From Bacteroidota bacterium (GTDB lineage: Bacteria > Bacteroidota > Bacteroidia > UKL13-3): 45,197 nt of DNA. This document shows positions 1-45,197 of this stretch, piece after piece. The DNA is taken from positions 1 to 45,197 of the forward strand of contig CANGGG010000016.1 in the NCBI GenBank assembly GCA_947453415.1, read 5' to 3'. Each line of letters starts with the position of its first letter. Positions within the stretch are counted from its first letter, which is position 1. The notes below the pieces were generated by a model. That model made no database searches, was not told the origin of the DNA, and saw nothing but the letters and a program-made list of their open reading frames with translations. The position numbers were made by a program, and so were the translations under genes.

Positions 1-377
1 CCTGATTTTGACATTAGAAACCATTTGTAAAAAGTATAGCCATTATAATTTTCATTTTTTGAACAAAATAAGTTGGCAGTTTTACGCACTAATTGGTAAA
101 AAATCCAATCGTTTAAACTCAATTTGGTTTTATATTCCAATAAATTTTTTACAATTACATTTGATTCAGAGTCATTTATTTGATTAATTAAAACAGCAAT
201 ATTTTCCTCATTAATTTTTGTTTTATTATTAATCTTCTTTAACAAATTATTTGTAATGTAAACTGAATCGCCATAAAATTCAACACATAAGTTTCCTTTG
301 TTTTCTTGTGAGAAAACGCCCTTTGGCAAAATTTGGATACAAAGGAAAACGATTAATATATAAATACACTTTTTCAA
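1..377 (-). CDS. Conserved exported protein, C-terminus beyond the window
   Basis: Only the first 125 or so codons are present; the frame is open to the left edge. There is no ATG in frame, and an in-frame stop lies just upstream of the TTG at 375-377, so TTG is the probable start. The N-terminus (KKCIYILIVFLCIQILPKG then VFSQ) is a Sec signal peptide ending near residue 23. The remainder is polar, with a helical-looking stretch and a YTFYKWFLMSKSG motif close to the edge. I recall similar YxxYKWFLxSKSGYD stretches in uncharacterised Bacteroidota proteins, but can assign no function. It is divergent from lepA and shares the AT-rich 378-607 intergenic region with it. Confidence 0.6.
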   Translation of the reverse strand, partial: MKKCIYILIVFLCIQILPKGVFSQENKGNLCVEFYGDSVYITNNLLKKINNKTKINEENIAVLINQINDSESNVIVKNLLEYKTKLSLNDWIFYQLVRKTANLFCSKNENYNGYTFYKWFLMSKS

Positions 378-593
378 TGCTGATTATCAGTTCACCACAA
401 ATATAAGAATAAATTAACAATTACATAACATTTAAAATAAATATTTGGCAGTTTATTGGTTTTTTTTAAAAATTAATTTTAAAATATTATAAATCAATGT
501 TTAAAAAAAATATAAAAATATCAATTTCAATTAGTAATGAATCAATTGAAAAATGGAATACGAAATACAAACAATTATCAAATTCTAAAACAC

Positions 594-601
594 TATATTT
601 G
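594..601 (+). promoter_or_regulatory. Candidate -7 box for lepA
   Basis: TATATTTG matches the Bacteroidota -7 consensus TAnnTTTG and is followed by C. It ends 6 bases before the lepA ATG at 608, so transcription would begin at about the start codon and the mRNA would be nearly leaderless. No clear TTTG -33 box is present at the usual 18-19 bp spacing, so support is partial. Confidence 0.35.
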
Positions 602-607
602 CATGGA

Positions 608-2395
608 ATGGAAAACATACGTAACTTTTGTATCATTGCTCATATTGACCACGGAAAGAGCACATTAGCAGATAGACTTTTAGAATATACTCAAACTACA
701 AGTAAAAGAGAAATGCAAGCTCAACTGCTTGATAACATGGATTTGGAGCGAGAAAGAGGAATTACCATAAAAAGTCATGCTATTCAAATGAAGTATGAGC
801 TAAATGGTCAAAAATATATTTTAAATTTAATTGATACTCCCGGACACGTAGATTTTAGCTATGAAGTTTCCCGTTCTATTGCTGCATGCGATGGCGCATT
901 GTTAATTGTTGATTCAAGTCAAGGTATTCAAGCTCAAACCATTTCAAATTTATATTTAGCCATTGAACAAGGATTAGAAATTATTCCAATTTTAAATAAA
1001 ATTGATTTACCAAGCTCTATGCCTGAAGAAGTAAGCGACCAAATAATTGATTTAATTGGTTGTGATTATACTGATATTTTAAGAGCGAGTGGAAAAACTG
1101 GTCAAGGAGTTTTAGAAATTTTAAAAGCGGTAGTTGAAAGAGTTCCACCACCAAAAGGTAATGTTACTGCTCCTTTAAAAGCATTAATTTTTGATTCTGT
1201 ATTTAATTCATTTCGTGGAATTATAGCTTACTTCAGAATTATAGATGGAGTTATAAAAAAAGGTGATAAAGTGAAATTCATGGCAACTGGCAAAGAATAT
1301 TTTGCTGACGAAGTGGGCGTTTTAGGACTTGAAATGGAGCCAAGAAGTGAAGTAAAAGCTGGAGATGTTGGTTATATTATTTCAGGAATTAAAGAAGCCA
1401 GAGAAGTGAAAGTAGGTGATACTTTGACAACTGTGGTTAATCCAACTGCCGAAATTATTAATGGTTTTGAAGATGTAAAGCCAATGGTTTTTGCAGGTAT
1501 TTATCCGGTAGATACTGACGATTTTGAGGAATTACGTGAAAGCATGTATAAGTTACAATTAAATGATGCTTCATTAACTTTTGAACCTGAAAGTTCCGCT
1601 GCTTTAGGCTTTGGTTTTCGTTGTGGATTCCTTGGAATGTTGCACATGGAAATTATTCAAGAACGATTGGAACGTGAGTTTAAAATGACAGTTATTACAA
1701 CTGTTCCAAACGTAAGTTACCATGCTTACACTAAAAAAATGGATTTAATTGTAGTCAATAATCCAAGTGATTTACCAGATCCAAATCATATTGAATACAT
1801 TGAAGAACCATTTATAGCCGCCACCATTATTAGCAGTGCTGAATTTGTTGGACCAATCATGGGTTTATGCCTTGGAAAACGAGGTATGTTAAAAAGTCAA
1901 GTATATTTAACAATGGATCGTGTTGAAATGAAATTTGATATGCCATTAGCAGAAGTTGTTTTTGATTTTTTTGATAAACTAAAAACTATTTCTAAAGGAT
2001 ATGCTTCCTTCGATTATCATCCAATAGGCTATGTTCAAAGTGATTTAGTTAAACTAGATATTTTATTAGCCAAGGACAATGTGGATGCGCTTTCAGCAAT
2101 TATTCACAGAGACAGGGCTTATGATTGGGGTAAAAAAATATGTGAAAAATTAAAGGAATTAATTCCTCGACATCAATTTGAAATACCAGTACAAGCTAGT
2201 ATTGGCGCTAAAGTGATTGCGCGAGAAACCATTAAAGCATTGCGAAAAGATGTAACTGCAAAATGTTATGGTGGCGATATTTCACGTAAACGTAAATTAT
2301 TAGAGAAACAAAAAGAAGGTAAAAAACGCATGCGTCAGGTAGGGAACGTTGAAATTCCTCAATCGGCATTCATGGCAGTTTTAAAAATTGACTAG
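608..2395 (+). CDS. lepA: Elongation factor 4 (LepA), ribosomal back-translocase GTPase
   Basis: A 595-residue translational GTPase that remodels stalled or early ribosomes. The G domain is complete: P-loop AHIDHGKST (residues 11-19), DTPGH (G3) and NKID (G4). The EF-G-like domains follow, then the LepA-specific C-terminus with [19 protein letters not shown] and [12 protein letters not shown]. The open frame extends upstream to 497, but LepA proteins start just before the [11 protein letters not shown] motif, so ATG 608 (MENIRNF) is chosen. It gives the usual family length and agrees with a TATATTTG box immediately upstream. The upstream extension is AT-rich and low in complexity. It stands alone, with dispersed repeats separating it from lipB. 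Confidence 0.97.
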
Positions 2396-2399
2396 AGAA

Positions 2400-2514
2400 T
2401 TGGCAACTAGCATCTGGCCTCTAGCTTCTAGCAAATAAAACATTAAAGTTAAGTTTAGCATAAATAGATAATAAAATAAAAAGCCAGCTGCCAGTGGCTA
2501 GAAGCCAGCAGCTA
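2400..2514. repeat. Dispersed GCTAGAAGCCAGC-type repeat, two inverted arms
   Basis: Two short arms at about 2401-2434 and 2483-2514 are built from the same vocabulary (CTGGC, CTAGCTTCTAGC / GGCTAGAAGCCAGCAGC) in opposite orientations, so the transcript between lepA and lipB could fold into a long imperfect hairpin. Related sequence recurs at 34231-34293, 36314-36360, 41319-41358 and 43262-43285. It ends 6 bases before the lipB ATG. Confidence 0.6.
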
Positions 2515-2520
2515 ATAAAA

Positions 2521-3228
2521 ATGGTAAAAACAAATTTTATAGATTGGGGCTTAATTGATTACCAAGAAGCTTGGGACCAACAGGAAGCAATTTTAAAACT
2601 AAAAGTTGAAACCAAATTAGCTGAACGAGAATTACCCATTGAAGCAAAAACTGCATTAAGTAATGAACTAATATTTTGCCAGCATCCTCATGTATATACA
2701 TTGGGAAAAAGCGGCTCTTTAGACAATTTATTGCTGAATGAAGAAGATTTAAAAAAGGCTGAAGCAACTTTTTACAAAATAAATCGTGGTGGAGATATTA
2801 CTTATCATGGCCCAGGCCAACTCGTGGCCTACCCTATTTTAGATTTAGAACAATTTTTTACAGATATTCATAAGTACCTTCGGTTTTTGGAAGAAGCCGT
2901 GATTAACACCATTGCTCATTATGGAATAAAAGGCGGAAGATATGAAGGTTATACAGGAGTTTGGATAGATGCTGACAAAGCATCTGCTCGAAAAATTTGT
3001 GCCATGGGTGTTCGTTGTAGTCGCTGGATTACCATGCACGGATTGGCATTAAATGTAAATACCAATTTAGCTTATTTTAAAAACATTGTACCATGCGGTA
3101 TAGATGATAAAGATGTTACTAGCATAGCCAAAGAAGTTGGCCTCGATGTTGATTTTAACGAAGTAAGCAATATTTTAAAATCAGAAATTGCCAAGCAATT
3201 TGAAATGATGATAATTGAAAAGGAATAA
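2521..3228 (+). CDS. lipB: Octanoyl-[acyl carrier protein]:protein N-octanoyltransferase (LipB)
   Basis: This 235-residue enzyme transfers octanoyl from ACP to lipoyl domains of 2-oxoacid dehydrogenases and the glycine cleavage H protein, the first step of endogenous lipoate synthesis. The family signatures are all present: RGGDITYHGPGQLVAYPI, a KICAMGVRCSRWITMHGLAL block holding the catalytic Lys, and VPCGIDDKDVTSI holding the acyl-accepting Cys. An upstream in-frame ATG at 2494 lies inside a dispersed repeat, so ATG 2521 (MVKTNFIDWG) is preferred. A strong hairpin terminator follows. It fits functionally with the lipoamide dehydrogenase at 31931, although the genes are not linked. Confidence 0.95.
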   Translation: MVKTNFIDWGLIDYQEAWDQQEAILKLKVETKLAERELPIEAKTALSNELIFCQHPHVYTLGKSGSLDNLLLNEEDLKKAEATFYKINRGGDITYHGPGQLVAYPILDLEQFFTDIHKYLRFLEEAVINTIAHYGIKGGRYEGYTGVWIDADKASARKICAMGVRCSRWITMHGLALNVNTNLAYFKNIVPCGIDDKDVTSIAKEVGLDVDFNEVSNILKSEIAKQFEMMIIEKE

Positions 3229-3272
3229 TTATAAATTTTATTGATTTTAAAGTTTAAAAACTTTTTTTAAAT

Positions 3273-3325
3273 CTATAAATACTTTGAATTTTTATTTAAA
3301 AGTCAAAGTATTTATAGGTTTTTTT
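3273..3325. terminator. Bidirectional rho-independent terminator between lipB and the S9 peptidase
   Basis: A perfect 15-bp stem: CTATAAATACTTTGA (3273-3287) pairs with TCAAAGTATTTATAG (3303-3317) around a 15-base loop. A T-run follows and an A/T-rich run precedes it. It lies between converging genes and can serve both. Confidence 0.85.
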
Positions 3326-3330
3326 TTATG

Positions 3331-5544
3331 CTATTTCAAGTAATCGTTAAAGTATTGATTTATCTTTTTAAATAAATGGACTCTGTCTTTTCCCGTTACA
3401 TTATGTTCGTGAGTGGGATAAACTGCATAATCTATTAATTTGCCATCATCTACACATTGTTTAGCATAATTTAAAGTATGATTCCAAAGAACAGTATTAT
3501 CGTTTGTTCCATGAATTAAAAGTAATTTTCCTTTTAAGTTTTTGGCATAATTTAACAAGTTATTTTCTTGATAACCTTCAGGGTTTTCTTGCGGAGTATC
3601 CATGTATCTTTCGGTATACATAATTTCGTACATGCTCCAATCAATTACAGCGCCACCAGCTACTCCAACTTTAAATACATCGGGTGTGCGCGTTAATAAA
3701 CTAGTGGTCATAAATCCACCAAAACTCCAACCATATACTCCTAATTTGGTGGAGTCAACAAACTTTTGTTGCTTTAAAAAACTAATACCAGCCAATTGAT
3801 CTTCCATTTCATATTTACCCAAATGACGGTGCGTAACATTTTCAAAATCTAATCCACGATTCAGTGAACCTCTATTATCTAAAGTGAAAATTACATAGCC
3901 TTGCTGCGCAAAAGAAAGCATCCAAAGTTCTGCTTGTCCTAACCAACTATTAGTAACCATTTGTGCATGCGGACCACCATAAACATAAACAATTACAGGA
4001 TATTTTTTTGTTTCATCAAAATTGGCAGGTTTAATCATTCTATAGTTCAAATCAGTAATTCCATCAGGAGATTTTATTTTTCCTAAACTAATTTCTGTAG
4101 GTAAATAATTTACAATTGGGTTTACTGCATTTACCAATGAACCATATATTCTACCTTTATTATCGTTTAAAATAATTTGACGAGGCGTACTAAAATTACT
4201 GAAATTATCAATGATAAAAACACCGTCTTCACTCACCATGGAATTATGAATTCCTTCCATTTTATTATGCTGCGTAATTTTAGCATTTTTCATTTCTATT
4301 GAATACAAATATTTATTCATACCATCGCTAGAAAAAGCGTTAAAATACAGGTTTGCGCCTGTTGCGTCAAAACCTACTATTTCACTAATATGTTGCTTAA
4401 AATTTGTCAATTGTTTTAATAATTTTCCACCTCTTTCGTATAAATACAAATTATTAAATCCGTTGCGCTCACTCATCCATATAAATTGTTTTTCATTGTT
4501 TTTAACAAACAAAACAGGTTTTTCTGGCTCTACATATTTTGAATGCGTTTCAGTAAATAAAGTTTTTATATATTTACCTGTAATGCCATCATATAAATTC
4601 AATTTCATTTCGTTTTGGGCCCTATTCACAACTGCTATGTATAAGTATTCTTCATTGGGGCTCCAAGCAATATTTGTTAAATATTGTTCAGCGGGTTCAC
4701 CTGTTTCTACTTCTATATTTCTCTTCTTTACAAAATCATAAATATTTACTTTTACTTCATGGCTTTTAGCTCCAGACATTGGATATTTAATGTTTTCAAT
4801 TTTAGATGGCTTACTATCAAACTTCATTAAAGCATAGTCTGTTACCATATTTTCGTTCATAGAATAATAGGCCAATTTATTTCCTTTTGAACTCCAAAAA
4901 GTACCTTTAACTATTCCAAATTCATTTCTATGAACAGCTTTTCCATTCACTACACTTACACCATTATTATTTGCAATAATCATATCCGTTTGAACGATGC
5001 CATCTTTTTTTCCTTTTTTCTGAAATTCTAATAGTGTAAAAATGGATGAAGCGTCACTTACAAACAGTTGATCATTTACAGTATAAGCTAATCTTTTTGA
5101 TGTTTTTTCAAAATCTAAATTTTCAGCATTTCCACTTGCTTTTGCTATGATATTAGTTTTTTTTGTAGTGAAATCGTACGTAAATACAGCGTTATTATAT
5201 GTATATATTATTGAATTATTGTCGCTCCACGAAAAAAAAGGAAATCGTTCAAACTTTGTATCCTCAGGCATTACTCCATAAAATGAATTGTATAAATCTT
5301 CCACTTTTAAAATGGTATCTCGATTTAAATTGGGAGTATTGATATAAATTAATACTTCTTTCCCATTTTGCTTACCAACATAGCTCATTGTTTTATTATC
5401 GGGTTTCCACATGAGTTGACTTAAGCGCTCAGGTGCAAGTGTGGTTCTACCTTTTAAAATAGCATCATCAATGGATAAAATTTGATTTTGAGCTTGCGTA
5501 AATCCAACACAAAAAATGGCAATAATTAGAAATATTTTTTTCAT
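3331..5544 (-). CDS. Exported S9 family peptidase (dipeptidyl peptidase IV-like)
   Basis: A 737-residue serine exopeptidase of the prolyl oligopeptidase/DPP IV type, expected in the periplasm or at the outer membrane, where it would trim peptides, often after proline. The signal peptide is MKKIFLIIAIFCVGFTQAQ. An N-terminal beta-propeller (DPPIV_N) spans roughly residues 40-500. The alpha/beta-hydrolase domain follows, with GWSFGG (Ser about 607), GTNDNT (Asp about 682) and HEHN (His about 714) as the catalytic triad. The open frame begins at 5616, but the first 24 codons are not signal-like, so ATG 5544 is chosen. Convergent with lipB across a shared terminator. Confidence 0.93.
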   Translation of the reverse strand: MKKIFLIIAIFCVGFTQAQNQILSIDDAILKGRTTLAPERLSQLMWKPDNKTMSYVGKQNGKEVLIYINTPNLNRDTILKVEDLYNSFYGVMPEDTKFERFPFFSWSDNNSIIYTYNNAVFTYDFTTKKTNIIAKASGNAENLDFEKTSKRLAYTVNDQLFVSDASSIFTLLEFQKKGKKDGIVQTDMIIANNNGVSVVNGKAVHRNEFGIVKGTFWSSKGNKLAYYSMNENMVTDYALMKFDSKPSKIENIKYPMSGAKSHEVKVNIYDFVKKRNIEVETGEPAEQYLTNIAWSPNEEYLYIAVVNRAQNEMKLNLYDGITGKYIKTLFTETHSKYVEPEKPVLFVKNNEKQFIWMSERNGFNNLYLYERGGKLLKQLTNFKQHISEIVGFDATGANLYFNAFSSDGMNKYLYSIEMKNAKITQHNKMEGIHNSMVSEDGVFIIDNFSNFSTPRQIILNDNKGRIYGSLVNAVNPIVNYLPTEISLGKIKSPDGITDLNYRMIKPANFDETKKYPVIVYVYGGPHAQMVTNSWLGQAELWMLSFAQQGYVIFTLDNRGSLNRGLDFENVTHRHLGKYEMEDQLAGISFLKQQKFVDSTKLGVYGWSFGGFMTTSLLTRTPDVFKVGVAGGAVIDWSMYEIMYTERYMDTPQENPEGYQENNLLNYAKNLKGKLLLIHGTNDNTVLWNHTLNYAKQCVDDGKLIDYAVYPTHEHNVTGKDRVHLFKKINQYFNDYLK

Positions 5545-5749
5545 AGTAATTTTTTTTTTCGATCTGCGATAATACCAAATACATTTACATTTTGAAAACC
5601 TTTTATCAATTATCAACTAGTTTATTTAAAAAACTTTCGTTTAAAAAGATTTGAACTAAGATTTTGTAAAAAATAAAATTTATGACAAAACTTCCAAATA
5701 AATATAAAGCATAAAACCTAAATTGCGTCCTTAATATTTTTAAAAATAA

Positions 5750-6517
5750 ATGTCAAACAAACCATTAATTTTAATAACCAACGATGATGGAATAACTGCA
5801 CCTGGAATCAAAGCCTTGGTAAATGCAGTGAAAGATTTAGGTGAAATTATAGTGGTGGCCCCCGATGCACCTCAAAGTGCAATGGGACACGCAATAACAA
5901 TTAGCAAGCCATTGCGTTTATCACAAACAGATTTGTATGGCGAAATAAAATCGTTTCAATGCAGTGGAACTCCGGCTGATTGTGTAAAATTAGGCGTTGA
6001 TAAAGTAATGCACCGCAAACCCGATTTATTACTTTCAGGTATCAATCACGGAAGTAATTCATCAATAAATGTTTTATATAGCGGAACCATGAGTGCAGCA
6101 ATGGAAGGTTGCATTGAAGGGATTCCCTCAGCTGGCTTTAGCCTATGTGATTTTTCATATGAAGCAGATTTTACATTAGCAGCCGAAATAGCTAGAAAAA
6201 TTACTATCAATATTTTAAAAGAAAAATTACCTAAAGGCGTTTTACTAAATGTAAATATTCCTAAAATACCCAAAGAATTATTGCAAGGCATAAAAATTTG
6301 CAGACAAGCAAATGCAAAATGGGAGGAAGAATTTGATGAAAGATTAGATCCAAATGGCAGAAAATACTATTGGCTTACAGGAAAATTTACTAACTTTGAT
6401 GAAGGACAAGATACGGATGAATGGGCATTGGCAAACAATTATGCATCGGTAGTTCCTGTGCAATTTGATTTAACCGCACATGAAGCAATTACAGAAATAA
6501 ATAAATGGAATTTTTAA
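5750..6517 (+). CDS. surE: 5'/3'-nucleotidase SurE
   Basis: A metal-dependent nucleoside 5'-monophosphate phosphatase of 255 residues, the usual SurE length. The N-terminal ILITNDDG motif gives the metal-binding Asp pair (residues 12-13), APDAPQSAMGHAIT carries the conserved Ser, and LSGINHGSNSS carries the metal-binding Asn. The start at MSNKPLILITNDDG matches the family. The next gene begins at, or just before, its stop codon, so the two are probably co-transcribed. SurE followed by a small membrane protein is an arrangement I recall in other Bacteroidota. Confidence 0.96.
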   Translation: MSNKPLILITNDDGITAPGIKALVNAVKDLGEIIVVAPDAPQSAMGHAITISKPLRLSQTDLYGEIKSFQCSGTPADCVKLGVDKVMHRKPDLLLSGINHGSNSSINVLYSGTMSAAMEGCIEGIPSAGFSLCDFSYEADFTLAAEIARKITINILKEKLPKGVLLNVNIPKIPKELLQGIKICRQANAKWEEEFDERLDPNGRKYYWLTGKFTNFDEGQDTDEWALANNYASVVPVQFDLTAHEAITEINKWNF

Positions 6518-6522
6518 ATAAA

Positions 6523-6831
6523 ATGATAAATAAAAACAAATTCGACCACCTTTTTATAGGATTAATTCTAGGATTAATGGCACCAACTTTAGGAATTATC
6601 ATATTTTTCTATTCCAAATTTAGTGAAAGTAATTTAAGTGAATTTTTAACCATATCTATTCAAGAAAAAATGCTTTCTCCGTTATTAAGTTTATGCGCAG
6701 TTATAAACTTAGCTGTGTTTTATTCATTTATTCAATTTGATAAATTACATACAGCAAAAGGAATCATTTTAGCTACATTCATTTATGGCTTAGCCATTGT
6801 ATTATTAAAGTTTGGAATTGTAAGTTTGTAA
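6523..6831 (+). CDS. Small integral membrane protein downstream of surE
   Basis: A 102-residue hydrophobic protein with three or four predicted membrane helices (LFIGLILGLMAPTLGIIIFF; LLSLCAVINLAVFYSFI; IILATFIYGLAIVLL). ATG 6523 lies just after the surE stop. An earlier ATG at 6505 would overlap surE by 13 bases and add six residues; both are possible. The GxxxGLxAPxxG pattern in the first helix looks conserved, but I recognise no function. Operon position suggests coupling to surE only through transcription. Confidence 0.75.
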   Translation: MINKNKFDHLFIGLILGLMAPTLGIIIFFYSKFSESNLSEFLTISIQEKMLSPLLSLCAVINLAVFYSFIQFDKLHTAKGIILATFIYGLAIVLLKFGIVSL

Positions 6832-6853
6832 AATATATTTGCAAATGTAAAAA

Positions 6854-6900
6854 GGGGAATTAGCTCTTCTGATGTGTCGGAAGGCTAGAGCGCTTTACTA
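6854..6900 (+). pseudogene. Decayed tRNA-like 5' half upstream of tRNA-Ala
   Basis: GGGGAATTAGCTC followed about 17 bases later by GGCTAGAGCGCTT copies the acceptor and D-arm of the adjacent tRNA-Ala (GGGGGATTAGCTC, GGCTAGAGCGCTT). An insertion sits in the D-loop, and no recognisable anticodon or T-arm follows. It is therefore a truncated copy that cannot be a functional tRNA. Confidence 0.6.
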
Positions 6901-6920
6901 AAAGTTTAGTTTAATATATT

Positions 6921-6994
<74 letters not shown>

Positions 6995-7000
6995 CAAAAA

Positions 7001-7082
7001 GAGTTACATTTAGCTAGAGCATCCCACATAATTTATTAGGAATGCGACCGGTTCTCCCGATTAATCAGGACGGTATTCTCCA
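7001..7082 (+). pseudogene. Decayed tRNA-like copy downstream of tRNA-Ala
   Basis: CATTTAGCTAGAGC matches CATTTGGCTAGAGC of the tRNA D-arm, and the 3' end GGTATTCTCCACAAAAAG parallels the tRNA's own GATATCCTCCACAAAAAG, including bases past the mature end. The anticodon and T-loop regions are replaced or expanded (a CATCCC/GGAATG stem; TTCTCCCGATTAATCAGGA in place of the T-loop). A degenerate duplicate of the tRNA gene. Confidence 0.6.
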
Positions 7083-7083
7083 C

Positions 7084-7110
7084 AAAAAGCGGTTTATTGC
7101 AGCTTTTTTA
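7084..7110 (+). terminator. Terminator of the tRNA transcript
   Basis: AAAAAGC (7084-7090) pairs with GCTTTTT (about 7101-7108), with an 11-base loop and continuing T residues, just after the second tRNA-like copy. Confidence 0.55.
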
Positions 7111-7302
7111 TTTATAATAAATATTTAGCATACATTATTATTCAAAATCAATAATCAATATCACATTGGATAAACTCAGTGTTTTTTCTTTAAATTTATC
7201 TTAATATTTTCACTTTGAATTGTTTAAATTAAAATTCAAGTAGTGATTAAATAAATTTAATTCTAAAAATCCATAATATTTAATATTATTGTATGTACTA
7301 AA

Positions 7303-7827
7303 ATGAATTATAAATTGAAAAATATATCCATATTTATCGTAATATTATTTCCAATGTTTGTTATTGGGCAAACAAATGCTGTTGAAACTCAAATATCAAG
7401 TTTAGAAAATTTATATATTGAAGAAGTAGCAAAAAATGTAGAGTTAACAGCTAAAGTTAGTTCACTTTCGCACAAAATAGAAACCTTAAAAGACGAGTTA
7501 AAGGCAAACAAAGATTCAATTGCAAATCAATCATTCATATTACAAGAAAAGACAAATAATTTACTTGATTTACAAGCAAAGAGCGAGGAAGCGGTGAATT
7601 TATCTTTAGAAGGTTTTGAGAAAAAATATTTGGAACAAAACAATTCCATTGATTATTTAAAAGCAAAGATGAAAGAAGATTTAATAACTAAACTTACATT
7701 TTATGGAATTATAATATTAGTATTTAGTTTAGTAATGTTTTTGGGTGTAAAAATGGCAACAAAAGTACTTTTGAAAAAGCAAAAACAAGGTTGGATAGAA
7801 TTCAACGAATCATTATTTAAAAATTAG
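7303..7827 (+). CDS. Coiled-coil membrane protein, first gene of the GldLM-like operon
   Basis: A 174-residue protein I do not recognise as a named family. It begins with a probable signal peptide (ISIFIVILFPMFVIGQ, cleavage after Gly/Gln near residue 23). About 100 residues with heptad-like Leu/Ile spacing follow (ISSLENLYIEEV to IDYLKAKMKEDL), consistent with a coiled coil. One membrane helix is at about 132-150 (FYGIIILVFSLVMFLGV), then a short basic tail of about 24 residues. The predicted topology is a periplasmic coiled coil anchored in the inner membrane by its C-terminus. It lies 17 bases before the GldL homologue. It takes the place of GldK in the canonical gldKLMN order but has no lipobox and does not resemble GldK. 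Confidence 0.85.
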   Translation: MNYKLKNISIFIVILFPMFVIGQTNAVETQISSLENLYIEEVAKNVELTAKVSSLSHKIETLKDELKANKDSIANQSFILQEKTNNLLDLQAKSEEAVNLSLEGFEKKYLEQNNSIDYLKAKMKEDLITKLTFYGIIILVFSLVMFLGVKMATKVLLKKQKQGWIEFNESLFKN

Positions 7828-7844
7828 TTTTAAAAAAAATATTT

Positions 7845-8342
7845 ATGACAAAAAAAGTAAAAGGAAAATTAAATATCATAACATTTATTTATGGTTTTGG
7901 TGCAGCTGTAATATTAATAGCTTCAATGTTTAAATTTATAGGTTGGGATTATGCAAATGAATTATTTGTATTTGGATTATCAATTGAAGCCACAATATTT
8001 CTAATATCTGCTTTTGAAAGATCTACCCCAGACAAAGATTATAATTGGGAAAACGTATTTCCACAACTTACTGCTATTAAAGAAGAAAACGAAGATATTA
8101 GCAAAGGATATCAGGATGCAATGGCACAATTCAGTGTAACTTTAAATGCTTTGTCACAACAAATGAATGAATTTAATACTTCAATTGTTTCTATAAAAAA
8201 CGAAATGTTGGAAAGTGCAAATTCAAGTAAAGTGATGCATTCAAATGTAGAAGAGTTTAACAATCAAATAGACGAATACAACAAAAACATGAAAATAATA
8301 AATTCAAAATACCAGGAATTTATTACAAAAGGTAATGTATAA
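7845..8342 (+). CDS. GldL-like proton-conducting motor subunit (short paralogue)
   Basis: At 165 residues it is shorter than typical GldL (about 215), but the membrane core is conserved. IYGFGAAVILIASMFKFIGW is helix 1 and VFGLSIEATIFLISAFE is helix 2. DYNWENVFPQL corresponds to the DWTLVYPEL of GldL. Glu48 in helix 2 aligns with the intramembrane Glu of GldL thought to carry protons. The C-terminal 90 residues are polar and helical (cytoplasmic), as in GldL. In the T9SS, five GldL surround two GldM helices and use the proton-motive force to drive rotation. The downstream GldM-like genes start 3 bases after its stop, so it probably forms a dedicated motor with them. Confidence 0.88.
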   Translation: MTKKVKGKLNIITFIYGFGAAVILIASMFKFIGWDYANELFVFGLSIEATIFLISAFERSTPDKDYNWENVFPQLTAIKEENEDISKGYQDAMAQFSVTLNALSQQMNEFNTSIVSIKNEMLESANSSKVMHSNVEEFNNQIDEYNKNMKIINSKYQEFITKGNV

Positions 8343-8344
8343 AT

Positions 8345-9748
8345 ATGTCGGATACCGTAAGAATACGAAAGAGTAGGTTATTAAATTTAAAATTAGTTTC
8401 ATTTCTATATTTAATTTTTATAGTTTTATTCTTTTTTTCAACCTCTGGAAATTATTTAAAGTTTTTTGGTCCGTTTGCCAATTCACAAAATGAACTCAAC
8501 GAAAGGTTAAAAGAAAAACTTTCAGATTATAAAGTAACTAATTCTAAAAACGCTGCTTTTAAAGCCAATACATACGAGGCTTTGAAAGAAATAAGTGTGC
8601 TAAAAATTCTTTTACAAAAATATTTTACAGAAAAAAAAGTTAAAGAGGAACATTTAAAAGACTCCAAGTTTTCATCTTATATAAAATCAGAAGGTCATAG
8701 TTTATTGAATTTACAATCACTATTACAAAACTTTGTAAACTATTATGAAGGATCTGAAAAAGAAAAATTGGAGTATGAATTTGGGTTAAGAATTCCTAAA
8801 AATAAAGAAAGTAAAAATTTAAGTCAAACTTTTTTTTACAATGCACCAAATGGATTTATTGAAACACTATTGAATCACTATGAATCGGTTATTTTATATA
8901 ATTCTTTTGATTATTTGAAAATCAAAAATCAAAAAATCAATATTTCAATGAATGAAATATTGAAGGATTCTTCATTCATTAAAAGTTTAAAAAAGACTTA
9001 TTATTTAAATGAAAATGTGGTTTTTGACTTTTATACTAGTAAAAATATAATACCAGAAGTATTAATTAATAATGTAGCATATCAAGTAAAACAAGTTTCA
9101 AATTTTCACTATGTATTAAATTGGAAGGCACAAGAAGTGGGTAAATTTGAAATTTCTGCAAGAGTAAAAGATGAAAAAATATCTCATGCTTTTAATGTTG
9201 AAAATCCCGACATGCGTTTTTTTGAGGATGAAAATGATATGGTTTGTTTTGTTGACCAAGAAACCTCACTTTCACCAGACTTTTCTAGTTTAAAAAATGT
9301 TCCGAATTTAAACTTCACATCAATAAATGCAAAGGTAAAATTGGAGAATAATACATTAAAAATTACGCCTGAAAATGAAGGATTTTTTACATTGGAACTA
9401 AGATCAGGAACAACAGTATTATGCAATAAAAAAATGTTTGCTCAGCGAATAGATTTACCAAAAATAGTTTTGAAAAACATGGCCGGACAAATATCTACAA
9501 TAGATGATGTTCATTGCTTAGAATCAGAAAACACAAATTGGCAAGTAGTAAATTTTAATTTGACAATTGCATTTCCAGACGGAAAAATGGAAACAATAAA
9601 AAGTAATACTCGTTTTTTAAGAAATGAGTTGAGAGATATTGAAGCAAATTTACCTAAAGGTTCAACTTTGATTTTTGATAAAATCAGGTTATTAAACAAA
9701 GATGGTATTTCAACTATTATGGGTTCACCAATATTTATTTCAAGATAA
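8345..9748 (+). CDS. GldM-like periplasmic motor shaft protein, paralogue A
   Basis: A 467-residue protein with a short basic cytoplasmic N-terminus (SDTVRIRKSRLLNLK), one membrane helix (VSFLYLIFIVLFFF, about 18-31), a helical periplasmic section to about residue 195, and beta-rich domains to the C-terminus. The order matches GldM, whose shaft crosses the periplasm. LKLVSFLYLIF aligns with the GldM stretch I recall as RQKMINLMYLVF, and NAPNGFIETLLNHYESV resembles the end of GldM's first periplasmic domain. At the position of the GldM membrane-proximal Arg this protein has Asn14. Its stop overlaps the start of paralogue B by one base, indicating translational coupling. Overall sequence is too divergent to call it GldM itself. 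Confidence 0.75.
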   Translation: MSDTVRIRKSRLLNLKLVSFLYLIFIVLFFFSTSGNYLKFFGPFANSQNELNERLKEKLSDYKVTNSKNAAFKANTYEALKEISVLKILLQKYFTEKKVKEEHLKDSKFSSYIKSEGHSLLNLQSLLQNFVNYYEGSEKEKLEYEFGLRIPKNKESKNLSQTFFYNAPNGFIETLLNHYESVILYNSFDYLKIKNQKINISMNEILKDSSFIKSLKKTYYLNENVVFDFYTSKNIIPEVLINNVAYQVKQVSNFHYVLNWKAQEVGKFEISARVKDEKISHAFNVENPDMRFFEDENDMVCFVDQETSLSPDFSSLKNVPNLNFTSINAKVKLENNTLKITPENEGFFTLELRSGTTVLCNKKMFAQRIDLPKIVLKNMAGQISTIDDVHCLESENTNWQVVNFNLTIAFPDGKMETIKSNTRFLRNELRDIEANLPKGSTLIFDKIRLLNKDGISTIMGSPIFISR

Positions 9749-11100
9749 TGTCAGAATATACCCGAATAGCAAAAAGCAAAAGACTGAGGTACAAAATTAT
9801 TCAGTTAATGTATTTAATATTTCTGATATTATCAGTCATTCAAATTCCCTCAGATTGGATTTCGGTAAATGGATACATTAATAAATATATTGAAAGACCA
9901 GCAGCTGATTTTACTGACCCAGTTTTAGAACAAGCAGCTAAAGACATTGATGCATTTGAAGTTTTGTATTTAGAAAATGTTTTATTAGACAATAAAACTA
10001 AGCAGATTAAAGAACCTAATTCTTATACAAAATCTGATATTTTTTTAATTAAAAAAAACAATGGTAAAACATTATTTGACATTATTGTTAAACTAAATAA
10101 TTGGTCGAAAGGCTTAGATAAAAAAGACAAAAGAAGAATTTATTTTGAGAAACTTTTTAAACTAGACCTTGAAAATGGAATAACAACTGGAGATGAAAAA
10201 GGTTGGATTAAATGGCGTTGGAAAAATGTACCTGCAATTATTGCAAATAATTTTATCAAAGAATTTAAGCTAAGGGTATTATTGATTAATAAAAATGTGT
10301 TTAAAGAAATAGAATCTCCAAAACCATTGATAACTTTCAAATCAAATATTTCTAAAATATATGTGAACCAAGAAGTTTATTTATCTTTAAGAGGTGATTC
10401 TATAAAAACAATAAAAATTTTAAACAATAACATTGAATCATTTGATTATAAAATTATAGGTATAGACAGTGTGTTTTTTAAACCAACTGTAGCCGGAAAT
10501 TATACCATAAATATTAACGATGAGGAAATTCCTTTTGAAGTTTTTCCTGTATTTTTTCCAAGAAAAGAATCAGTTCCTTTAAGACTTTGTTTAAGTGGGG
10601 TAGATTATAAATTAGAAATTGGAACAAGTAACGCTAAAGGAGAATTAAGTGTAGAAGGTGACGAAAATGCAAAATACATAAGTGAGAAAAATGAAATAAA
10701 TTTCAATATATCACAGGAAGGATGGAATGAAATAAAATTAACATCGAAAAAAGGATTGATATTTCATGATTCCGTATTTATAAAATCAATTCCAATACCA
10801 AAAGTTAGCATCAATGAATTACCTTCATTTAGTATCAATAAACAACGTTTAAATACTTTAAAATCCTTTCATTTAATTGCATCGCACCCAAGTATAAATG
10901 CCAATATTTATTCAGTTGAAAGTTTTAAAGTTAGGTGGGTAAATTCGAATCCATTTGAAGAAAAAATTTCAGATTCAAAAGTTCAAATTACTGACAAAGA
11001 TACTGAAACACTTAAGTACATAATTATTCATTCAATCAATATTAGAATGGGTAATAAAATAAAATCATTAGAACAAACTATTATTATCCCTATTTTATAA
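9748..11100 (+). CDS. GldM-like periplasmic motor shaft protein, paralogue B
   Basis: A 450-residue protein with the same plan as its upstream neighbour: basic N-terminus (SEYTRIAKSKRLRYK), one membrane helix (IIQLMYLIFLILSVI, about 17-31), a helical periplasmic section and then beta-rich domains. RYKIIQLMYLIF is the closer match to GldM and keeps Arg14 where paralogue A has Asn. NVPAIIANNFIKEFKLRVLL corresponds to the end of the first periplasmic domain. The two proteins share little beyond the N-terminal 25 residues. The start codon overlaps the preceding stop (TAATG). Two different GldM genes in tandem imply a heterodimeric shaft, unlike the single GldM of the T9SS. Confidence 0.75.
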   Translation: MSEYTRIAKSKRLRYKIIQLMYLIFLILSVIQIPSDWISVNGYINKYIERPAADFTDPVLEQAAKDIDAFEVLYLENVLLDNKTKQIKEPNSYTKSDIFLIKKNNGKTLFDIIVKLNNWSKGLDKKDKRRIYFEKLFKLDLENGITTGDEKGWIKWRWKNVPAIIANNFIKEFKLRVLLINKNVFKEIESPKPLITFKSNISKIYVNQEVYLSLRGDSIKTIKILNNNIESFDYKIIGIDSVFFKPTVAGNYTININDEEIPFEVFPVFFPRKESVPLRLCLSGVDYKLEIGTSNAKGELSVEGDENAKYISEKNEINFNISQEGWNEIKLTSKKGLIFHDSVFIKSIPIPKVSINELPSFSINKQRLNTLKSFHLIASHPSINANIYSVESFKVRWVNSNPFEEKISDSKVQITDKDTETLKYIIIHSINIRMGNKIKSLEQTIIIPIL

Positions 11101-11102
11101 TT

Positions 11103-13148
11103 ATGAAAAATATAAATTTTAAAATTTTAATACTTATAATTATTGGATTTTACATAAATCCATTATTTGCACAAGACACAATAAAACTAACTGAATCAAT
11201 GGCAATAGCCAAAGGCTCAACTTATACTTTAAAAGCGGGAACTGTGCTTATAATAAGTCCAAATGTTAGAGTAATCATAGAAGGAAGTATGGATTTAAAC
11301 GGTACAAAAGATCAACCTATTCAAATTATTTCTGAAAACACAAAAGATGCAGGTGAGGGATTTATTATAAAAAGTAATAACTATTTGGCAACAATCAATT
11401 TGAGTTATGTGAATTTTATAGGATTAATTCAACCCATTAGATTTGACCCATATTGGTCAAGAAAAAATGTAAGCATTGACAATATAAAAATTTCAAAATC
11501 TAACTTTTATGAACCTATCATTTATGTTTCTACACCTATCATTGATTTGAATAAAAACATAAGTAAAATGACTATATCAAATAGTTATTTTTATAACAAT
11601 AATGCAGGAATAATTATTGAATCGGCTGGTAATGTAAAAAATGAAATTAGCATCAATAATTTGGGATTTTATGAAAACAATATAAAGGGAATTGATAGTA
11701 CATTGGGTATGTTACACATTGAATTAGCTAAGCCATTTTACACTAAAAATTTAACTATAAATAATTTAGCATTTAACAGAAATTCTTCTACAAATGGATC
11801 AATTGGTATGTCTGTTACAGGTAATCAAGATACAATTTCTATTGATAAAATTTATTCTTTCCATGCTAATCGTCCTATTTATGATAATCAAAATGACTTA
11901 AGACTGCCTTTTATTAAAACTACAATTTCTGATTTAACAAATTGGCCAAATGAAACTAACTGGATAAAAAATATAAAACATCAAGAAGATACTATAAATT
12001 TTTATGCTTTAAAACCATTAAATATTACTCAATTATTAGATTCAAATGGAAATACCATTCCATTTACATTTAATCAAAATGGCGAAAAAACTCAAGTGTT
12101 TTACAACCAAAACTTTTCATATAATGTAATTCCCAAAAAAGCAGTTGTTGATAACAAATATACTGTAAATATTCCCGCTCCTGATTATATAAAAGACTCC
12201 ACAAGAATAAAATTTTTAATTAAGCAACAAGAAGGATTATGGATTCAGTCGAAAGATTTTTATTTTCCATTTGTTAAATTTATTCCAACATTTGAAGTAT
12301 TGATGTGGGGTGGATTGTCAACTATTTTTTGTGATGTAAAAACGAAATGGGGACTTCCTGGCTCCATTGATTGGTCTGGTGGATTTGGATTACAATACAA
12401 TTATTCTAAAAAAATATCTTTTAATGCTAGTTTTTATATGTTTAGTCTTTCTGCAGGAAATCCCTCAGCGGCATTTTACAATGCTAGAACTGCTACAATT
12501 TTATATAATGATATTAACAAAGGCTTAGTTTACCAAAAAAGCAGTTTTGAAAACAATTTTATAACTGATATGAAATCATTAGATTTTAACATGTTATGGA
12601 ATTTAAAACCTTTAAACAATTATGAATCTGTAAAGTCAGACAAAGTTACGTTTACACCTGTTTTAGGGTTTGGTGTAACAGTATTTAAGTTTGACCCTTA
12701 TAAAAATTTATATTATACCATGAGTACAGATAGTGTTATAAAAGTAAGTTTAAGAGAATTAGGAACAGAAGGTCAAAATTTTAATGGGCAGGGGCAATAT
12801 GTTCAATATGCAGCTGGATTAAATTTATTGGCACAAATTAATATGAGTTATAAAAAATTTCATTTAAAAGGCGACTTGAAATTTGTATATACCTTTACAG
12901 ATTATTTGGATGATTACAGTAATGGGAAATTATATGGCGGTGATTATAACAAATGGGTGGAAACGAATAATGGAAGGTTAGATGACCAAATAAATGTTTT
13001 TAATACTAATAGAGAACTTAAATCGTATTTCCCTGAATATAATGTAGTTTCAAAAAGAACATTTGATATTATTACAGATACTTATTTACAATTTCATTTT
13101 GGAATAGGTTATGATATTGGAACTTTAAAAAGTACCAAACATAAATAA
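11103..13148 (+). CDS. Exported beta-helix protein with C-terminal outer-membrane barrel
   Basis: A 681-residue protein starting 2 bases after paralogue B. The signal peptide is about 1-22 (ILILIIIGFYINPLFAQ). YTLKAGTVLIISPNVRVIIE opens a right-handed parallel beta-helix (about 25-290) rich in IxISNSYFYNN-type rungs. A linker domain follows (about 300-395). The last 280 residues alternate aromatic/polar strands with Gly-rich turns (GGFGLQYNYSKKISFNASFY; VQYAAGLNLLAQINMSYKKF; LQFHFGIGYDI), as in an outer-membrane barrel. No T9SS C-terminal domain is seen. Position suggests it is the outer-membrane partner that the GldM-like shaft contacts. That role is inferred; no homologue is recognised by name. 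Confidence 0.8.
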   Translation: MKNINFKILILIIIGFYINPLFAQDTIKLTESMAIAKGSTYTLKAGTVLIISPNVRVIIEGSMDLNGTKDQPIQIISENTKDAGEGFIIKSNNYLATINLSYVNFIGLIQPIRFDPYWSRKNVSIDNIKISKSNFYEPIIYVSTPIIDLNKNISKMTISNSYFYNNNAGIIIESAGNVKNEISINNLGFYENNIKGIDSTLGMLHIELAKPFYTKNLTINNLAFNRNSSTNGSIGMSVTGNQDTISIDKIYSFHANRPIYDNQNDLRLPFIKTTISDLTNWPNETNWIKNIKHQEDTINFYALKPLNITQLLDSNGNTIPFTFNQNGEKTQVFYNQNFSYNVIPKKAVVDNKYTVNIPAPDYIKDSTRIKFLIKQQEGLWIQSKDFYFPFVKFIPTFEVLMWGGLSTIFCDVKTKWGLPGSIDWSGGFGLQYNYSKKISFNASFYMFSLSAGNPSAAFYNARTATILYNDINKGLVYQKSSFENNFITDMKSLDFNMLWNLKPLNNYESVKSDKVTFTPVLGFGVTVFKFDPYKNLYYTMSTDSVIKVSLRELGTEGQNFNGQGQYVQYAAGLNLLAQINMSYKKFHLKGDLKFVYTFTDYLDDYSNGKLYGGDYNKWVETNNGRLDDQINVFNTNRELKSYFPEYNVVSKRTFDIITDTYLQFHFGIGYDIGTLKSTKHK

Positions 13149-13152
13149 ATTA

Positions 13153-13674
13153 TTACTGATTTATTATCAATTCTTTGTTTGGATAAGTAAGTTTTTCAGT
13201 ATAGTTATTGTTGTTCCATTTAAATTGTACCAAATTGGTTTGATCAGCGCTGAAATCGTATAAAATTGAATTAATAATTTTAGTGGTTTTAAATTCTTTT
13301 TTGTTTAATGTTGATTCTAGATAAATCCAAACTACCTCATTTTCAATTTCAAATCCAACTAAATTTAATGGAACCATTTTTCCATCCAAATATATTTGCA
13401 AGTGACTATTGATATAATTAAACACCGCATTTTGAACCTCTTTGTTATCGGTAGATTTACTTAAATCAAATTTTATTTTATTTGCTTTTTGCAAAGCACT
13501 TTCCAAATCATCAATGAATAATTTAGAACTTACAGATAGTGTTTTTGAAAAGGTATTTGCCTTTATTTCTGTTAAGCTAAAATAATATTTGTGAGCTGGT
13601 GCAAATGAATAAATTTGCAAGCTAAAAACTATCAAAATAGTTAGTAATTTGATTGACTTTGTTTTAAAATGCAT
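13153..13674 (-). CDS. DUF6702 family exported protein
   Basis: A 173-residue protein with a signal peptide ending near SLQIYSFA. HKYYFSLTEIKANTFSKTLS and SSKLFIDDLESALQK fit the DUF6702 pattern (HxxYxSxTEIxYN...EISxKIFxDDxExAL). In other Bacteroidota I recall this family next to M1 metallopeptidases and HupE/UreJ-like proteins, both of which lie downstream here, separated by the giant T9SS substrate. Its 3' end is 4 bases from that of the beta-helix gene, with no obvious terminator between them. Function unknown. Confidence 0.8.
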   Translation of the reverse strand: MHFKTKSIKLLTILIVFSLQIYSFAPAHKYYFSLTEIKANTFSKTLSVSSKLFIDDLESALQKANKIKFDLSKSTDNKEVQNAVFNYINSHLQIYLDGKMVPLNLVGFEIENEVVWIYLESTLNKKEFKTTKIINSILYDFSADQTNLVQFKWNNNNYTEKLTYPNKELIINQ

Positions 13675-13828
13675 GTTGACGAAAGTAACTGTTAATTTTA
13701 AAAATTAAAGAATAAGTTTGTTCAAAAATGATGGTTTTTATCAAATACTTTTTATTTTTTAATAAAAAATTACAATAAATTTAAGCCTATTTATTAGCAT
13801 TTAAGAATTTAAAAATATTAATTGCAGG

Positions 13829-16800
13829 GTGGAATTTATACTTACAAATAAACTAAATAATAAAAACTGGAGGTGTCAATTAATTGCTGCACTGTTTTTA
13901 TTGTGTTTTGTTGGTAATAATTTAGCACAAAACTTAGTAACTAATGGAGACTTTGAAAATTATTCTTCATGTCCAAGTAATTACGCGCAATTCACAAGGG
14001 CAACGGATTGGTTGCAACCTGCACCAGGAACACCCGACTACTTTAACACTTGTTCTGTCAATGTAAATCCATTTAGTAATTTAGCAGGATCAGAACAACC
14101 CTATTCAGGTAATGGATATGCTGGAATTATTATTACAAATGCTACAGGCGCATACAGAGAGTATATAGAAACAAAATTAACTAGAACATTGATTGCAAAT
14201 AGAATATACTATTTTGAAATGTATGTAAGCTTAGGCGATTCTAGTAATTATGCATCTAATAAATTTGGTATTTATTTTTCAAATGATTCTACTTATTCCG
14301 ATAGTACTAGAATTGTAAAAACACCTCAAATTACCACACTTAATTCTTCCTTTTTTTCAAAAAATGGATGGACAAAAATTTCAGCAATTTACAGAGCTAT
14401 AGGTGGAGAAAGGTTTATTACAATTGGTTGTTTCAATCCTACCAATTCACCAAACTTAATGACCTATGTTGGCGGTGGTGGAACTACTGGAACTTTTAGC
14501 AATATTGCCTATTATTATGTTGACGATGTGTCGCTTATTGACCCAAGTTGCGATTCATTGCCATTGAACAGAATTACCAGTCAAACTATTCCGGTGTGTA
14601 GTAATAATCAATCGTTTCCTAAAACTTTAGTTCCAACCCATTCCTTTTATAATTATCTATGGTCTGACAGTACTCGAAATAATTATAATACAGTAAATGC
14701 GGTAGGTAAATATTACGTTTATACTTATACCAACAATTGTCCTTACGTTGATACTTTTAACGTAGTATACACCCCCGCTCCAACTTTAGACTTAGGTTTT
14801 GACACCATGTTATGTAGTGCTAGTTCATTTTGTTTAAAGCCCACACATAGTTCCAATATTAATTATTTATGGTCGAATAATTCTACTGATTCCATTTTAC
14901 AGGTTAATAATAATGGAAATTATTGGCTAAAAGTTACCAATGCAGCGGGCTGTTCAACCAATGATTCAATAAACATAAACTTTAATATTATTCCTAATGC
15001 CCTTGGCAATGACATTGATTTGTGTAGCAATGCTTCATTTCCAATAAAGCTTTCAGCAAGTAAGTCATATGCAAACTCCTATTCATGGTTTAATAATTCC
15101 ACTGATTCAGTAGTTTATGTAAATGATACTGGAAATTATTGGGTGCAAATTACAAAAGGAACATGCAGCATTATAGATACTGTAAACATTAAAAACACTT
15201 CCGTACCTGCATTCATTTTAGGAAATGATACCACGTTTTGTAAAAATGCTATTTACAGTTTAACAGCTCCAATTGCTACTAATTATAATTGGTATTTTAG
15301 CAGTAATATAAATAATCCCAATTTTACATTGGTATCAAATAATCAAAATAAAATGGTTACTCAACCAGGTTTATATTTATTAGATTGGAAAAAGAATACT
15401 TGTACTAAAAAAGATACCATTAAACTAGAAACAAGAAATGAACCTATTGCAAACATAGGACCCGACACACTTTTATGTTTTAATTCTTCCTGTATTTTAA
15501 ATACTCATAATTCAAAACCTGGCGTTAACTATTTATGGCAAAATGGCGATACAAGTTCCCAGCAATTGGTAACTACTCCAGGAACCTATTGGGTAAAAGT
15601 AAGCGACAATATTTGCACTTATTACGATTCTGTGAAAGTTACAAAAGAGGGTGAAATAAAAATAAACCTTGGAAAAGATACCGTAATATGTAATAATACT
15701 TCATTTGAAATTACTCCAACTTATTTAAATGCAACAAGTTTAAAGTGGTATAACAACGCACCTACTTTTAAATTAACAGTAAACAGTTCTGGTAACTATT
15801 GGATGATAGCATCAAAAGGTTATTGTAAAAGTTACGATACCATTAATGTTCAATTCAGTACCACACCAACCATAAATTTAGGTCCTGATACCACCTATTG
15901 CCTCGGGCAAAGGTTTAATTATCATGTAAGTTATCCGGGTGCAACATATTTATGGAATAATAATATTACAGATTCATTTATCAATTCAAACACCAGTGGA
16001 ATATATTGGGCAGAAATAAATAACAAGGGCTGTAAAGCGCGCGACTCAGTTAATGTGACCATATTCCCACTTCAAAGTCTGAACCTTGGAAATGATACTA
16101 CCCTATGTGAAGGCGATGTATTCTCGTTAAATATCATATCATCAAATGCTACAAATTATTTATGGAATACCAATGAAAATACTACTACCATTAAACCCAC
16201 TTCCACAGGAATTTATTGGGGCGAGGCAAGTGCTTTATATTGTAAAGTTAGAGATAGTATCTTGGTAAATTTCAAACCCTCAGCAAAAGTAAATTTAGGT
16301 GAAGATACCATTATTTGTAGCAATGGTAACTTAGTGCTTGATTCAAAAATAGATTCAGCTACCTATTTATGGAACGACAATTCACGCAATAAAACGAGAA
16401 CAGTAAATACACTAGGATATTATACAGTAAAAGTAACAAAAAATGGTTGTACCACACAAGACGGAATAGCTGTTAATACTCAAGATCCGCCAATGTTAGA
16501 ACTTGGAAACGACACCACATTGTGTAATGGTTATAATTTAGTTTTACAAGCAAATGTAAATGCTGTAAATGAATATTTATGGCAAAACAGTTCAAACCTT
16601 CCTTACTATAATGTTACTGAAAATGGAACTTATACCTTAAGAATAAAAAAAGACTATTGTTATGTTACCGATTCTATTAAAGTAAATTATGTAAACAAGG
16701 AAAATATAAACCTTGGAAATGATGCTGATTATTGTTTCAATAGTCCTCTTGTTTTAAAAGCAAATATCAACGCTGCTACCTATTTGTGGCAAGATGCTAG

Positions 16801-17806
16801 CATGCTTGATTCGCTGGTGGTTAAAGAGCCTGGCATTTATTGGGTTGAAATAAATAGTGCTACATGTAATGTGAGAGACAGTATCATATTAACGCAAAAA
16901 ACATTGCCAATTATTGATTTAGGAAGCAATAAAAATGTTTGTATCAACGACACCATTCGATTAAATGCTCAGAATAATGGTGCAACCTATTTATGGGAAG
17001 ATTTTTCAACGAATCAAATCCACCCTATTAAAGCACCGGGATTATTTTATGTAACTGTAAAAAATAATGTAGGTTGTTTGGCTTCCGATTCTATTCAGCT
17101 TGACACATTTGCTGCTTTTAAAACAAATATGGGTAAGGATACTTTTGTTTGTGAAGGTGGTACCTTAAAACTACAAGCTGAACAAGGTTACAAAGGGTAT
17201 GTGTGGCAAGACAATTCAACTTTACAAACCTTTATTGCCTCGCAACCTGGTCAATATTTTGTTAGGGTAACAAACGACAATGATTGCTATGCAACAGATA
17301 CCATTTTATTGTATCAAAAACCAAAACCAATCATTACCATGCCACTTACTTTTAAAGTTTGTGAGCCTGATTTTAAACTCAATCCAAACACTAATTTTAT
17401 AAAGTATTTATGGCAAGATGGATCAACGGCTAAGGATTTTCATGTAAAAAATTATGGCATTTACCAAGTAACTGTTACTGATATCAATAACTGTGAAAAC
17501 ACTGCAAAAACTGAAGTATTGAATTATTGTGAGGGTAAAATAATCATGCCTAATGCCTTTACTCCCAATAATGACAATTTAAATGATGAATTTATTCCCA
17601 TATACAAAAACTTATTATCTATTCATTATAAAATATTTAACAGATGGGGACAATTAGTATTTGAAACCAACGAAATAGGTAAAGGTTGGGATGGAAAAAT
17701 AAATGAAAACATGGCTGCAAATGATGTGTATTTTTATACCATTACCTATTTTGGAAACAATGAAGACACTAAAACTATCAACGGGAATTTTACTTTATTA
17801 AGGTAA
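13829..17806 (+). CDS. Giant surface protein with Cys-paired Ig-like repeats and T9SS type B C-terminal domain
   Basis: A 1325-residue secreted adhesin-like protein with GTG start (13829) and signal peptide IAALFLLCFVGNNLAQ. An N-terminal jelly-roll-like domain covers about 35-245 (NLVTNGDFENYSSCPSNYAQ). Then come 12-13 repeats of about 75-90 residues, each opening with an LGxDTxxC motif (for example NLGNDTTLC, NLGEDTIIC, ELGNDTTLC) and containing YLWxxxST, GxYWVxV and CxxxDSI, so each has a probable disulfide. The C-terminus (IIMPNAFTPNNDNLNDEF, then FNRWGQLVFE and GWDGK) is the gliding-motility-associated CHU_C domain, a type B T9SS signal. Exported through the outer membrane and probably retained on the surface by a SprF-like partner not in this window. 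The ligand is unknown. Confidence 0.92.
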   Translation: MEFILTNKLNNKNWRCQLIAALFLLCFVGNNLAQNLVTNGDFENYSSCPSNYAQFTRATDWLQPAPGTPDYFNTCSVNVNPFSNLAGSEQPYSGNGYAGIIITNATGAYREYIETKLTRTLIANRIYYFEMYVSLGDSSNYASNKFGIYFSNDSTYSDSTRIVKTPQITTLNSSFFSKNGWTKISAIYRAIGGERFITIGCFNPTNSPNLMTYVGGGGTTGTFSNIAYYYVDDVSLIDPSCDSLPLNRITSQTIPVCSNNQSFPKTLVPTHSFYNYLWSDSTRNNYNTVNAVGKYYVYTYTNNCPYVDTFNVVYTPAPTLDLGFDTMLCSASSFCLKPTHSSNINYLWSNNSTDSILQVNNNGNYWLKVTNAAGCSTNDSININFNIIPNALGNDIDLCSNASFPIKLSASKSYANSYSWFNNSTDSVVYVNDTGNYWVQITKGTCSIIDTVNIKNTSVPAFILGNDTTFCKNAIYSLTAPIATNYNWYFSSNINNPNFTLVSNNQNKMVTQPGLYLLDWKKNTCTKKDTIKLETRNEPIANIGPDTLLCFNSSCILNTHNSKPGVNYLWQNGDTSSQQLVTTPGTYWVKVSDNICTYYDSVKVTKEGEIKINLGKDTVICNNTSFEITPTYLNATSLKWYNNAPTFKLTVNSSGNYWMIASKGYCKSYDTINVQFSTTPTINLGPDTTYCLGQRFNYHVSYPGATYLWNNNITDSFINSNTSGIYWAEINNKGCKARDSVNVTIFPLQSLNLGNDTTLCEGDVFSLNIISSNATNYLWNTNENTTTIKPTSTGIYWGEASALYCKVRDSILVNFKPSAKVNLGEDTIICSNGNLVLDSKIDSATYLWNDNSRNKTRTVNTLGYYTVKVTKNGCTTQDGIAVNTQDPPMLELGNDTTLCNGYNLVLQANVNAVNEYLWQNSSNLPYYNVTENGTYTLRIKKDYCYVTDSIKVNYVNKENINLGNDADYCFNSPLVLKANINAATYLWQDASMLDSLVVKEPGIYWVEINSATCNVRDSIILTQKTLPIIDLGSNKNVCINDTIRLNAQNNGATYLWEDFSTNQIHPIKAPGLFYVTVKNNVGCLASDSIQLDTFAAFKTNMGKDTFVCEGGTLKLQAEQGYKGYVWQDNSTLQTFIASQPGQYFVRVTNDNDCYATDTILLYQKPKPIITMPLTFKVCEPDFKLNPNTNFIKYLWQDGSTAKDFHVKNYGIYQVTVTDINNCENTAKTEVLNYCEGKIIMPNAFTPNNDNLNDEFIPIYKNLLSIHYKIFNRWGQLVFETNEIGKGWDGKINENMAANDVYFYTITYFGNNEDTKTINGNFTLLR

Positions 17807-17836
17807 CTATTTACATAAAAAACGATACTTTTAAAC

Positions 17837-18412
17837 TTGCAAAATTTTTATATTTGGTTCATTACGGGAATTGAACACATAGCCGATTGGAAAGCTTATG
17901 ACCACATTCTTTTTTTACTAGCACTTTGCTGTGTTTATAGTGCTTTGCAATGGAAAAATGTTGTCATTAACATTACTGCTTTTACCATTGGTCATAGTTT
18001 TTCGTTGGCCTTAAGTGTGTTAAATTTTATTTCAATCAATAGTAGTTTAGTAGAGTTTTTAATTCCAATAACTATAGTTATTACTTGTGTTTTAAATATT
18101 ATTAATTCAACCAATAACAAAGCCATTAACCATAAAATAGTTTTTATACTTACCATACTTTTTGGATTAATTCATGGTTTAGGATTTTCTACTTTATTGA
18201 AACAAATGTTAGGCAAGGAAGAATCAATTTTATTCCCATTGTTTTCATTTAATTTAGGAATTGAAATTGGGCAATTATTGATTGTTTCCTTATCACTTTT
18301 ATCATCATTTGTTTTTGTATCTATTTTAAAAATCAAACAAACAACATACACCAACGGAATATCATTAATTATTTTTGCCATTGCCTTATTCATGGCTATT
18401 GAAAGGATGTAA
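17837..18412 (+). CDS. HupE/UreJ-like membrane protein
   Basis: About 191 residues, mostly hydrophobic, with six or seven membrane helices. The family pattern is clear: DHILFLLAL, FTIGHSFSLAL, GLIHGLGFSTLL and FNLGIEIGQLL place conserved His, Asp and Glu residues within helices, as in the HupE_UreJ_2 family, whose classical members are putative nickel/cobalt permeases. The reading frame begins at TTG 17837; no ATG is available before the first helix. It starts 30 bases after the giant surface protein and may be co-transcribed with it. Transport substrate not shown by the sequence. Confidence 0.82.
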   Translation: MQNFYIWFITGIEHIADWKAYDHILFLLALCCVYSALQWKNVVINITAFTIGHSFSLALSVLNFISINSSLVEFLIPITIVITCVLNIINSTNNKAINHKIVFILTILFGLIHGLGFSTLLKQMLGKEESILFPLFSFNLGIEIGQLLIVSLSLLSSFVFVSILKIKQTTYTNGISLIIFAIALFMAIERM

Positions 18413-18419
18413 TTTCAAA

Positions 18420-18720
18420 GTATGAAGGCTCGATACATCGGGAAAGTTTAAAGTATGAAGTATAAAGTATAAAAAAAAATTGATTAAAATAAAAAGAACA
18501 ACATTCATAATTCATCACATTCCACACTTTTGTCACTCCGCATTTCGCACTTGCATTCATCATTCATAATTCATAATTCATCACATTCCACACTTTTGTC
18601 ACTTCGCATTTCGCACTTGCATTCATCATTCATAATTCATCATTCATACTTCATCATATTCCGCACTTTTGTCACTCCGCATTTCGCACTTGTATTTATA
18701 ATTTATCATTCATAATTCAA
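18420..18720. repeat. Repeat-filled intergenic region with three long imperfect tandem units
   Basis: After a short AAGTATGAAGTATAAAGTAT stretch preceded by GATACATCGGGA (about 18430-18475), three imperfect copies of a 66-73 bp unit occupy about 18500-18720. Each contains CACTTTTGTCACTCCGCATT followed by TCGCACTTG and a run of CATTCATAATTCAT. The first-to-second spacing is 66 bp and the second-to-third is 73 bp. A 61-codon open frame here only translates the repeat. Fills the gap between the HupE-like gene and the M1 peptidase. Confidence 0.75.
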
Positions 18721-18758
18721 TAAAATTCTTATTTTCGAAACTTTATTTATAATTATAT

Positions 18759-21113
18759 ATGACTAAGATTCTTTTTACCGCAATTATTTCTTTCATTTCA
18801 TTCAATTGGTGTATTTCACAAAACATTCAAAACAATCCGAAATCAAATCATGGGAACAAATTTGAACAATTGGGAACCATATTACCTGATGCGAATAATT
18901 TTAGAACTGCATCTGGTGCTCCTGGAAATCAATATTGGCAACAAAAAGCAGATTATGAAATAGAAGCATTTTTAAATGAAAAAGAACTTCTTTTAGAAGG
19001 AAGTGAAAAAATAGTTTACCACAATAACTCACCCGATAATTTGAATTATTTATGGTTACAGTTAGACGAAAACGAACACAATCCGAATACTGAATCAAAC
19101 TACTTTAATGGGAGTAAAATTAATAAACCAGTAACTGATGCGGAATTAAAAGCTTTAGATGTAAAAACACATTTAAAAGGATTTGGAACAAATATTATAT
19201 CTGTTACAGACAGTGCAGGAAATAAATTACCATTTACCATTAATAATACCATGATGCGAATAGATTTACCAAAGGTTTTAAAAGCCAAAGGCAAATTTGT
19301 TTTTAAAATAAAATGGAATTATAAAATTCCTGAAAAAATGAGAATTGGTGGCCGTGGTGGATACGAAATGTTTGACGATAATGGCAATTGTTTATTTACC
19401 ATTTCTCAATGGTTTCCGCGCATGTGTGTGTACAATGATTATGGTGGTTGGAACAATAAACAGTTTACAGGAAGAGGAGAATTTTCATTGGCATTTGGCG
19501 ATTATAAAGTAAAAATGAAAGTTCCTGCCGATCATATTATAGCTGCTACTGGTGAATGTAAAAACTACGAACAAGTATTAACAGCTGCGCAATTAGCCAA
19601 ATGGAAACTATCCAAAACAGCTACAAGCCCAATAGAAATAGTTACTTTAGATGAAGCAAAAGCAAAAGAGCTAAACCCCGATAAAAACAATTACAAAACT
19701 TGGATTTATACTGCCGAAAATGTAAGGGATTTTGCCTGGGGAAGTTCACGCAAATTTGTATGGGATGCCATGGGAATTATGCAAGGCAATAAACAAGTAA
19801 TGTGCATGAGTTATTATCCAAAGGAATCGTATGGCTTATACAGCAAATACTCCACAAAAGTAGTGGCACACACTATTAAAACATATTCTAAATTTACTGT
19901 AAATTACCAATATCCAACTGCCATCAGTGTAGAGGCTGCAAGTGGAATGGAATATCCCATGATCTGTTTTAATTATGGTAGAACAGAAGCTGATGGAACC
20001 TATGCTGAACGCACAAAATACGGAATGATTGGAGTGATTATTCACGAAGTGGGTCACAACTTTTTTCCAATGATTATTAATAGCGATGAACGCCAATGGA
20101 GCTGGATGGACGAGGGTTTGAACACCTTTGTACAATTTTTAACGGAACAAGAATTTGATAATAATTATCCTGCCGGAAGAGGACCTGCTCATAAAATAGT
20201 AGATTACATGAAATTGAGTAAAGACCAATTAGAGCCTATTATGACTAATAGTGAAAATATCAATAATTTTGGTGCAAATGCTTATGGAAAACCTGCAACT
20301 GCATTAAATATATTAAGAGAAACTGTAATGGGTCGCGAATTATTTGATTATGCGTTTAAACAATATGCGCAAAGATGGGAATTTAAACACCCCACTCCTT
20401 CCGACTTTTTCAGAACCATGGAAGATGCCTCCGGTGTTGATTTAGATTGGTATTGGAGAGCTTGGTTTTACGACATTGACCCAGTAGATATTAGTTTAGA
20501 TTCGGTTAGTTTAATAAGGGTAAATAACACCAAAGAAATTCCTGAAAAAATGGTTACTACTAAGAGGAGAGACATTCCTGTAGAATTTGAGTTTATTTCA
20601 AAAATTAGAAACAAACAAAGTGGCATGACTTTTTTAGTAGATGTAGATACTACGCTTAGAGATTTTTATTATTACAACAAAGCAAAAACTGAAGATTTTC
20701 CTTTAGAAACAACTAAAAATGTAAATGAAAGATTGACACTTTTAACTCCAGAAGAAAGTAAAGTATTAGAAAATAATTATTACTATGAGTTAAATTTTAG
20801 CAATAAAGGTGGCTGTGTAATGCCTGTAATTATTCAGTGGAATTATACCGATGGAACCAATGAAATAGATCAAATTAGTGCTTATATTTGGCGTAAAAAT
20901 GAAACTAATTTCACCAAAACATTTGCAAAAAACAAAGAAGTAAAATCAATTGTAATTGACCCATACCGCGAAACAGCCGATATTGATGAAAGTAATAATA
21001 CTTGGCCAAAAACCATTATTGAATCACGCTTTGATATTTATAAAACTAAAAAAGTTGGACGTGGTGAAAACAATGATTTGAACTTGATGCAAAAAGCAAG
21101 AGGAACGAAATAA
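18759..21113 (+). CDS. Exported M1 family zinc metallopeptidase
   Basis: A 784-residue gluzincin aminopeptidase-like protein with signal peptide (LFTAIISFISFNWCISQ). The zinc site is complete: HEVGH with His429, Glu430 and His433, then Glu452 in WMDEGLNTF. An N-terminal beta-sandwich precedes it (YEIEAFLNEKELLLEGSEKI), and LGxTI-type C-terminal repeats are absent. Expected to release N-terminal residues from peptides in the periplasm or outside. It lies in the same neighbourhood as the DUF6702 and HupE-like genes. A TATTTTCG promoter-like box lies about 25 bases upstream. Confidence 0.94.
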   Translation: MTKILFTAIISFISFNWCISQNIQNNPKSNHGNKFEQLGTILPDANNFRTASGAPGNQYWQQKADYEIEAFLNEKELLLEGSEKIVYHNNSPDNLNYLWLQLDENEHNPNTESNYFNGSKINKPVTDAELKALDVKTHLKGFGTNIISVTDSAGNKLPFTINNTMMRIDLPKVLKAKGKFVFKIKWNYKIPEKMRIGGRGGYEMFDDNGNCLFTISQWFPRMCVYNDYGGWNNKQFTGRGEFSLAFGDYKVKMKVPADHIIAATGECKNYEQVLTAAQLAKWKLSKTATSPIEIVTLDEAKAKELNPDKNNYKTWIYTAENVRDFAWGSSRKFVWDAMGIMQGNKQVMCMSYYPKESYGLYSKYSTKVVAHTIKTYSKFTVNYQYPTAISVEAASGMEYPMICFNYGRTEADGTYAERTKYGMIGVIIHEVGHNFFPMIINSDERQWSWMDEGLNTFVQFLTEQEFDNNYPAGRGPAHKIVDYMKLSKDQLEPIMTNSENINNFGANAYGKPATALNILRETVMGRELFDYAFKQYAQRWEFKHPTPSDFFRTMEDASGVDLDWYWRAWFYDIDPVDISLDSVSLIRVNNTKEIPEKMVTTKRRDIPVEFEFISKIRNKQSGMTFLVDVDTTLRDFYYYNKAKTEDFPLETTKNVNERLTLLTPEESKVLENNYYYELNFSNKGGCVMPVIIQWNYTDGTNEIDQISAYIWRKNETNFTKTFAKNKEVKSIVIDPYRETADIDESNNTWPKTIIESRFDIYKTKKVGRGENNDLNLMQKARGTK

Positions 21114-21120
21114 TTTTGAA

Positions 21121-21262
21121 TTTTGCCCTTCGACTCCGCTCAGGGTGACAATAAATTTTGAATAATGATTTTAGTTGTCATGGTGAGCTTGCCGAATCCA
21201 GACACGTTTTTCAATTGATTAGCATGTTATAAATTACCATTCGACTCCGCTCAAGATGACAG
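21121..21262. repeat. Dispersed GAGCGGAGTCGAAGG-type inverted repeats
   Basis: CCCTTCGACTCCGCTCAGGG (from 21126) followed by GTGACAATAAA faces an imperfect inverted arm, TTGTCATGGTGAGCTTGCCG (from about 21175). A second forward arm, TTCGACTCCGCTCAAGATGA, starts near 21240. This family recurs at 33336-33360, 41370-41600 and 43350-43373. It may form a hairpin at the 3' end of the M1 transcript. Confidence 0.7.
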
Positions 21263-21320
21263 TAAATGTTGAATATTCAGCACAGTCGTTAAGCTTATCG
21301 AAACGAATTATAAAGATATT

Positions 21321-22637
21321 TTATATATAAAATACTAACCAAACTATTACTAAAACTGGTAGTAAATAAGGTAAGCTATACTTAAAAATATAATCACCAA
21401 AGCTGGGCATTTTTACTCCTGCTTTATCAGCAATGGATTTAACCATAAAATTAGGACCATTTCCTATATAAGTCATGGCACCAAAAAACACCGCACCAGT
21501 AGACAATGCCGATAGAAAATTGATGTGATCCGTTTTCAAAAATTCCTTTACATCATTCATGTTATCCATGCTAAATCCAAATTTGGCAAGTACCACAGCA
21601 AATACATTTAAATAAGTTGGCGCATTGTCGAGTACCGATGAAAATGCACCGCTGAACCAATAAGCAACGCTTACAGAAATCTTACTACTTATATCAGGAT
21701 TTTGGGCCATGTGCTCCAACCATTGCAAAGCAGGAATCATAGTTAAAAATATGCCAATAAATAACCACGCTACTTCTTTAATTGGATCAAATGAAAATTC
21801 ATTGCTTTCTAATGCTTTTTTATTGCTTAATTTAAAACAAAAGAAAGCAGCACTTAATTGAATAATTTCACGAATAAATGATATTTTTTTGCCATCAATG
21901 GCAATATGTGGCAGTCCATCAATTAAATTTGGATCAATAAAAATACTGATGATTCCAATGGCCAACCAAATAAAATTTTTCTTACCATTGATAATAATTT
22001 TATTGGTGTAATGAGCGCTCACATCCACATCGTCTAATTGGGTGTTTTTTCTATCTACCAAAAAGAAAACAAATAAAATACCTGCAATGCCTACTATCCA
22101 TTTTGGCAATAAATGTATAAAAGTCCATTGAAAAGGAACGCCTTTTAAGTAACCCATAAACAAAGGAGGATCTCCAATTGGAGTTAATAATCCTCCTAAA
22201 TTAGATACAATAAAAATAAAGAAAACAATGTGATATGGCTTTAATCGGTAACGGTTAATGCGCATAAATGGTTTGATTAACAATACTGAAGCACCAGTAG
22301 TTCCTAATAAATTAGTGAGAATAGCTGCTAACAATAAAAATAAAATATTATTGATTGGCTTACTTTCAATATCTACAAAAACATAAATGCCTCCACTTGC
22401 AACAAACAAAATGGTAAGTAAACTGATAAAGGAAATATATTCACCAATGGTTTCCAAAGGATGGGTAAAATTATCCATTGCAAAGCCATAATATAAAAAC
22501 ACAATTGCACCTAAGCCTACACTAACTTTTGAATAATGATGGTGCCAAAATTTTTCAAGGAATATTGGACCAATGGCTATTAATAGTAATAATAATACAA
22601 AAGGAAAAACTAAAAATAATGGAGGAATGGTATGCAT
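21321..22637 (-). CDS. NhaD-like sodium:proton antiporter
   Basis: A 438-residue polytopic protein (about 11-12 helices) resembling the sodium:proton antiporters of the NhaD/ArsB/CitMHS superfamily common in Bacteroidota. Signature stretches include NIFLLLAAILTNLLGTTGAS-like sequence (residues about 97-117), NLGGLLTPIGDPPLFMGYLK, and near the C-terminus GAVFFGAMTYIGNGPNFMVK. The two halves each carry a discontinuous-helix-type Gly/Pro/Asn motif, as expected for this fold. Probable role: Na+ or pH homeostasis. It is transcribed convergently to the M1 peptidase and diverges from the DUF5329 gene. Confidence 0.85.
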   Translation of the reverse strand: MHTIPPLFLVFPFVLLLLLIAIGPIFLEKFWHHHYSKVSVGLGAIVFLYYGFAMDNFTHPLETIGEYISFISLLTILFVASGGIYVFVDIESKPINNILFLLLAAILTNLLGTTGASVLLIKPFMRINRYRLKPYHIVFFIFIVSNLGGLLTPIGDPPLFMGYLKGVPFQWTFIHLLPKWIVGIAGILFVFFLVDRKNTQLDDVDVSAHYTNKIIINGKKNFIWLAIGIISIFIDPNLIDGLPHIAIDGKKISFIREIIQLSAAFFCFKLSNKKALESNEFSFDPIKEVAWLFIGIFLTMIPALQWLEHMAQNPDISSKISVSVAYWFSGAFSSVLDNAPTYLNVFAVVLAKFGFSMDNMNDVKEFLKTDHINFLSALSTGAVFFGAMTYIGNGPNFMVKSIADKAGVKMPSFGDYIFKYSLPYLLPVLVIVWLVFYI

Positions 22638-22711
22638 GAATAATATTTAAAATGTTTTACAATTATAATTTACAAAAAATGTTTTTATTGCAAATAATAA
22701 TCATGGCAAAT

Positions 22712-23089
22712 ATGAAGAAACTATTGATAATTTTTACATTTTTATTGGCAAATAAAATAGAGGCCAAAACATTTTTTGCTTTCCCTTTTTCCATTACACA
22801 AAATATTTCGGAAGAACAGAAAATAGAAAAACTAATTAATTACATAGAAAAAAGTGAAGCCCTATTTATTAGAAATGGAACAGAATACCCAGCAAAAGAA
22901 GCAGCTGACCATTTAAGAATGAAACGTAAAAAAGCAGGAAATAAGGTAAAAACGGCCAAAGATTTTATTGACTTAATAGCCAGCAAATCATCAATGAGCG
23001 GAGAAGCCTATAAAATGAAATTTAAAAATGGTGCTACCATTAACACCCGCGATATGTTAAACAATGAACTCAGGAAAATAGATAAATGA
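22712..23089 (+). CDS. DUF5329 family exported protein
   Basis: About 125 residues from ATG 22712 (MKKLLIIFTFLLANKIEA signal peptide). The mature part follows the DUF5329 pattern: EEQKIEKLINYIEKSEALFI, then RNGTEYPAKEAADHLRMK, KVKTAKDFIDLIASKSSMSG and an IN-rich end. Upstream in-frame ATGs at 22652 and 22703 exist, but the former would put 20 non-signal-like residues ahead of the signal peptide. Function unknown; family members are small periplasmic proteins. Its stop is 5 bases from the stop of the convergent DinB-like gene. Confidence 0.8.
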   Translation: MKKLLIIFTFLLANKIEAKTFFAFPFSITQNISEEQKIEKLINYIEKSEALFIRNGTEYPAKEAADHLRMKRKKAGNKVKTAKDFIDLIASKSSMSGEAYKMKFKNGATINTRDMLNNELRKIDK

Positions 23090-23093
23090 TCAT

Positions 23094-23555
23094 TTATTTT
23101 ACCAATCCAAACTGATTGAAATGATGCCAAGTGTGTTTGGTAAAAAACTGAGTCCATTCCTCAATATTTAATAAACCAAAAATTGGATGTGTTTTATCAA
23201 TAATCGCATTTTCTTTGATTGCATTTGCAACCAATAGATGTCGTTTTTCATATTCATCAATGGCCAATGCTAAGTTTGCTAAAGTGCATTCAAACGATAA
23301 ACTTTCAGTAAATTCATTGGTAATTCCTCGTTTGAAACCTCCCTCCGACCATAAAAAAGCACGCTTTACTTTTTCAATTTTATCGGCTGGTGTTAATACC
23401 TTCACTTTATTATTCGATAATACATAATCGTAAATTAAACTTACATGTTCTATCATTTGCTGGGCATTTAAACTCCCAAATAATGCAGGAGTTTCAGGAT
23501 TTAATTCGTTGCGAAGCGTAGTAAAATCAATATTTGGGAATTTTGTGAAGTTCAT
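23094..23555 (-). CDS. DinB-like (DUF1569) protein
   Basis: 153 residues, cytoplasmic. It has features of the DinB/YfiT four-helix superfamily, DUF1569 branch: LNAQQMIEHVSLIYDYVL with a putative metal-binding His, and HPIFGLLNIEEWTQFFTKHT then WHHFNQFGL carrying the other His residues. Such proteins bind a divalent metal and some act as thiol-dependent transferases or hydrolases; no substrate can be inferred here. Probably co-transcribed with ppk1, which ends its own reading upstream at 23568, 12 bases before this gene starts. Confidence 0.78.
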   Translation of the reverse strand: MNFTKFPNIDFTTLRNELNPETPALFGSLNAQQMIEHVSLIYDYVLSNNKVKVLTPADKIEKVKRAFLWSEGGFKRGITNEFTESLSFECTLANLALAIDEYEKRHLLVANAIKENAIIDKTHPIFGLLNIEEWTQFFTKHTWHHFNQFGLVK

Positions 23556-23567
23556 ATTTTAAATTAA

Positions 23568-25655
23568 TTATTCCCCTTTTTTATATATTTCATTTAAATA
23601 ATTATAGGTTTCTATCTGACTACTTTTTTTGTTTTTACAATCACTTAATTGATAATCATTTTCGCCATGTTCGTTAATTCTTCTGGCTTTACATTCATCG
23701 TTTAATTGCAAATTGATAATTGTTTTTATGGTGTTTTTTATTGCTGGATTATAAATAGGAAAAGCACATTCTATTCTATTAGTTAAGTTTCTGCTCATCC
23801 AATCGGCACTGGCCAAATAAATTAATTCGCTGCCATTATTACAAAAAATATAAACACGTGCATGCTCTAAAAACTTGTCAATGATACTAATTACTTCTAT
23901 GTTTTCACTTAATCCTTTTACACCTGGAAGCAAAGAACAAACTCCTCTCACTATTAATTGAATTTTTACTCCTACCCTACTTGCATCATATAATTTTTTT
24001 ATCACATCATTGTCAACTAAACTATTCATTTTAGCAATGATATACGCGGACTTACCTTCTTTTTTATTTGAAATTTCGGTATCTATCATTTCTAAAAACC
24101 TACGTTTCATGTTATCAGGCGCTATTAATAAGTGCTTATAAACTCCACGTTTCATGTTTAAAAACAATTGGTCACTTAACATTTCTAACTCATTTGTGAT
24201 GCGTTCATCTTTAGTAAAAATAGCAAAATCGCTGTAAATTTTAGCTGTCATTCCATTGTAATTTCCAGTAGATAAATGTGCGTATTTAACCGTTTGATTG
24301 TTTTCTTTTCGGTAAATTAAACAATATTTGGTATGTACTTTTTGACCAGGTTTTCCAAAATGAACATGTGCCCCAGCTTCTTGTAATTGATTGGTCCAAT
24401 ATATATTTGATTCCTCATCAAACCTAGCTTGTAGCTCCATTAATACAACCACTATTTTACCATTTTTTATTGCATTTATTAATGCATTAACCACGTTACT
24501 ATGCTTTGCAACCCTATACAAAGTAATTTTTATAGTATGAACATTTGGATCAATAGCCGCTTCGCGTAACAAGCGAATTAAATAATCGAATGACTGATAA
24601 GGATGGTGTAATAAAACATCGTGTTTAGCAATTACATCAAATAAATTTTTAGCTTTATCAAGTTCTCTAATTCCTAAAACAGGAAGTGATTCATAATAAT
24701 CTTCCTCACTTCCAACCTTTGGAAAATCCATGAAATCTTTAAAATTATGATACATACCACCGGCAACCATGTTTACATTTTTAAGATCTAGTTTTTTTGC
24801 AAATAAATCGAGCATTTGCTTGGGCATAGCGGCATCATATACAAACCTAGTGGGCACTCCACGAGAACGCTGTTTGATACTTTTTTGAATTTTATCAAGC
24901 AATGATACGGTGTAATCCCTATCATCTGTATCAAGTGTAAACTCCGCATCACGGGTAATTTTTATGATATATGATTCATAAGTATCGTAATCAAATTGTT
25001 GGAAAATTCTACTTAAATTCAGTTTTATAATGTCTTCCAAACAAATAATAAAGTTTCCATTTTCATTGGTTGGCAATTGATAAAAACGGTTTAAAATACC
25101 AACGGGAACTTCTATAATGGCATGTTTTGGAGCCAATATATTTTTACTATCTAAAAGTCGTACGGCCAAATAAATTGAACGATCTCTTAAATGTGGAGTA
25201 TGTCTTAAATCGTCAATTATAATTGGAAAAAGTAAATTGATAACATTGGTTTTAAAATAATTTTTAACTTGTAATTTTTGAACTTCATCAAGTTCATTGT
25301 TATTCACTAAAAATATTTTTTTTGCTGCTAAACTTGGTAATATACTATTTTGATAATTTTTATTGAACCTATCTTGTAGTGTTTGAACTTTTAATTGAAT
25401 GGCTTCTAATATTTCATCAGGACTATTTTGCACATCACTGATTGCTTTTTTGCCATTTACTCTTTGAACCCTGCGTAATTGGGCAACACGTACTTTAAAA
25501 AATTCGTCTAAATTGGAAGAAAAAATAGCTAAAAACTTAATCCTTTCCATTAAAGGATTTGCAGGATTTTCGGCTTCCTGCAATACTCTTTCATTAAAAT
25601 AAAGCCAACTTATTTCTCTGTCTTTAAATAGGTAACCTTTACTAGATTTGATCAT
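23568..25655 (-). CDS. ppk1: Polyphosphate kinase 1
   Basis: 695 residues, the usual PPK1 length. It reversibly polymerises the gamma phosphate of ATP into inorganic polyphosphate. The four domains are in order: an N-terminal helical domain (DREISWLYFNERVLQEA), a head domain, and two phospholipase D-like catalytic halves. KYAHLSTGNYNG contains the His that is autophosphorylated, and LHHPYQSFDYLIRLLREAA, RFDEESNIYWTNQLQEAG and ADWMSRNLTNRIECAFPI are family blocks. It leads a probable two-gene unit with the DinB-like gene. A TAATTTGC promoter-like element lies upstream. Confidence 0.96.
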   Translation of the reverse strand: MIKSSKGYLFKDREISWLYFNERVLQEAENPANPLMERIKFLAIFSSNLDEFFKVRVAQLRRVQRVNGKKAISDVQNSPDEILEAIQLKVQTLQDRFNKNYQNSILPSLAAKKIFLVNNNELDEVQKLQVKNYFKTNVINLLFPIIIDDLRHTPHLRDRSIYLAVRLLDSKNILAPKHAIIEVPVGILNRFYQLPTNENGNFIICLEDIIKLNLSRIFQQFDYDTYESYIIKITRDAEFTLDTDDRDYTVSLLDKIQKSIKQRSRGVPTRFVYDAAMPKQMLDLFAKKLDLKNVNMVAGGMYHNFKDFMDFPKVGSEEDYYESLPVLGIRELDKAKNLFDVIAKHDVLLHHPYQSFDYLIRLLREAAIDPNVHTIKITLYRVAKHSNVVNALINAIKNGKIVVVLMELQARFDEESNIYWTNQLQEAGAHVHFGKPGQKVHTKYCLIYRKENNQTVKYAHLSTGNYNGMTAKIYSDFAIFTKDERITNELEMLSDQLFLNMKRGVYKHLLIAPDNMKRRFLEMIDTEISNKKEGKSAYIIAKMNSLVDNDVIKKLYDASRVGVKIQLIVRGVCSLLPGVKGLSENIEVISIIDKFLEHARVYIFCNNGSELIYLASADWMSRNLTNRIECAFPIYNPAIKNTIKTIINLQLNDECKARRINEHGENDYQLSDCKNKKSSQIETYNYLNEIYKKGE

Positions 25656-25749
25656 TTATTATATAATTTATTAGGTAATATATTGCAAATTAACAATAAA
25701 TAAAGATTGCTTGTATATTAACATTTAAACAACTGAATGAGTATAAACA

Positions 25750-25785
25750 AAAAAAATCCCGCTTTTTTGGAGCAGGATTTTTTTA
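25750..25785 (-). terminator. Terminator downstream of the DUF6580 gene
   Basis: AAATCCCGCT pairs with AGCAGGATTT (one C/A mismatch) around TTTTTGG, with A-rich DNA on one side and a T-run on the other. It lies between the DUF6580 gene and ppk1 and best fits termination of the former on the minus strand. Confidence 0.75.
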
Positions 25786-25799
25786 AAAATTATCATATT

Positions 25800-26327
25800 T
25801 TATGATGCTTTTTCTTCTTTCAAGAAAGGAACATTTACGCTTAATAAATAGTATGAACCAAATAATATAGCAGTGAATAATAAGTCGCCTTGCAATGCGT
25901 TTTTAAAGAAAGGTAAGCCTGCATAGTAACTTTGTAATAACCCACTTAAATTAGTTGAGTAAAAAGTATTATCTGCAGTGTATAAAAATACACAATTGGT
26001 TATTAAAAAGAATACTACAGAACCTAATAACGATGAACCTAAAATAGAAATTGGATTGTTTTTATTAGTAACTAACATGCCAATTACACCAAATAAGGCA
26101 ATACAAGCATAAACAGGAATCATGCCTGCGCCATAAAAACCAACAAAAAAATCACTGATAAATAATGCAATTAAAGGCAAGCCAATGGCTAAATATCTAT
26201 TGGCAATAAATGCACCTGCAAATAATGCAATGGCACCCATTGGTGAAAAATTTGGGGCAAAAGGTAAAAAACGACTGATTGCAGCTAATGCAATTAAAGC
26301 AACGATTGTTATAAATTTTTTATTCAT
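25800..26327 (-). CDS. DUF6580 family putative transport protein (ECF S-component-like)
   Basis: 175 residues from ATG 26327 (MNKKFITIVALIALAAISRF). It has five or six membrane helices. FLPFAPNFSPMGAIALFAGA, then LPLIALFISDFFVGFYGAGM and a conserved Gly-rich pattern, match the DUF6580 group, which resembles substrate-binding (S) subunits of energy-coupling-factor transporters. The open frame continues 11 codons further upstream, but those residues are not membrane-like. No ECF ATPase genes are nearby and no riboswitch was recognised in the 5' region, so the substrate is unknown. A TTTG-N18-TACTTTGC promoter-like arrangement precedes it on the minus strand. Confidence 0.82.
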   Translation of the reverse strand: MNKKFITIVALIALAAISRFLPFAPNFSPMGAIALFAGAFIANRYLAIGLPLIALFISDFFVGFYGAGMIPVYACIALFGVIGMLVTNKNNPISILGSSLLGSVVFFLITNCVFLYTADNTFYSTNLSGLLQSYYAGLPFFKNALQGDLLFTAILFGSYYLLSVNVPFLKEEKAS

Positions 26328-26467
26328 TTTTATAGATTTATTGTTATTTAAGGATTGCAAAGTAAAGCATATACTTTATAAACAAAAACAATTATTTATT
26401 GATTTCATCAACAAAATGTGAATTCTAGAATTGTTGTAAAATCAACCGTTTAATTCATAAAAATACC

Positions 26468-26497
26468 ATTGGGCAATTTTTGTTATATATATATTTG
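26468..26497 (+). promoter_or_regulatory. Candidate promoter of the M16 peptidase gene
   Basis: TATATTTG at 26490-26497 matches the TAnnTTTG -7 box. ATTG at 26468-26471, 18 bp upstream, is a near match to the TTTG -33 box. It predicts a 5' leader of about 50 nt before ATG 26554. Confidence 0.45.
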
Positions 26498-26553
26498 ATA
26501 AATTATTCATATTGCAGCATTATTAAATTACAATAATTTAAAACAATTACAAT

Positions 26554-29415
26554 ATGAAAAAACACTTTTTACTAGCTGGAATAGTATTTAGTTTGGGAAT
26601 TTCTACAAGCATAAATGCACAAACACAGCCTGCAACTGGAACAGGAACGGTACTTATTGAAAAAGTTGAAGCCAAACCAGGTGAATTAAAAATAGCTTAT
26701 GAAAAATACAAGCTTTCAAATGGCTTAACATTAATCATTCATGAAGACCATTCAGATCCTTTGGTTCATGTAGAAGTTACTTACCACGTAGGTTCTGCTC
26801 GTGAAGCAGCTGGTAAATCAGGTTTTGCGCATTTATTTGAGCATATGTTATTTCAAGGTTCTGAGCATGTAAAAGACGAAGAACATTTTAAAATGGTTTC
26901 GGCTGCCGGTGGACAAATGAATGGAAATACAACCAGAGATAGGACTACTTATTTTGAAACTGTTCCTTCTAATTATTTAGAAACAGCACTTTGGTTGGAA
27001 TCAGATAGAATGGGTTTTTTATTGGATTCATTAACTACTAAAAAATTTGAAGTACAGCGCTCCACTGTAAAAAACGAAAAAGGACAAAACGTAGATAACG
27101 TTCCTTACGGTAAAGTGAATGAAATTCGTGATCAAAATATGTATCCAATGGAACATCCGTATAGCTGGCCAGTAATTGGTTACTTACGCGATTTGGACAA
27201 TGCAACCATTGAAGATGTAAAAAACTTTTTTATGCGTTGGTATGCGCCAAACAATGCTTCTTTAATTATTAGTGGCGATGTAAATCCTGCTGAGGCAATT
27301 AAATTGGCAGAAAAATATTTTGGCCCAATTCCAAAAGGTCCAGAAGTTCGCAAACAAAGAGTAGAACCTTTCCGTTTGGCAGATAATAAATATGTAAATT
27401 ATCCTGACAAAGTATTTTTCCCAATGAACGAATATACTTGGCCTACAGTTGCTCAATACCATGTGGATGAACCTGCATTGGATTTTTTAGGGGGCATATT
27501 AAGTCAAGGTAAAAACTCTATTTTCTATCGTAATTTCCAAAAACCTGAAAAAGTTGCGCAAGCATCTGCCTATAATTCAGGTTCAGAACTAGCAGGTGAA
27601 TTTGTAGTTGATTTATATACTTTCCCAGGAAGTGAAGACAATGAAGAAAAATTATTGATGGAAACTTTTGCTGAATTTAATTCAAAAGGAATTACAGATG
27701 AAGAAATAGCTGCTGCTTATGCACAAATAGAAAATAGCTTAATTGGCGCCATGGAAAGTGTGCAAGGTCGTTCGTCATTGTTAATGTTTTTTCAGTATAT
27801 TCATAATGGAAAAACTTATAATGTAAACGAAGAATTAGCTCGTTACAAAAAAGTAACTAAAGAAGATGTAATGCGTGTATTTAGAAAATATATTTATAAT
27901 GTAAATACTAAAACATCTCAAAACTTTGTAAAAGTAAGAGTGTTCCCTAAAGATTTAAATGCTGCTAACAAACAAGAATACGTGCACAAAGATCCAGAAA
28001 TGGAAAAAGGAACAAACGAATTAGAATATAAAGGATTACAATACAATAAAGCGCCAAATACTTTTGATAGAAATATTCATCCAACACCTACAACAGCAAA
28101 AAATGTAATAGTACCAACTTTTTGGCAAACCATATTACCTAATGGTATTAAAGTAATAGGAACACGTTCTGCTGAAACACCTAATATTGATATTACTATA
28201 AAAATGAAAGGTGGAAACATGGTTTTAGACCCAAGTAAAACTGGTTTAGCAAGTTTAACTGCAAACATGATGGGTGAGGCAACTCAAACAATGACTGGTG
28301 AACAGTTAGACGCTGCCACTAAAAAAACTGGTGGTGGATTTGGTTTCAGTGCGGGTTTTGATGCATCATTTGCTTCATTAGGTTGTCAAAAGAAAGATTT
28401 AGATGCCATGCTTAAAATATTTGAAGATGCCTTGATGCACCCTAAATTTAATGCTGATGATTACAAACGTATTTCAAACCAAACTTATCAAAATGTAGAA
28501 CAAAGTTTACAAAGTGCATCGTATGCAGGTGGTTTAGTTTTTTCAAAATTAATGTATGGTAAAAATTCTATTCAAGGTGTTCCTGCTGGTGGAACTACTA
28601 AATCGATCAAAAGTTTTAGCATAAAAGATGTTCAAAATTATTACGACAAATATTATGCGCCTGATTATGCTACTGTAGTTGTTATTGGCGATTTAAGTCA
28701 AGAAGAAGTGTTAGCCAAATTAAGTTTTTTAAATAATTGGAGTAAAAAAAATGTGGTATTACCTACCCTACCTGCAACAGTTCCTGCTGCGCAAACTCAA
28801 ATTTATTTAGTAGATAAATACAAGGCACCACAATCACAAATATTTGTTGGAACTGCTGGTATTCCTTACGATTGGGAAGGCAAATATTACAAAGCATCTT
28901 TAATGAATTTTATTCTTGGAGGTAACTTTAACAGTCGTTTAAACTTAAACTTACGTGAAGACAAAGGCTTTACTTATGGTATAAACAGTAGCATGAGAGG
29001 CAATGAATTCAATGGAATTTGGGCCACTTCTGCTGGTGTTCGTGCTAGTTCTACTGATAGCTCCGTTCGTGAAATTATCAAAGAAATTAACTTAATACGT
29101 GAAAAAGGAATTGATGATGAAGAATTAGCATTTATCAAATCTTCTATCGGACAAAGTGATGCCTTAAGGTATGAATCTAATAATGATAAAGCAGGATTTT
29201 TAAGCTTAATAGCCGATAAAAATTTACCAGCAGATTATCAAACCAGACAAAGAGCAATTTTAAATGCATTGACTAAAGAAGACGTAAAAGCATTGGCTAA
29301 CGAAATTGTTAATCCAAATACATTAGTAATTGTAGTAGTTGGCGATAGAGATAAAGTGACTGAACCTTTGAAAAAATTAGGTTATAAAGTAACTGAGGTA
29401 AGAGCAAACGACTAA
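26554..29415 (+). CDS. Exported M16 family zinc protease (pitrilysin-like, two-domain)
   Basis: A 953-residue protein with signal peptide (LLAGIVFSLGISTSINAQ). The N-terminal half has the inverted zinc motif HLFEH (His93, Glu96, His97) in GFAHLFEHMLFQGSEH. The C-terminal half is a second M16 domain starting about residue 525 (TFWQTILPNGIKVIGTRSAE) in which the HxxEH is lost (ASLTANMMGEA), as is normal for the structural half. Together they would form a clamshell peptidase acting on short peptides in the periplasm. It stands alone between a TATATTTG promoter and a strong terminator. Confidence 0.95.
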   Translation: MKKHFLLAGIVFSLGISTSINAQTQPATGTGTVLIEKVEAKPGELKIAYEKYKLSNGLTLIIHEDHSDPLVHVEVTYHVGSAREAAGKSGFAHLFEHMLFQGSEHVKDEEHFKMVSAAGGQMNGNTTRDRTTYFETVPSNYLETALWLESDRMGFLLDSLTTKKFEVQRSTVKNEKGQNVDNVPYGKVNEIRDQNMYPMEHPYSWPVIGYLRDLDNATIEDVKNFFMRWYAPNNASLIISGDVNPAEAIKLAEKYFGPIPKGPEVRKQRVEPFRLADNKYVNYPDKVFFPMNEYTWPTVAQYHVDEPALDFLGGILSQGKNSIFYRNFQKPEKVAQASAYNSGSELAGEFVVDLYTFPGSEDNEEKLLMETFAEFNSKGITDEEIAAAYAQIENSLIGAMESVQGRSSLLMFFQYIHNGKTYNVNEELARYKKVTKEDVMRVFRKYIYNVNTKTSQNFVKVRVFPKDLNAANKQEYVHKDPEMEKGTNELEYKGLQYNKAPNTFDRNIHPTPTTAKNVIVPTFWQTILPNGIKVIGTRSAETPNIDITIKMKGGNMVLDPSKTGLASLTANMMGEATQTMTGEQLDAATKKTGGGFGFSAGFDASFASLGCQKKDLDAMLKIFEDALMHPKFNADDYKRISNQTYQNVEQSLQSASYAGGLVFSKLMYGKNSIQGVPAGGTTKSIKSFSIKDVQNYYDKYYAPDYATVVVIGDLSQEEVLAKLSFLNNWSKKNVVLPTLPATVPAAQTQIYLVDKYKAPQSQIFVGTAGIPYDWEGKYYKASLMNFILGGNFNSRLNLNLREDKGFTYGINSSMRGNEFNGIWATSAGVRASSTDSSVREIIKEINLIREKGIDDEELAFIKSSIGQSDALRYESNNDKAGFLSLIADKNLPADYQTRQRAILNALTKEDVKALANEIVNPNTLVIVVVGDRDKVTEPLKKLGYKVTEVRAND

Positions 29416-29417
29416 TT

Positions 29418-29533
29418 GATTTAGAGATTTAGAGATTTGGAGATTTGGAGATTTAAAGATTTAGGGATTTAAAGATTTAGAGATTTGGAGATTTAAAGAT
29501 TTAGGGATTTAAAGATTTAGAGATTTGGAGATT
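29418..29533. repeat. GATTTAGAGATTTGGA microsatellite-like tandem repeat
   Basis: About 116 bp made of near-identical 8-9 bp steps (GATTTAGA, GATTTGGA, GATTTAAA, GATTTAGG). A higher-order unit of about 50 bp is repeated twice (starting about 29421 and 29471). It sits between the M16 stop codon and its terminator, so it would be transcribed as an unstructured A/G/U tract. Confidence 0.8.
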
Positions 29534-29535
29534 TT

Positions 29536-29573
29536 AAAAAGCCCTTTAAAACTTTCGTTTTAAAGGGCTTTTT
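29536..29573. terminator. Strong bidirectional rho-independent terminator
   Basis: AAAAAGCCCTTTAAAAC pairs perfectly with GTTTTAAAGGGCTTTTT around a TTTC loop. It can terminate the M16 peptidase transcript on + and the epimerase transcript on -. Confidence 0.9.
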
Positions 29574-29622
29574 GTTGTTCAATTTTTTAGAATTTAATGA
29601 TTAGAATTTCGAATTTCTTTTT

Positions 29623-30030
29623 TTAACCTTTTATTTCCTGACACAATTCTATTAAAACACCATTGCTGCTTTTTGGGTGCATAAATGCAATTAACTTATT
29701 GTCGGCTCCTTGTTTTGGTGTTTCATTTATAAATACAAATCCTTCTGCTTTTAAGCGAGTAATTTCAGCATAAATATCATTTACAGCAAATGCAATGTGA
29801 TGCATTCCCTCTCCTTTTTTATCAATGAATTTAGCAATTGCACTGTCTTCATGTGTGGCTTGTAATAACTCAATTTTGGTTTCACCTGTTTTATAAAAAA
29901 CAGTGCGCACATGTTCACTCAAAACCGCTTCTTCTTTATATGGTTTTGTGTTGAATAATGCATTGAATAATTGAATGCTTTCATCCGCGTTTTTTACGGC
30001 TATTCCTATGTGTTCTATGTTGTTTAACAT
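29623..30030 (-). CDS. mce: Methylmalonyl-CoA epimerase
   Basis: A 135-residue vicinal-oxygen-chelate enzyme that interconverts (R)- and (S)-methylmalonyl-CoA in propionate/succinyl-CoA metabolism. It starts with NIEHIGIAVKNADESIQLF, giving the first metal His. KTGETKIELLQAT gives a Glu ligand, GEGMHHIAFAVNDI the second His region, and GVLIELCQ the final Glu. The length is typical for the family. It is followed by a shared hairpin terminator. No methylmalonyl-CoA mutase is in the window. Confidence 0.94.
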   Translation of the reverse strand: MLNNIEHIGIAVKNADESIQLFNALFNTKPYKEEAVLSEHVRTVFYKTGETKIELLQATHEDSAIAKFIDKKGEGMHHIAFAVNDIYAEITRLKAEGFVFINETPKQGADNKLIAFMHPKSSNGVLIELCQEIKG

Positions 30031-30076
30031 GGTTAAATTATTGAATTATTGATTTGTTGAATTTATATTTTTTGTA

Positions 30077-30153
30077 CGTCATTGCGAGGCACGAAGCAAT
30101 CTTACAATTTGAAATGAGATTGCAGCTCACGCTTTGGCGTGTTCACAATGACG
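30077..30153. repeat. GTCATTGCGAGG-type palindromic repeat
   Basis: Outer arms CGTCATTG (30077-30084) and CAATGACG (30146-30153) enclose inner arms GCAATCT (30096-30102) and AGATTGC (30117-30123), giving a long nested hairpin. The GCGAGGCACGAAGCAATCT core is a motif seen as an intergenic repeat in many bacterial genomes. It lies between the phosphopantetheinyl transferase stop and the epimerase start. Confidence 0.75.
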
Positions 30154-30157
30154 AAGT

Positions 30158-30784
30158 TTAAAAGCAATAAGTAAATACATAATTTTCTAACTGATAATAA
30201 TGCATTTCAATTGCTTTATTTATTTCATTTTTGTGCAGCATACAATTAAAAACTCCTTCATTTTGGGGTTCAAATAATAATGCTTCCATGTTTAATTTAA
30301 AGTCTAATTCTTTTTTACCATACCATTTATACATGCTTTCTTTGGCACTCCAAATCAATGTTTTTATCAATTTGCTTTCAGCAAATAATTGTTCATTTTC
30401 ATTTAAAAACTTACTAGAAACTCGATGAATTCTGTCATCTACTCTTTCAATGTCTAAACCAACTTCGTGTGTTTTACTAAACATAATTCCTACATATTCA
30501 TAAGAATGTGATATGCTAATAAAATATTTTTCGTGGTCAATATACAAAGTTGGCTTGTTATTTTCGTTTTTATGGATTTCTATTCTATTGGCATCAAACA
30601 AGTTTTGTAATAAAACCCTACTTGCAAACCAATGTATTCCAACATTTTCAGCAGGATTTATAGGCTTTGACAAGTCAAATAAATGATTTCCCAATTGATT
30701 TTCAAAATCTGCTTTAGTTTCAGTAATTCTCCAAATACCTAAAGTAATTTCATTGGTTATATTTTGTATAGAAATAATTGGCAA
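30158..30784 (-). CDS. 4'-phosphopantetheinyl transferase (Sfp-type)
   Basis: A 208-residue enzyme that transfers phosphopantetheine from CoA to carrier proteins. It carries the family's three blocks: SISHSYEYVGIMFS, EVGLDIERVDDRI (Mg-binding Asp/Glu) and LIWSAKESMYKWYG (WxxKEAxxK type, with Lys and Glu). The length fits Sfp/HetI-like members rather than AcpS. It is the likely activator of the cell's acyl carrier protein or of secondary-metabolite carriers; no synthase gene is nearby to decide. Divergent from the WD40 gene, sharing a 61-base promoter region. Confidence 0.92.
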   Translation of the reverse strand: MPIISIQNITNEITLGIWRITETKADFENQLGNHLFDLSKPINPAENVGIHWFASRVLLQNLFDANRIEIHKNENNKPTLYIDHEKYFISISHSYEYVGIMFSKTHEVGLDIERVDDRIHRVSSKFLNENEQLFAESKLIKTLIWSAKESMYKWYGKKELDFKLNMEALLFEPQNEGVFNCMLHKNEINKAIEMHYYQLENYVFTYCF

Positions 30785-30790
30785 AATAGG

Positions 30791-30820
30791 TTTGACTTTG
30801 TTTTATTTATTGTTGCTTTG
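30791..30820 (+). promoter_or_regulatory. Candidate promoter of the WD40 gene
   Basis: TTTG at 30791-30794, an 18-bp spacer, then TTGCTTTG at 30813-30820 (one mismatch to TAnnTTTG) followed by C. It predicts a leader of about 20 nt before ATG 30846. Confidence 0.4.
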
Positions 30821-30845
30821 CAATATAAAATAGTTTTAAAATTTC

Positions 30846-31760
30846 ATGCTAAAAAAAATAAAAATAATTAAACTTCACCAATATACTGGACATAAAGATT
30901 GTATTTATTCTCTTTCTAAATCAATGAACCAAAACTGCTTTTACTCGGGAGCTGGCGATGGATTTGTGGTAGAATGGGATTTTGAAAATAAAAGCGATGG
31001 TAAATTAATTTGCCAAGTTAATCGTCCCGTTTATAGTTTATTGTTATTACCCGAAAAAAATCAATTGTTAATAGGTTCTGCTCAAGGAAACTTACATGTA
31101 ATAGACCTAACTATTAACAAAGAAATAAAAAACATAGCAGCGCATACTTTAGGAATTTACGATATTAAACGTCATCACGATACTTTCATTACCTCGGGAG
31201 GAGATGGAATCATCAATGTGTTTAATGTATCTGATTTTTCATTGATTAAAACCATTAAAGCCAGTACAAAAAGTGCAAGAGCCATTGCCATCAATGAATC
31301 GTTAAACCATATTGCCATAGGTTTTTCTGACCATGCAATAAGAATTTATAATGCTGATACTTTTCAATTAATTGAAACTTTAAACCACCATGTAAATTCA
31401 GTTTTTACATTGGCATATTGCCACAATAACAAACATTTATTAAGCGGTGGCCGCGATGTGTTTTTAAAGTTTTTTGATGCTGAAAACAATTACGAAATCA
31501 TCAAAGATGTGCCTGCTCATAATTTGCATATTAATTCCATTCAGTTTAATCCAAACGGACAATTATTTGCCACAGTGAGTATGGATAAAACATTAAAAAT
31601 TTGGGATGCAAATAGTTTTGATTTACTAAAAGTAATAGACAAAGCACGAAATGAAGCACATGTTACTTCCATTAATAAAGTAATTTGGACAGCTAATAAT
31701 GAATTACTAACAGCAAGCGATGACAAACAAATTATGCATTGGCAGGTGGAGATTGAATAG
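30846..31760 (+). CDS. WD40 repeat protein, single seven-bladed propeller
   Basis: 304 residues comprising about seven WD40 blades and nothing else; there is no signal peptide, so it is cytoplasmic. Blades begin with GH/AH dipeptides (YTGHKDCIYSL, IAAHTLGIYDI, NHHVNSVFTLA, PAHNLHINSIQF) and end in WD-like motifs (VVEWDF, LKFFDA, LKIWDA, IMHWQV). Such single propellers act as protein-interaction platforms; the partner is not evident from its neighbours. Homologues as free-standing WD40 proteins are common in Bacteroidota. Confidence 0.9.
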   Translation: MLKKIKIIKLHQYTGHKDCIYSLSKSMNQNCFYSGAGDGFVVEWDFENKSDGKLICQVNRPVYSLLLLPEKNQLLIGSAQGNLHVIDLTINKEIKNIAAHTLGIYDIKRHHDTFITSGGDGIINVFNVSDFSLIKTIKASTKSARAIAINESLNHIAIGFSDHAIRIYNADTFQLIETLNHHVNSVFTLAYCHNNKHLLSGGRDVFLKFFDAENNYEIIKDVPAHNLHINSIQFNPNGQLFATVSMDKTLKIWDANSFDLLKVIDKARNEAHVTSINKVIWTANNELLTASDDKQIMHWQVEIE

Positions 31761-31775
31761 TCAACAAAAAAAGTA

Positions 31776-31838
31776 GCCACAGATTCATAGATTTAAGAAA
31801 CTGAATAATTAATTTATAAAAATCAGTGAATCTGTGGC
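31776..31838. repeat. GCCACAGATTCA inverted repeat
   Basis: GCCACAGATTCA (31776-31787) and TGAATCTGTGGC (31827-31838) are perfect 12-bp inverted arms separated by 39 bp, followed by an A-run. It lies just after the WD40 stop codon and may act as its transcript end, or be a dispersed repeat of the GCCACAGATTNA type. Confidence 0.7.
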
Positions 31839-31870
31839 AAAAAACATCATTGTTAACCTAACAAACATCA

Positions 31871-31901
31871 TTCGTTAGCTTAAAGAATAAGTTTAATTTT
31901 G
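31871..31901 (+). promoter_or_regulatory. Candidate lpdA promoter
   Basis: TTCG at 31871-31874 (one mismatch to TTTG), a 19-bp spacer and TAATTTTG at 31894-31901, a full TAnnTTTG match followed by C. It predicts a leader of about 24 nt. Confidence 0.5.
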
Positions 31902-31930
31902 CAAGCTATTAATTTTACCAAAATAATTTT

Positions 31931-33325
31931 ATGAAATACGATATTACCGTTATAGGTTCTGGTCCTGGAGGATATGTTGCAGCCATTCGTTGCGCGCAAT
32001 TAGGTTTTAAAACTGCATTGATTGAAAAATACAGTACCCTTGGTGGCACTTGCTTAAATGTAGGTTGTATTCCATCAAAAGCATTGCTCGACTCGAGCGA
32101 ACATTACCACAATGCTACACATACTTTTGCTACTCACGGAATAGATGTTAGTGAGGTAAAAGTAAATTTAAAACAAATGATAGACCGCAAAAGTGGTGTA
32201 GTTAAAGTTACTTGTGAAGGCATTGATTTTTTAATGAAAAAAAATAAAATTGATGTTTACAAAGGTATTGGATCATTTGTTACCAAAAATCAAATTAAGG
32301 TAACAGGCGAAACTGAACAATTAATAGATACTGATAAAGTAATTATAGCAACTGGATCAAAACCAGCTTCATTGCCAGGTTTGGCAATAGATAAGAAACG
32401 CATTATTACCAGTACCGAAGCGTTAAACATGACCGAAGTTCCAAAACATTTGGTAATTATTGGAGGTGGTGTTATTGGTTTAGAATTAGGTTCAGTTTAT
32501 GCTCGTTTGGGTGCAAAAGTTTCGGTAATAGAATATACCGATGCCATTATTCCAACCATGGACGGAACTTTAGGCAAAGAATTGCAACGTAGTTTGCGTA
32601 AAATTGGTTTTACTTTTCACTTTAGTCATAAAGTAAAATCAGCTAAGGTAAAAGGTAAAGAAGTTACCATTACTGCCGACAATGAAAAAGGTGAAGAAGT
32701 AACATTTACAGGCGATTATTGCTTGGTTTCAGTTGGAAGAAAAGCCTATACTGACGGATTAGGATTAGAGAATATTGGTTTAAAAACCGATGAGCGCGGT
32801 CGCATAGAAACTGATGCTCATTTGGAAACTGCTATTACAGGAATTTACGCCATAGGCGATGTAGTAAAAGGTGCCATGCTAGCTCACAAAGCGGAAGAAG
32901 AAGGTGTGTTTGTAGCTGAAACCATTGCAGGACAAAAACCACATATCAACTATAACTTAATTCCCGGTGTAGTTTATACTTGGCCAGAAGTGGCTGGAGT
33001 TGGCGCAACTGAAGAAGAATTAAAAAAAGCAGGTAAAAAATATAAAATGGGAAGTTTCCCTATGCGTGCTTTAGGACGTGCCAGGGCAAGTATGGATATT
33101 GATGGATTGGTAAAAGTATTAGCCGATGCGGAAACAGATGAAATTTTGGGCATGCACATGATTGGTCCGCGTGTAGCTGATTTAATTGCAGAAGCTGTAG
33201 TAGCCATGGAATTTAGAGCAAGTGCCGAAGACATTTCAAGAATGAGTCATGCACATCCAACTTATGCCGAAGCGGTGAAAGAAGCCTGCCTCGCAGCTAC
33301 TGAAAACAGAGCTTTGCACATGTAA
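31931..33325 (+). CDS. lpdA: Dihydrolipoyl dehydrogenase (E3)
   Basis: A 464-residue FAD-dependent disulfide oxidoreductase that reoxidises lipoyl groups of pyruvate and 2-oxoglutarate dehydrogenases and of the glycine cleavage system. It shows the FAD-binding GSGPGGYVAAI motif, the redox disulfide GGTCLNVGCIPSK (Cys41-Cys46), the NAD-binding IGGGVIGLELG and the C-terminal HAHPTYAEAVKEA with the catalytic His-Glu pair. It is monocistronic, preceded by a good promoter match and followed by a hairpin terminator. The lipoate it acts on depends on LipB, encoded at 2521. Confidence 0.97.
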   Translation: MKYDITVIGSGPGGYVAAIRCAQLGFKTALIEKYSTLGGTCLNVGCIPSKALLDSSEHYHNATHTFATHGIDVSEVKVNLKQMIDRKSGVVKVTCEGIDFLMKKNKIDVYKGIGSFVTKNQIKVTGETEQLIDTDKVIIATGSKPASLPGLAIDKKRIITSTEALNMTEVPKHLVIIGGGVIGLELGSVYARLGAKVSVIEYTDAIIPTMDGTLGKELQRSLRKIGFTFHFSHKVKSAKVKGKEVTITADNEKGEEVTFTGDYCLVSVGRKAYTDGLGLENIGLKTDERGRIETDAHLETAITGIYAIGDVVKGAMLAHKAEEEGVFVAETIAGQKPHINYNLIPGVVYTWPEVAGVGATEEELKKAGKKYKMGSFPMRALGRARASMDIDGLVKVLADAETDEILGMHMIGPRVADLIAEAVVAMEFRASAEDISRMSHAHPTYAEAVKEACLAATENRALHM

Positions 33326-33335
33326 AGAAATGTTG

Positions 33336-33360
33336 CCCTTCGACTTCGCTCAGGGTGACA
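33336..33360. repeat. Single GAGCGGAGTCGAAGG-type repeat arm
   Basis: CCCTTCGACTTCGCTCAGGG, continuing GTGACA, is one arm of the family also seen at 21126, 41370 and 43352. It lies between the lpdA stop and its terminator. Confidence 0.7.
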
Positions 33361-33382
33361 TAGATTTTTTTATTCGTATATC

Positions 33383-33417
33383 AAAAAATCCGTTGCAGTT
33401 TGTAACGGATTTTTTTT
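33383..33417 (+). terminator. lpdA terminator
   Basis: AAAAAATCCGTT pairs with AACGGATTTTTT around an 11-base loop (about GCAGTTTGT), ending in a T8 run. Confidence 0.88.
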
Positions 33418-33441
33418 GCAAACACGTTGGGCAGGCTGTTG

Positions 33442-33463
33442 GGGCAGACCTATGTGTCTGCCC
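33442..33463. repeat. GGGCAGAC hairpin repeat
   Basis: GGGCAGAC (33442-33449) and GTCTGCCC (33456-33463) form an 8-bp GC-rich stem with a 6-base loop, in contrast to the AT-rich surroundings. The GGGCAGAC...GTCTGCCC form recurs as an intergenic repeat in other bacteria. It is followed at 33483-33541 by an AATCAACTTATCAACTT-type tandem stretch that leads into smpB. Confidence 0.6.
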
Positions 33464-33585
33464 ACTATAATTTAAAACACAATCCAACCAATCAACTTAA
33501 TCAACTATATCAACTTATCAACTTTATTAACTTATCAACCAATAAGAAAAATCAAAAAAATAAGTTTTTCTTTGTACTCCAAATC

Positions 33586-34047
33586 ATGAGTAAGGATAAA
33601 CTATATAAGCGAATAAATATTTTAAACAAAAAAGCAAGTTTTGAATTTCAGTTGTTAACCAAATACACCGCAGGAATGGTACTTGGCGGTACTGAAGTAA
33701 AATCAATAAAAGCTGGAAATGCCTCCATTACTGAAGCCTATTGTTTTTATCAAAACGATGAGCTTTATATACGTAACATGAATATTGGTTCTTTTAAGCA
33801 AGGAAGTTTTAGTAACCACGAACCTTTGGCTGTAAGGAAATTATTGCTAAAAAAAGTTGAACTAAAAAAATTGCAGAAACGTGGAGATGAAAAAGGTTTT
33901 TCCATTGTTCCATTAAAATTATTTGAAGCCGAAAATGGTTTTATAAAAATAGAAATTGCACTAGCACAGGGTAAAAAAGCTTTTGATAAACGCGATAGTA
34001 TCAAAGAACGTGATGTGGAGAGAAATTTGAGGCGGAAGGATGAGTAG
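33586..34047 (+). CDS. smpB: SsrA-binding protein SmpB
   Basis: A 153-residue RNA-binding protein that carries tmRNA to stalled ribosomes for trans-translation. KASFEFQLLTKYTAGMVLGG, then TEVKSIKAGNASITEAY and NHEPLAVRKLLLKKVELKKL are the SmpB blocks. The C-terminal tail, KAFDKRDSIKERDVERNLRR, is the decoding-centre segment. The open frame runs up to 33427, but the extra N-terminal codons translate a repetitive intergenic tract (NQLNQLYQLINFINL), so ATG 33586 (MSKDKLYKRIN) is used. I did not find an ssrA gene in the window. Confidence 0.95.
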   Translation: MSKDKLYKRINILNKKASFEFQLLTKYTAGMVLGGTEVKSIKAGNASITEAYCFYQNDELYIRNMNIGSFKQGSFSNHEPLAVRKLLLKKVELKKLQKRGDEKGFSIVPLKLFEAENGFIKIEIALAQGKKAFDKRDSIKERDVERNLRRKDE

Positions 34048-34059
34048 TTGGAGAAGTGA

Positions 34060-34300
34060 GCACTGAGATTTGAGAGATGTGAGAAATTATAAAGTACCGA
34101 CACATCGGAAAAGTATGAAGTATAAATTATAAAGTATGAAAAATACAAAAAATCTTCATGATTTGTCAAAAAGCATCTTTATAGTTTAGTTGATAAGTTT
34201 GACTTAATTATAATTAGTTATAAGTAATTTGCCAGGTGCTAGCTGCCAGAGGCTAGATGCAAAAATAAGAAATCTGCCAGAGGCTAGAGGCTAATAAAAA
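34060..34300. repeat. Mixed dispersed repeats between smpB and the SDR gene
   Basis: It holds CGACACATCGGAAAAGTATG and AAGTATAAATTATAAAGTAT (about 34098-34140), related to the stretch at 18430-18475. Two GCTAGAAGCCAGC-type arms follow (34231-34259 GCCAGGTGCTAGCTGCCAGA; 34275-34293 TGCCAGAGGCTAGAGGCTA). No gene is seen. Confidence 0.6.
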
Positions 34301-34307
34301 CAGAAGT

Positions 34308-35096
34308 ATGAATATAAATTTAAAAGATAAAAATGCATTGGTTTGCGGAAGCACCAAAGGAATTGGATATGCCATTGCTATGCAATTAGCAAAGTGTGGT
34401 GCTAACGTAACTTTGATGGCCAGAAATGGTGAATTATTAAAAAGAATTGTGCGTGATTTGGATACAAGCATGGGTCAAAAACATGATTTCTTAGTTGCCG
34501 ATTTTGCCGTTCCTGCTCAAGTAAAAGAAGCAATAGAACAAAAAGCACAAGTACATTATATATACCATATTTTAGTAAATAACAGTGGTGGACCCGCTGC
34601 TGGATTAGCCATAGACGCCAAGGAAGAAGAATTTTTAAATGCCTTTAACTCGCATGTAATTAGTAGTCATCATTTGGTACAAAGTGTATACACTGGAATG
34701 AAACAAGCAGGTTACGGTCGCATTATCAATATTATTTCTACCAGTGTAAAAATTCCTTTGCGTGGTCTAGGAGTTAGTAATACCATTAGAGGTGCTATGG
34801 GTAATTACAGTAAAACTTTGGCCAATGAATTAGCGCCATTTAAAATTACCGTAAATAATGTTTTGCCGGGTGCTACCGCAACTGATAGACTGAAACAAAT
34901 TATAGATAATAAAGCTCAAAAACAACAACACTCAATTGATGAAGTGAGTAATGAAATGATTAGTGAAATTCCTATGGGAAGATTTGCTGAACCCAATGAA
35001 ATAGCATTTGCCGTTGCATTTTTGGCCAGTGAATTTGCTGCATACATTACCGGAATTAATGTTCCTGTTGATGGCGGCAGAACGGGGAACTTATAG
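34308..35096 (+). CDS. Atypical short-chain dehydrogenase/reductase lacking the catalytic Tyr-Lys
   Basis: 262 residues with a Rossmann fold: ALVCGSTKGIGYAIAMQLA (nucleotide-binding Gly motif), NNSGGPAAG (NNAG-type) and the C-terminal FLASEFAAYITGINVPVDGG. The catalytic region reads IISTSVKIPLRGLGVSNTIR, then GAMGNYSKTLANELAPF. The Ser is present, but the positions normally occupied by Tyr and Lys (YxxxK) are Asn and Arg (SNTIR). This SNxxR form defines a subgroup I recall among proteins annotated as 3-oxoacyl-ACP reductase-like. The reaction is therefore uncertain. Start ATG 34308 follows repeats directly. Confidence 0.88.
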   Translation: MNINLKDKNALVCGSTKGIGYAIAMQLAKCGANVTLMARNGELLKRIVRDLDTSMGQKHDFLVADFAVPAQVKEAIEQKAQVHYIYHILVNNSGGPAAGLAIDAKEEEFLNAFNSHVISSHHLVQSVYTGMKQAGYGRIINIISTSVKIPLRGLGVSNTIRGAMGNYSKTLANELAPFKITVNNVLPGATATDRLKQIIDNKAQKQQHSIDEVSNEMISEIPMGRFAEPNEIAFAVAFLASEFAAYITGINVPVDGGRTGNL

Positions 35097-35097
35097 T

Positions 35098-35215
35098 TTA
35101 TGGACGATAGTCGATGGACAATAGACGATGGACAATAGACGATGGACGATGGACCAAAATTGATTTTAGATAATCAACAGCAGCTATGGTCCATGGTCTA
35201 TAAACTATGGTCTTT
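35098..35215. repeat. GACGATGGACAATA tandem and inverted repeat
   Basis: GATGGACAATAGACGATGGA-type units are repeated about four times (35100-35155). After a 25-base gap they are followed by the inverted forms GGTCCATGGTCTATAAACTA and GGTC (about 35188-35213). It separates the convergent SDR and phospholipase C-like genes and could fold into a terminator-like structure. The small open frames over it are not genes. Confidence 0.7.
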
Positions 35216-35218
35216 TCA

Positions 35219-36199
35219 CTACTTCTCTTCCCTTCCAATCATTCTATTATTGTTTAATAATTTTTGTTCATCGGCAATAATTTGTTGCATTTCACTATCG
35301 CTAGGTTTAGGTTGTTTTTTGTCTTTTGTTAAATCATCTAAATTAGGCTGTCCAGCATTTACCCAAGCAGTATACCACATATTGGCCACCATTAAAATAC
35401 TTTCTTTTAATCTGCGTTCCACTTGTCCTTTTAGCATTTGATGATAAGCCAAAGCATATTCTTTGCTATACGTTTTTATTTGCGTAGCTCCTTTGTATTC
35501 AATGCTGTATTTTCTGCTTACATCAAAATTATTATTTAACATACTTTCAAAACCTAAAACGGAATCAATACCAGCAAAACTGCCTTCGCTGGCTTGCCAA
35601 GCATTTTCTAACGGATTGTTTAAATACATACATTTTCCTACAAATAAATCATAATCTGCACTGAATAATTCAGGCAATCTGCTTTCCCAAAATCCATGAA
35701 TTCCATGCTGATTGGTAAATTGTCCGTTATAGTTTTCTGATGCATGCAATGGCACATGCGCATCGGCCACATAATGTCCTAACTCAGCCGAAATGCGAAG
35801 GATTTTATCTAAATCTTTTTCTTTAAAAGCATACGTTAAACGAGTTAGCATAACTTGAATATGCCAAGGCACAATTCCATAAGCTAGCAAAGTATCTTTG
35901 GTTAATTTTTTAATTGCATCGTTCCATAATTTAGGTACAGTATCTATGGGTAAACTCTTTTCATAATGATCCAAATCAATATAATGACGACAAGCTTCTG
36001 CAGTATCGCTGTACCTGCGCTTATCGGGGTTTACCGAGTTTTCGGTTAAATAATCAATATTGGCTTTATAAAACGAAAACATTTCGGGTGGCAAACTAAA
36101 TACTGCCAATCGGTTTACCATTTTATGTCCGTAAAAACCCCAAGCAAAAACACCTTGAGTAAGCAACAAAAATGGAATTACAATTTTGAATTTATTCAT
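35219..36199 (-). CDS. Exported zinc-dependent phospholipase C / S1-P1 nuclease-fold protein
   Basis: A 326-residue exported protein (signal IVIPFLLLTQGVFA). The mature chain would begin WGFYGHKMVNRLAVFSLP, where the N-terminal Trp and following His resemble the zinc site of PLC/P1 nucleases. Further likely ligands are in RHYIDLDHYE, ELGHYVADAHVPLHASENYN and HGIHGFWESRLPELF. The Bacteroidota group is usually named zinc-dependent phospholipase C family; phospholipid or nucleic-acid hydrolysis cannot be distinguished from sequence. The last 20 residues are charged. Convergent with the SDR gene. Confidence 0.85.
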   Translation of the reverse strand: MNKFKIVIPFLLLTQGVFAWGFYGHKMVNRLAVFSLPPEMFSFYKANIDYLTENSVNPDKRRYSDTAEACRHYIDLDHYEKSLPIDTVPKLWNDAIKKLTKDTLLAYGIVPWHIQVMLTRLTYAFKEKDLDKILRISAELGHYVADAHVPLHASENYNGQFTNQHGIHGFWESRLPELFSADYDLFVGKCMYLNNPLENAWQASEGSFAGIDSVLGFESMLNNNFDVSRKYSIEYKGATQIKTYSKEYALAYHQMLKGQVERRLKESILMVANMWYTAWVNAGQPNLDDLTKDKKQPKPSDSEMQQIIADEQKLLNNNRMIGREEK

Positions 36200-36516
36200 G
36201 GGACAATGATAAGGGAAATTGTTGAATGGTTGTCCCGATACATCGGGAGTTGAATTGTTGGATTGAAAAGATTAGTTGAATAGTTTAAATATTAGGGTTG
36301 TTTAAAATAATATTGCCAAAAGCCAGAAGCCAGCAGCTAGAGGCTAGCAGCCAGAAGCTAAAAACTATTTTGTTGAAAAAACATGAATAACATCAAAAGA
36401 AATATGAAATAGTTTCACTTATATTTGCCATCCGTAAAGACACATTTCTATTTACGGAATTCCTATTAATTGGTTTTAAGTAAATGGTTTAGCTGCAATT
36501 TACTAAATTCAAAACC
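36200..36516. other. Intergenic region with repeats and the pyrG promoter region
   Basis: It contains TCCCGATACATCGGGA (about 36231-36247, a palindrome), GCTAGAAGCCAGC-type repeats at 36314-36360, a TATATTTGC box (36420-36428) that is a candidate pyrG -7 element, and just downstream CCGTAAA (36431-36437) and TTTACGG (36450-36456) as an inverted repeat. No gene is seen. Confidence 0.5.
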
Positions 36517-38130
36517 ATGCAAACCAAATATATTTTTGTTACAGGCGGAGTTACTTCATCGTTAGGTAAAGGCATTATTGCCGCTTCATTAGCCAAATTA
36601 TTACAAGCCCGAGGCTATTCAGTTACCATCCAAAAACTAGATCCATACATCAACGTAGATCCAGGAACATTAAATCCTTACGAACATGGCGAATGTTATG
36701 TAACTGAAGACGGTGCTGAAACAGATTTGGATTTAGGTCATTACGAACGTTTTTTAAACGTACCTACTTCGCAAGCTAATAACGTAACTACGGGTAAAAT
36801 ATATCAGCATGTAATTAACCAAGAACGCCAAGGTGCCTATTTAGGAAAAACGGTACAAGTGGTGCCTCATATTACTGATGAAATAAAACGCAGAATAAAA
36901 TTATTAGGCGAAACTGGTGAATACGAAATTGTAATTACAGAAATTGGTGGAACTGTTGGCGATATTGAATCTTTGCCATATATTGAAGCAGTTCGTCAGT
37001 TACATTGGGAGTTAAAAGACGAAGATTGTTTGGTTATTCACTTAACACTTTTACCTTATTTATCGTCTACAAAAGAGTTAAAAACAAAGCCAACCCAACA
37101 CTCTGTAAAACTATTATTAGAAAGTGGTTTGCAAGCCGATATATTAGTTTGCAGAACGGAACATTCTATTAGCAAAGAGCAGAAACGAAAATTGGCATTA
37201 TTCTGTAATGTTACGCCAGATGCAGTAATTGAAGCCTTAGACGTACCAACCATTTATGATGTTCCTTTGATGATGTTAAAGGAAAAATTAGATAAAATTA
37301 CTTTAAGTCGCTTAAAACTTTCAGCTAAAACTGAACCAGAATTAGACAGTTGGAAACAGTTTTTAACCCGCCATAAAAATCCTAAAAACGAATTACAAAT
37401 TGGTTTAGTTGGTAAATATGTGGAATTACCCGATGCTTATAAATCAATCATAGAAGCATTTATTCATGCAGGCGCTGCCATTGAATGTAGGGTTAGGGTT
37501 CAGTATATTCACAGTGAATTAATTTCGGAACAAAATGTAGCTAAAAAATTAGGTGAGTTAGATGGCGTATTGGTAGCTCCTGGTTTTGGCGACAGAGGAA
37601 TAGAAGGAAAAATTACTGCCATAAAATATGTGCGTGAAAACAATATTCCTTTCTTTGGAATTTGTTTAGGCATGCAAATGGCCGTGATTGAATTTGCTAG
37701 AAATATATTAGGTTGGAAAGATGCACACAGCACCGAAATGAATCCTGAAACCAAGCATGCAGTCATTGACATGATGGCTGACCAAAAAAACATTACTGCC
37801 AAAGGTGGAACCATGCGTTTGGGTTCATATACCTGCGAAGTAAGCAAAGATAGCAGGGCTTATAAAGCTTATGAAAAAACTAAAATAACGGAGCGCCATC
37901 GCCATCGTTACGAGTTTAATAACAAGTTTCAAAAAGACTTTGAGAAAAATGGATTAAGCATCACTGGTATCAATCCTGAAACTAAATTAGCCGAAATAGT
38001 TGAAATTAAATCGCATCCTTATTTTGTTGCAGTGCAATTTCACCCTGAGTATAAAAGTACCGTTTTAAATCCACATCCTTTATTTGTAAGGTTTTTAAAG
38101 GCTGCTTTGACGAAGAGTTTGGGTAAATAA
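36517..38130 (+). CDS. pyrG: CTP synthase (glutamine-hydrolysing)
   Basis: 537 residues. It makes CTP from UTP, ATP and glutamine. The N-terminal synthetase domain has KYIFVTGGVTSSLGKGIIAA and LDPYINVDPGTLNPYEHGE. The C-terminal class I glutamine amidotransferase domain has GVLVAPGFGDRGIEGKI, GICLGMQMAVIEFARN with the nucleophilic Cys, and HPEYKS with the catalytic His-Glu. Length and order are standard. It is monocistronic, with a hairpin terminator 70 bases after the stop and a TATATTTGC box about 90 bases before the ATG. Confidence 0.98.
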   Translation: MQTKYIFVTGGVTSSLGKGIIAASLAKLLQARGYSVTIQKLDPYINVDPGTLNPYEHGECYVTEDGAETDLDLGHYERFLNVPTSQANNVTTGKIYQHVINQERQGAYLGKTVQVVPHITDEIKRRIKLLGETGEYEIVITEIGGTVGDIESLPYIEAVRQLHWELKDEDCLVIHLTLLPYLSSTKELKTKPTQHSVKLLLESGLQADILVCRTEHSISKEQKRKLALFCNVTPDAVIEALDVPTIYDVPLMMLKEKLDKITLSRLKLSAKTEPELDSWKQFLTRHKNPKNELQIGLVGKYVELPDAYKSIIEAFIHAGAAIECRVRVQYIHSELISEQNVAKKLGELDGVLVAPGFGDRGIEGKITAIKYVRENNIPFFGICLGMQMAVIEFARNILGWKDAHSTEMNPETKHAVIDMMADQKNITAKGGTMRLGSYTCEVSKDSRAYKAYEKTKITERHRHRYEFNNKFQKDFEKNGLSITGINPETKLAEIVEIKSHPYFVAVQFHPEYKSTVLNPHPLFVRFLKAALTKSLGK

Positions 38131-38202
38131 ATTAAATTCGAAATTCGAAAAATTCAAATTCGAATTAAAATTTTTACAGAAATAATTTATTATAATTAAA
38201 TA

Positions 38203-38238
38203 GCAAAAAAGCGAAATAAATTTTTTTCGCTTTTTTTA
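38203..38238 (+). terminator. pyrG terminator
   Basis: AAAAAAGCGAAA pairs with TTTCGCTTTTTT (38225-38237) around a short A/T loop, ending in a T7 run. Confidence 0.85.
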
Positions 38239-38268
38239 TTTGTAGACCATACAATTCTATTAGATTTG
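38239..38268 (+). promoter_or_regulatory. Promoter matching the Bacteroidota consensus
   Basis: TTTG (38239-38242), an 18-bp spacer and TAGATTTG (38261-38268) match the TTTG-N18/19-TAnnTTTG consensus fully. It begins directly after the pyrG terminator and should drive the metal-uptake group. It overlaps the first TTG of the following frame, which has consequences for that start codon. Confidence 0.55.
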
Positions 38269-38673
38269 AAAACATTTTTGAAAGCAATTCTAACATATTG
38301 TCATTTGGTAATGGTAGTTATTTTTATAGCTACCATCATTCCTTTTCATGCATTCCATCAGCATGTTGAGGATATTCATTATGTGGCAATGGCTGCTAAA
38401 AATACCAAAAATCATCATTGTAAATTAGATGAAAATTTTTGTATTGATAGTATAATAAATCATTGCCAACACAAACAGCATTTGGCCGAAAGCCATGAAA
38501 AATGTTTTACCAGTCAATATCATTTTATAAAAAACATAACGCTAAATAGCAATGTTTTCAAATTTATATCTCTTTCCAAAACTCATTATTTTAAACTGAG
38601 TATAATAAATATTCAAAATGAGTTTACCATACTTTTAAATAATAAAGGTCCACCCTACCGCCTTTTTGTTTAA
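38266..38673 (+). CDS. His/Cys-rich small exported or membrane protein upstream of a TonB receptor
   Basis: Up to 135 residues. A hydrophobic N-terminus (LVMVVIFIATIIPFHAF) acts as signal or anchor, then comes a His/Cys-rich segment (FHQHVEDIHYV; KNHHCKLDENFCIDSI; NHCQHKQHLAESHEKC) likely to bind zinc or copper. The end, LNNKGPPYRLFV, has the GPP motif seen in analogous small Bacteroidota proteins that precede TonB receptors. Start uncertain: TTG 38266 overlaps a consensus promoter, so TTG 38278 or ATG 38311 may be the true start. Its place before the receptor and the ligand-type residues suggest a metal-sensing or buffering role; this is inference. Confidence 0.65.
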   Translation: MKTFLKAILTYCHLVMVVIFIATIIPFHAFHQHVEDIHYVAMAAKNTKNHHCKLDENFCIDSIINHCQHKQHLAESHEKCFTSQYHFIKNITLNSNVFKFISLSKTHYFKLSIINIQNEFTILLNNKGPPYRLFV

Positions 38674-38747
38674 GAAACTATATATCCTTTTCTTCGTCAT
38701 TGTAATTGATAATTATTTTGAAAAAAATCAACACATAATAATGTTGG

Positions 38748-38852
38748 GTCATTCCGTAGGAATCTTCCTTGACTTAAAAAATTATTGATTTTTATATATT
38801 TATTACTTATTTCAATGGTGTAATTTATCTAAGAAGATTCCTTCGGAATGAC
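38748..38852. repeat. ATTCCGAAGGAATC-type inverted repeat
   Basis: GTCATTCCGTAGGAATCTTC (38748-38767) and GAAGATTCCTTCGGAATGAC (38833-38852) are inverted arms, identical at 19 of 20 positions, enclosing 65 bp. They occupy the gap of about 320 bp between the His-rich gene and the TonB receptor, where I see no gene. The arms could form a large hairpin in a shared transcript. Confidence 0.75.
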
Positions 38853-38993
38853 TGACTATTTTGATATTAAATTACTAATTTTTTAACAGAAATTCTTCAT
38901 TTTGAGTTTATAACGTATGTTATTTAACTTATATAGTTTCAAATTCCGTGCATCATCAAGCACCTTATTCATCATTTTTTTTATTTTATTTCA

Positions 38994-41318
38994 ATGAAAT
39001 CAATTGCATTTTTTGCTTTGACTTGTTGGTGTTTTATATTTATAAATAACAGCATTGCACAGCAAAAACAAACATTTATAATTAAAGGAATTATAACTGA
39101 TAGTGTGTCCAAAAAACCATTGGCAAATGCCACTGTTATTTTATATCCTAATCAAACTATTTCCTATGCTAATGAACAAGGAATATTTGAAATACCCAAT
39201 ATTATAGCTGGTAAATACCAATTATCAATTGATTATTTGGGATATCATCCTGCTTTGTTAACCATCAAAATTCCGTTGAGTGAATTTTTAAGAATAGAAC
39301 TTCCATCTGAAGAAAATCATTTGCATGACGTAATCATTGCTACTGATAAAAATTTATCCATATCGGATTATAGCATACAAAATCATAGCGTATTTGATGC
39401 AAAAAAACTTGATATTTTACGTGGACAAACCATGGGCGATATGCTTAAAAACATGGCTGGAGTTACGCTTTTAAATAGTGGACCCAGTATTTCAAAACCT
39501 GTTATTAGAGGTTTGCATAGCAATAGAATTACGGTATTGAACAATGGAATCAAACAAGAAGGACAAAATTGGGGTGCCGACCATGGTCCAGAAATAGATC
39601 CTTTTGCAATAAATAAATTAGAAGTAATTAAAGGGGCTAGTAGCTTGCAATATGGTCCTGAAGCCATTGGTGGAGTTATTAAAATTTCGGCAAAGGATTT
39701 TAAACAACAAAATGGCATATCGGGTACTTATAGTTTGAGTGGATTTAGCAATAATTGGCAAGTAGCAAACAGCATTTTTTTAGAAGGCAATCACCTAAAA
39801 AAACAAAACTTAAGTTGGCGTTTTCAAGCTAGTTACAGAAAAGCTGGCGATGCTAAAACTCCTGAATATGTATTAAGTAATACCGCCTTTGCTGAATTTG
39901 ATTTGGGTACTGCTGTGCAATACAAATTTAAAAATAGTAGCATTGAATATTCCTTCTGTTATTTCCAATCGAGTTTGGGTATTTTACGCGCTGCACATGT
40001 TCATAATGTGAGCGATTTACAAAACACCATTGCTAATGGAAAACCCAGTATTATCAACGATTTTACATATGATATTGGAAGACCAAAACAGGAAGTAACA
40101 CATTTAATAAATGCTGTAAAATACTTGTATCTGTTTAAAAATTCAAGTAAAATAAGTGTTGATTTAAGCCAACAAATAAATAACAGAAAGGAATTTGATG
40201 TATTGAGTTTTTTAAGCATGAACAGCAATTTAAAAGACAAACCTGCTTATGATTTAACATTAACTACCAATCAAATTTCGGCAAAATATGAACATAAAAA
40301 GTTTGCTGGTTTTAAAGGAATAATTGGAGTTAGTTTATCCAATCAAGGAAATTATGCCACGGGAAAGCAGTTCTTTATTCCTAATTTTATCAGTAATAAT
40401 TATGGGGTTTATATCATTGAAAAATGGAATAAAAAACATTGGCAAGTCGAAGTTGGAATTCGTTACGATTGGATCAATTTTACAAGGTACATTAACGTAA
40501 ATAATGAGGTGCAGAGCAATGACTTGAATTACCAAAATGCTTCCGGTTCATTGGGTTTAACTTATTTGGTAAACACATATTTAAAAATTACTGGAAATAT
40601 TAGCACTGCCTGGCGAGCGCCAAGTGTAAATGAATTATACGCACTTGGCTTACATGCTGCTGTGGCAAGTTATGAGCAGGGAAATTCAAATTTAATTGCA
40701 GAACAAAGTTATAACACCGAATTGAATATTAAATACAATAAAAACAAGTTTGAATGGGATGCAAGTATCTATCATCATGTCATTAATAATTTCATTTATA
40801 GGCTACCAAGTAATACTTACAACACCAGTTTTAGAGGTGTATTTCCCGTGTTTAATTACACCCAAACCAATGCAATTTTACAAGGATTTGAAAGCAATTT
40901 AAGTTATCAATTACAAAAAAATATTTCCATCAATTCAGCTTACACCTTTTTGTATGCAACTGATTTAAGCAGGAATATTCCATTGGTATTTATGCCAGCA
41001 AATCGCATTCAAAGTGGAATCAATTGGCAAATTGCTAAATATAAAAAACTAAAAAATGTATTTATTCAAATCAATCATCAATATGTGTTTGAGCAAACAA
41101 ACGTACCGGCAGGTATAGATTTTACAACTGCTCCAGCTGCTTACCAACTTGTTGATTTTAGTTTTGGAGCAAATGATTTTACTAAAGCAAAAATTAATTG
41201 GAGTATTGGAATGCAAAATGCTTTGAACACCAGTTACCGCGATTATTTGAGTAGGTACAGGTATTATGCGCTTGATGCTGGAAGGAACATTTTCATTAAA
41301 CTGAGTATTCCTTTTTAG
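38994..41318 (+). CDS. TonB-dependent outer-membrane receptor, ZnuD-like metal uptake type
   Basis: 774 residues. Signal peptide (FALTCWCFIFINNSIAQ), then a carboxypeptidase-like regulatory domain at about 28-110 (IIKGIITDSVSKKPLANATV), a plug at about 120-230 (GDMLKNMAGVTLLNSGP; KPVIRGLHSNRITVLNNGIK; ADHGPEIDPFAINKLEVIKG; LQYGPEAIGGVI) and a 22-strand barrel ending in FIKLSIPF. The WGADHGPEIDP plug motif resembles the ADHAxxxDP motif of ZnuD-type zinc receptors. The flanking His/Cys-rich protein and lipoprotein agree with metal uptake. Substrate (Zn, Cu or a chelate) is inferred. Energy would come from TonB-ExbBD encoded elsewhere. Confidence 0.9.
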   Translation: MKSIAFFALTCWCFIFINNSIAQQKQTFIIKGIITDSVSKKPLANATVILYPNQTISYANEQGIFEIPNIIAGKYQLSIDYLGYHPALLTIKIPLSEFLRIELPSEENHLHDVIIATDKNLSISDYSIQNHSVFDAKKLDILRGQTMGDMLKNMAGVTLLNSGPSISKPVIRGLHSNRITVLNNGIKQEGQNWGADHGPEIDPFAINKLEVIKGASSLQYGPEAIGGVIKISAKDFKQQNGISGTYSLSGFSNNWQVANSIFLEGNHLKKQNLSWRFQASYRKAGDAKTPEYVLSNTAFAEFDLGTAVQYKFKNSSIEYSFCYFQSSLGILRAAHVHNVSDLQNTIANGKPSIINDFTYDIGRPKQEVTHLINAVKYLYLFKNSSKISVDLSQQINNRKEFDVLSFLSMNSNLKDKPAYDLTLTTNQISAKYEHKKFAGFKGIIGVSLSNQGNYATGKQFFIPNFISNNYGVYIIEKWNKKHWQVEVGIRYDWINFTRYINVNNEVQSNDLNYQNASGSLGLTYLVNTYLKITGNISTAWRAPSVNELYALGLHAAVASYEQGNSNLIAEQSYNTELNIKYNKNKFEWDASIYHHVINNFIYRLPSNTYNTSFRGVFPVFNYTQTNAILQGFESNLSYQLQKNISINSAYTFLYATDLSRNIPLVFMPANRIQSGINWQIAKYKKLKNVFIQINHQYVFEQTNVPAGIDFTTAPAAYQLVDFSFGANDFTKAKINWSIGMQNALNTSYRDYLSRYRYYALDAGRNIFIKLSIPF

Positions 41319-41612
41319 GGCTGCTGGCTGCTGGCATCTGGCAGCTGGCTGCTGGCGCCATATCCAACTTGTCATCCTGAGCGGAGTCGAAGGAGACAAT
41401 ACTTGTCACGCAGGGCGTGAGGCAATAGTCCCAATTGTCATCCTGAGCGGAGTCGAAGGAGTCAACTAACAAAAAACAGAAAGAACAGTCATTGAGCTAG
41501 TCGAAGTGAAACAATTGCAATAGTCCCAATTGTCATCCTGAGCGGAGTCGAAGGAGACAACTAACAAAAAACAGAAAGAACAGTCATTGAGCTAGTCGAA
41601 GTGAAACAATTA
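41319..41612. repeat. Clustered dispersed repeats with a 95-bp tandem duplication
   Basis: GCTGGCTGCTGGCATCTGGC-type repeat (41320-41358) comes first. Then three GAGCGGAGTCGAAGG-type arms (CATCCTGAGCGGAGTCGAAG near 41373, 41440 and 41535) follow, and two opposing arms (GTCATTGAGCTAGTCGAAGT near 41490 and 41585). The block at about 41423-41517 is repeated at 41518-41612 with one or two differences (period 95 bp). No gene is seen before the lipoprotein. Confidence 0.8.
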
Positions 41613-41646
41613 AAAATCAAAATCAAACAATTTAAAACAAACAAAA

Positions 41647-42246
41647 ATGAAAAATAACAATAAAACAATCATAACAATCATAACAATTATAACAATCCTT
41701 ACTATTTCATCGTGTTCAAAAGATGATCCGAAACAACCATTACCAACCAATCCGCAAGAAGTGTTAACTACCATTTTGATCAAAGGATACAATCAAAATG
41801 ATTCATTAAATACCAATTACCAATTTAACTATAAGTGGGAAGATTTGGATGGTGATGGAGGTAATTTACCAGTGATAGATACTTTAAATTTGGATTCTGG
41901 AATAATTTATACATGTGAAATTACTATTTTAGACAAAACCAAAACACCATTCGATACCGTTTCAAATGCCATTGAAGAAGAGAAAAATGCGCATCAGTTT
42001 TTCTTTACTCCAAGTGCTAATTTAACAGCTAAAATAAAAGCAGAAATATTAGACTTTGATACCAATATTCCTTCCTTGCCTGTTGGATTATCATTTAACT
42101 TAAACACCAAAAGCAATCAAAGTTTTACTACTCCTATATTGGGTTCATTAAACATGGTTTTAAGTCATTATGATGGCGTACCAAAAACCATTGAAAAATC
42201 GAACGAATGCGATATTGATATAAACTTTCCATTAAAATTAAAATAA
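41647..42246 (+). CDS. TonB-receptor-associated lipoprotein
   Basis: A 199-residue lipoprotein: TIITILTISSCSKDD contains a lipobox with Cys23, followed by Ser-Lys-Asp-Asp as in surface or outer-membrane lipoproteins of Bacteroidota. FNYKWEDLDGDGGNLPVID, then EITILDKTKTPFDTVS and EEEKNAHQFFFTPS match a family I know from beside TonB receptors (sometimes labelled type 1 periplasmic-binding-fold superfamily). It probably works with the receptor at 38994, for example as a surface substrate binder. The signal peptide is encoded by a 9-bp tandem DNA repeat (ACAATCATA, about 3.5 copies at 41665-41697). Confidence 0.82.
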   Translation: MKNNNKTIITIITIITILTISSCSKDDPKQPLPTNPQEVLTTILIKGYNQNDSLNTNYQFNYKWEDLDGDGGNLPVIDTLNLDSGIIYTCEITILDKTKTPFDTVSNAIEEEKNAHQFFFTPSANLTAKIKAEILDFDTNIPSLPVGLSFNLNTKSNQSFTTPILGSLNMVLSHYDGVPKTIEKSNECDIDINFPLKLK

Positions 42247-42260
42247 AAAAGCAATAAATT

Positions 42261-42350
42261 GCCACGCCCTTTAGGGAATTGCCACGCCCTTCAGTGCGTG
42301 GATAATAAAAAAAAAGGCCGCTTCCAATTGCCACGCCCTTTAGGGCGTGG
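42261..42350 (+). repeat. Three REP-like palindromes upstream of the Y1 transposase
   Basis: AATTG precedes each of three palindromes: a half copy CCACGCCCTTTAGGG (42262-42276), CCACGCCCTTCAGTGCGTGG (42282-42301) and the perfect CCACGCCCTTTAGGGCGTGG (42331-42350). The invariant AATTG 5' of the hairpin parallels the GTAG tetranucleotide of enterobacterial REP sequences. All three have the same orientation. Confidence 0.8.
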
Positions 42351-42400
42351 AAAAAAAATAAAACAAAAAAAAACTGGCTTTAGCCAAAACTGATAAAACC

Positions 42401-42838
42401 ATGCCATACACCAAAATAATGATTCATTTTATATGGGCTACCAAAAACAGGAGTCCCATAATAACAGCAGAGTTAAAACCATTGCTTTTAGCTCATATTA
42501 AGGAAAATAGCCTAAAAAAAGAAATTTACATTGATTGCCTTAACTGCGTGGAAGACCATATTCACCTATTAATTTCATTAGGGCGTGAACAAACTGTAGC
42601 AAAAACAGCCATGCTCATAAAGGGGGAATCCTCTTTTTGGGTAAATAAGCAAAAAATAATTGATCAAAAATTTGAATGGCAAGATGAATATATTGGATTA
42701 TCGGTTAGCGAATCGGCTATAGGAAATGTAAGGCGGTACATTGCAAATCAAGAAGAACACCATAGAAAAAAAACTTTCATGCAAGAGTATAACGAGTTTT
42801 TAAAAGCGCATGGCTTTAGTCAGGAAAATTTTGGCTAA
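42401..42838 (+). CDS. REP-associated / IS200-like Y1 HUH transposase
   Basis: A 145-residue single-strand DNA nuclease-transposase. EDHIHLLISL contains the HUH motif (His53, His55) and RRYIANQEEHH the catalytic Tyr113 and helper Gln117, so the active site is intact. ATG 42401 begins 11 bases after a hairpin end, and the stop codon lies inside the opposite hairpin end. The protein has the compact length of IS200/RAYT proteins and should cleave at the AATTG-hairpin sequences on both sides. It lies just beyond the 3' end of cas2, in the opposite orientation. Confidence 0.9.
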   Translation: MPYTKIMIHFIWATKNRSPIITAELKPLLLAHIKENSLKKEIYIDCLNCVEDHIHLLISLGREQTVAKTAMLIKGESSFWVNKQKIIDQKFEWQDEYIGLSVSESAIGNVRRYIANQEEHHRKKTFMQEYNEFLKAHGFSQENFG

Positions 42839-42867
42839 AGCCGTTTGAGGGTTTTTTATTCTTCGAT

Positions 42868-42893
42868 CCACGCCCTAAAGGACGTGGCAATTG
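42868..42893 (-). repeat. Inverted REP-like palindrome downstream of the transposase
   Basis: CCACGCCCTAAAGGACGTGG then CAATTG: on the minus strand it reads CAATTG followed by CCACGTCCTTTAGGGCGTGG, the same unit as the three left-hand copies with one changed base. It ends 27 bases before the cas2 stop. Confidence 0.75.
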
Positions 42894-42919
42894 ATCATTG
42901 ACAAATAACAAAGCAATTT

Positions 42920-43252
42920 TTAAAAAAGCTCCAATTGCTGATAAGGTGTTTGGGTGGCTTGTATTTTTTTACCATAAAATATTTCCATCATTCCAAACTG
43001 TTTGTCGGTAATACTTAATATTCCAATATGACCTTTGCTGGGTAGTTTACTTTTGGTTCTATTAATATGCACTTCTGCATTTTCTCGGCTAGGGCAATGC
43101 CTTAAATAAATGCTAAATTGAAACATGGTAAATCCATCTTTCATTATTTCTTTTCTGAAATTAGCGGCTATCTTCTTTTCTTCCGAGGTTTCAGTTGGCA
43201 AATCAAAAAAAATGAGTACCCACATAATTCTATATTCGTTTAAACGTTCCAT
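42920..43252 (-). CDS. cas2: CRISPR-associated endonuclease Cas2 (type II)
   Basis: 110 residues. It forms the spacer-integration complex with Cas1. ERLNEYRIMWVLIFFDLPTE has the ferredoxin-like first strand with the conserved Asp, followed by RKEIMKDGFTMFQFSIYLRH and a GILSITDKQFGMMEIF strand. The leading YRxMWVLVFFDLPT form is typical of type II-C loci in Bacteroidota. The start at MERLNEYRIM is preferred over the internal Met10. It follows cas1 by 136 bases that contain two dispersed repeats, so co-transcription may be intact but is interrupted by insertions. Confidence 0.93.
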   Translation of the reverse strand: MERLNEYRIMWVLIFFDLPTETSEEKKIAANFRKEIMKDGFTMFQFSIYLRHCPSRENAEVHINRTKSKLPSKGHIGILSITDKQFGMMEIFYGKKIQATQTPYQQLELF

Positions 43253-43261
43253 ATTTATAAT

Positions 43262-43373
43262 AGCTACTGGCTGCTAGCAACTAGCAAACAATTTTAAAGC
43301 CAAAATTTGAGTACAACACTGTATTTATTTGATATAATAATTATTGCCTCCTTCGACTCCGCTCAGGATGACA
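43262..43373. repeat. Two dispersed repeats between cas1 and cas2
   Basis: GCTACTGGCTGCTAGCAACT (43262-43281) belongs to the GCTAGAAGCCAGC family, and CTTCGACTCCGCTCAGGATG (43352-43371) to the GAGCGGAGTCGAAGG family. Both families occur elsewhere in the window between unrelated genes. A 93-codon open frame covering this region is not a gene. Confidence 0.7.
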
Positions 43374-43388
43374 AATTAATTATTGATT

Positions 43389-44312
43389 TTAAAATAGCTC
43401 TGGATATAAAATACTTTTTCTTTCACCCATATAACACTTTACCAAACTTGATGTTGTTTTCTGAACGCCTACCATTAATGGACTTCGTTGGTTATCTATT
43501 ACTATATCTATGGCGGGTAAGGTTAATAATTGTGATTTTATTTCTTTGGTTAACTCTTGTTCTGTGGGTTTGTTTTTTACTAAATTAAACACATAATCAT
43601 CGGCATAGGCTCTGTATGGTTCCATGATATCATCGGCTAAACAATAGGCGTTGTATTTGTTTTTATGGTGTATTCCTAATGTTGGTAACAAACCACTAGC
43701 TACCAAACCACGAGCAATGGTGGCTCTTATTAAGGTATAAGCATAATTTAAAAAGTTATTGGGGTACGCACCTTCTCTATCTCTAATGAATAATTTTTGG
43801 TTTGGCGCCAATAATGGCGATAAACTTTTCCAGTAAAAAGCTGCAGCTCTTCCTTCTAAATTTAAAGTATCACCACTATTTACCTCATTAGCCCATTGAA
43901 GCATACTGGCATTATCAAATCCATGTTTTTTTAACACAAATGCTTGATTCCTAATTTTGGTTTTTACGGTTTGCTGCCACAGTTGTTTTTTCAAAGGCTT
44001 GCTAGCATCTATTTGGTATTTAAAACGCTCCGACTGAAGGGTATTGGTATCTAATGGTAACTGTAACGAAACAGGATGATGGCTTTCGTTACATACAATG
44101 AAGGCAATATTATAAAATGCTGTTTTTTGTAACACCGCATGGCTTAATGAAATTTGATGATTATCCAAAATAAGTATTCCAATATCTTCTAAGGGAACGG
44201 TATTTCCTATGAGCTTATCTATGCCTTTTGAATGAGGAACAGACAATACCAATTGTTCATTGCGAATGCTTAAATGCAATGGATTTCCAACATATATAGT
44301 TCTTTTTATCAT
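43389..44312 (-). CDS. cas1: CRISPR-associated integrase Cas1 (type II)
   Basis: 307 residues from ATG 44312 (MIKRTIYVGNPLHLSIRNEQ); the 11 codons upstream in the open frame are AT-rich leader. The metal site is complete: Glu153 in NLEGRAAAFYW, His216 in LGIHHKNKYNAYCL and Glu231 in ADDIMEPYRAYAD. It integrates new spacers with Cas2. The sequence is of the type II kind (DxGILILDNHQISLSHAVL). No cas9 lies between it and the array; the gene is preceded directly by the candidate tracrRNA terminator. Confidence 0.95.
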   Translation of the reverse strand: MIKRTIYVGNPLHLSIRNEQLVLSVPHSKGIDKLIGNTVPLEDIGILILDNHQISLSHAVLQKTAFYNIAFIVCNESHHPVSLQLPLDTNTLQSERFKYQIDASKPLKKQLWQQTVKTKIRNQAFVLKKHGFDNASMLQWANEVNSGDTLNLEGRAAAFYWKSLSPLLAPNQKLFIRDREGAYPNNFLNYAYTLIRATIARGLVASGLLPTLGIHHKNKYNAYCLADDIMEPYRAYADDYVFNLVKNKPTEQELTKEIKSQLLTLPAIDIVIDNQRSPLMVGVQKTTSSLVKCYMGERKSILYPELF

Positions 44313-44344
44313 ATTGGAATAAAATAAATAAATTTCACAAAACA

Positions 44345-44440
44345 AAAAAAGCTCCCGAAGGAGCTTTTATAAATACTTTTTAAACCAGTTTTTTTGTTGT
44401 GTTAAATCCTTCGAAACGCAATACCCACATGACTTTAAGC
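44345..44440 (-). ncRNA. Candidate tracrRNA
   Basis: Read on the minus strand, GAAGGATTTAACACAAC (44395-44411) could pair with the start of the crRNA repeat GTTGTGATTTGCTTTC: CACAAC pairs with GTTGTG, and GAAGG pairs with CTTTC using one G-U, with an internal loop between, as in known anti-repeats. An A/U-rich linker follows, then a perfect terminator AAAGCTCC-TTCG-GGAGCTTT plus a T-run (about 44347-44370). The position between array and cas1 is plausible. The anti-repeat is short and the 5' end is not defined, so this is a candidate only. Confidence 0.45.
44346..44371 (-). terminator. UUCG-capped terminator upstream of cas1
   Basis: On the minus strand, AAAGCTCC and GGAGCTTT pair over 8 bp with a TTCG tetraloop, followed by T7. 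It would end the tracrRNA or the array transcript and isolate cas1 transcription from it. Confidence 0.8.
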
Positions 44441-44448
44441 CATGGTGT

Positions 44449-45197
44449 AGTATTTACAATATTCAAAAGAACAATAATTGAAAGCAAATCACAACTTAAA
44501 TTTACAATATAATTAACCAAGAGGAAGTATTTACAATATTCAAAAGAACAATAATTGAAAGCAAATCACAACAATAGCTAACATAAGAGGAAAAGCGGGG
44601 CTAGTATTTACAATATTCAAAAGAACAATAATTGAAAGCAAATCACAACGCCAACCCTTGCGTTAGATACACTAATTCAGTATTTACAATATTCAAAAGA
44701 ACAATAATTGAAAGCAAATCACAACGCATAGTTCATTCCTGCCCCACCTGTTGCGAGTATTTACAATATTCAAAAGAACAATAATTGAAAGCAAATCACA
44801 ACGCAGCTGAAGCAAGGCAAAAATTTATTGATAGTATTTACAATATTCAAAAGAACAATAATTGAAAGCAAATCACAACGCTGATGCATCTGATTCTTCA
44901 ACAACCAATTAGTATTTACAATATTCAAAAGAACAATAATTGAAAGCAAATCACAACTCAGCAAATAAAATTGTCGGATAGGCTTTAGTATTTACAATAT
45001 TCAAAAGAACAATAATTGAAAGCAAATCACAACTTTCTATTCAATGGAACAACCATTTACCAAGTATTTACAATATTCAAAAGAACAATAATTGAAAGCA
45101 AATCACAACGATACAATAGCGCCACTATAAGACTTATCAAGTATTTACAATATTCAAAAGAACAATAATTGAAAGCAAATCACAACATGGGCAAACA
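44449..45197 (-). CRISPR. CRISPR array, at least 10 repeats, open at the right edge
   Basis: Ten identical 47-bp repeats start at 44449, 44526, 44603, 44679, 44756, 44833, 44911, 44987, 45063 and 45140. They are separated by nine unique spacers of 29-31 bp, and a tenth is cut by the window end. In probable crRNA orientation (minus strand) the repeat begins GTTGTGATTTGCTTTC and ends TATTGTAAATACT, as in Bacteroidota type II-C loci. The last repeat before cas1 shows no decay. The leader end is expected outside the window to the right. No spacer obviously matches other sequence in this window. Confidence 0.98.

Follow-up and report, generated by a model that had tools for sequence, protein, structure and literature searches.

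A hairpin-bounded transposase gene beside a CRISPR-cas locus

The window, by which we mean the whole stretch of 45,197 nucleotides that was analysed (contig C16), belongs to a draft genome that comprises 2.89 Mb, divided among 107 contigs. Close to its right end it carries a REPtron-like element in which the gene of a Y1 HUH transposase, tnpA, lies between inverted, tagged palindromes (REPs), followed on the right by cas2, cas1 and a CRISPR array (Table 1). A copy of all 569 bases of the element, 91% identical, is present at another locus in the congener G043, and the homology between the two ends no more than a few bases from the tags.

Table 1. Positions of the element, its parts and neighbouring features in the window
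Feature	Position	Strand	Remarks
Repeat TCATCCTGAGCGGAGTCGAAGGA	41372-41394, 41438-41460, 41533-41555	+	
Truncated half REP unit AATTGCCACGCCCTTTAGGG	42257-42276	+	direct repeat, 20 bp; like units in tandem at contig C22 of the same genome
Tagged REP, imperfect, AATTG + CCACGCCCTTCAGTGCGTGG	42277-42301	+	fold z -3.4
REPtron-like element, tag to tag (CAATTG ... CAATTG)	42325-42893	+	569 bases; homology with the G043 copy
Tagged REP, AATTG + CCACGCCCTTTAGGGCGTGG	42326-42350	+	perfect stem, TTTA loop; fold z -4.7
Inner hairpin GGCTTTAGCC	42376-42385	+	3' end 15 nt before start codon; weak fold alone, z -1.1
tnpA, Y1 HUH transposase, TnpA-Y1 subclass 1.2	42401-42838	+	145 aa; DHIH, WQ, YIANQEEHH; motif, profiles, tree, fold
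Inner hairpin GGCTAAAGCC	42833-42842	-	includes stop codon; inverted to GGCTTTAGCC; weak fold alone, z -0.9
Inverted tagged REP, CCACGCCCTAAAGGACGTGG + CAATTG	42868-42893	-	tag outward; fold z -3.3
cas2	42920-43252		beside CRISPR array
Repeat TCATCCTGAGCGGAGTCGAAGGA	43349-43371	-	
cas1, type II score	43389-44345		beside CRISPR array
CRISPR array, long repeat	44440-45197		reaches contig end

The first-pass annotation had described four AATTG-headed palindromes, three direct on the left and one inverted on the right of an intact transposase gene. The intact gene, the inverted right copy (palindrome at 42868-42887, CAATTG at 42888-42893) and the AATTG palindromes on the left were all recovered, but the first of the left ones is only a half unit, and the left side therefore consists of a truncated half unit and two complete tagged REPs. 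Relative to shuffled sequences, all three complete palindromes fold with z values between -3.3 and -4.7, and the imperfection in the REP at 42277-42301 is the presence of CTTCAGTG in place of CTTTAGGG. The half unit runs straight into the next AATTG and has no REP-hairpin fold (z -0.7 against shuffles). A second set of inverted hairpins hugging the gene, also pointed out at first pass, is borne out by the two inner hairpins. Each of these folds weakly by itself; the case for them lies in their conservation: the pattern GGCTWNAGCC occurs within 60 nt upstream of the gene in 25 of 80 relatives, all among loci L106-L143 (shuffle mean 0.02), and 21 of the 80 have it no more than 30 nt from the stop codon (shuffle mean 0.00). 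An Rfam search over the whole window gave no family at threshold besides one tRNA.

The CRISPR-cas locus that had been reported as adjoining the element is real as far as cas2, cas1 and the array are concerned, with no cas9-sized open reading frame from cas1 to the contig end, but it is not common to congeners, since two of them with the same left neighbour have a right flank that differs from the CRISPR-cas side here. The right flank shared by the congeners G039 and G040 has no match of at least 200 bp to the flank in this genome. A functional link to CRISPR is left unsupported by the differing right flanks of the two congeners, a comparison that concerns the element's locus only, and the CRISPR neighbour is probably incidental. 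Another repeat, TCATCCTGAGCGGAGTCGAAGGA, has four of its seven exact genome copies inside these 2 kb, around the element; six more copies exist at two mismatches, one of them at 21126 of contig C16.

Class of the transposase

The tnpA product scores 85.3 bits against Pfam Y1_Tnp and 58.2 bits against the NCBIfam IS200/IS605 transposase profile (cut-off 55), but only 26.4 bits against the NCBIfam profile of REP-associated tyrosine transposases, for which 80 are needed. Its tyrosine motif, YIANQEEHH, reads Y---Q--HH and, together with DH(I/V)H and WQ, corresponds to the signature of TnpA-Y1 subclass 1.2, and not to the Y---NP signature of RAYTs, which form class 2, as these are given in the excerpts of Quentin et al. 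2018 used here (PMC6006769). The same excerpts place subclass 1.2 near the IS200 transposases, with a low copy number and an occurrence mainly in Cyanobacteria and Bacteroidetes; the REP column of the table reads 'no' for it, and the text has it generally without typical IS200 end structures. All 34 aligned sequences have H53 and H55 of the HUH motif, the tyrosine Y113, and Q117, although the invariance of the peptide YIANQEEH is no finding, because the relatives were partly picked by it.

The transposase phylogeny that had been proposed at first pass separates the protein from the RAYTs. In a quick tree of 78 proteins, taken from 106 protein rows and with mixed inner support, 70 of the 72 subclass 1.2-type rows fall into one group that includes the studied protein (support 87), and the remaining two (L157 and L217) lie beside the four IS200 rows. 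E. coli RayT and a class 2 protein encoded on contig C50 of the same genome stand apart from the tnpA product with an SH-aLRT of 91, class 2 being represented by these two rows only, both long branches, and some other rows being long too. Structural comparison of an AlphaFold2 model (mean pLDDT 87.4) returned IS200/IS605-type chains as the best 29 matches, with E. coli TnpAREP (4er8) at rank 30. By tnpA, the nearest named relatives among the best 80 of 233 are uncultured Bacteroidota.

A classical class 2 REP-RAYT system driven by TnpAREP, as in enterobacteria, was suggested by the first-pass annotation and would explain why the gene is flanked by inverted tagged REPs and why a gene-less inverted pair is present; the appearance of TnpAREP among the structure matches is also in its favour. 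However, the tyrosine motif is Y---Q--HH where Y---NP is expected (signatures from the same part of PMC6006769), the profile score falls far below the cut-off, the tree splits the protein from both class 2 rows, and the genome holds a separate class 2 protein at C50 with 81.8 bits. RAYT membership was rejected because motif, profile and tree contradict it, and the classical system is very unlikely here; the REP-like behaviour of the palindromes, with copies elsewhere in the genome and an inverted pair at C89, is the part of the suggestion that stands. We conclude from motif, profile scores, tree and fold that the enzyme is a TnpA-Y1 subclass 1.2 transposase, beside IS200, and not a RAYT.

Two further systems were seen in the same genome. 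The class 2 RAYT at C50 (L016, 1550-2300; NCBIfam cut-off 80) is flanked by repeats of its own, GTTTGTCCACG(C/G)CACAGGCGTGAACCAGCG, which have the same orientation on either side of it. Another gene that resembles subclass 1.2 (L015; C41, 1960-2977) lies amid CAACTCC-TTCG-GAGTTG palindromes, which recur at L239 (C12) beside another palindrome family built on GGCTTTAGCC.

Dispersed palindromes, gene-less units and half units

The genome-wide count of the palindrome called for at first pass shows that its core, with up to three mismatches, occurs at 11 places on six contigs, comprising ten whole palindromes, some of them imperfect, and the half unit; a reversed control pattern gave no match at the same stringency, and the weak core noted at 41407-41422 is not among the matches. 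One gene-less inverted REP pair is found, at C89. The genome thus contains dispersed single and paired REPs as a REPtron does, at a copy number that is low for a REP family. The other genomes of the genus have 0 to 27 palindrome matches, with none in two of ten, some palindromes being counted on both strands. The 27 matches, at about 17 places, belong to G037, whose nearest tnpA relative is only 55% identical, which indicates that enzyme and repeats need not co-occur.

The gene itself changes place within the genus. Close tnpA relatives (96% and 94%) adjoin lipA in G039 and G043, and the corresponding place in the studied genome lacks the gene and has an array of partial units together with a single REP and an inner hairpin. 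At the element's own locus, a short 3' end of the gene is left between REPs in G039, and G040 has a REP with no gene. A third locus, C67, retains the 3' half of a broken gene in the studied genome and a shorter remnant in G040, and no intact gene copy was seen there. Comparison of these sequences shows that three loci of the genus, at the least, have housed the gene or its remnants. The 569-bp element is full-length in G000 and G043 and nearly full in G039, and none of ten genomes has two copies. Complete copies spread through the genome, named at first pass as the mark of an ordinary insertion sequence, were looked for and are not present in the studied genome, which holds one full copy and one relic where multiple near-identical complete copies would characterise IS200/IS605.

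These data bear on the reading of the element as an ordinary IS200-type insertion sequence, with end hairpins that resemble REPs by chance and dispersed palindromes that are decayed IS ends. Profile and fold agree with IS200/IS605, and the gene or its remnants at three genus loci, with 3' remnants adjoining right ends, are as such a reading would have them. However, near-complete copies exist in three of ten genus genomes, one in each, and because they are single, a simple IS copy is an incomplete account. Moreover, the two ends are inverted and bear outward tags, a contrast to the IS200/IS605 elements, which are described without terminal inverted repeats in the passages of PMC2817692 drawn on here, and in one genome, G200, a single unit with the gene stands against a far greater number of gene-less units similar in length to one another. 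The ordinary insertion sequence is therefore unlikely, and we prefer a REPtron-like mobile unit.

Of the 34 palindrome matches in G200, 28 fall into 14 inverted pairs with a spacing of 95-111 bp, another pair, spaced by 534 bp, encloses the gene, and four matches are single. Both inner hairpins lie between the REPs in 14 of 17 gene-less units that were read, one REP arm being unmatched by the script in the remaining three. The gene-less units measure 118-134 bp, compared to 557 bp for the sole unit with the gene, and the inverted pairs copy the four-hairpin architecture without the gene. Among REPs of the genus, an inner hairpin lies 13-25 nt inside in 24 of 37 cases and on the tag side in one, and 13 of the 37 have no inner hairpin on the far side. 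Similarity between the G200 units extends 35-55 nt outside the tags, so that the tags need not be true ends. The paired units of this genome (L290-L307) have outer repeats of at least two kinds, which mostly follow a TTG or TAG tag. A separate observation concerns G041, in which the four-hairpin unit of C89 recurs three times with a period of about 252 bp (L079, contig C7).

Cognate palindromes are also dispersed in other lineages, to differing degrees. For the Verrucomicrobiota/Planctomycetota palindrome pattern, exact matches occur in 15 of 17 gene-carrying genomes, at least four of them in 14 of 17, with a maximum of 117 (64 and 53 on the two strands) and no exact match in two genomes; the controls gave 0 except for G080, with three control matches and one real match. 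Other cognate palindromes, searched at up to two mismatches, have matches in all ten genomes (2 to 34 each), and further ones in all five genomes (5 to 18 each), with controls of 0 in both sets and with copies adjoining the gene included in the counts. Four of ten genomes (G198, G199, G204, and G206) have palindrome matches only around the gene, and dispersal is accordingly not general.

The AATTG head was viewed at first pass as the guide or cleavage motif, possibly invariant. It is the commonest head, in 32 of 59 REPs, a count in which heads were restricted to six triplets, a choice favouring TTG; it is nevertheless not invariant, and the lineage-wide core is T(A/T)G. The base that precedes AATTG is C in 17, T in 11 and G in 4 cases, which is not decisive for the cleavage site.

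Half units are another recurrent feature. At the C22 locus, the full REP is preceded by zero, one and three half units in G043, G042 and the studied genome, respectively, one of the three being diverged, and expansion is indistinguishable from contraction at this locus. Around the 59 distinct REPs, all of the element's type, same-sense partial units occur 12 times on the tag side and once on the other, and reverse-sense ones three times and once; several of the 12 represent one locus in related species, and a script mask hid some half units, the C22 stack of the studied genome scoring 0. In other families, 56 tagged hairpins have same-sense partial units outward in three cases and inward in none, with one and two in reverse sense, so that the tag-side polarity is weak there; this count omitted 11 loci, of which nine are covered by the 59-REP count and two (L106 and L107) by neither. 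Comparable stacks, broken off just past the loop, are found at L138, a locus assigned to Acidobacteriota. Nested insertion was considered as the origin of the half units and is not supported at the element studied here, where the sequence immediately past it does not show the missing right arm. Tandem duplication or slippage is a possible, plain alternative.

Hairpin ends across subclass 1.2 and a proposed mode of action

Hairpin ends of this kind are common around related genes. A genome scan kept the best 80 of 233 relatives, chosen partly by motif, of which 74 have complete 250-bp flanks on both sides. A strong hairpin within 250 bp is present on both sides in 45 of these 74 loci and on at least one side in 60, whereas five rounds of dinucleotide shuffling gave both-side hairpins in 3, 0, 0, 0, and 1 loci, and control flanks 1.5 kb away contained hairpins in 8 of 66 and 5 of 73 cases. 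On the outward side, 68 of 144 hairpins terminate in TAG or TTG, compared to 19 of 144 on the inward side, and the enriched tag core across lineages is T(A/T)G. The architecture of a REPtron, in which two inverted REPs, tagged at the base of the hairpin, enclose the gene, is found in the element and in relatives. Among genes drawn from 118 Bacteroidota genomes by an IS200-profile search, a strict matched-pair test placed such a pair around 12 of 22 that belong to subclass 1.2 (shuffle mean 0.00) and around neither of two of subclass 1.1. The same test on the element's own family was positive for 5 of 17 subclass 1.2 genes (shuffles 0.00), and it misses L047 and L048, whose REPs are visible. 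The denominators 22 and 17 are the subclass 1.2 loci with long enough flanks, no gene having been obtained in 4 of 30 loci of the former set and 10 of 29 of the latter.

The hairpins also follow their enzymes. Among the 38 loci L106-L143, the loop of the nearest upstream hairpin is TTYA in 22 and TRAA in 6 (none or too short in 10), and that of the nearest downstream hairpin is TRAA in 22 and TTYA in 3 (none or too short in 13), as inverted ends would predict. Stem sequence and protein divergence are correlated over 29 loci (Mantel r 0.51, with none of 9999 permutations as high), a usable stem having been obtained from 28 of 38 relatives, and shared descent alone would likewise produce such co-divergence. 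If the palindromes acted as transcription terminators or as binding sites for proteins, independently of the transposase, their intergenic position and hairpin-forming capacity would be expected. However, no terminator-like match falls on the REPs, the sole match in 42100-43000 being an inner hairpin on the minus strand where shuffles expect 1.0, and tag, loop orientation and stem sequence track the transposase lineage, which makes such a role most improbable.

The subclass was listed without REPs in 2018, an entry that belongs to its description and not to its defining signature and that is contradicted at many loci here; the data suggest that it often has such partner repeats. The REP association is a departure from the published description, and no account of REPs for subclass 1.2 was found among the matches listed in the open-licence PMC literature. 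The range of the subclass in these data also takes in contigs that were assigned to Verrucomicrobiota, Planctomycetota, Acidobacteriota, and Ignavibacteriota. Since the genomes are drafts, mostly metagenomic, contigs may be misassigned; among the best 80 of 233 relatives, the lone Nitrospirota record (L115) is nearly identical to the Bacteroidota record L117.

Collectively, we consider it likely that the element is a mobile unit of REPtron-like type and that a TnpA-Y1 subclass 1.2 enzyme drives it. From the outside in, each end module is made up of a tag of the T(A/T)G type, which is mostly AATTG here, then a 20-nt hairpin whose loop is TTYA, a spacer of about 20 nt and the short GGCTTTAGCC hairpin, the two modules being inverted with their tags outward. 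Sequence comparison shows that ends and enzyme diverge together and that gene-less end modules have been dispersed in several genomes. By analogy with the biochemistry of IS200/IS605 and TnpAREP, the enzyme may bind the hairpin on single-stranded DNA, the tag could serve as a guide, the tyrosine would nick beside the module, and the enzyme is predicted to move itself and, in trans, the gene-less units (REPINs). If a guide rule like the one reported for a Marinomonas TnpAREP (PMC8266576) applied, C|T might be preferred with TAG tags and C|A with TTG tags, which is offered as a guess. As a hypothesis for the half units, the 3'-OH left by a nick at the tag could be extended into the hairpin and then religated, by which one partial copy would be gained on the tag side per cycle. 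The element has the build of a REPtron and probably works like one.

To our knowledge, the way in which REPs spread is still an open question. RAYTs are often regarded as domesticated relatives of IS200. A lineage that is nearer to IS200 and has REP-type ends, several loci and uniform gene-less units would offer a natural test case. A broader proposal can be made only tentatively: subclass 1.2 may be a second large REP-forming lineage apart from the RAYTs, in about five phyla, which joins an IS-like change of locus with a REP-like dispersal of gene-less units, and half units may be nick-prime-religate scars that record enzyme activity. All five other subclass 1.2 proteins tested pass the NCBIfam model 'IS200/IS605 family transposase', so genes of this subclass are probably annotated as insertion sequences and may be REP systems. 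The lineage-specific palindromes of Bacteroidota, Verrucomicrobiota, and Planctomycetota would thereby gain a candidate maker.

Among known systems, IS200/IS605 elements (IS608 and ISDra2) share the fold, the catalytic residues and hairpin ends with the element, whereas inverted ends with outward tags, gene-less units and the absence of any genus genome with more than one near-complete copy set it apart. A REPIN consists of two REPs in inverted orientation that form one non-autonomous unit. The gene-less units described here are likewise inverted REP pairs, but they have four hairpins instead of two and their enzyme is not a RAYT. REPtrons, composed of REPs and a class 2 TnpAREP/RAYT, resemble the element, according to the parts of PMC2817692, PMC6006769 and PMC8266576 consulted, in having a Y1 HUH gene between inverted REPs, a short tag at the base of the hairpin, REPs scattered singly and in pairs, and palindromes particular to the enzyme lineage; they differ in the enzyme (class 2 instead of subclass 1.2) and the tag (GT(A/G)G instead of T(A/T)G), and the element and its relatives additionally show a second conserved inner hairpin per end within the element's clade, a gene or its remnants at several loci within the genus, and truncated unit stacks. 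Subclass 1.2, as far as the excerpts of PMC6006769 describe it, agrees in Y---Q--HH, DH(I/V)H, WQ, low copy number and occurrence in Bacteroidota, but many loci here have hairpin ends and the range of phyla is wider. The PATEs of Haloquadratum, in the portion of PMC3119063 available, are similar as short gene-less units with near-terminal palindromes and an IS605-type relation; they are described there without terminal inverted repeats, whereas the present units have inverted two-hairpin ends and accompany a subclass 1.2 enzyme.
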